36,353 bases of DNA from Candidatus Omnitrophota bacterium. GTDB lineage: Bacteria > Omnitrophota > Gorgyraeia > B26-G9. The first letter of the stretch is position 1. Each line of letters opens with the position of its first letter. Location of the stretch: the NCBI GenBank assembly GCA_018817165.1, contig JAHITY010000015.1:1-36353 (forward strand), read 5' to 3'. Position numbers and translations under genes: made by a program. The notes under the pieces were generated by a model. That model had not been told where the DNA came from. It worked only from the letters and a program-made list of their open reading frames with translations, and ran no database searches. Below, one piece after another: positions 1-36,353 of this stretch.

Positions 1-140
<140 letters not shown>

Positions 141-153
141 CTATTTTCAATTT

Positions 154-444
154 TTAACCAATAATTGCCAAAATATCCTCTTCACGCAAAATTAAAAATT
201 CTTCACCTTCTTTTGTTGTTACCTGAGTTCCCGAATACTTTCCAAACAGAACCTTATCTTTTACTTTTACTTCCGGAGCCTGGATTTTACCGCTTTCCAG
301 AACTTTGCCCTGTCCTACAGCAATAACTTCCGCTTCCTGCGGCTTTTCTTTTGCACTGTCAGGCAAATAAATCCCTGATTCAGTTTTTGCCTTTGCTTCC
401 AACACTTTGACCAATATACGGTCACCTAACGGTTTTATCTTCAT
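154..444 (-). CDS. groES: GroES co-chaperonin
   Basis: A 96-residue protein of the usual GroES length, the heptameric lid of the GroEL chamber. It opens with [13 protein letters not shown]. The mobile loop falls at roughly residues 18-36 and contains SGIYLPDSA, whose I-Y-L hydrophobic group docks on GroEL. The C-terminus (EEDILAIIG) is also typical. The ATG is preceded by GGGAGGT at good spacing. It is first in a groES-groEL operon, and a CIRCE element lies in its leader, so heat-inducible repression by HrcA is expected. hrcA is not in this window. Confidence 0.97.
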
Positions 445-465
445 TCCAATACCTCCCTTGTTTTA

Positions 466-492
466 TCAGCACTCTCACACTAGGAGTGCTAA
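466..492 (-). promoter_or_regulatory. CIRCE operator (HrcA-binding inverted repeat)
   Basis: The sequence reads TCAGCACTC, nine spacer bases, then GAGTGCTAA. This is the CIRCE consensus (TTAGCACTC-N9-GAGTGCTAA) with one mismatch in one half-site. It lies about 20 bases upstream of the groES start codon and just downstream of the likely -10 box, where HrcA would block transcription of groES-groEL. Confidence 0.93.
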
Positions 493-507
493 TTAGTGTT
501 ATCTAAG

Positions 508-536
508 AAAATAACACATTAAAAATTTTAATTCAA
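508..536 (-). promoter_or_regulatory. Likely sigma-70-type promoter of groES-groEL
   Basis: Read on the minus strand there is a TTGAAT -35-like box (531-536), a 17-base spacer and a TATTTT -10-like box (508-513), ending 15 bases before the CIRCE operator. Spacing is ideal and the position is right for an HrcA-controlled operon. The hexamers are imperfect and no transcript data exist. Confidence 0.6.
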
Positions 537-544
537 GCATTTTT

Positions 545-1344
545 TTTAAGAAAAATTAAATTAAATTCAAAAAAGAAGTTAGCCCGTTGGCGCGTTTACG
601 AGTTTACGCGTTTTTAAGTTAATTTTTCCAGATATTTATTAATCCTCTATACCCACAAATCGTAAATTTGCCTATCATCTTGGAAAATTATAGTTACTCC
701 CTTCATTTCTTTTCATCAGCTAAAAGAAACGAAGCAAAGAAAGAGCCGCCCCACTGAAATTTTAAGCGATGTCCTTCTTTTTGGGGTTCAGCAGGTAAGA
801 TGATTCCGGTGATTCACTCAGGCACGCAAAATAAACGTGCCTTCACGCCAACAAGACATCCTGTCTAAGTGGCGCTCCGCCGTCCTGGCTCCGTACAAAT
901 CCCCTCCATCAAAGAACCTCAGCTATAAAATTCCAAAGGGGAAGAAAAATACAAGAACACATAGTCATAATATCACAAGATTGATAGATAAAAGGCAATC
1001 CGCAAGTCAAAAATTCTCTTTGAGCGGCGCTTTCGAACGTAATTTTGACACGATGTCAAAATAGAGAGAACGCGCGGCTGGGCCTGTACGATGCAGGCTC
1101 AGGCTTAGCGAAAAGATGTGTTTTTGACTGTAAGCGCATCGTAGATAATTTATGTCAGCGTAAAATTTACCTGTCATCTTTGTAGCACTTCATAACATAG
1201 AGTTGATAGTTATGAGTTACGAATGGATAGTTACCAGTTATTAGTTTTAGCTTTTGCCATTAGCCATTTTGAATTTTTTGCTTTATTTATTTCAGTTTTC
1301 ACTTTATAACTTTATGAACTTACTACTTTATCCATCGATAATAG
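545..1344. other. 800-bp spacer without a convincing gene, rich in palindromes
   Basis: This spacer between coaX and groES holds no believable protein gene. All frames on the minus strand are broken by stops, and the one plus-strand ORF (837-1064) has no family features. It is more GC-rich than its surroundings between about 730 and 1140 and contains several perfect inverted repeats: TTTCTTTT/AAAAGAAA (706-713, 722-729), ATCATCTT/AAGATGAT (674-681, 797-804), AGGCACG/CGTGCCT (820-826, 836-842) and TACGATGC/GCATCGTA (1087-1094, 1136-1143). Its right end (about 1298-1335) carries ACTTTATAA-like words resembling those at 13805-13852, and 590-615 carries GTTTACGAGTTTACG words. It may be a decayed mobile element or a structured non-coding RNA. 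Confidence 0.5.
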
Positions 1345-2124
1345 CTATACGCTGCTTTTGAAGGCGCTTTCAATCCCCTTAAGAGTCAAAGTACTGTCAT
1401 AAACATCTATATTTTTGCAAAGCTTTTTCATTAAATATAAATGGCCGCCGGTAGCAATAACTTTGATCGGCTGCTTAAATTTAAGTTTAAAATCCTGTTT
1501 AAATTTATCAATCAATCCATCAATCAAACAAGCATAGCCATTAAACACCCCGCTTAGAATTGAATTATCCGTATCTCTTCCTAACAAAGCTTTGGGCATT
1601 TTAGCTGATAATTTTGGTAAAAGTGCAGTATGATGATGCAAAGAAAAAAGCGAAAGATTAATTCCAGGGATAATTACTCCCCCTAAATATTCCGCTTTAT
1701 CAGAAACAAGATCAATAGTTATTGCTGTGCCAAAATCAACCACCAAAGCCGGAAGAGAATAGTTTTCTTTAACCCCTAGCGCGTTTACCAATCTATCCAA
1801 GCCAACCTGCTCCGGAATTTTATATTTATTTTTAATTTTAATCCGCACCTCTTTGCCAATACAAAGAACTTTTGCTTTGGGAAAAATTTTGTTTAATTGT
1901 TTTTTTAAACCAGCTTGTGCTTTAGGCACCACTGAGCAAATCACAAAATTGTCGATTTTATCTGCTTTGGCTTTGATTTTTTTAAGATAAGCCGATAGCT
2001 CTTTTTTTAAAACCAATAAATCAGCGATTAATTCTGTCTTTATCCGTAATACCGCATAATTGTCTTTCTTTTTAGAAAAACCAAATACAGTACTGGTATT
2101 CCCAATATCAATATACACGTTCAT
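1345..2124 (-). CDS. coaX: Type III pantothenate kinase
   Basis: At 259 residues this is the normal size for CoaX, which phosphorylates pantothenate in the first step of coenzyme A synthesis. The N-terminal phosphate-binding motif DIGNTSTVFGF (residues 6-16) and the second motif VVDFGTAITID, followed by GGVIIPG, are those of the ASKHA-fold type III enzymes. The C-terminal IATGGH segment also fits. It starts 16 bases after the birA stop codon, so it is probably the last gene of pilT-uvrB-birA-coaX. Pairing of birA and coaX is common in bacteria (sometimes fused), which supports both calls. Confidence 0.95.
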   Translation of the reverse strand: MNVYIDIGNTSTVFGFSKKKDNYAVLRIKTELIADLLVLKKELSAYLKKIKAKADKIDNFVICSVVPKAQAGLKKQLNKIFPKAKVLCIGKEVRIKIKNKYKIPEQVGLDRLVNALGVKENYSLPALVVDFGTAITIDLVSDKAEYLGGVIIPGINLSLFSLHHHTALLPKLSAKMPKALLGRDTDNSILSGVFNGYACLIDGLIDKFKQDFKLKFKQPIKVIATGGHLYLMKKLCKNIDVYDSTLTLKGIESAFKSSV

Positions 2125-2140
2125 TACTCAGTCCCCTGTG

Positions 2141-3103
2141 TTAACTAATAACACTTACATCTCCGCTTAAAATATGATGCGAAAACCCAAAATCATCGCG
2201 CACAATTAAGGCCCCGCTATCATCAATATCCATTGCCTGTCCTTGAATCAGCTTACCGCGCCATTCGACTTTTATCCTTTTGCCCAAAGTCAGCGATAAG
2301 TCCCGCCAATCATTAATAATATCAGAAAAACTACCTTTAACAAGCTTATTATAATAAGTTTCAATTTCCCAAAGCATTGCCTGCAAAAAAGTGACTCTGT
2401 TTACTTTTTGTTTTGTTTCAATAAACAAAGATGTTGCCATATCCGGCAGGCTGCTCTTAGGAGTATTAATATTTATGCCAATACCCATGATAATAAAGTT
2501 TATCATATCCATTTCCGCGCTCATTTCTGTTAAAATACCGCAGACTTTAGCATCAGCAATATATACATCATTGGGCCATTTTATCTCCGCCTTGATCTTA
2601 GTTGTTTTTCTAATTGTTTTAGCCACAGCAACTGAACTCATCAAAGTTATTTTACCGGCTTCGGCCGGAGATATTTTAGGTTTTAAAATTAAAGACATAT
2701 ATATCCCGGAGCCTGGCGGTGAGACCCAATGCCGCCCCATCCGCCCTTTACCTTTTGTCTGTTTTTCGGCAACAATCAAGGCTCCTTCAGCTTCTGACTG
2801 TTCCGCTAAATTATAGGCAATAATATTGGTTGAATCCGCGGAATTATACGCGTAAATTTTTTTCCCTAAAACTTTAGTTTCCAATCCATAGCTAATTTCA
2901 TCCGGTAAAAGTTTATCCGGAACCCTATCCAGCGAATAACCAGTATGAGGGCTAGCTGATATTTCATAGCCACACGCTCTTAAATGGGTAATATGTTTCC
3001 AGATCGCGGTTCGCGAAACATTTAACTTACGCGAAAGCTCTTCACCGGAAATATAAGAATTTTTATTTTCTTTTAATAGTTTTATTATCTTTGCTTCGAT
3101 CAT
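2141..3103 (-). CDS. birA: BirA: biotin-protein ligase with N-terminal repressor domain
   Basis: This 320-residue protein has the bifunctional BirA layout. A winged helix-turn-helix occupies about residues 1-60 (SGEELSRKLNVSRTAIWKHI). The ligase core carries the biotin/ATP loop KGKGRMGRHW and the IKWPNDVYI motif, and an SH3-like C-terminal domain starts near GKRIKVEWRGK. It activates biotin as biotinyl-AMP and transfers it to carrier-protein lysines. The HTH suggests it also represses biotin genes, none of which are in this window. Its ATG lies inside uvrB, a 41-base overlap that implies translational coupling. No shorter start would keep the HTH intact. Confidence 0.96.
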   Translation of the reverse strand: MIEAKIIKLLKENKNSYISGEELSRKLNVSRTAIWKHITHLRACGYEISASPHTGYSLDRVPDKLLPDEISYGLETKVLGKKIYAYNSADSTNIIAYNLAEQSEAEGALIVAEKQTKGKGRMGRHWVSPPGSGIYMSLILKPKISPAEAGKITLMSSVAVAKTIRKTTKIKAEIKWPNDVYIADAKVCGILTEMSAEMDMINFIIMGIGININTPKSSLPDMATSLFIETKQKVNRVTFLQAMLWEIETYYNKLVKGSFSDIINDWRDLSLTLGKRIKVEWRGKLIQGQAMDIDDSGALIVRDDFGFSHHILSGDVSVIS

Positions 3104-5066
3104 TTGCCTTGGCCTTTAATTTCTCAATCTTATCTCTTAACATAATTGCTTTTTCAAATTGGAGATTTTTTACCGCAGTTTCCATCTGGCGTTCCAACAT
3201 ATCAATTTTGTCTAATCGTTCATAGGTCTTTATATTATCGCAAACTATTTCCCGAACAAATTCTTCCGCATTATCTTCATCTTCAATCCATTGATTAATT
3301 GCTTTAGTTATCGATTGCGGTTTAATCTTATTGATTTGATTATATTCTATCTGCTTATCTCTACGCCGTGAAGTCTCACTGATTGTTTTTTTAAGCGATT
3401 TGGTCATAATATTGGCATACATTATGACTTTACCATTTATATGCCTGGCGGCTCGACCGGCGACCTGGATCAAAGACGTTTCACTGCGCAAAAACCCTTC
3501 CTTATCCGCATCCATAACGCAAACCAAAGAAACCTCAGGCAAATCCAGTCCTTCTCTTAAAAGATTTACTCCGACCAGACAATCAAAATCTTTTTTCCTC
3601 AATTCATTTAATACTTTAACTCTTTCCATTGTATCTAACTCAGAATGAATATATTTCGTGGCAATCCCCGCCTGTTCCAGGTAAGCCGCCAGATCCTCAG
3701 CCATTTTTTTAGTCAGAGTTGTGACCAATACTCTTTCATGTTTTTTCGCGGTTGCTTTAACTTTTTCAATCAAATCATCAACTTGATGATCAGAAGAAAT
3801 CACCTCTATTCGCGGATCAACCAAACCAGTAGGCCGAATAATCTGTTCTACGATTTTATTACTTTTTTCCAATTCATAAGCTGATGGGGTTGCCGAGGCA
3901 AAAATCACCTGATCAATCAAAGATTCAAATTCGGCAAACTGCAAAGGCCGATTATCTAAACATGAAGGCAGCCGAAAACCATAATCAACTAAAACCTGTT
4001 TTCTGGCTTTATCACCATTATACATTCCTCTAATTTGCGGAATGCTTACATGCGATTCATCAATAATTGTTAAAAAATTCTGGGGAAAGTAGTCAATCAG
4101 ACAATACGGCCGACTTCCCTCTGGACGCTGACTCAAAAGCCGAGAATAATTTTCTACTCCGTGACAAAAACCAACTTCCCGCAGCATTTCCATATCATAT
4201 TTTGTCCTAGATTCCAAACGTTGCGCTTCAACAAGTTTTCCCTCAAGATTTAATTGAACAAGTCTTTGTTTTAATTCCTGTTCAATGCTTAACAATGAGC
4301 TCTCCAGCTGAGCATCCTCAACTAGAAAATGTTTTGCCGGATAAATCGCGATATCATCAACAACTTTTAGTTTATTCATTGAAACCGGATCAATTATCGA
4401 AATTTTTTCAATTTGATCACCGAAAAATTCCACGCGCACAGCTGATTGCTCATAAGCGGGAAATATCTCCACAGTGTCTCCGCGCACTCGAAATAATCCT
4501 TGGGTAAAGGCAATATCATTACGCTCATATCTGATTTTAATTAAATTTTTAAGCAATTCATCGCGCTGGATGTCCTGACCAGCTTTTAAATGCACAAACA
4601 TATTCTGATATTCATGAGGAGACCCTAAATTGTAAATACAGGAAACACTGGCAACCACAATCACATCATTTCTCGTCATCAGCGAAGTTGTCGCCGCAAG
4701 TCTCAAGCGATTAATCCGTTCATTAATTGCTGAATCTTTTTCGATATAAGTATCGGTTTGAGGGATATATGCTTCCGGCTGATAATAATCATAATAGCTG
4801 ATAAAAAACTCAACTGCATTGTGCGGGAAAAATTGTTTAAATTCAGAATAGAGCTGCGCTGCCAGGGTTTTATTATGGGAGACTATCAGCGTAGGGCGAT
4901 TAAGTGCGGCGATAACCGAAGCCATAGTAAAGGTCTTACCGCTGCCAGTTACGCCCAGCAAAGTTGTATATTTATCCTTATGCTTAACCGCATTAATCAG
5001 ATCAGCTATTGCCTGCGGCTGATCACCGGCCGGCTTAAAAGGACTGACTAATTCAAAAGCGCGCAT
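3063..5066 (-). CDS. uvrB: UvrB, excinuclease ABC subunit B
   Basis: A 667-residue protein of standard UvrB length. Walker A is GVTGSGKT (residues 38-45). The damage-probing beta-hairpin contains SYYDYYQPEAYIP, and the DESH box marks Walker B. The helicase motifs NLLREGLDLPEV and QVAGRAARH follow. The C-terminal UVR domain (LERQMETAVKNLQFEKAIMLRD) is the UvrC contact. UvrB verifies lesions delivered by UvrA and recruits UvrC for incision. The gene starts two bases after the pilT stop and overlaps birA by 41 bases. uvrA and uvrC are not here. Confidence 0.98.
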   Translation of the reverse strand: MRAFELVSPFKPAGDQPQAIADLINAVKHKDKYTTLLGVTGSGKTFTMASVIAALNRPTLIVSHNKTLAAQLYSEFKQFFPHNAVEFFISYYDYYQPEAYIPQTDTYIEKDSAINERINRLRLAATTSLMTRNDVIVVASVSCIYNLGSPHEYQNMFVHLKAGQDIQRDELLKNLIKIRYERNDIAFTQGLFRVRGDTVEIFPAYEQSAVRVEFFGDQIEKISIIDPVSMNKLKVVDDIAIYPAKHFLVEDAQLESSLLSIEQELKQRLVQLNLEGKLVEAQRLESRTKYDMEMLREVGFCHGVENYSRLLSQRPEGSRPYCLIDYFPQNFLTIIDESHVSIPQIRGMYNGDKARKQVLVDYGFRLPSCLDNRPLQFAEFESLIDQVIFASATPSAYELEKSNKIVEQIIRPTGLVDPRIEVISSDHQVDDLIEKVKATAKKHERVLVTTLTKKMAEDLAAYLEQAGIATKYIHSELDTMERVKVLNELRKKDFDCLVGVNLLREGLDLPEVSLVCVMDADKEGFLRSETSLIQVAGRAARHINGKVIMYANIMTKSLKKTISETSRRRDKQIEYNQINKIKPQSITKAINQWIEDEDNAEEFVREIVCDNIKTYERLDKIDMLERQMETAVKNLQFEKAIMLRDKIEKLKAKANDRSKDNKTIKRK

Positions 5067-5068
5067 TT

Positions 5069-6142
5069 TTAACGAAACGTCTTTCCTGTCTTCTGCAATA
5101 ATGTTTTAAAATGAGAAATGTCTTTGACCCTACTTAAAACAGTTTCATAACTAACCACACCCTTACAATATAAATCTTTTAAGGATGTATCCATTAGCTG
5201 CATTCCTAATTCAGCATTTGTCTGCATAATAGTCGGAATCTGCTCAGTTTTTCCTTCGCGAATAATATTTCGCAAAGCCGGACAAGCAACCAAGACTTCT
5301 GTTGCGGCAACCCGCCCCTTACCGTCAATCCGCGGGAGCAATTGCTGCGAAATAATTCCCTCAATCGCATTAGCTAAAACCATCCGAATTTGTTGTTGAG
5401 CATGCGGGGGGAAAACATCAATAATTCTATCGACAGTCTGGGTCGCGTCAGGAGTATGCAATGTTGCTAAAACTAAATGTCCGGTTTCCGCGGCAGTTAA
5501 AGCTGTTTGAATTGTTTCCAGATCGCGCATTTCACCAATGCAGATTACATCTGGATCCTGCCTTAAAGTATGAATAAGCGCACTACCAAAACTTCTAGTA
5601 TCAGAATAAACTTCTCTTTGAATAATTACACTTTTTTTGTGTTCATGAATATACTCAATCGGATCTTCAATAATAATTACTCGATCCGAACGATCTCGGT
5701 TAATAATATCAATCATTGAATTCATCGTTGTTGTTTTCCCAACACCAGTCGGCCCAGTTACCAGAACAAGTCCCGCGCGTTTACGGCAAAACTCTAACAC
5801 CACCGGCGGCAAGCCTAATTCTTCAGGAGTTCTGATTCTTAAGCCAACAACTCGAAAAGCAGCCTCAACACAATCTTTGGAGTTATAAATATTAACTCGA
5901 AAACGACTTATCCCAACCAAAGCAATTGAAAAATCTAATTCCCAGTCCTGCTCAAATTTCTCAATCTGAACTTGATTAAGAATACTGTAAATCATTTCTT
6001 TGGATTTTTCTCCGGTGAGAATATCCATTTCCATTGGTACAAGCTCTCCATCTATCCTTAGTGTAGGCGGAGAACCAACCACAATATGTAAATCAGAGGC
6101 ATTGCTTTCAACTGCTATTTCCAATAATTTTCTTAACTCCAT
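5069..6142 (-). CDS. pilT: PilT-type secretion/retraction ATPase
   Basis: At 357 residues this matches PilT, the hexameric ATPase that retracts type IV pili. Walker A is GPTGVGKT (residues 130-137), the Walker B/Asp box region is DPDVICIGEMRD (196-207), and the His box is GHLVLATLHT (221-230). ALRNIIREGK (289-298) corresponds to the AIRNLIRE segment that distinguishes PilT from assembly ATPases such as PilB. No other pilus gene is nearby; the context is DNA repair and cofactor genes. A PilU paralogue is possible, but the conserved retraction motif favours PilT. A 74-base gap separates it from nadC, so it may have its own promoter. Confidence 0.93.
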   Translation of the reverse strand: MELRKLLEIAVESNASDLHIVVGSPPTLRIDGELVPMEMDILTGEKSKEMIYSILNQVQIEKFEQDWELDFSIALVGISRFRVNIYNSKDCVEAAFRVVGLRIRTPEELGLPPVVLEFCRKRAGLVLVTGPTGVGKTTTMNSMIDIINRDRSDRVIIIEDPIEYIHEHKKSVIIQREVYSDTRSFGSALIHTLRQDPDVICIGEMRDLETIQTALTAAETGHLVLATLHTPDATQTVDRIIDVFPPHAQQQIRMVLANAIEGIISQQLLPRIDGKGRVAATEVLVACPALRNIIREGKTEQIPTIMQTNAELGMQLMDTSLKDLYCKGVVSYETVLSRVKDISHFKTLLQKTGKTFR

Positions 6143-6216
6143 AAAAATCCCCTTTGAATTTGCTCAATGATTTATCTGATATACATTAGATATTAATCTA
6201 CTTTATTATAAAAAAC

Positions 6217-7101
6217 TTATTTTGTTTTTAAACTAAAATCAATACATCGGAATGAATGGGTTAATGATCCCAAAGAAATAAAATCTACTCCGCAGGCAGC
6301 GATGCCAGCAATATTTTTTTCCGTAACATTACCCGATGCTTCAAGTAAAACCCGCTTATTGGTTTTATTTCTCAAACTCACTGCCTGTTTCATCTGGATA
6401 ATATTCATATTATCCAGCATAATAATATCCGGTTTACCCTGTATCGCGTCTTTAAATTCAGCCAAGCTGGTAACTTCAATCTCTAGCTTTACCTGTTTAG
6501 CGGTTTTTTTACGTACCTGTTTTATCATATCAGATAAATTAACATAACCAGAGACATCCCGCATAATCTGAATATGATTATCTTTGATCAATATCTGATC
6601 AAATAAACCAAAACGGTGATTGGCGCCCCCTCCGGTCTTAACAGCGTATTTCTCCAAAATCCGCAGACCAGGGGTTGTTTTTCTTGTATCCAAAACAATT
6701 GCTTTATATTTTTTTATTAATTGACTGATTTTCTGAGTTTTAGTCGCGATACCAGACAGCCTGCCGAGAAAATTTAGCGCTGTTCTTTCCCCTTTTAAAA
6801 TACTTATAGCCGGACCAATAATCGTGCAAATTGATTTCTCCGCTGTTAAATAGGCGCCTTCGGCAACATTGAACTTCACTTTTACTTTTTGATCAATCTG
6901 ACTGAATACTTCCTTAATCATCTCAAGACCGCAAACAACAATATTTTTTTCTTTTAAATAAATATCCGCCTGCATAATAACATCCTGAGCAATAACTGCC
7001 GCACAAGTAATATCGCCCGAACCAATATCCTCGGCCAAGGCATTGCTGACAATTATTGAAATATCGGATAAAACTTGTGTGTTTTTTTTACTTGAGCGCA
7101 C
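6217..7101 (-). CDS. nadC: Nicotinate-nucleotide pyrophosphorylase (quinolinate phosphoribosyltransferase)
   Basis: This 294-residue enzyme converts quinolinate and PRPP to nicotinate mononucleotide in de novo NAD synthesis. The family signature is clear: LDTRKTTPGLR, then KTGGGANHRFGLFD and the lysine-rich ILIKDNH motif. The C-terminal barrel includes IMLDNM and EASGNV. The start is a GTG at 7099-7101 lying inside the end of valS (14-base overlap) with only a weak ribosome binding site, which suggests coupling to valS translation. nadA and nadB are not in the window. Confidence 0.96.
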   Translation of the reverse strand: MRSSKKNTQVLSDISIIVSNALAEDIGSGDITCAAVIAQDVIMQADIYLKEKNIVVCGLEMIKEVFSQIDQKVKVKFNVAEGAYLTAEKSICTIIGPAISILKGERTALNFLGRLSGIATKTQKISQLIKKYKAIVLDTRKTTPGLRILEKYAVKTGGGANHRFGLFDQILIKDNHIQIMRDVSGYVNLSDMIKQVRKKTAKQVKLEIEVTSLAEFKDAIQGKPDIIMLDNMNIIQMKQAVSLRNKTNKRVLLEASGNVTEKNIAGIAACGVDFISLGSLTHSFRCIDFSLKTK

Positions 7102-9796
7102 TTTTAATTTTCTCTAATTTGTCTATTTCCTGCTTTAATTCCAATAAACTCTGTTTTTCCTTTTCCACAATAGCTACTGGTGCTTTTTTTACATAATTCT
7201 CATTTGAAAGAAGTTTATCTTTACGGATTATATGTTGATTTAATTCTTTTATCTGAGCTTCGATTTTCTGTGTTTCTTTTTCTGGATCAAAAGTCTCGTC
7301 TAATTTTAACTTCATAACAATTACACAGCCAGCAGCTGTACTGGATGGATTAACCGACACTTTAAAGCTACTTTTATCAGCAAAATGCAAATTTTCGACC
7401 TTAGACATATTAAGCAGATAATTTAAATTTTTCTCTAAAATATTTAATACTGATTTATCCTCAGGATAAAGTTCTATGTCAACTTTATCTTTTGGTTTAA
7501 TATTATTTTCACTACGAAGATTTCTTATGCTAACACAATTATCCATTACCAGCTGCATTTCTTTTTCAATATCCAAATCAATATAATCTTCATTAATCTC
7601 TGGCCAAGGCTGTGACATAATTGCTGTATCATTACCCGTAACCTTTTGCCAAATCTCATCGCTGATAAGTGGCATAAATGGATGCATTAACCGCAAACTC
7701 ATCTCCAAAACATTATAAAGTACAATTTTTGTATCCTTGTTTTCAATGTTTAATTTTGAAAGTTCAATATACCAATCACAAAGCTGATGCCAGAAAAACT
7801 CATAAATAATATTCACTGCTTCATTAAGCCGGTACTTAGACAATGACTGATTCAGCTTCTTTAAAGTAAGATTAAAACGGCTAAGTATCCATGCGTCAGC
7901 TAAATTAAGATCGTTCTTTAATGGTAATTTTTCTTTTGATACATCAACACCATCAAAGTTCATTAAAATAAAACGCGATGCATTCCATATCTTATTGCAA
8001 AAATTTCTCCCAAATTCAAACTTCTCCTTGGAAAGATATACATCTTGGCCCATTGAAGTAATTGAGATTAAGCTAAAACGCAGGGCATCGGTACCATACT
8101 CTGCGATAATTTCAAGAGGATCAATACTATTCCCCAAAGATTTTGACATTTTCTTACCAGTATCGTCGCGCACTGTTCCATGCAAATAAACGTCCTTAAA
8201 TGGAATATCTCCGATGAATTCAAACCCAGCCATAATCATCCGGGCTACCCAAAAAAAGATAATCTCAGGGGCTGTTACTAAAACATCTGTTGGATAAAAA
8301 TAGTCAAGCTCCTGCTTTGCTATCTTCTGTTTTTCATCTTCTATTTTCTGTTTTCCGTCTTCTGCCTTCTGATTAAAAGGCCAGCCAAAAGTTGCGAAAG
8401 GCCATAACCAGCTTGAAAACCAGGTATCCAGAACATCAGGATCCTGAACTAAATCAGTTGCTCCACAATGCCTGCATTTATCTGGTTTAATCCGCGAAAC
8501 AATAACACCCTTTTTATAGTCATCTTCATCTTGACAAGCAGCACAATAGTAAACTGGAATCCTATGCCCCCACCATATTTGACGAGAAATACACCAATCC
8601 TGGATATTATCCATCCAATTCAAATAAACTTTAGTCCAGCGCTCAGGATGAAATTTAATTTCTCCTGTTCGTACTGCTTCAGTTGCCGGGATAGCAAGCG
8701 GCTTCATACTTACAAACCACTGTTTAGAATAATATGGCTCAATAACTGTATCACATCGATAACAATGCCCTACCGCATGAGCATGCGAATCAATTTTAAC
8801 CAAAAGGCCTTGTTGTTTTAAATCTTCAATTACAGCCTTACGCGCCGCAAATCGGTCAAGGCCATTATATTTACCAGCATTCGCGTTACAAACCCCATCA
8901 GGATGCAATATATTAATAAACTCAAGATTATGTCTTTTTCCCATGCCATAGTCATTAGGATCATGAGCGGGAGTAACCTTAACCGCGCCAGTTCCAAATG
9001 CTGGATCAACAAAATCATCCGCAATGATTTTAATTTCTCTCTGGATTAATGGCAAAATTACAATTTTTCCGATAAGATCTTTATAACGCTTATCATTTGG
9101 ATGAACCGCAACAGCAGTATCACCAAGCATTGTCTCCGGTCTTGTTGTTGCCACTACAAGAAACTCTGCGGAATCCTTAATCGGATATTTTATATGATAT
9201 AAATGGCCATCCATATCTTGATGCGGAGCTTCTTCATCTGAAAGCGCGGTTTGACAACGCGGACACCAATTAATTATTCGATTACCTCGATAAATAAGTC
9301 CTTTATCATATAATCTAATGAAAACTTCAAGAACAGCATCACTATAACCTTCATCCATAGTGAATCTTGTTCTCTGCCAATCACAAGCACAAGCAAGGCT
9401 GCGCAATTGTTTAATTATTGTTGATCCATATTCTTGTTTCCAATCCCAAACATGTTCAAGAAACTTTTCCCGTCCAACATCATCACGCGTAAGCTTTTCC
9501 TTGGCAAGTTTTCGCTCCACCACATTCTGAGTAGCAATACCAGCATGATCAGTTCCCGGCATCCAGAGAGTTTCAAACCCGGCCATTTTTTTATAGCGAA
9601 TTAAAATATCCTGTACAGTATTATTTAAAGCATGCCCCATATGTAGAATCCCCGTAACATTCGGCGGCGGAATTACAATCGAAAAAGGTTTTTTCGTAGA
9701 ATTGATTTTTCCATGAAATAAATCATTTTTTTCACAATGCAGATATTGCTTTTCTTCAATATCTTTAAAATTATATTTTTTGGCAAGCTCTTCCAT
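7088..9796 (-). CDS. valS: Valyl-tRNA synthetase
   Basis: A 902-residue class I synthetase. The HIGH motif appears as HMGH (residues 52-55), and the editing (CP1) domain carries TTRPETMLGDTAVAV. KKMSKSLGNS is the KMSKS loop. A C-terminal coiled-coil arm of about 60 residues (from DPEKETQKIEAQI) is characteristic of ValRS. CxxC pairs (CPRC, CYRC, CAAC, CRHC) suggest zinc knuckles. An odd Lys/Glu/Gln-rich insertion of three 7-residue units lies at residues 476-496, between the conserved WPFATFGWP and YFYPTDVLVT segments. The gene starts three bases after cimA and overlaps nadC. Confidence 0.97.
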   Translation of the reverse strand: MEELAKKYNFKDIEEKQYLHCEKNDLFHGKINSTKKPFSIVIPPPNVTGILHMGHALNNTVQDILIRYKKMAGFETLWMPGTDHAGIATQNVVERKLAKEKLTRDDVGREKFLEHVWDWKQEYGSTIIKQLRSLACACDWQRTRFTMDEGYSDAVLEVFIRLYDKGLIYRGNRIINWCPRCQTALSDEEAPHQDMDGHLYHIKYPIKDSAEFLVVATTRPETMLGDTAVAVHPNDKRYKDLIGKIVILPLIQREIKIIADDFVDPAFGTGAVKVTPAHDPNDYGMGKRHNLEFINILHPDGVCNANAGKYNGLDRFAARKAVIEDLKQQGLLVKIDSHAHAVGHCYRCDTVIEPYYSKQWFVSMKPLAIPATEAVRTGEIKFHPERWTKVYLNWMDNIQDWCISRQIWWGHRIPVYYCAACQDEDDYKKGVIVSRIKPDKCRHCGATDLVQDPDVLDTWFSSWLWPFATFGWPFNQKAEDGKQKIEDEKQKIAKQELDYFYPTDVLVTAPEIIFFWVARMIMAGFEFIGDIPFKDVYLHGTVRDDTGKKMSKSLGNSIDPLEIIAEYGTDALRFSLISITSMGQDVYLSKEKFEFGRNFCNKIWNASRFILMNFDGVDVSKEKLPLKNDLNLADAWILSRFNLTLKKLNQSLSKYRLNEAVNIIYEFFWHQLCDWYIELSKLNIENKDTKIVLYNVLEMSLRLMHPFMPLISDEIWQKVTGNDTAIMSQPWPEINEDYIDLDIEKEMQLVMDNCVSIRNLRSENNIKPKDKVDIELYPEDKSVLNILEKNLNYLLNMSKVENLHFADKSSFKVSVNPSSTAAGCVIVMKLKLDETFDPEKETQKIEAQIKELNQHIIRKDKLLSNENYVKKAPVAIVEKEKQSLLELKQEIDKLEKIKSALK
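8309..8371 (-). repeat. In-frame 3 x 21-bp degenerate repeat inside valS
   Basis: Read on the minus strand, three 21-base units each begin with CAGAA or a close variant and encode QKAEDGK, QKIEDEK and QKIAKQE. They insert 21 charged residues (476-496) at a point where ValRS proteins normally pass almost directly from the WPF-x-x-x-GWP segment to YFYPT. The reading frame is kept. The CAGAA/GAAAACAG wording resembles the TTCTGTTTTCTGTTCTCTG words in the spacer near 17520-17545. Confidence 0.75.
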
Positions 9797-9799
9797 AGA

Positions 9800-11374
9800 T
9801 TACTTATTGTTTTCCTTTTCCTTAAGCAGCTTATATTCAATACTATCAACCAAAGCCTGCCAGCTTGCTTCAATTATATTTTCTGACACTCCGACTGTCC
9901 ACCAAGAGTGTTTCTCATCCTGAGATTCGATTAAAACCCTTACTTTTGCCGCAGTCCCAGCCTTACTGTCTAATACCCGTACTTTAAAATCAGATAAATG
10001 CATTTTATTTAATTCTGGATAAAAATCAGACAATGCTTTGCGCAATGCTCCATCCAAAGCATTAACCGGACCATCCCCTTCACAAGCAGTATGGACTTGA
10101 ATTTTACCCACTTTAATTTTCACTGTGGCTTCTGAAATCATTCCCACATCAGGCCTTTTTTCTACAATCACCCGAAAACCATCAAGTTCAAAAAATTTAG
10201 TGTATTGCTTCAAAGTCTTTTTAATCAATAATTCAAATGAAGCTTCAGCAGCTTCAAACTGATAACCTTGATATTCCAAATCCTGGATCAGCTTATGTAA
10301 TTTTTTAGTATTCGCATCATTCTTACCTAAATCAAATGATAACTGCTTTGCCTTGACCAAGATACTTGTCTTGCCCGCAAGCTCCGATGAGAGAAATCTG
10401 CGTGTATTCCCCACTGTCTCAGGTATTACCTGCTCATAGGAAAGAGCATTTTTCACCATCGCATTTATATGCACGCCTGCCTTATGCGCAAAAGCCGAAT
10501 TACCGACAAAAGGTTGATTATCCTGTTGCTTCATATTGCTGACTTCACTGATATAATGCGAAACGTCAGTCAGCTGTTTTAAATTTTTTGGGCCAACTGC
10601 TTTCATATTAAGTTTAAGCTCAAGACAAGCAATGATTGAACATAAATCCGCATTTCCGCAACGCTCGCCATATCCATTGATTGTTCCCTGGACCTGAGAA
10701 CATCCGGCCTCAACCGCCGCAATACTATTAGCCACTGCCATACCATTATCATTATGCACATGAATACCCAGATCAACTGTAATATCTTTTTTAATTTCCC
10801 CAATAATCTGAGTTAATTCCGAAGTAATTGTTCCGCCGTTTGTATCACAAAGAATAATACACTCCGCACCAGCAGCCTGCGCTGCTTTTAAAGTTTTAAG
10901 CGCGTATTCCGGATTGTGTTTATAGCCATCAAAAAAATGTTCCGCGTCATAAAATGCCGTTATTTTTTTTGAACGAATAAATTTAATTGTATCAGTGATC
11001 ATCCGCAGATTTTCTTCCAAAGAGGTTTTTAATACATCTTTAACATGCAGATCCCATGATTTGCCGAATATAGTAATATATTTTACCCCGGAGCTAACCA
11101 AGGCTTTTAATATCAGATCCTGGGAAGCTTTATTATCCTTCCGGCAAGTACTGCCAAAAGCAACAAATTTAGCATGATTAAACTTGATCTTTTTAATTGC
11201 TTTAAAAAATTCCAGATCTTTGGGATTTGATCCTGGCCAGCCGCCTTCAATATAATCAATACCCAAAGAATCAAGTTTTTTAGCGATCAGCATTTTATCA
11301 TTAACGGAATAAGACACCCCTTCGGTCTGAGCGCCATCGCGCAGGGTAGTATCGTAAATTGTAACTTTACGCAT
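9800..11374 (-). CDS. cimA: (R)-citramalate synthase (LeuA/HMG-CoA lyase-like family)
   Basis: This 524-residue protein condenses pyruvate with acetyl-CoA to citramalate, the threonine-independent entry to isoleucine synthesis. The start motif IYDTTLRDGAQTEGVSYSV and the metal-binding IHVHNDNG are of the HMGL-like barrel. The roughly 180 C-terminal residues form a LeuA-type allosteric dimer domain. The wording of the N-terminus (LRDGAQTEG, IEGGWPGSNPKD) matches the CimA branch rather than 2-isopropylmalate or homocitrate synthase. I chose the ATG at 11374 because AAGGAG sits just upstream; a longer in-frame start at 11455 would overlap lysC and lacks family similarity. It follows lysC by 10 bases. 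Confidence 0.92.
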   Translation of the reverse strand: MRKVTIYDTTLRDGAQTEGVSYSVNDKMLIAKKLDSLGIDYIEGGWPGSNPKDLEFFKAIKKIKFNHAKFVAFGSTCRKDNKASQDLILKALVSSGVKYITIFGKSWDLHVKDVLKTSLEENLRMITDTIKFIRSKKITAFYDAEHFFDGYKHNPEYALKTLKAAQAAGAECIILCDTNGGTITSELTQIIGEIKKDITVDLGIHVHNDNGMAVANSIAAVEAGCSQVQGTINGYGERCGNADLCSIIACLELKLNMKAVGPKNLKQLTDVSHYISEVSNMKQQDNQPFVGNSAFAHKAGVHINAMVKNALSYEQVIPETVGNTRRFLSSELAGKTSILVKAKQLSFDLGKNDANTKKLHKLIQDLEYQGYQFEAAEASFELLIKKTLKQYTKFFELDGFRVIVEKRPDVGMISEATVKIKVGKIQVHTACEGDGPVNALDGALRKALSDFYPELNKMHLSDFKVRVLDSKAGTAAKVRVLIESQDEKHSWWTVGVSENIIEASWQALVDSIEYKLLKEKENNK

Positions 11375-11384
11375 TAAAAACTCC

Positions 11385-12623
11385 TTATTTTTCTTCTGGT
11401 TTTTTGGCATCAAGACCAAAAGCTGTATGCAAAGCTTTGACTGCTGATTCAGCATATTTTTTACCGATAACGCAGGAAATGCTGATCTCAGAAGTTGAAA
11501 TCATTTCAATATTAATTTTCTTTTTTGCCAAAACATCAAACATTTTCGCGGCAACACCCGGATGACTTTTCATTCCCACTCCGACAATCGAGACTTTGGC
11601 AATATCATCATCACAAGTAACTTTTTCCGCTTTTACATCCTTAACAATCTGCTTGGCGATTTTCATCGTTCTCGCAAGTTCAGAATGGGGAACGGTAAAA
11701 GACAAATCAGTGCGTCTGGTTCGGCTGATGTTTTGAATGATCATATCCACATTAATCTCAGCTTCTGCTAGATGCTTAAATATCTGAGCGGCCATGCCTG
11801 GTTTATCCGGCACATCACAAATAGTCATTTTTGCCTCTTTTTTATCAAGGGTAACTCCGGATATTACAACACCCTCCCACATTGGCTTTGCCTCCTTAAG
11901 TATTATTGTACCTTTTTTATCGCTAAAACTGGAACGAACATGAATCGGAACATCAAATTTTTTGGCAAATATTACCGAGCGTGCCTGCAATACCTGTGAA
12001 CCTAATGATGCCATTTCCAGCATTTCATCATAACTTAAATAATCTAGTTTTTGCGCTTTTTTAACTATCCGCGGATCAGCAGTAAACACACCTTCCACAT
12101 CAGTATTCATTTCGCACATACATCCACCCAAAGATTTACTCAAAGCAACAGCCGTTAAGTTTGAACCGCCTCGGCCTAAAGTAGTAATTTCCTGATCCTC
12201 AGTCATGCCCTGAAATCCGGCAACAATAACAATTTTACCTTTAGCCAGTTCCTTTTCAATTTTTTCGCCATTTACATTAATTAATTTTGCTTTGGAAAAA
12301 GACGTATCAGTGATAATCCCCACCTGCGCTCCGGTAAAAGATATGGCATCATGCCCTAATTCATGAATCGCCATGGCTAAAAGTGCCACAGATACCTGTT
12401 CGCCAGTAGCCAAAAGCATATCATATTCCCGCTCAGAGGGATTATCCGTGATCTGCTTGGAAAGCTCAATCAGTTCATCAGTAGTATCGCCTAATGCCGA
12501 TACAACCACAACGACTTTATAGCCCTGCTTCTTGGTCGCAACAACCCTTTCCGCAACGCTTTTGATTCTCGCTGGATTGGCAACAGATGTGCCGCCATAT
12601 TTTTGTACTACCATTTTTTCCAT
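11385..12623 (-). CDS. lysC: Aspartate kinase
   Basis: A 412-residue monofunctional aspartokinase, the committed step of the lysine, threonine and methionine pathway. The N-terminal KYGGTSVANP motif and the catalytic FQGMTEDQEITTLGRGGSN segment mark the amino-acid kinase fold. Two ACT domains follow from about residue 265 (ITICDVPDKPGMAAQIF-like and SIVGVGMKSHPGVAAKMF), so feedback control by lysine and/or threonine is expected. Length fits the class with both domains in one chain, though some such genes also contain an internal start for a beta subunit. The first ATG is used here; a second ATG nine bases later (12614) would match the family N-terminus slightly better. It heads lysC-cimA-valS-nadC. 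Confidence 0.95.
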   Translation of the reverse strand: MEKMVVQKYGGTSVANPARIKSVAERVVATKKQGYKVVVVVSALGDTTDELIELSKQITDNPSEREYDMLLATGEQVSVALLAMAIHELGHDAISFTGAQVGIITDTSFSKAKLINVNGEKIEKELAKGKIVIVAGFQGMTEDQEITTLGRGGSNLTAVALSKSLGGCMCEMNTDVEGVFTADPRIVKKAQKLDYLSYDEMLEMASLGSQVLQARSVIFAKKFDVPIHVRSSFSDKKGTIILKEAKPMWEGVVISGVTLDKKEAKMTICDVPDKPGMAAQIFKHLAEAEINVDMIIQNISRTRRTDLSFTVPHSELARTMKIAKQIVKDVKAEKVTCDDDIAKVSIVGVGMKSHPGVAAKMFDVLAKKKINIEMISTSEISISCVIGKKYAESAVKALHTAFGLDAKKPEEK

Positions 12624-12680
12624 AATTGTTATGATTTTACCTTAAAACCAATGCTACGTCAATAATTACGTTTAATCCGG

Positions 12681-13637
12681 TTAACAATGATTAGCATCGA
12701 ACTCTTTTTTAATAATTTCCATAGCGTGAGTCTTATCTTTTTGTAATTGGTTTTTAAGCAATTGAGCTGAATTAAATTTCTTATCATTCCTGATCTTCTT
12801 TATAAATACCAGTTCAATTACCTGATCATAGATATATCTATTAAAATTAAACAAATTAGCCTCAATTGCCCGATTATCGGCTTTTTCATAAAAAGTCATT
12901 CGTTTTCCGATATAGAGCATTCCCCCGTACCATCTATTATTTATTTTAGCCTTTACCGCGTAAACGCCATCAGGCGGCAATGCTTCTTGATGCGGATCAA
13001 CATTTGCTGTGGGATAACCCAAAACCCGGCCCCGGCTATCCCCTTTTACAACTGTTCCTAAAACACTGAATCTTCGGCCTAATAATCCAGCAGCTTGATC
13101 CAATTTACCGGATTCAACTAAGTTCCGGATTAAAGAGCTGCTAATTATAATTTTTGATTTTTTCAGAGCTGAGATCACGCTTAACTTAAAACCCGCTTTA
13201 CTTGCATAAGCTTTCAGGAAATTAATATCTCCGCTTTTATTTTTGCCAAAAGAAAAATTATCGCCGATAATAACCGTATTTACATTCAGCTGTTCAATTA
13301 GGATTTTTTGCACGAATTTTTCCGCGCTCATCTGGGCCAAACGTTTTTTAAAAGCAGCCACCAAACAAACATCTGGCTTAAGCTTGGCAATTAAATCAAG
13401 CCGATGCTTAATGCTAGTTAATAATGCCGGTATTTTTTCCGGATTAGTAATCTGGCGCGGATGAGGATAAAAAGTTAAAATAACCGAAACCCCTTTTGCT
13501 CGCTTAGCAGCAGCCACCGCCTTTTTTATTATCAACTGATGAGCTAAATGCACTCCGTCAAAAGTCCCAATGGCAACTACAATCGGCGCCTTAAAATCAG
13601 CTGCATTAAATTTTTCTAAGCCATAAATAGTTTTCAT
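12681..13637 (-). CDS. ribF: RibF: bifunctional riboflavin kinase / FAD synthetase
   Basis: A 318-residue enzyme making FMN and FAD from riboflavin. The N-terminal nucleotidyltransferase carries GTFDGVHLAHQ (residues 24-34), where the usual FDGVHLGH glycine is alanine at position 32, plus GDNFSFGKNKSG. The kinase domain has GRVLGYPTANV and PPDGVYAVK. The ATG at 13637 was chosen because MKTIYGLEKF resembles known RibF starts; an upstream GTG at 13658 adds only seven residues. The gene is preceded by a repeat-filled spacer separating it from truB, so it may be transcribed separately although rbfA-truB-ribF synteny is common. Confidence 0.95.
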   Translation of the reverse strand: MKTIYGLEKFNAADFKAPIVVAIGTFDGVHLAHQLIIKKAVAAAKRAKGVSVILTFYPHPRQITNPEKIPALLTSIKHRLDLIAKLKPDVCLVAAFKKRLAQMSAEKFVQKILIEQLNVNTVIIGDNFSFGKNKSGDINFLKAYASKAGFKLSVISALKKSKIIISSSLIRNLVESGKLDQAAGLLGRRFSVLGTVVKGDSRGRVLGYPTANVDPHQEALPPDGVYAVKAKINNRWYGGMLYIGKRMTFYEKADNRAIEANLFNFNRYIYDQVIELVFIKKIRNDKKFNSAQLLKNQLQKDKTHAMEIIKKEFDANHC

Positions 13638-13688
13638 ATGATTTATCTTATAACGCACCCTTACGTGTTTACGAGTTAATTAGAAATC

Positions 13689-13781
13689 GTAGGGGCGCTG
13701 CTTGCCTGCGCCCGATCATCAATTATTTAATCAATTTTAATAATGTATATTATTCCGGGCCGGGACAAGCACGGCCCCTAC
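13689..13781. repeat. GTAGGGGC-ended inverted-repeat element, copy A
   Basis: Two 26-base arms (13689-13714 and 13756-13781) are inverted repeats matching at 20 of 26 positions. The element begins GTAGGGGC and ends GCCCCTAC, with 41 AT-rich bases between the arms. The left arm is identical over all 26 bases to that of the copy at 25511-25536, and the right arms match at 24 of 26. It has no ORF and could fold into a long hairpin, which looks like a MITE-type or REP-type dispersed element. It lies between ribF and truB. Confidence 0.85.
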
Positions 13782-13804
13782 AATGGGATCTTTTCATTTC
13801 ACAC

Positions 13805-13852
13805 ACTTTACGAACTTTACGAACTTTACGAACTTTACGAACTTTATAAACT
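13805..13852. repeat. Tandem 9-bp repeat (ACTTTACGA)n
   Basis: Four perfect copies of ACTTTACGA (13805-13840) are followed by one variant, ACTTTATAA, and a partial unit. The array ends 14 bases before the truB stop codon. A 9-base period would not disturb a reading frame, but no gene covers it. Related but decayed words occur at about 1298-1335 and 25590-25622. Confidence 0.9.
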
Positions 13853-13865
13853 GGATTAACTGTCG

Positions 13866-14552
13866 TTATATTGCAATAATCGCCTGAGCAATCTCGTTTA
13901 TCTCACCTTGCTTTATTCTATCAACTGTAATCGCGTTATCAACAGAATAAGAACCGATACTCGTCCGTCTAAGTCCATTCATATGCCCAGCGCATCCCAA
14001 TTTCTGCCCAATATCTTCACATAAAGTTCTAATATATGTTCCCTTTGAACATTTCACTTGAAAATCTATATGCGGTAAATCAATTGCGCTGATTTTGATT
14101 TCAAAAATATTTATTTCAACTGGCTGTCTTTCAACCACAATCCCCTTGCGCGCTAAAGAATACAATTTCTTGCCATTAATTTTTTTAGCGGAAATCATCG
14201 GGGGGGTCTGCATTATTGTCCCTTTAAAACCAGCAAAGCATTTTTCTATATCAGCTTGAGAAAGTTTTGGCAGTTTATTTTGCTCAATAATCTTTCCCGT
14301 GTGGTCAGCACTATCAGTTTTAACTCCCAAAGTAAGTCTAGCTTGATAGGATTTATCCATACCGGAAAAAAGCTGAGCGCATTTAGTTGCCTGTTTACTG
14401 ATCAGCATGATCAATAAACCAGTTGCCTGAGGATCCAAAGTCCCGGCATGACCGATTTTTTTAATATTTAATTTTCTCCTGAGAATATCAACCACATCAT
14501 GTGAAGTCATATCCAAAGGTTTATCAACTAATAATAAACCGCTTATATCCAT
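13866..14552 (-). CDS. truB: tRNA pseudouridine-55 synthase TruB
   Basis: A 228-residue protein that makes the conserved pseudouridine in the T-loop of tRNAs. It begins GLLLVDKPLDMTSHDVV, and the catalytic aspartate is D40 in GHAGTLDPQATGLL. The motif KCSKGTYIRTLCEDIG is also diagnostic. At 228 residues it is shorter than E. coli TruB and appears to lack the C-terminal PUA-like domain, as in other compact TruB proteins. It starts 11 bases after the DHH phosphoesterase gene, forming the widespread rbfA-nrnA-truB cluster. Confidence 0.96.
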   Translation of the reverse strand: MDISGLLLVDKPLDMTSHDVVDILRRKLNIKKIGHAGTLDPQATGLLIMLISKQATKCAQLFSGMDKSYQARLTLGVKTDSADHTGKIIEQNKLPKLSQADIEKCFAGFKGTIMQTPPMISAKKINGKKLYSLARKGIVVERQPVEINIFEIKISAIDLPHIDFQVKCSKGTYIRTLCEDIGQKLGCAGHMNGLRRTSIGSYSVDNAITVDRIKQGEINEIAQAIIAI

Positions 14553-14563
14553 TGTATGCTTAT

Positions 14564-15562
14564 TTACTTTTCTTGATTATTTTTTCCATTATGTTCAGCA
14601 ATGGATTTTTTTATTTGATTTAAAAGCATTTCTTCAGCCTGATCAATATTTGCCTCAATCATACAACCGCTGGCAGCCTTATGGCCTCCGCCGCCGAAAT
14701 GTCCGGCAATCGCATTAACATCAATATCTGTTTTTGAACGCATACTAATTTTTACTTTAGAACCATTTTCGATTTCTCGCAAATAAGCCACTACCTCCGC
14801 GCCTTCAATCATCCGCACAAAAGCAATAAAGTCTTCAGTGCTCTCCGCGGTCAGCTTATTTCTTTTCAACATTTGATCAGTTACCCTAAACCATACATAT
14901 CGGCCATCTGCTGATCTTTTTAGATTGCTTAAAACTTCCGATAGGAGTTTCATCACTTCAAAAGACTTTGTTTCATAAATATGTTCATAGACTTTATTCG
15001 GACTGAAATCAAAATGTAATAGTTCGGCAATAATATGATGCGTTGCCACCGTTGTATTAGAATAACGAAAAGAACCTGTATCTGTCATGATCGCTACATA
15101 AATACAAACTGCACTTGCATCATCTAAAGGTACCTTTGCCGCTTTAAATACTTGATAAACCATTTCTCCCGCTGAGGAAGCTTTTGTATCTGTCCAATTT
15201 ATATCGCCAAAACTCTGGTCACTGATATGATGATCGATAATGATGATCTGCTTGCCCTTAAGCAAATTACGAATTCCCCCAATTCTCTCCGGAATTGGAC
15301 AATCTAGGATAATCGCGACATCAAAATTAATATCCTCTTTATTTAGCTCAGAAAATACTTCAATTTGATCAGATCCCGGTAAAAACATAAGGTTCTTGGG
15401 AACGCTATGCTCATTGATTATTCTGACTGTTTTACCCATTGTCCTTAATAAATTAGCCATTGCTAACTGACTTCCGATAGAATCACCTTCAGGATTAATA
15501 TGGGCTATTACTAAAAATCGTTCATTTTTTTTAATCGTTTCAAGTATCTGTTTCTGAATCAT
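14564..15562 (-). CDS. nrnA: DHH/DHHA1 phosphoesterase, NrnA-like (nanoRNase / pAp phosphatase)
   Basis: A 332-residue DHH-family enzyme likely to degrade very short RNAs and/or 3'-phosphoadenosine 5'-phosphate. The metal motifs are AHINPEGDSIGS (residues 20-31), ILDCP, and IIDHHISD with the name-giving DHH. The DHHA1 domain ends with GHFGGGGHKAASG. I place the start at the ATG at 15562, preceded by AAGGA and overlapping the end of rbfA by 23 bases. A longer ORF reaching 15679 adds 39 Lys-rich residues that merely read rbfA in another frame. Position between rbfA and truB is typical of NrnA. Confidence 0.92.
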   Translation of the reverse strand: MIQKQILETIKKNERFLVIAHINPEGDSIGSQLAMANLLRTMGKTVRIINEHSVPKNLMFLPGSDQIEVFSELNKEDINFDVAIILDCPIPERIGGIRNLLKGKQIIIIDHHISDQSFGDINWTDTKASSAGEMVYQVFKAAKVPLDDASAVCIYVAIMTDTGSFRYSNTTVATHHIIAELLHFDFSPNKVYEHIYETKSFEVMKLLSEVLSNLKRSADGRYVWFRVTDQMLKRNKLTAESTEDFIAFVRMIEGAEVVAYLREIENGSKVKISMRSKTDIDVNAIAGHFGGGGHKAASGCMIEANIDQAEEMLLNQIKKSIAEHNGKNNQEK

Positions 15563-15944
15563 CAGATTGTCCTTGCCTTTCCTGTCTGGCTTCTCGTTCT
15601 TTTCGCTCTTCTTCGATTTCCTCAAATACTTGTGATATATGAATATCATATTCTCCCGAAGTATCCAATTTAAATACAAAATCCGGAGTATTCCGAAGCT
15701 CTAAACTGTCACCTAAAAGCTTACGGACATACTTCAAAGCACTTGACAATCCTTCGCTTGCTTCTTTTTTCTTGGCATCATTACCTAATACGCTATAAAG
15801 GATTCTCGCAAAACGTAGATCATCTTTTAACTCTACCCGAGTAATTGTAACAAATTCTACACGCGGATCCTTAATTTTAGTCTGAAGAATCATACTAACC
15901 TCTTCCTTAATCCGCTGTTCAACTCTTTGCTTTCTTTGGCTCAT
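15540..15944 (-). CDS. rbfA: Ribosome-binding factor A
   Basis: A 134-residue protein with the RbfA KH-like fold, needed for maturation of the 30S subunit 5' end of 16S rRNA. It starts SQRKQRVEQRIKEEVSMIL, followed by IKDPRVEFVTITRVELKDDL and the C-terminal LRNTPDFVFKLDTS segment. A charged tail (EEERKEREARQERQG) is variable in the family. nusA and infB, its usual neighbours, are not upstream here; a nucleotidyltransferase gene lies there instead after a 74-base gap. It overlaps nrnA. Confidence 0.95.
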   Translation of the reverse strand: MSQRKQRVEQRIKEEVSMILQTKIKDPRVEFVTITRVELKDDLRFARILYSVLGNDAKKKEASEGLSSALKYVRKLLGDSLELRNTPDFVFKLDTSGEYDIHISQVFEEIEEERKEREARQERQGQSDDSETDT

Positions 15945-16018
15945 AAGAAAATCTCCATTCTTTAATAACTTTTAAATATCAACCCCTAATAAATCTTCAG
16001 ATTATAAAACCATTGCAA

Positions 16019-17314
16019 TTATATATTATTTTTAGCAAACCCAAGCTCTGCTTCCTTAGTTGATAGCTTCCCGTCGAGTTTCGCATAAAGTGTTTTTTTT
16101 AGTATTTTTTTATAATTAGGACCAGGCATGATATTATATTGTTTTAAATCATCACCTGAAATCTCAAGCCTTATATTAACATATTTCATTAGATATTTAA
16201 TAAACATTTCCTGGGATGACTTCTCAGTACATTTTGCCATTAAAAATAAACATTCCTCGCGAGATACATCACTCAATACCTCATAAATTTGACTAGGATT
16301 TTCCAACTTAATACTTTGCAATGATCTTAAAATCCTATTGCCTGTTTTTTTTATTTTTAGAATAAAGTCTTGTTCATTTTTTTTAAAACCAAAATTATGA
16401 AAAAATTGATTGCAATCATTCACACTAAGCCCATCTAAAAGTACTAGTAAATATACCCTCCACGCTTGAACCGTCTGACCCGGCACATTTGCTTTATACC
16501 AGCCAATAGCTTTACCTGCTGATTTAAACAATAACTGCCTATTCTCAGTAAATTTGATTTTATGATGCATAAAATCAAGCTGATCCAACTCGCAGATCCT
16601 TCGAATGACTTTAACCGGATCAGGCTCGCTTAAACATAAAACAAACTCCGCTTTAATCCTCATTTTGGATAATTTACCAAAAATATTCTTATTAACAGCT
16701 TGAGAAATAAGATTTTCGGTATGACTATCTATCGTGAAATTCAATCGCTGTTCAAACCGGACAGCTCTTAAAATCCTTGTCGGATCATCAAGAAAACTCA
16801 AATCATGCAAAACTCTAATTCTTTTTTCTTTTAAATCCTGAAATCCATTAAAATAATCACTCAAGATACCAAATGTTTTTTTATTTAAACTTATAACTAA
16901 AGTATTAACTGTAAAATCACGTCGATATAAATCCTTATCCAAAGAGCTTAATTCGACAACTGGTAAAGCCGCGTAATACGCGTAGGATTCAGTCCTTGCG
17001 CTGGCAATATCAATAATCAATCCATTGTCTAATTTTATTTTTGCGGTTTTAAACCGAGGGTATGTTTTTAATTGTCCGCCTATATTTTTTTCTAAATTTC
17101 TGGCAAAATCAACCGCATCTCCCACAATCACTATATCTATATCAAAATTATACCGGCCGATTAGAAAATCACGAACAAAACCACCCACAATATAAACCAA
17201 AACCCCTTTTTCATCAGCTATTTCACCAATTTTTTTAAAAACCAAAATCAGATCAGCTGGGAATACATCATTCATTTTTTTAGATAGGTTTTTAGTCTGA
17301 ATATTTCGCTTCAT
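16019..17314 (-). CDS. cca: Class II CCA-adding-type tRNA nucleotidyltransferase / poly(A) polymerase family
   Basis: A 431-residue protein with the class II nucleotidyltransferase head. GG (44-45) is followed by VRD and the metal pair D58-x-D60 in NFDIDIVIVG. RRDFTVNTLVISL and the RNA-binding-neck motif DDPTRILRAVRFEQRL follow. It most likely adds or repairs the 3' CCA of tRNAs. No HD phosphohydrolase domain is visible. Poly(A) polymerase or a CC-only/A-only enzyme cannot be excluded, because these relatives share the head domain. The nearby tRNA-Arg encodes its own CCA, so repair rather than essential synthesis is possible. A later ATG at 17275 (residue 14) is an alternative start; neither has a strong ribosome binding site. 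Confidence 0.87.
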   Translation of the reverse strand: MKRNIQTKNLSKKMNDVFPADLILVFKKIGEIADEKGVLVYIVGGFVRDFLIGRYNFDIDIVIVGDAVDFARNLEKNIGGQLKTYPRFKTAKIKLDNGLIIDIASARTESYAYYAALPVVELSSLDKDLYRRDFTVNTLVISLNKKTFGILSDYFNGFQDLKEKRIRVLHDLSFLDDPTRILRAVRFEQRLNFTIDSHTENLISQAVNKNIFGKLSKMRIKAEFVLCLSEPDPVKVIRRICELDQLDFMHHKIKFTENRQLLFKSAGKAIGWYKANVPGQTVQAWRVYLLVLLDGLSVNDCNQFFHNFGFKKNEQDFILKIKKTGNRILRSLQSIKLENPSQIYEVLSDVSREECLFLMAKCTEKSSQEMFIKYLMKYVNIRLEISGDDLKQYNIMPGPNYKKILKKTLYAKLDGKLSTKEAELGFAKNNI

Positions 17315-17634
17315 ACACTTTTTTCATTTTTGCTTTATTAACGAGACAACTCGTAACTCGAGAATATCTACAAACTTCTACTAACTTTTTCTTTTTGTGT
17401 TTTGGGCTTTAGTCATTTAAGTTTATTTAGAGTTTAGAAATTAGAAATTAGCAATTTGTTTTCTATTCTCCGCTTTTTCGTCCATGATCCTAGCGTAGCG
17501 AGCGGCTCTCATCCTTCGTTATTCTGTTTTCTGTTCTCTGTCAACCTATTTCAGGATAGCACACTGCTTTTCCTATTCGATAATCGCTGTCCCAGTGACC
17601 TGATGACTGAATGTTTTTAATATTAAATATATGA
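17315..17634. other. 320-bp spacer with low-complexity repeat words, no gene
   Basis: No ORF or RNA gene is evident between cca and the tRNA. The stretch contains an AACTCGTAACTCGAG-type segment (17352-17361), AGAAATTAGAAATTAG (17436-17451) and CT-rich words such as TTCTGTTTTCTGTTCTCTG (17522-17540). These resemble other spacers in the window and, for the CT-rich words, the complementary strand of the valS insertion. Confidence 0.5.
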
Positions 17635-17709
17635 TGGTGCCCCCTGCGAGAATCGAACTCACATCACAAGCTCCGGAGGCTTGTGCTTTATCCGTTAAGC
17701 TAAAGGGGC
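17635..17709 (-). tRNA. tRNA-Arg (anticodon CCG)
   Basis: On the minus strand a full cloverleaf of 75 bases including CCA can be drawn. The acceptor stem is GCCCCTT/AGGGGGC with one T-G pair, the D-stem is GCTT/AAGC, the anticodon stem is CAAGC/GCTTG, and the T-arm is GTGAG-TTCGATT-CTCGC. The seven-base loop CTCCGGA gives anticodon CCG, reading CGG (Arg). The discriminator is A and the CCA end is encoded. It lies between xerC/D and cca. Confidence 0.93.
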
Positions 17710-17787
17710 AAAGATTTTTATCACTAAGATAATAATAAGCCTTAAAATGCCTTGAAACATATATTTAACTCTAAAACTAAACTATTG

Positions 17788-18681
17788 TCAAGGTCGTGGG
17801 TGGAATTTATGATGAATAGATTTCAACCTATCCTTATTCAGATGTGTATATAACTGAGTTGTGGAAATATTACTATGTCCAAGTAATTCCTGAACAATTC
17901 TCAAATCAGCGCCTTTTTCCAGCAAATGGGTAGCAAAGGAATGTCTTAATGTATGAGGTGAAATATGTTTAGTAATATTAGCCAAAAGCGCGTATTGCTG
18001 AATTTGCTTCCAGATCATTTGCCGGGAAATCCCTGAGCCATTTTTCGATAAAAATATATTTTTAGAATCATTATTTTTCAGTAATATTGGTCTGGCTTGT
18101 TCAAGATATTGACTCAGTGCCTGCCTGGCCAGGCTGCCCATGGGAACAATTCTTTCTTTTTGCCCTTTACCAATACATCTTAAAATTCCCAAGTTAATAT
18201 CAATATCGCTAAGTTTCAGGTTAACCACCTCCGATACGCGCATCCCAGTCGCGTATAAGATTTCAAAACACGCTTTATCTCTTAAATGTTTTACTTTTGG
18301 GCCGCGGATAACTTCTAAAAATTGTTCGACTTCCGCGATTGACAGGACCTCAGGCAAGTACTTCCAAAGCTTTGGAGACTCTAAGAGTTCCGTCGGATCA
18401 GTCAAAATATAACGCTGACTTACCAAATAACGGTAAAAAACTTTTAAAGCAACAATGTTTCTGGCAATAGAACTTGATTTAAGGTCAGCCTCTTTTAGTG
18501 AATAAATATAATTAAGAAAATCATCCCGCGTAGGATTCATAACATTGGCCAGATCATTAACCAAAGCAAAAGCGGCAAATTTATTAAGATCGCGGCGATA
18601 TGATGAAATTGTGTTCTTAGAAAGACCTCTTTCCAAAGACAGATAATCTAAAAATTCATCAATATATTTTTCAAGCTTCAT
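17788..18681 (-). CDS. XerC/XerD-type tyrosine recombinase
   Basis: A 297-residue site-specific recombinase of housekeeping Xer size. The SAM-like N-terminal domain spans roughly residues 1-85. Catalytic residues are all present: R148 (ATGMRVSEV), K172 (GKGQKER), H243 and R246 (HTLRHSFATH), H269 (LGHSNISTT) and the nucleophile Y278. Such proteins resolve chromosome dimers at dif sites. Only one xer gene is in view, so XerC, XerD or a single-recombinase XerH-like role cannot be separated. No phage or integron genes are nearby. It overlaps the glycosylase-like gene by 11 bases and so sits at the end of that operon. Confidence 0.92.
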   Translation of the reverse strand: MKLEKYIDEFLDYLSLERGLSKNTISSYRRDLNKFAAFALVNDLANVMNPTRDDFLNYIYSLKEADLKSSSIARNIVALKVFYRYLVSQRYILTDPTELLESPKLWKYLPEVLSIAEVEQFLEVIRGPKVKHLRDKACFEILYATGMRVSEVVNLKLSDIDINLGILRCIGKGQKERIVPMGSLARQALSQYLEQARPILLKNNDSKNIFLSKNGSGISRQMIWKQIQQYALLANITKHISPHTLRHSFATHLLEKGADLRIVQELLGHSNISTTQLYTHLNKDRLKSIHHKFHPRP

Positions 18682-19438
18682 ATTGTTTTAATAAACTCAT
18701 AATTTTCCGCATATCATCCCAAACAAGTTTTTTTTCTTGGGGATTACGCAAAAGATACTCCGGATGAAATGTCGGCATAAGTTTTATTCCTTTAAATTCA
18801 AACCATTGCCCGCGCAACTGAGATAAGGGCCTAGTTTCATTCAATAAACTATGCACCGCAAATTCTCCCAAGGTACAAATTACTTTTGGTTTAATAATTT
18901 CTAAAAGTTCACTAAGATAAAGATTACCGCAACCAGCTTCTGCGGGTAAAGGATTGCGCGTACTTGAAGACTGACAGCACAGCAGATTTGTAATATACAC
19001 ATCAGAACGCATAAGTTGCATAGCATTAATGATTTTAGTCAACAGCCCTCCCGCTAATCCGACAAAAGGCTTGGACTGTATGTCTGCATCATCTCCCAAC
19101 GCCTCACCGATAAATACCAGATCAGCGTCTAAACTGCCCTCGCCAAAAAAAACATTGGTTCTGGTTTTATCCAAACCACCTAAAACAGATGCTTGGACTT
19201 TTTGATACAATGACTTTATCCGGGTTTGTTTATTATCATCAGATTGAATTGATTTTGGTAAATCTAAGCTATCTTGGTTTAAATCATCAATGATTTGAGG
19301 CTTAACCTTAATTTCGTCCGCAGCCAAATCACTCCCCGGCAAATAATCAGCTGCAAAATATGCCTCAAACTCTAGTCGAGCTTTTAACTGCTCAATGGTT
19401 CCGCTAAATTGTTCTCGGAAAATTTCTTCGCTGTCCAT
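18671..19438 (-). CDS. Uracil-DNA glycosylase-like protein (family 4/5 type), divergent
   Basis: A 255-residue protein resembling family 4 uracil-DNA glycosylases, which excise uracil from DNA. Motif 1 reads GEALGDD (111-117) instead of GEAPG-x-x-E. KPFVGLAGGLL, TRNPLPAEA, KVICTLGEFA and the HPEYLLRNP motif (225-233) follow. Two cysteines of the usual [4Fe-4S] set remain (around C154/C155 and C170). The two N-terminal ligands are replaced by S84 and G87 in the segment before DKTRTN. The 80-residue N-terminal region is variable. The start is the ATG at 19438, which has AGGAG eight bases upstream; an upstream TTG is too close to that site. It overlaps the glycosyltransferase gene by 55 bases. 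Confidence 0.82.
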   Translation of the reverse strand: MDSEEIFREQFSGTIEQLKARLEFEAYFAADYLPGSDLAADEIKVKPQIIDDLNQDSLDLPKSIQSDDNKQTRIKSLYQKVQASVLGGLDKTRTNVFFGEGSLDADLVFIGEALGDDADIQSKPFVGLAGGLLTKIINAMQLMRSDVYITNLLCCQSSSTRNPLPAEAGCGNLYLSELLEIIKPKVICTLGEFAVHSLLNETRPLSQLRGQWFEFKGIKLMPTFHPEYLLRNPQEKKLVWDDMRKIMSLLKQYEA

Positions 19439-20535
19439 TGACAAATCTCCTCTGCTGCATTGGGGCGAGCTAGTTTTTTGGCATTTTCTTTCATCTGATT
19501 TAATATTTTATGATCATCCGCAAGAATTTCCTCAACAAGGGCAGCAACCTTATTAACATCAAACAATCTTCGACCAATATTGTATTTTTCAATTATTTCG
19601 GCATTTCGCGTTTCCTGGCCAGGAATTGGTTTTATAATCAGCATTGGTAAATTTTTAGCCAAAGATTCCGAAACTGTCAATCCTCCGGACTTACTGATTA
19701 TCAAATCAGCGCATTCCATAAACTCATCCATATTATTTATAAATCCATTTGCTTGAACATTTTTTTTAAAAACCGCTGCTTTAAAATAATCATACATATC
19801 CGCGTTTTTCCCACAAACAACAGCAATTTGTAAATCTCGAGACATATTATCAAGATGCTCTACTATCTTTTTAATCGGACCGACCCCGAATCCGCCGCTA
19901 GTGACTAATACTGTAAATTTATTCTGCTTCAATCCCAATTTAGAAAACAGCTGATTTCTATCAGTAATTTTCGAGAATTTATCTTCAATCGGAATGCCGG
20001 TAACTCTAATTTTATCTGCTTTTACGCCCATACTGATGATTTCTTCTTTAGTGCTCTCACTGGCAACTAAGTAGAAATCAATCCCCTTATTTACCCAAAA
20101 TTGATGCACCCCAAAATCAGTCACGCCACAAACTACCATTGCTTTAATCAAACCTTTTGTTTTTAAAGCCGCCATTAACTGCGCCGACATAAAATGCTCG
20201 CAAATAATTACATCCGGCTGCTGTTCTTTAACATAATTCAGCAACGGCGCTCCCTGCAAGGAATTAAAAAAAGATCTGATCGGATTTATGATTGGCTTAA
20301 GCAATGAAGAATTTAATAAATGAAAAATTATTCCCCAAAGCCATGGAACATAGCTGACTAAAAATATATACACCTCAGGATAAGCTCTTTTAAAAAACGC
20401 GTTTGTATAATCCAATGCGTCAATATTCTGAACTTGATTTTTATCAGGATTTATTTTTCTAAATGAATTATAAAGCGCTTCAGCAGCCTTTTTGTGTCCC
20501 GCCCCGGCAGTGGCATGAATAATAAAAACCTTCAT
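19384..20535 (-). CDS. Glycosyltransferase of the MGDG synthase / processive diacylglycerol glucosyltransferase type (GT28)
   Basis: A 383-residue GT-B glycosyltransferase. The N-terminus (KVFIIHATAGAGHKKAAEAL) is the MGDG-synthase glycine-rich loop. The C-terminal donor site contains ISKSGGLTVSESLAKNLPM, shared with MurG relatives, then PIPGQETRNA. It probably transfers a sugar from a UDP-sugar to diacylglycerol at the inner membrane face, though the acceptor cannot be read from sequence. The ATG at 20535 follows GAGGTG; a GTG two codons upstream is less likely. It lies 49 bases after the DUF502 gene and overlaps the glycosylase-like gene. Confidence 0.87.
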   Translation of the reverse strand: MKVFIIHATAGAGHKKAAEALYNSFRKINPDKNQVQNIDALDYTNAFFKRAYPEVYIFLVSYVPWLWGIIFHLLNSSLLKPIINPIRSFFNSLQGAPLLNYVKEQQPDVIICEHFMSAQLMAALKTKGLIKAMVVCGVTDFGVHQFWVNKGIDFYLVASESTKEEIISMGVKADKIRVTGIPIEDKFSKITDRNQLFSKLGLKQNKFTVLVTSGGFGVGPIKKIVEHLDNMSRDLQIAVVCGKNADMYDYFKAAVFKKNVQANGFINNMDEFMECADLIISKSGGLTVSESLAKNLPMLIIKPIPGQETRNAEIIEKYNIGRRLFDVNKVAALVEEILADDHKILNQMKENAKKLARPNAAEEICQWTAKKFSENNLAEPLSS

Positions 20536-20584
20536 TATCACCTCTTATCTTTCTGGTTTAAAGTTAAAGCATGAAAATATTTAA

Positions 20585-21247
20585 TTACTTATCAGCAGCA
20601 TCTAACGGAGTATTTTGGAGCGCTTGAGCTGGCTTAACTTTAGACAAAACATTTTTATCCATTAAAACACCGCCAGATATAATTATCTTTATCGCTTCTT
20701 CAACAGAGATGTCTAAAACTATAATATCTTTTTGGGGGACAATTACAAAAAAACCAGTAATCGGGTTTGGCGCTGATGAGATATAAACACATACAGTATC
20801 CATGGTCTTATCCCCGATTGTCTGATCAGAAAACTCATTGGTCAGAAAACCCATAGTATAAACATCATCACGGGGATACTCAAATAAAACAACTTTTTTA
20901 AATGCCAATTTTTCATCAGAAAACAAGAAGTTTACAAGCTGTTTGACTGATGGATATATTTGATAAACAAAGGGAATCCGTAGAAAAAGATTTTCAAAAT
21001 AAGGCATTATTTTTTTAACAAATACATTAGTCGCCATTATCCCGGTAAAAAAAATCAAAACAATTATAGCCACAAGCCCTAAACCGAAAAATGATGTACC
21101 ATAGGTATTCTGGAGATAGGGATTAATATACCTACCCAATAGATTGTCAAAAAATCTGATTGTAATCGAAAGGAAATTAACCGTTATAAACAGCGGCAAA
21201 AGGACAACAATTCCGGCAATAAAGTAACGTCTGATCTTTGTTTTCAT
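20585..21247 (-). CDS. DUF502 family membrane protein
   Basis: A 220-residue predicted inner-membrane protein. A hydrophobic helix is near residues 9-28 (FIAGIVVLLPLFITVNFL) and a second near 53-73 (FFGLGLVAIIVLIFF). The remainder is soluble with segments typical of DUF502: IPFVYQIYPSVKQ, VVLFEYPRDDVYTMGFLTN and TGFFVIVPQKDI. The family has no firmly assigned function in bacteria that I can state; plant relatives (LIKE-COV) are linked to membrane trafficking. It follows rnfA by 13 bases, so it is probably co-expressed with the rnf pair and the glycosyltransferase. Confidence 0.88.
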   Translation of the reverse strand: MKTKIRRYFIAGIVVLLPLFITVNFLSITIRFFDNLLGRYINPYLQNTYGTSFFGLGLVAIIVLIFFTGIMATNVFVKKIMPYFENLFLRIPFVYQIYPSVKQLVNFLFSDEKLAFKKVVLFEYPRDDVYTMGFLTNEFSDQTIGDKTMDTVCVYISSAPNPITGFFVIVPQKDIIVLDISVEEAIKIIISGGVLMDKNVLSKVKPAQALQNTPLDAADK

Positions 21248-21260
21248 TTTTTCCTAAAAT

Positions 21261-21854
21261 TTATTCAACAATTAAACCACTAAATCCTAAAAAAGCCAAA
21301 GACATCAGCCCGGCAATAATAAACGCGATCGGTGCTCCATTCAGACATGATGGGATTTTCGCCATTTCCAGGCGTTCCCGAATACTTGTCATTAAAATCA
21401 GAGCCATTCCAAACCCTAACCCGGCGCTAAACCCCTGAACAATACTTTCCAAATAAGTCAGCTGATTCTGGATATTTAATAATGTCACAAACAGCACAAC
21501 ACAATTACAAGTTATCAGCGGCAAATAAATTCCCAATGCTTTATATAATATGGGGTTAAATTTACGCACAAATATTTCCACCAATTGGACAAAACAGGCA
21601 ATAATCAAAATAAACGAAATAATATTCAAATACTCTAAATGATACGGCACTAAAATATAATGATAAAATGGCCAAGTAATTAATGATGACATAGTTACGA
21701 CAAAAGTCATTGATATCCCCATGCCCAAAGCAATATCCAGTTTTTTAGAAATCCCAATAAACGGACAAATCCCCAAAAAACGAGAAAGCACAAAGTTATT
21801 AACAAAAACAGCGGAAATCACTATTCCAAAGATTCTTGCTAAATTAATATCCAT
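21261..21854 (-). CDS. rnfA: RnfA, electron transport complex membrane subunit
   Basis: A 197-residue six-helix protein of the RnfA/NqrE family, part of the ion-pumping ferredoxin:NAD oxidoreductase. It shows FVNNFVLSRFLGICPFIGIS and GIYLPLITCNCVVL, each with a cysteine (C30 in the first) that in homologous complexes helps hold an iron-sulfur cluster buried between RnfA and RnfE. The C-terminus (SIRERLEMAKIP, LAFLGFSGL) is also diagnostic. The ATG at 21854 with GAGG nine bases upstream was preferred over an upstream TTG. It follows rnfE by 53 bases. Confidence 0.93.
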   Translation of the reverse strand: MDINLARIFGIVISAVFVNNFVLSRFLGICPFIGISKKLDIALGMGISMTFVVTMSSLITWPFYHYILVPYHLEYLNIISFILIIACFVQLVEIFVRKFNPILYKALGIYLPLITCNCVVLFVTLLNIQNQLTYLESIVQGFSAGLGFGMALILMTSIRERLEMAKIPSCLNGAPIAFIIAGLMSLAFLGFSGLIVE

Positions 21855-21907
21855 AATTTTGATCCTCAACTTTTATAATTGAAATTTAACCTTTTCCTTA
21901 AGACTTG

Positions 21908-22540
21908 CTAATCCGCTGTTTTAACCGCCTGCTTTTGCTTTAAAGCATTAAGCTTATTTATAATAGCCATCAAAACACCAATGGTTATAAATGCGCCGGG
22001 AGCTAAGACCATCACTGTTATCGGATTATAATCAGCACCCATAATCGGTACGCCTAAAAGTTTTCCTGAGCCAAGTATCTCTCTGATTGCCCCAATTCCA
22101 CTGGCGGCCAAAGTAAAGCCCATTCCCATACCCAAAGCATCAGCAATAGACATCGGCACTGAATTTTTACTGGCAAATGCCTCTGCTCTTCCCAAAATTA
22201 TACAGTTGACTACCATAATATCGACAAATAAGCCAAGTTCCGCATAAACTAAAGGAAAATAGGCTTGTAAAATAAGTTTCGTTATTGTTACAAACGAAGC
22301 AATGATCAGAATATAACACGGTATTCGCACTTGAGCCGGAACAAAGTCTTTAATCAAAGACACCATAATATTAGAGCCCAGCAAAACAAAAGTTGCGGCA
22401 ATGCCAATCGCCAATCCGTTTTTTAAACTAACAGTCACTGCCAAGGTCGGACATAACCCCAGCATTAATCGAAAAACAGGATTTTCATGACAAATTCCCT
22501 GCAGAAAACAATTTTTAAGACATTGAACTTTATCATTCAT
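21908..22540 (-). CDS. rnfE: RnfE, electron transport complex membrane subunit
   Basis: A 210-residue integral membrane protein homologous to RnfA and paired with it in the Rnf complex. RLMLGLCPTLAVTVS and VDIMVVNCIILGRAEAFASKN carry the two conserved cysteines, and GAIREILGSG is the counterpart of the SIRERLE motif in RnfA. The wording is closer to RnfE than to NqrD, but a Nqr assignment cannot be ruled out without alignment. rnfC, rnfD, rnfG and rnfB, normally in the same operon, are absent from this window; secDF lies directly upstream by 27 bases. Confidence 0.92.
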   Translation of the reverse strand: MNDKVQCLKNCFLQGICHENPVFRLMLGLCPTLAVTVSLKNGLAIGIAATFVLLGSNIMVSLIKDFVPAQVRIPCYILIIASFVTITKLILQAYFPLVYAELGLFVDIMVVNCIILGRAEAFASKNSVPMSIADALGMGMGFTLAASGIGAIREILGSGKLLGVPIMGADYNPITVMVLAPGAFITIGVLMAIINKLNALKQKQAVKTAD

Positions 22541-22567
22541 TATTCTAATTCCTTATTATCTAAAAAA

Positions 22568-24742
22568 TTACTTTTTTTCCCAAAGATAAACCAATGGACT
22601 AGCGATAAAAACTGTCGAATATATTCCCACAATAAAACCAATCATCATAATAAACGCAAAATTATGTAAAACATTCCCACCCAGCAAGTACAAAGAAATA
22701 ACAATACACAAAGTCGTCACCGTTGTCCACACAGTTCTGCCTAATGTTTGGTTGATGCTCATATTAATAATCTCTTTAAAACCCGTTTTTCTTTGTAATT
22801 TTACATTTTCTCTTATGCGATCAAAAATAACCACTGTATCATTTATCGAATAACCCGCGACAGTCATAAATGCCGTTACCATCAGTAAATCAATCGGCCG
22901 GTTAGTTAGCGCGCACACTGCTACAGCCACAAGTACATCGTGAAATAAAGCAACCAATCCAGCGAAACCAAAAACAAAATCACGGAAACGAATCCAGATA
23001 TACAGACAGATAGCCAGCATTGCCAAAGCCAAGGCCATGGTTGCGTTCTTTTTAAGCAGATTCCCGACAACCGGGCCAACGCTGTCAATACTTAAAACCT
23101 CAGCTTTATTATCGGGAAAGGCTTTAACAAACCCCTCGATTATACTATCCGCCTGATTATCCGCTGTTCTTAAAATCACAATTGTCGGATCCTTTTTATC
23201 CTGCTGAATAAGCGCCTCACCTAATCCAATATCACTCATTGCCGCGCGCAAAGAATCCATTTGAATTGGTTTTTCAAATTTAAATTCCTGAATCGCTCCT
23301 CCGGTAAAATCTATTCCGTAATTAGCTTCTCCTTTTTGCGCAAAAAAACTCAAACCAATTATCAAAAAAACAATAGAAATACTAAAAGATATCCAGCGGA
23401 TTTTAATAAAATCAATTTTAGTTGTTGGAATAAGCTGCATCATCTTAAGCGACAAATTTTTCCATTTTAAACATATCATATCAATCAGTAATTTAGTAAC
23501 CACAATCGACGTAAACATACTTGCCAGCAAACCAATGATCAGCGTTAAGCCAAAACCGCGAATTGGTCCGGATCCCAGCCAAACTAAAAGCACAGCAGCA
23601 ATAATTGTAGTCACATTCGAGTCAAAAATTGCCGGAAAAGCCCGGCCATATCCATTATTAATTGCTGTTCTAGTTGACTTGCCTTGCTGCAATTCTTCTC
23701 TGATTCGTTCATTAATCAAAACATTAGCATCAACCGCCATACCAATAGTTAAGCCAATACCCGCGATACCCGGTAAAGTTAATGTCGCTTTCATAATAAC
23801 CAAAGCAGCTAATACCAATAAAATATTAAAAACCAAAGCAATATTAGCCAAGATTCCGCCAATAAAATAATAGATCGCCATAAAACTGACTACAGCAATT
23901 CCCCCGATTATTGTTGAATTCACTCCACTTTTAATTGAATCCTTTCCGAGCAAAGGCCCGACAGTTCTTTCCTCCCCAAAAATAATCGGAGCTGGCAAAG
24001 CACCTGTGCGCAATACAGTAGAAAGGTCTTTGGCTTCTTCAATACTAAAACTACCAGTAATTTCAGCACTGCCCCCAGATATTCTTTCCCGTATATTCGG
24101 AGCGGAATAGATTTCTCCATCCAGAACAACTGCTAATTGACGATTTACATTTGCCCCGGTTATATTGGAAAACAAGACCGACCCTTTAGGCGTAAAATCC
24201 AGCTTAACACTTGATCGGCCATAATTATCTCGACTTAAAACCGCGTCAGCCAAACTGTCTCCAGTCATTACCGCGTCTTTTTCAATCAGCAGATCTTTTC
24301 CATCTTCATCTTTTTTAAGTTCATAACCTAATGGAATTTTACCCACCAAGGCTTCTTTTAACTTATTTTCATCATTTGCCACCAAGCGAAATTCAAGCTG
24401 AGCAGTTCTTCCAATCAGTTTTCTTGCTCGAGTCCGGTCAGTAACTCCGGGTAATTGCACGATAATTCTATCCGCGCCTTGACGAGAAATTGACGGTTCC
24501 TTAACTCCCAGTTGATCTATTCTTTTGCGAATAATTTCAATTGTTCTGTCCACAATATCATTACGCACATCAGGTTTGATATTCTCTGGCAATTTCGACA
24601 TATCTACCTGTAATGTCAGAAACATTCCACCCTGAAGATCAAGTCCCAAATTAATTTTATCTTTAAGCGGATGTATTACCCAGATACAGAAAGTCATTAA
24701 TAATGCTATTAATATAAATTTTATCTTCAAATTCTTTGGCAT
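22568..24742 (-). CDS. secDF: SecDF fused protein-export membrane protein
   Basis: A 724-residue fusion of SecD and SecF, the proton-driven partners that help pull proteins out of the SecYEG channel. The SecD half (about 1-430) opens with a membrane helix then INLGLDLQGGMFL, followed by the periplasmic P1 domain and GIGLTIGMAVDANVLINERI. The SecF half (about 445-724) includes the NYGIDFTGGAIQEF motif, VGPVVGN, and MTVAGYSINDTVVIFDRIREN. Fusion of the two is known in several phyla. It follows yajC by 48 bases, the classical yajC-secD-secF order. Confidence 0.97.
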   Translation of the reverse strand: MPKNLKIKFILIALLMTFCIWVIHPLKDKINLGLDLQGGMFLTLQVDMSKLPENIKPDVRNDIVDRTIEIIRKRIDQLGVKEPSISRQGADRIIVQLPGVTDRTRARKLIGRTAQLEFRLVANDENKLKEALVGKIPLGYELKKDEDGKDLLIEKDAVMTGDSLADAVLSRDNYGRSSVKLDFTPKGSVLFSNITGANVNRQLAVVLDGEIYSAPNIRERISGGSAEITGSFSIEEAKDLSTVLRTGALPAPIIFGEERTVGPLLGKDSIKSGVNSTIIGGIAVVSFMAIYYFIGGILANIALVFNILLVLAALVIMKATLTLPGIAGIGLTIGMAVDANVLINERIREELQQGKSTRTAINNGYGRAFPAIFDSNVTTIIAAVLLVWLGSGPIRGFGLTLIIGLLASMFTSIVVTKLLIDMICLKWKNLSLKMMQLIPTTKIDFIKIRWISFSISIVFLIIGLSFFAQKGEANYGIDFTGGAIQEFKFEKPIQMDSLRAAMSDIGLGEALIQQDKKDPTIVILRTADNQADSIIEGFVKAFPDNKAEVLSIDSVGPVVGNLLKKNATMALALAMLAICLYIWIRFRDFVFGFAGLVALFHDVLVAVAVCALTNRPIDLLMVTAFMTVAGYSINDTVVIFDRIRENVKLQRKTGFKEIINMSINQTLGRTVWTTVTTLCIVISLYLLGGNVLHNFAFIMMIGFIVGIYSTVFIASPLVYLWEKK

Positions 24743-24790
24743 GCTCTTCCTCCCTAAATTAGACTTTAATCAAAAGTATTATGGCTATGC

Positions 24791-25117
24791 TTATCTTGAT
24801 TTCTCAATTGCCGCAATTGCTGTTTTATCAAATTCAATTTTTACCCCTTCATCAACTTTTAAAACCACAGTAGTTTCTTTCACATTAACAATCGTGCCAT
24901 GAATCCCCCCGGCAGTAACTACTTCATCATTCTTTTTTAACTGGGAAACCATATTCAGCTTTTCCTGCTGTTGCTTTTGCTGTGGTCTGATAAGAAAAAA
25001 ATAAAAAACCGCAAGAATTATTAAGTACATCGGCAATAATACCATAAAACCGCCCTGAGCTGGTGCCGATCCCCCGCCGTTAACCTGTTGGGCATAAGCT
25101 ATTGATTCAAAATCCAC
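24791..25117 (-). CDS. yajC: YajC, preprotein translocase accessory subunit
   Basis: A 108-residue single-span membrane protein of the SecDF-YajC complex. The transmembrane helix (GGFMVLLPMYLIILAVFYFFL) is followed by the hallmark IRPQQKQQQE and the GGIHGTIVNV segment. I set the start at GTG (25115-25117), because a near-perfect AAGGAGG lies five bases upstream. A longer ORF to 25168 adds 17 residues with no family similarity and no good binding site. It heads the yajC-secDF-rnfEA cluster. Confidence 0.93.
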   Translation of the reverse strand: MDFESIAYAQQVNGGGSAPAQGGFMVLLPMYLIILAVFYFFLIRPQQKQQQEKLNMVSQLKKNDEVVTAGGIHGTIVNVKETTVVLKVDEGVKIEFDKTAIAAIEKSR

Positions 25118-25190
25118 TTTAACCTCCTTATGATTAATAAAAATGCCTAAGTTACATACTCTAAACACTTACCTTTATAAGAACGCGTTT

Positions 25191-25201
25191 AGTATATACC
25201 A
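25191..25201 (-). promoter_or_regulatory. Possible extended -10 promoter of yajC
   Basis: On the minus strand this reads TGGTATATACT, an extended -10-like box (TGN-TATATA) about 75 bases upstream of the yajC GTG codon. A clear -35 at ideal spacing is not evident, so this is a weak prediction. It is the best candidate I see for expression of yajC-secDF and following genes. Confidence 0.35.
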
Positions 25202-25383
25202 TTTCAATCTAAGATGCTACTATTTTATTGAAAAACATAGACACAGGAACGAGTTACCGCGTTTACGAATTATCGAGTTAACGGGCTATTTGCTATCCGC
25301 TGCACTCAGGACTCAAGATGATCAGCAAATTTTACGTGAGTCACAAATTTTCTTGCTAATACAACCTTTATCAAAGGCGGTCC

Positions 25384-25499
25384 GGAATCAATTATTTTGG
25401 CTCATTCTCGTCCCGCATCCTGCGGGACTCCGAGGATGAATCTCTGATTTTGCCAGTCCTATCAAAATCAGGCTTCAAACCCGCCTAAATAATTATTCC
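25384..25499. repeat. 116-bp palindromic element with two internal hairpins
   Basis: The outer arms GGAATCAATTATTT (25384-25397) and AAATAATTATTCC (25487-25499) are inverted repeats differing by one extra base. Between them sit two perfect hairpins: GTCCCGCA/TGCGGGAC with a 3-base loop (25410-25428) and TGATTTTG/CAAAATCA with a 10-base loop (25445-25470). The whole could fold as a three-way junction on either strand. No ORF of note lies in it. It ends 11 bases before the GTAGGGGC element copy B. A non-autonomous mobile element or structured RNA is possible. Confidence 0.7.
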
Positions 25500-25510
25500 T
25501 GCCCTTTATT

Positions 25511-25593
25511 GTAGGGGCGCTGCTTGCCTGCGCCCGCTTATTAATGATTTCACCTTGTCTATTATTACGGGCCGGGGCAAGCGCGGCCCCTAC
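25511..25593. repeat. GTAGGGGC-ended inverted-repeat element, copy B
   Basis: The left arm (25511-25536) is identical over 26 bases to that of copy A near 13689, and the right arm (25568-25593) matches copy A at 24 of 26. The spacer between arms is 31 bases and unrelated to that of copy A (41 bases). Conserved arms with a variable core indicate a dispersed, mobilised or recombining hairpin element rather than chance. It lies downstream of addB. Confidence 0.87.
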
Positions 25594-25666
25594 TTTGCAA
25601 CCTTATGACTTTGTGACCTTTATTCTTTTCGTTTTTTTCTAATTCATAATTCATAACTCGTAACTA

Positions 25667-28501
25667 TTAAGGACATAAACTCTTAAACTGACAATATTTG
25701 CATGAATCCTCTGAATTATCCGCCTCAAAAGGTTTATCCAGATCATATATTTCATCAATAATATAAGCCAACATATCCAAGCAACATTGCATTATCTGGT
25801 CTTTTTCCGCATATTCCTTTAGCTTAGGAAATTCATCGATGTTTAAAGTTCTGATATTATAAAGTGCTGCAGTAATAAAAGTATCCGCATAATCCTGCTC
25901 GACACAATATAAATATAAAGGCAATTGAAAAGATTTAAGCGTTTTTTTTATTGCTTTGCGATCAGGATTTTCTAAAACTTTTTCCAGAGTTTTTAAACCG
26001 GCTGGCAAAGAATCGCTATTACCGGTTTTATAATCAATAATCAGCAGCCGGCCTTTTTCCAAACAATCAATCCGGTCAATCCGGCATTTAAAAGAAATAC
26101 TCCTCTGCTTATTCCGATTCAATTTAATTATTTTTTTAATATCAGTTTCCAGTCCTTCAATCCTTTGAATTTGCCTTTGCTGTTCATTTTCCAGAAACTT
26201 TTCCAATCTAAACCGCATGATTTGTTCGATCATAAAAGCATCTGATTTCATCCGATGCTTAAATTCATGTTCAAAGCGCTTGTCAAATTCATTAAAAAAA
26301 AAATTTTTAAACTCTAGATCAATATTCGGTGACTTAGATAAAAATGGTAAAAACATATCTTCCAATAATTTATGAATAAAAGTCCCTACCTCTTTACTTT
26401 CCAGTTCATCAAGCAAATCTTCTTTTTCACTTAAACCTAAAATATATTTATAATAAAATTGCAAAGGACATTTCAAATAAAGATTCAAACTCGATGCGGA
26501 AAAAGTAAAATTATCCAATAGCTCTTGTATATTGGTATTCTTTTTAGCCATCCCTTTTTTATGAATAATTTCACAATTAAAAGCCGCTCTCGGAACATTA
26601 TCATTATTTAGCTTTTTATTTGCTTTCTCCTGTTCCCAAATTATTTCCTCAATAAAACGACTCCGCTGTTTATCGGCACTGTCATTATAAACCAAATGAA
26701 CATTTTTCGCTGATTTAATCAGTCGCATAAACTGATAGCGCTGAATACACTCTTCTTCTTCCAATCTGTCCAGTCCCAGACTGATCAAGATCGCTCTGGG
26801 CACAAGCGGTTCATTAGTACTGAGTTTAGGCAAAACTGATTCATTAACATCCATTACTATAACGTTTTCAAAACTTAAAGCGCGGGTTTCTAAAAAACCA
26901 AGGATTTGCAGACCTTTTAAAGGAGCTCCCGAAAAAGCTATCTTTTCTTTTCTAAGGAAACCATCGAAAATTTTAAATATTTCCAGAACTGCAAAAGGCT
27001 CAGTACTTATTGCTTTATTTTTAAATTGCTCACTCAAACTGAGCATTTTCTCGATCATTTTTAAGTTCAGCGGATACATCGCTATTGCGCTTTTTGAAAC
27101 TAGTAAATCAATAAACCCCTCTAAAACACGCGCAAAATCACCTAAAGTATTAATTTTTTCCCATAGCAAAAAAACCTGTTTATGTAAATAATTTAATACA
27201 CATTTCACCTGTTCATTACTCACAATAATCGACATACTTTTAAGCTGTTCGCTTACATTCACATGCAATTCAATCATCTCAACCAAATCCGACAAACCGA
27301 TAAACAAACTGCCTCCTAGCTCAGACTCATATCCGCCGGAGAGAACTTCTTCAATCTTATGCACTAGGACCCGGGTAATAGCAGAATCCGTATCAATTAG
27401 CATATTCTTGATTAAAGGATGCATGATCAAGGCAAGATAATCCTTGGCATAATATTGATCTCTTTTTCTAGTTTTTTGTGCTCGATTGATTCTGTCAAAT
27501 AAATTATAAAGCGTGCTGCGTCTTAAAGGGTATCCCATTGAGACATTAAATTGATTACTGACAGAAGATATTTCCGATAATAGCGGAATAAGGCTATCTT
27601 CTTGCGGCAGAACAATCACGGTATTTTCCGGATTAGCTATTTTCTTTAATATTTCCCTGATAATTCCCACCTGAGAGTGCGCGTCAAAACCAGCGTATAA
27701 CCTCAGATTATCAGGCTGATCATCAAGTTTAACTTTTGGCTTTATTTCAGCTTTAAAAAAAGCCGCTAATTCTTCAAACTGCGCCCACGGCTTATTATCT
27801 TTCTGAAAAAATATCGCGGCTTTATCTTTGTCATAATATTCCTTAATAACCAGTTTTTCCGTATTGTGCAGCTCGAAAAAATTGCAAAATAAGATCTTAT
27901 CAAATTCGTCCAGCCCCGTTTTTCGACAATTCTCAGCCGCACTCAGATAAACAAGTCCGCGCGAGTATTTATTATCTTTTTTCATTTTTAAATGATAAAG
28001 CTCCCGCAGAGTAACAATATTTTCCAATAATTTATTAAAAACCGGAGGAACTTCATATCCGATTTCTGCGTTCTCCTCAATATTAAGCAAGCGCTGCATT
28101 GAGATATCCTCTAAATCTAGTTGATCGATAAATAAAACGATTTCTCTTGCCCAGGGCATAAACTGAGAAAAACTTTGATAAGTTTTTAGGACCTCAGGAA
28201 CTTTTGTTTTTGCCAGAGAATAAATCGTAAAACATGCTTCAATTTCTGAAATAGTGCTGAATTTATTATTTTTAGAAACAATATACTTCATAAATTCATT
28301 AATTGAAAAAAAACTGGGAGGGATAAAACTATTTTTATAAATTTCCGCTAATTCTTTTTTTAAAAATAATGCCGGTCTTTTACCGCCAAAAACTATCGCT
28401 GTCCGACTCAAATCATTAGCGAGATTAAAATCAGCTTTTAAATAAATTGCCAATTCTTTAATGAAATTTTCCTTAAAATGAAATGTTTTTATTTTCTGCA
28501 T
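25667..28501 (-). CDS. AddB-like subunit: PD-(D/E)XK nuclease with helicase-like N-terminus
   Basis: A 944-residue protein likely to partner the AddA-like protein in processing double-strand DNA ends. The C-terminal nuclease contains RIDRIDCLEKG, IIDYKTGN and QLPLYLY. Four cysteines, C678 (LKCPLQFYY) and C934, C937 and C943 (CKYCQFKSLC), match the iron-sulfur staple of AddB nucleases. The N-terminal region is helicase-like, but no intact Walker A is seen: the equivalent segment is FGGKRPALFLKKEL, as in the Bacteroidetes-type AddB proteins I know. It lies downstream of addA and the lipoprotein gene. Chi recognition cannot be judged from sequence. Confidence 0.85.
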   Translation of the reverse strand: MQKIKTFHFKENFIKELAIYLKADFNLANDLSRTAIVFGGKRPALFLKKELAEIYKNSFIPPSFFSINEFMKYIVSKNNKFSTISEIEACFTIYSLAKTKVPEVLKTYQSFSQFMPWAREIVLFIDQLDLEDISMQRLLNIEENAEIGYEVPPVFNKLLENIVTLRELYHLKMKKDNKYSRGLVYLSAAENCRKTGLDEFDKILFCNFFELHNTEKLVIKEYYDKDKAAIFFQKDNKPWAQFEELAAFFKAEIKPKVKLDDQPDNLRLYAGFDAHSQVGIIREILKKIANPENTVIVLPQEDSLIPLLSEISSVSNQFNVSMGYPLRRSTLYNLFDRINRAQKTRKRDQYYAKDYLALIMHPLIKNMLIDTDSAITRVLVHKIEEVLSGGYESELGGSLFIGLSDLVEMIELHVNVSEQLKSMSIIVSNEQVKCVLNYLHKQVFLLWEKINTLGDFARVLEGFIDLLVSKSAIAMYPLNLKMIEKMLSLSEQFKNKAISTEPFAVLEIFKIFDGFLRKEKIAFSGAPLKGLQILGFLETRALSFENVIVMDVNESVLPKLSTNEPLVPRAILISLGLDRLEEEECIQRYQFMRLIKSAKNVHLVYNDSADKQRSRFIEEIIWEQEKANKKLNNDNVPRAAFNCEIIHKKGMAKKNTNIQELLDNFTFSASSLNLYLKCPLQFYYKYILGLSEKEDLLDELESKEVGTFIHKLLEDMFLPFLSKSPNIDLEFKNFFFNEFDKRFEHEFKHRMKSDAFMIEQIMRFRLEKFLENEQQRQIQRIEGLETDIKKIIKLNRNKQRSISFKCRIDRIDCLEKGRLLIIDYKTGNSDSLPAGLKTLEKVLENPDRKAIKKTLKSFQLPLYLYCVEQDYADTFITAALYNIRTLNIDEFPKLKEYAEKDQIMQCCLDMLAYIIDEIYDLDKPFEADNSEDSCKYCQFKSLCP

Positions 28502-28522
28502 TTATCCATATTCCCGTTAGAT

Positions 28523-29026
28523 TCAGATCATTGATTTAAAAGCAAGCGCCTCATCATCCATTATCTTCCAAACATCCCTTACTTTAACGACCTTACCGAT
28601 TTTTAAATCAGGCAATACCGTTTGCTTAAACTTTAAAATAACCTCATCATAGGAAAGGATACCTTGGACTTCCCGCCTTCCTTTCAAAATAATTTTCTGA
28701 ACACTCGCTTTGTCCCAGCCTGACAGAGATGCAATATAATTAAAATTCATTGTTCGAGTATTTTTTATTTTTAAAATATCGCGGCTGGCTGTTAGAAGTA
28801 AATCCCTTTGCGCTTTTTTTTCCGCCTTGGTTAATTTCGCAAAGAAAATTAATTTTTTTTTATCATCATGCGTTAATCCAAGGTCAAGATAGGCCTCAAG
28901 ATTTTTATCTTTCAACGCCAGAAACACATCATTACCTAATTTTATAGCCCCTGGTTCTGCTTTAGCGCATCCGAACAAAGCAGCAATTGACAGAATTAAT
29001 CCAAGTATTATTAATCGCTTCTGCAT
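28523..29026 (-). CDS. Small lipoprotein of unknown function, within the addA-addB cluster
   Basis: A 167-residue protein that I cannot place in a named family. The N-terminus (MQKRLIILGLILSIAALFGC) is a classic signal peptide with lipobox ALFGC, so C20 would be lipidated and the protein anchored on the outer face of the inner membrane or in the outer membrane. The mature part is Lys-rich and mixed alpha/beta, ending VVKVRDVWKIMDDEAL, reminiscent of NTF2-like lipoproteins with a closing W-K motif; that resemblance is weak. It sits between addA (41-base gap) and addB (21-base gap), an odd site for an exported protein. Confidence 0.82.
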   Translation of the reverse strand: MQKRLIILGLILSIAALFGCAKAEPGAIKLGNDVFLALKDKNLEAYLDLGLTHDDKKKLIFFAKLTKAEKKAQRDLLLTASRDILKIKNTRTMNFNYIASLSGWDKASVQKIILKGRREVQGILSYDEVILKFKQTVLPDLKIGKVVKVRDVWKIMDDEALAFKSMI

Positions 29027-29067
29027 TAAATCCTCCTTAAAAAAACTATTATTCCAAATTAATTTTA

Positions 29068-32000
29068 TTAAACCATTTCTGCTTTAGCTTGATCAAAATA
29101 GATCAAATACGCCCTGATTTTTTTATCGTGATAAATTGAGTTCAAAATATTTTTATAGACAGAAATTTGGGCAATATACTCCTCTTTATTATCCGCCGAA
29201 CTCTTATAGTCAATTATCATTACTTCGTCTTTACTGATGATCAGTCGGTCAATACGTTTAGTTAAGCCAAATTTATCGACAAACTCTTTTTCCTGATAGA
29301 CCTGATCATCCCTGCACAGATAAAAAAACGGCTTCAATTCTTCAGAACTAATCATCTGGTTGATTTTTTTTATATATCTAGCCTTATTCTCGATATCGGG
29401 ATTTTCCTGTTCGAATTCATTTTTAATTTTAGCAATAACTTCTTTTAGATTTTTCCCGCTTAGATTCCCTATTTTACTAAGCAGTGAATGTAAAACTTTG
29501 CCCTGTTTAATATTTTCTCGGTTATTAAGCGGAGCTATTTCCGTGAATTCCTCTTTCAATAAAGATATCCAATTCTGATATACAGGCAAAGATATCGGCA
29601 TATTGCTATGATCAGATTGAGGCGCTACTGCTTTCATATTTAGCTGTGAACCTTGACAGATTAATCCCTCGGGAATAAGAAAAAACGCTGTATTATTTGA
29701 TTTTGCTGTTTTGGAACTACTATAAGGAATAAAGATATACAGTTCATTTTGCGCGCGGGTAAATGTCACATAAATAACATTCAACTCATCAATAAAAGCT
29801 TTAACATACTCCTGCCTGTAAATTTCTCCAATCTTTTTAGAGAATCTCGCATATTTCGTATCCAGTCTTAAAAGACCAAAAGATTCCTCAAGATCAAGTT
29901 CATTCTCATAAACAACATATGGAGAGTTTGCTCCTTTTATCTTTACATTCATTTCCAGAAAAGGCACAATAACAACCGGAAACCCCAGCCCTTTTGCTTT
30001 ATGAATAGTCATCACTTTTACAGCATTATCATCAGAAAAATTAACATACAAATGCGAATCCGGAGCCGTTTCTAGATAGCTAAGAAATAAACCTATATCA
30101 AGATTATCCTCTTCCTGTTCTTTAATTAATTCAAGAAAACGCATGAAAAACCCCTGATATTGAGGAAAGTTTTCAAAAATTTTAAATTTATCAATAATAC
30201 TGATAAGCAATTCATATAAAGAAACAAAACCAACACTTTTAAAAAATTCCGCAATATTTTCTTGCCATATCAAAGAATATTTTTTTCTAAACATTCTATA
30301 CATATATCCGCAATTAATTCCCTGTTGTTTAGCTTTGCGGTTATATTGAAAGATAAAATCAGCTATCTCTGCTTGAGTTAGACTAGTGGCTTTTAAAAAA
30401 ATGTCTCCCAGGATAAACGCGGAAAATTCAATTGTATCAATCGGCGAATTTAAAAACCGCAAAAAAGCGATCAGCTCCGAAATAAGCGAATTATTCAATA
30501 TATTCAACGTGCGTTCTGATTCAACATTTATTTTTTTTTCAGACAGCCATCCAGTAACTAACTCTATTTCTCGATTGCTTCGACATAAAACAGCAATTGA
30601 TTTTAAGTCAAAACGTTTTTGGATAGTGTCCATTGTTTCAATTAAACGCTGTTTGATTAACTCATCCCGCTCGTCGCTATTTTGATATTCAATATAATCA
30701 ACTTTCACATAGCCATCAGGCTTATGCGGAACATCGAATTGTTCGGAATCCCTAAATACGCTTAAGATTTGATCAACTTCTTCAGTTAATAACTGTCGGA
30801 GCGGCTCTTTTTCACTATCCTGCTGATCTTCTAAAAAACGTCTTAAATTATCAAATGAAAATACTCGATTATTAAACAGGATAATCTGTTTTTGCGATCT
30901 ATAGTTTGTTTTTAAAACAAGCTTATCATTAACATTAAAATGTTCAAACTCTTTTTTTATGCTATCAAATAGATCAACATTACCTCCTCTAAATCGATAA
31001 ATTGCCTGTTTCCGATCTCCCACATAAAAAAGCGATCCGCCACTAGATAAAGCATCCTCAACCATCACAAATAAATTTTTCCACTGCAATTTACTGGTAT
31101 CTTGAAATTCATCAATTAAAAAATGCTTAAACCTGCTGGCTAATCGATAATAAAGCTCAGGGACACTCATATGAGCCTCTTTAAACAGAAAATAAGCTTG
31201 TTTGTTTAACTCTTCCATAAACACCAGATCGTCACGCATCGCATAGTTACGAAAATGCTTATAAACATCATCAAATATATCAATATAGCAATTAAATAAA
31301 GATAGTGCCTCTTTTTCACTTAACTCAACAATACTTTGCCTGAACTCTTGCCAAATCAACTCCAATTCCTCAGGAGCAAAAAAACCTTTGTTCATTGGCA
31401 AAGTATCAGACATAAATGATTTCTTATCCAGATCGGCAATATTAAAACCGTATTTGTTCTTCTTGATAAAATTAGCTAAAGTTGTATCGGCAAAACGCTT
31501 ATTAATTCCCTCAGGCTTCTTGTCATATATTTGATTAAGTATCGCGAGAATCCTTTGCTTTAAACCAATTAAATCATTATCAGCCATTTGAAATTTTTTA
31601 AACTTTCCTCCATAAATATTACTTTGTCTGAACATACCGCTAATAATATTTAATATGTCTTTTTTCGGCAGCCAACTTGTGCGATTTTCCAGAAAAATAT
31701 ACTGACGAATAAAATCCTGAAAAACTTTTGCCGCCTTTTCATCTTCACAAACATGATCTATGCATTCATCAAGCGCATAAGCTACATAGGCTGAATAATT
31801 TTCTTTTATCTGAAAGTTAGCGGATAGATTCAATTCGGAAGCGCAACCGGATAATATAAGATTGATAAACTTATCCACGTTTTTTACTTGGAAGTAATTA
31901 TAATTTAAAATAATACAATCAAGTACTTTAAACGCCTGCTGACTTGCTTTTTCTGGCGAAAGCCCCAAAGAGTTAATTAAATTATTTTTCTCCACCGGAT

Positions 32001-32253
32001 TAATAAAAGCATCTAAAGCAATTTTTTTTAGCTGTTCTAAAATTCGTTCCCGCATTTCTCTTGTAGCCTTTAGCGTAAAAGTAATTGCCAGGATATTGCG
32101 CAGAGGTATTTGCCCCTGATCAAAATTATGATTGATTAGCAGCTGAATATAACGCTTTGACAGCTCATAGGTTTTCCCTGAACCAGCGGAGGCTTCAACA
32201 ATTTTCACCTCATGAAAATTTAAATTTGGATTTGTATTCTGTCCTGGACTCAT
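29068..32253 (-). CDS. AddA/RecB-like UvrD-family helicase-nuclease
   Basis: A 1061-residue superfamily 1A helicase with a C-terminal nuclease. Motif I is ASAGSGKT (residues 21-28), motif Ia AITFTLKATREM, motif II FLIDEFQDTS, motif III GDRKQAIYRFRGG, motif IV TNYRSQ, motif V VMTIHKAKGLGFP and motif VI YVTFTRAQNELY. The PD-(D/E)XK end contains RIDRLI and MIIDYKSS, then AQISVYKNIL. The single nuclease domain and a second nuclease encoded just downstream fit AddAB better than RecBCD; no recC or recD is present. It would resect broken DNA ends before RecA loading. Confidence 0.9.
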   Translation of the reverse strand: MSPGQNTNPNLNFHEVKIVEASAGSGKTYELSKRYIQLLINHNFDQGQIPLRNILAITFTLKATREMRERILEQLKKIALDAFINPVEKNNLINSLGLSPEKASQQAFKVLDCIILNYNYFQVKNVDKFINLILSGCASELNLSANFQIKENYSAYVAYALDECIDHVCEDEKAAKVFQDFIRQYIFLENRTSWLPKKDILNIISGMFRQSNIYGGKFKKFQMADNDLIGLKQRILAILNQIYDKKPEGINKRFADTTLANFIKKNKYGFNIADLDKKSFMSDTLPMNKGFFAPEELELIWQEFRQSIVELSEKEALSLFNCYIDIFDDVYKHFRNYAMRDDLVFMEELNKQAYFLFKEAHMSVPELYYRLASRFKHFLIDEFQDTSKLQWKNLFVMVEDALSSGGSLFYVGDRKQAIYRFRGGNVDLFDSIKKEFEHFNVNDKLVLKTNYRSQKQIILFNNRVFSFDNLRRFLEDQQDSEKEPLRQLLTEEVDQILSVFRDSEQFDVPHKPDGYVKVDYIEYQNSDERDELIKQRLIETMDTIQKRFDLKSIAVLCRSNREIELVTGWLSEKKINVESERTLNILNNSLISELIAFLRFLNSPIDTIEFSAFILGDIFLKATSLTQAEIADFIFQYNRKAKQQGINCGYMYRMFRKKYSLIWQENIAEFFKSVGFVSLYELLISIIDKFKIFENFPQYQGFFMRFLELIKEQEEDNLDIGLFLSYLETAPDSHLYVNFSDDNAVKVMTIHKAKGLGFPVVIVPFLEMNVKIKGANSPYVVYENELDLEESFGLLRLDTKYARFSKKIGEIYRQEYVKAFIDELNVIYVTFTRAQNELYIFIPYSSSKTAKSNNTAFFLIPEGLICQGSQLNMKAVAPQSDHSNMPISLPVYQNWISLLKEEFTEIAPLNNRENIKQGKVLHSLLSKIGNLSGKNLKEVIAKIKNEFEQENPDIENKARYIKKINQMISSEELKPFFYLCRDDQVYQEKEFVDKFGLTKRIDRLIISKDEVMIIDYKSSADNKEEYIAQISVYKNILNSIYHDKKIRAYLIYFDQAKAEMV

Positions 32254-32306
32254 GTGAAGTATTATACACTTTCAGACGAAAAAAGGCAAAAACCAATTTC
32301 CCGGTA

Positions 32307-32471
32307 TAATCCAGATTTTGCATTAGTCGTGAATGAAGAGTGCTAAGATTTTGGGAATCAAAAATTTACAAAAAACACAGGCAAACTTTATTGTTTGCCG
32401 AGGCTTTTGGGAAGTCTTTGAGCCCAAAAGATTAGTGCTATTCGCCACGTTCTAATGCAAATTCTGGATTA
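32307..32471. mobile_element. 165-bp TA-ended element with 20-bp terminal inverted repeats (MITE-like)
   Basis: The ends TAATCCAGATTTTGCATTAG (32307-32326) and CTAATGCAAATTCTGGATTA (32452-32471) are inverted repeats at 19 of 20 positions. Imperfect complementarity continues inward for nearly 30 more bases (CTAA and CCCAAAA words). The centre holds a perfect hairpin GGCAAAC/GTTTGCC with a 6-base loop. TA at both termini fits the target preference of IS630/Tc1-mariner-type transposases. No transposase gene is nearby. It abuts the RND gene, ending one base before its stop codon region. One 40-codon ORF runs almost end to end on the plus strand. Confidence 0.8.
32333..32455 (+). other. 40-codon ORF inside the TIR element, coding status doubtful
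   Basis: An uninterrupted ATG-to-TAA frame fills the space between the inverted repeats, starting MKSAKILGIKNLQKTQANF and ending near VLFATF. It is the only plus-strand frame here that matches a structural unit so closely. There is no clear ribosome binding site and no family I recognise. The stop codon lies in the terminal repeat itself. It may simply be a by-product of the repeat. Confidence 0.2.
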
Positions 32472-32472
32472 A

Positions 32473-35400
32473 TTACTTAGGCAAATTAGGGACTTGTTCA
32501 AAGCCCTTCCAATCATAATCATAGGTCTTCTTTTTCTTTGGTTTAAATAATAGAGGAATATCAGTAAATAATAAGTATATACTCGGTACAATAAAAAGCG
32601 TCAAGATCGTAGAAACTGACAAACCGCCTAAAACCGTAATAGCCAATGGCGCCCATAATCCCGCACCTTCGGTTCGATCCAAAGCCATCGGCAGCAATCC
32701 AAACAAAGTCGTAAAAGAAGTCATCATAATCGGTCTTAAACGATCCATGCCCGCCATCATAGCAGCTCTAAAGCGGTTTACCTTCCGATTGCGGGTAAAA
32801 TAATTAATCCTGTCTATCAGAATAATCGCATTATTCACCACAATCCCTGCCAGCATTATAACCCCGATAAAAACAGAGACGCTTTTCGGTTTTTTAAAAA
32901 TTAAAAGCGCTAATGTTACACCAATTAAAGATAATGGCACACTCGATAAAATAACTAAAGGCTGCACATACGAAGCAAACAAAGCCGCTAAAACCATGTA
33001 TATTAAAGCAAGCGTAACCCAAAGAACAAAAACAAGCTCACTTTTCCCTTTAATCATTTTTTCATAATCGCCTCCGAAGCGGTAATAATAGTTCTTAGGC
33101 AATTTCATTTCTTTAAAATCTTCTTTGATTATCTCTACAGATTTAGCAAGATCATACTTACTCATTGTCGCGCTTACTTCAATCATTCTTTGCTTATTTT
33201 TACGCCAAATTTCAGTCGGTCCCTCTCCGGGTTTAAAATTAGCTACCTGCTCGAAAAAAACTATATTCCCATCATCACCAACAATGCTAAGTTTGTGAAC
33301 ATCATCAAATGTTTGCCTATCTTCTTTTCTTAATCTGGCAATAGTTTCAACTTGTTTTGACTCAGAATGGAAACGGGTGGCCACCAAACCACGCATTTTA
33401 GCGTGGACAGTATCAGATATTTTAGACACAGTAAGTCCCCATTTTGCTGCTTTTGCTTTATCAACAACAGCTAGAAGTTCCGGACGTTTTTCCCTCATTC
33501 TAATTTTTACATCAACAAAACCAGGAATCTGACCGATCCTTTTTGAGATGTTTACAGCAATTTCCCTTAAAGTGTTATAATCATATCCATAAATTTCAAT
33601 ATGCAGCTCTTTAGCAGCCATGCTTTGCGGTTCTTCAAAATAAATAAACGCATTAGGGATTTCCTTTACTTTCTCCCGAAGATCATCAATTACTTCTTTA
33701 TTTGATCTTTCTCTTTGAGACAGAGCAACAAGCTTTACAAAAATCCGATTGGACCATGGTTTAATCCGGCTGGAAACTGTTTTAACCTCCGACACGCTAG
33801 CAAGAATCTTCTCCACCTCAGCAACAACCTGATCGGAAATTTCAAGCTTAGCTCCAGTTGGCAGCTCAATAAAAATTGTAAATTCATTTTCTTCAGTTTT
33901 TCCGAGAAATTCCATGCCTATTTTTTCGGAAAACACAAAAAATGCTATTCCAAACAAACAAAACACAGCGACAACCAGATATAATCTAAATCTTAGAGCT
34001 CGCCCAAGTCCTTTACGATAAGCCGTTTGCAATACTTGAAGAAATTTATTGATTTTTAATTTTTCTTTCTTCTCTTTTTTGGAAACCTCAGAAAGCCACT
34101 GTTTTTGTTTTTCTTCTATTTCTTTTTCTCTTTGTGTTTTGCGTTGCCCCATAGCTGTGGCTAAAACAGGGACTAAAGTTACCGATACAAAAAGACTGGC
34201 TAACAAAGCATAAACAATTGTCATCGCCAGGCCTTCATACATAAGTCTAATTTCTTTGTTTACAAAAATAAACGGGAGAAAAACAATGATTGTGGTTAAA
34301 GTAGAAGCAAAAATAGCCAGCCACATTTCTTCAGCACCAACGATCGATGACTCTTTGCGATCCAAGCCCATAGCTCTTTTTTTGGAAATATTATCCAAAA
34401 CAACAATAGCATTATCCACAAGCATTCCACTGCCCAGAGCCAAACCGCTTAAAGTCATAATATTAAGCGTTAAATTCTGAAAGAACATCATAATAAAAGT
34501 GCAGATAATTGCGGTAGGAATAGCAATCCCCACTGTAAATGTAGAACCAATATCGCGCAGGAATATCCATAATACACAAATTGCCAAAAATCCACCAAAG
34601 ACCAAAGAACTTTGCACATCTTTTATTGCTTTACTGATAAAATCTCCCTGATTATAAACTGGGATTAATCTAATCCCGCGTTCTCCCAGGTTTTCATCTT
34701 TTTTAAATGATTCCAGCTCTTTTATAATTGAAGCAGTCATCTTTAAAGTATTAGCCATGCTTTCTTTTTGCACATAAATAGAAACAGTCGGGGCTAAATT
34801 TGTCCGAGCATAACTTGTAGCCTCCATGAAAGAGTCCTTAACATTAGCCAGCTCCTTCAAGCGAATTATTACTCCTGTTTGGGAAGCGGCAATACCAATA
34901 TTTTCAATCGTCTTAACGTCAGTAAATTCACCGATTATTCTGATTAAAAATTTATCCGATGCCTGCTCTATATCACCGGCTAATAAGTTTAGATTGTTCG
35001 AGCCAAGAACATTGATAACTTTATTAATCGGCATATTATATGCGTCTAATTTTGCTTGATCAATTTCTACAAGGATTTTTCTTTCTCTTCGCCCCCCGAC
35101 TTCAACATCCGCGACCCCGTTTATCCGTTCAAGTCTTGTTTTTAAACTTTCATCAACAATCTTTCCCAACATCTCCGGAGTATAGCGTTTGCCTCCAGTC
35201 ATGGCCAAAATCATAACCGGCACATCAGAATATTCATATTTAGCAATAACTGGTTTTTCGATTTCCTCAGGAAGGTCATTTTTAACCCGGGCAAATTTCT
35301 CTCTGACTTCCAAGGCAGCAAAATCCATATTCGTACCTGGCTCAAACTTAATAACAATAGTCGCACTAGCTTCTTCTGAAGTGGATTCAACACTCCGAAT

Positions 35401-35631
35401 ATGGCTAACAGTAGAAACTGCTTCTTCAACTATCCGAGTAATTCTTTCTTCAATTTCTACAGGAGGAATCCCCCCCCGAACATTAATAAATATAGTAACA
35501 TTACCAAAACTAGTATTAGGCATTAGTTCAATCGGAAGCTTGGTCAGAGATACCCAACCCAAGATTAAAGCAGCTACGAAAATCATGGATATTGTTACCG
35601 GTCGATTTACAGAGTAGCGGGGAAGACTCAT
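32473..35631 (-). CDS. RND superfamily efflux transporter (AcrB/MdtBC type)
   Basis: A complete 1052-residue RND pump subunit of standard size with 12 predicted membrane helices and two large periplasmic loops. TM1 follows SVNRPVTISMIF. The TM4 region reads GSGMLVDNAIVVLDN, where the usual proton-relay Asp-Asp is Asp-Asn, a variant seen in many HAE1-type pumps. The second half repeats the pattern with AGIVVNNAIILIDR and PIMMTSFTTLFGLLPMAL. Substrates cannot be predicted: both multidrug and metal pumps share this plan, but no metal motif is obvious. It starts six bases after the upstream RND gene, suggesting a paired MdtB-MdtC-like heteromer. A charged insert near QRKTQREKEIEEKQKQW sits at the cytoplasmic loop before TM7. 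Confidence 0.93.
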   Translation of the reverse strand: MSLPRYSVNRPVTISMIFVAALILGWVSLTKLPIELMPNTSFGNVTIFINVRGGIPPVEIEERITRIVEEAVSTVSHIRSVESTSEEASATIVIKFEPGTNMDFAALEVREKFARVKNDLPEEIEKPVIAKYEYSDVPVMILAMTGGKRYTPEMLGKIVDESLKTRLERINGVADVEVGGRRERKILVEIDQAKLDAYNMPINKVINVLGSNNLNLLAGDIEQASDKFLIRIIGEFTDVKTIENIGIAASQTGVIIRLKELANVKDSFMEATSYARTNLAPTVSIYVQKESMANTLKMTASIIKELESFKKDENLGERGIRLIPVYNQGDFISKAIKDVQSSLVFGGFLAICVLWIFLRDIGSTFTVGIAIPTAIICTFIMMFFQNLTLNIMTLSGLALGSGMLVDNAIVVLDNISKKRAMGLDRKESSIVGAEEMWLAIFASTLTTIIVFLPFIFVNKEIRLMYEGLAMTIVYALLASLFVSVTLVPVLATAMGQRKTQREKEIEEKQKQWLSEVSKKEKKEKLKINKFLQVLQTAYRKGLGRALRFRLYLVVAVFCLFGIAFFVFSEKIGMEFLGKTEENEFTIFIELPTGAKLEISDQVVAEVEKILASVSEVKTVSSRIKPWSNRIFVKLVALSQRERSNKEVIDDLREKVKEIPNAFIYFEEPQSMAAKELHIEIYGYDYNTLREIAVNISKRIGQIPGFVDVKIRMREKRPELLAVVDKAKAAKWGLTVSKISDTVHAKMRGLVATRFHSESKQVETIARLRKEDRQTFDDVHKLSIVGDDGNIVFFEQVANFKPGEGPTEIWRKNKQRMIEVSATMSKYDLAKSVEIIKEDFKEMKLPKNYYYRFGGDYEKMIKGKSELVFVLWVTLALIYMVLAALFASYVQPLVILSSVPLSLIGVTLALLIFKKPKSVSVFIGVIMLAGIVVNNAIILIDRINYFTRNRKVNRFRAAMMAGMDRLRPIMMTSFTTLFGLLPMALDRTEGAGLWAPLAITVLGGLSVSTILTLFIVPSIYLLFTDIPLLFKPKKKKTYDYDWKGFEQVPNLPK

Positions 35632-35637
35632 TCTCGG

Positions 35638-36353
35638 CTAATTCTCCTCTTTCAATCTATATACCTTATGCGGACCTTCACCGGAAGAAATTAATATATG
35701 CATGTCAACTAATTCAGCTAATTCTTTATCCGCAACAGGTAAAGTAACTCTAAACTTAACAACATATTCTAATCGAGTAATTTTTCCCGCAGATAAAATA
35801 AAATCAACTAATTGCTGCTGGCGAATAGTGAGCTTGTTCGGTTCTGAAATAGGTTCCAGATCTGGCGATGCCTGATCTAAGGATTCAAGATCTGGCGATT
35901 CAGGATCTTGCGATGCATCATTTAATTTATTATCAGAAAAATCTATGCCCTCTGAATATTTAGGATCCCCAGGATAATTATCAGTTGTTACCAGGTGATC
36001 ATCCGCAAAATTATTTTTAGATCCTGCCAAATGACTCAGGTCAATTTCTTCAATCTTTATTTTTGTAGGTTTAACAATCAGCTGTTCTTCATCATCTTCC
36101 TTGCCAAACTTAAAGCTTAAATTAAACCATTCTTTTATAGTTTCCAATAAGATATAAATACTCGGGACAATAAACAATGTCAAAAAAGCCGCTGTGGTTA
36201 ACCCCCCCATTACAGTCCTTGCCATAGGCGCTCTTAATTCAGATCCCTCGCCCAGCGCAAAAGCCAAAGGCATTAAACCAAAAATTGTAGTAAGTGAAGT
36301 CATTAATATCGGACGAGCTCTGACTTTACTGGACTGAATCGCGGCTTCAAATA
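35638..36353 (-). CDS. RND transporter C-terminal part with acidic linker and winged-helix-like tail (5' truncated by window edge)
   Basis: The gene enters from the right edge; 237 residues are visible. The first 77 are the end of an RND pump: SKVRARPILMTSLTTIFGLMPLA, then VMGGLTTAAFLTLFIVPSIYILLE, which is TM11-TM12. Instead of stopping soon after TM12, the frame continues for about 160 residues: an acidic, low-complexity linker of about 96 residues, then a 64-residue tail (35641-35832). The tail has the wHTH pattern: a helix LTIRQQQLVDFIL, GKITRLEYVVKF, a putative recognition helix around VADKELAELVDMHIL, and a wing SSGEGPHKVYRL. No stop or frameshift separates them. It runs into the next RND gene, likely one operon. 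Confidence 0.88.
   Translation of the reverse strand, partial: FEAAIQSSKVRARPILMTSLTTIFGLMPLAFALGEGSELRAPMARTVMGGLTTAAFLTLFIVPSIYILLETIKEWFNLSFKFGKEDDEEQLIVKPTKIKIEEIDLSHLAGSKNNFADDHLVTTDNYPGDPKYSEGIDFSDNKLNDASQDPESPDLESLDQASPDLEPISEPNKLTIRQQQLVDFILSAGKITRLEYVVKFRVTLPVADKELAELVDMHILISSGEGPHKVYRLKEEN
35858..35917 (-). repeat. Two 30-bp repeats in the acidic linker of the RND tail
   Basis: AGATCTGGCGAT occurs at 35858-35869 and again at 35888-35899, exactly 30 bases apart, each followed by related wording. On the minus strand they encode 10-residue units containing SPDLE. This looks like recent tandem duplication in a flexible linker and may vary between strains. Confidence 0.75.

Follow-up and report, generated by a model that had tools for sequence, protein, structure and literature searches.

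We describe a tripartite efflux system from Candidatus Omnitrophota in which one of two tandem RND permeases ends in a winged-helix domain, joined to the pump by a long acidic linker. The pump class is already known; what is new here is an RND efflux pump of two-permease layout that carries a winged-helix tail, and no description of an RND-winged helix fusion was found in the searchable open literature. The fusion is old and has been inherited across many Omnitrophota families. We propose, with confidence evenly divided, that the tail is a tethered regulatory domain on an MdtBC-like two-subunit pump, DNA-reading by origin and, in the family from which our sequence comes (f1), most likely serving in protein docking or regulation.

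The window, the whole stretch of 36,353 nucleotides that was analyzed, covers positions 1-36353 of contig C37 in a 3.08 Mb metagenome-assembled genome. On its minus strand the frame of the first permease, RND1, is open from a stop codon at 35638-35640 to the right edge, and 35638..36353 holds the 3′ part of the gene, which matches Pfam ACR_tran; the rest lies outside the window. Completed with neighboring DNA (C37:35638-39321, minus strand), RND1 encodes 1,227 aa and matches ACR_tran over residues 4-1058 (E=8e-228, 759 bits against a cut-off of 28). RND2, the second permease of the tandem pair, starts 6 bases past the RND1 stop (32473..35631, minus strand), encodes 1,052 aa without a tail, and scores 755 bits against the same cut-off (1e-226); both are RND permeases by full-length ACR_tran matches above the gathering score. 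The last 237 codons of RND1 (P0001) divide, all on the minus strand, into the end of the pump domain with the last transmembrane helix, TM12 (residues 1-76, 36124..36351; ACR_tran match at 2-69, modeled helix at 41-81), a linker (77-173, 35833..36123) and a 64-residue tail (174-237, 35641..35832). The linker, of about 97 residues, contains 27% D+E and has a net charge of -16. The original prediction of an uninterrupted frame running from TM12 through an acidic linker into a 64-residue module is borne out by this layout. From RND topology the tail is expected to lie on the cytoplasmic side of the membrane.

Modeling gives the tail a winged-helix fold. AlphaFold2, applied to five tails (that of the window and those of loci L008-L011), returned helix-helix-helix-strand-strand at a pLDDT of 90.8, a confident model with three helices ahead of a wing of two strands; when the last 237 residues were modeled together, the tail reached about 85 and the linker, predicted to be disordered, about 30-45. 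The wing, two strands around GEGPHK (35653..35694, minus strand), appears in both models, and the third, or recognition, helix, PVADKELAELVDM, occupies 35704..35742 on the same strand. Nearly all Foldseek matches of the tail in the PDB are winged-helix proteins (TM 0.63-0.83), including MarR, ArsR, LexA, FeoC (4awx), DsrD, Z-alpha and Fic tails; no E-value fell below 0.001 (best 0.005), as one would expect of such a small fold. A fold first assigned by eye, with structure prediction named as the check, is confirmed by these two methods.

Profile comparisons place the tail among known C-terminal modules. A profile built from 20 tails picks out a Fic protein (PDB 8cil, E=2.5e-4) at its C-terminal winged helix. 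The window tail reached neither gathering score among the Pfam HTH models HTH_DeoR and HTH_24, which tails of relatives pass with 39.5 bits against 21 and 36.7 bits against 21.9. Of the five relatives' tails compared in this way, entries 1 and 4 are relied on, since entries 2 and 5 had a few changed residues at the start. Pfam FeoC (PF09012) did not match the window tail, and one relative stayed below the cut-off with 12.7 bits against 21. By these profiles the module is akin to the DeoR type and homologous to the winged helices at the C-termini of Fic (8cil), AlbA_2/Schlafen-like and DUF4062-type proteins. The tail and the Fic-type domain share an L-N-x-R-Q start, an I-T-x-x-E-Y motif, the recognition helix, the wing and a Y-x-L end. 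The Fic-type winged helix, however, ends soluble proteins, whereas that of RND1 ends a 12-helix transporter.

The pump itself resembles MdtABC and MuxABC in having adjacent homologous permeases encoded in one operon with an MFP and an outer-membrane channel. In f1 the gene order is TolC-like, MFP, RND1 with tail, RND2 and then an AddA-like helicase. Unlike MdtABC and MuxABC, RND1 has about 170 residues beyond its last membrane helix, with the winged helix at their end. NCBIfam cut-offs for the MdtB, MdtC, AcrB and RND_permease subfamilies were not reached; RND1 scored 373 bits against the MdtC model (cut-off 1774) and 342 bits against the MdtB model (cut-off 1584). Since the MdtB and MdtC equivalog cut-offs were not attained, we regard this as a pump laid out like MdtBC and not as an MdtBC. 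The MdtB2C1 heterotrimer is a precedent for a two-permease complex (PMC7015380), and by analogy only RND1 and RND2 might assemble as a B2C heterotrimer. Directly downstream of the operon, also on the minus strand, the window encodes an AddB/AddA-like helicase-nuclease pair (25667-28501 and 29068-32253), and an AddA-like gene comes after RND2 in several f1 genomes.

The tails differ in charge. In other families the tails, thirty of which were compared, are basic, averaging a net charge of +6.5 and a pI of 10.0, and their recognition helix is of the PTAARDLKEL type. Ten f1 tails, in contrast, are neutral, averaging +0.7 and pI 7.3, and their recognition helix follows the pattern P-[VI]-A-D-[KR]-E-L, with a mean net charge of -2.9. 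For the window tail the net charge is about +1, and its acidic recognition helix, PVADKELAELVD, carries -3 against mostly 0 to +2 in relatives, the helix mean of other families being approximate because an automatic cut missed the third helix in five rows. An earlier suggestion was that the module could touch DNA. For the clade as a whole these properties leave DNA binding plausible, as most relatives' tails are basic and some pass HTH_DeoR or HTH_24. For the window copy it is doubtful, given the neutral tail, the acidic helix and the missing Pfam HTH match, and docking to a protein is at least as likely there as contact with DNA.

A rival reading, which we hold to be possible but would adopt only tentatively, makes the pump a transporter-sensor: the tethered winged helix would bind the operon promoter or other DNA, and this binding would change as the pump went through its conformational cycle, much as in CadC or ToxR with the pump in the place of the sensor domain. 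The fold argues for it, as does the DeoR-like recognition helix of relatives. RND1 shares with the ToxR family and CadC a cytoplasmic-side winged helix joined to a membrane protein by a disordered linker, and in full-length CadC a 50-residue disordered linker allows contact with DNA from the membrane (PMC5936718). ToxR-family proteins, however, are bitopic, with an N-terminal winged helix and a periplasmic sensor, whereas the winged helix of RND1 is C-terminal and its DNA binding putative. The control region of the operon also speaks for such a regulator. At the head of the f1 operon lies a near-consensus promoter with partial conservation of its spacer, TTGACWTAACC...ACAATATAAT; six f1 genomes have one exact copy each, always at the RND operon. 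A leader, GCAAARGGAATTGC, lies 5 bases before the TolC start codon, around the Shine-Dalgarno sequence, at the operon in 8 of 12 f1 genomes, with one extra copy elsewhere in G324; promoter and leader of the TolC-like gene are at G000:C37:42766-42848 (L088 ~7167-7249), outside the window. As the two elements are almost confined to this operon, the operon seems to be controlled in its own way. The unusually conserved promoter would fit an operator for some DNA-binding protein; the leader could serve as an operator or in translation, the second role being suggested by its fixed distance and its position around the Shine-Dalgarno sequence. In addition, no regulator gene was recognized within the f1 operon or directly upstream of it. 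Against this reading stand the neutral f1 tail with its acidic recognition helix and lack of a Pfam HTH match, the fact that no operator has been linked to the tail, and the presence in families f4, f18 and f48 of a regulator of the ROK family upstream despite the tail. The broader version, in which RND1 is the transcription factor of its own operon throughout the phylum and its transport or assembly state sets promoter binding, we judge rather unlikely.

Many RND-pair operons of Omnitrophota are immediately preceded by the gene of a ROK-family regulator whose N-terminus forms a winged helix (L246 272-1462, L247 13556-14749, L254 2041-3291, L257 2030-3319) and which is likely their local regulator. 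It lies directly upstream of TolC at tail-less RND pairs in f2 and f11, and the same gene precedes the tailed pairs of f4, f18 and f48; in f1, f6, f9, f17, f23, f40 and f42 the tail is present and no ROK gene was recognized in the stretch read. We considered the tail as a stand-in for a separate local regulator and rejected this as a general rule, as the three families f4, f18 and f48 have both.

It is also conceivable, at a much lower level of probability, that a protease cuts off the tail on a signal and frees it as a soluble regulator. The long disordered linker would suit a protease, and its length, 21 to 510 residues, varies freely among tailed RND1 proteins. However, none of the genes recognized in the operon encodes a dedicated protease, and the linker is too variable to show a common cleavage motif. 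From its sequence behavior we take the linker to be a spacer whose length is free to vary.

Substitution patterns set the tail apart from this spacer. By the Nei-Gojobori method, dN/dS in six genome pairs is 0.08-0.22 for the tail, 0.18-0.59 for the linker (one pair saturated) and 0.05-0.11 for the pump; in the nearest pair, the window and its congener, the values are 0.09, 0.38 and 0.05. The f1 version of the tail is constrained like those of other families. As far as substitution rates can tell, the tail is a functional protein domain under purifying selection. That it is a passive relic without function could be argued from the failure of the window tail to pass any Pfam HTH model, but the dN/dS values in all six pairs contradict this, no loss is seen among the 40 tailed rows of the tree described below, and we consider the idea very improbable.

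The fusion is widespread in the phylum. We searched 384 Omnitrophota genomes with tail profiles, counting a fusion where an RND profile matched the same open frame, and verified it in 53; four further genomes have a tail fragment at a contig edge with an RND gene after it. Tails are also conserved at 48-88% identity in four independent public MAGs; related genomes, whose retention of the fusion was named as a check, do keep it. Within f1 it is present in nine of ten sampled genomes. Loss within the family was rejected, as the tenth genome (G276) is cut by a contig end inside RND1. An error of sequencing or assembly that joined an unrelated downstream gene to the pump, conceivable in a metagenome-assembled genome, is refuted by the recurrence of the fusion in these 53 genomes and four MAGs, by the G276 gap being a contig end, and by the low dN/dS of the tail, and its probability is negligible.

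Outside the phylum we sampled about 620 genomes at E<=1e-10: 145 from the L034 phylum (Verrucomicrobia), 119 each from those of L052 (Planctomycetota) and L012 (Acidobacteria), and 118 each from Desulfobacteraceae (L018) and the L017 phylum. No RND frame with the tail was found in the 118-145 genomes from each of these five phyla, which are samples that leave absence elsewhere unproven; the winged helix is present there in proteins other than RND, and five large frames that were opened (962-1,962 aa) were none of them RND. About 76 RND loci of other phyla likewise gave no match to the tail profile, in keeping with the earlier remark that the cytoplasmic tail of RND pumps is short. Lower-scoring tail matches were mostly frames of about 350-500 aa; those opened, in Omnitrophota and other phyla, looked AlbA_2-like and DUF4062-like, as judged by eye from sequence. 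Several individual loci deserve mention. The extreme case is L161 (G206:C7), where a minus-strand frame at 1862-6838 encodes 1,659 aa and a linker of about 510 residues, itself with a net charge of -109, separates the pump from the winged helix. L120 (G221:C138:32687-32878) is a coiled-coil type protein, not RND, with the same basic winged helix at its end (about 100 bits). Large GAF-sensor-like proteins with the same winged-helix type occur at L192, L193, L205, L208 and L209, in the phylum sampled around L052, and are possible soluble counterparts.

In a maximum-likelihood tree of 112 RND proteins all 40 tailed ones fall on one side of a single branch (support 87), with no loss of the tail among them. 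The tailed clade adjoins a clade of eight tail-less RND1 proteins (support 99), and the RND2 proteins, including that of the window, form a separate clade of 44. Since one branch separates tailed from tail-less RND1, the tail changed state once in this sample, through either gain in the tailed clade or loss in the tail-less one. Orthologous tail-less pairs occur in f2, f8, f10, f11 and f16, with RND1 proteins 47-52% identical to that of the window. In nearly all fetched loci that show the neighborhood, the tail-less RND gene comes after the tailed one; exceptions are L161, where no second RND gene was seen downstream, and L175, where an extra gene lies between the two.

Computation establishes the fusion, its fold, age and constraint; function we infer. 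In the reading that we favor, docking by a former DNA-reading domain, RND1 and RND2 would be the two inner-membrane subunits of a tripartite system with the TolC-like protein and MFP encoded in the same operon, forming a complex by analogy with MdtBC. The winged helix would have been recruited a single time, at an early stage of Omnitrophota, its source being the domain family found at the end of Fic and AlbA_2/Schlafen-like proteins. The ancestral tail was probably a DNA-reading domain and in most families still looks like one, so that in those families the pump might serve as a regulator tethered to the membrane. In f1 the DNA-reading surface appears to have been neutralized and the domain kept by strong purifying selection, and because that tail is neutralized yet constrained we read it as a DNA-reading domain turned to another use, most simply docking. 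The putative partner on the cytoplasmic side might be a regulator, RND2, or a protease or stability factor, and its docking would set the level or activity of the pump. A precedent is FeoC, whose winged helix attaches to FeoB and protects it against FtsH (PMC5519574). Both are small winged helices tied to a transporter, and FeoC acts on the transporter protein itself through FeoB stability; FeoC, however, is a separate protein, in some cases with an Fe-S cluster, whereas the RND1 tail is fused and its window copy has no cysteines. The two share a fold match (4awx), with no close sequence relation shown. Against docking, no partner has been found, a neutral charge does not keep winged helices from binding DNA, and the operon promoter is unusually conserved.

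Few transporters have been studied as closely as RND pumps, whose control, as far as is known, lies with separate regulators. A winged helix that is part of the permease itself, and that has persisted while much of a phylum radiated, would give transport and control a direct physical link. The natural variation among tails, on or off and basic or neutral, offers a testable system for comparing transporters as sensors with winged helices that serve protein stability, as in FeoC. The age of the fusion and the selection on it suggest a pump that informs the control machinery of the cell or takes direction from it.
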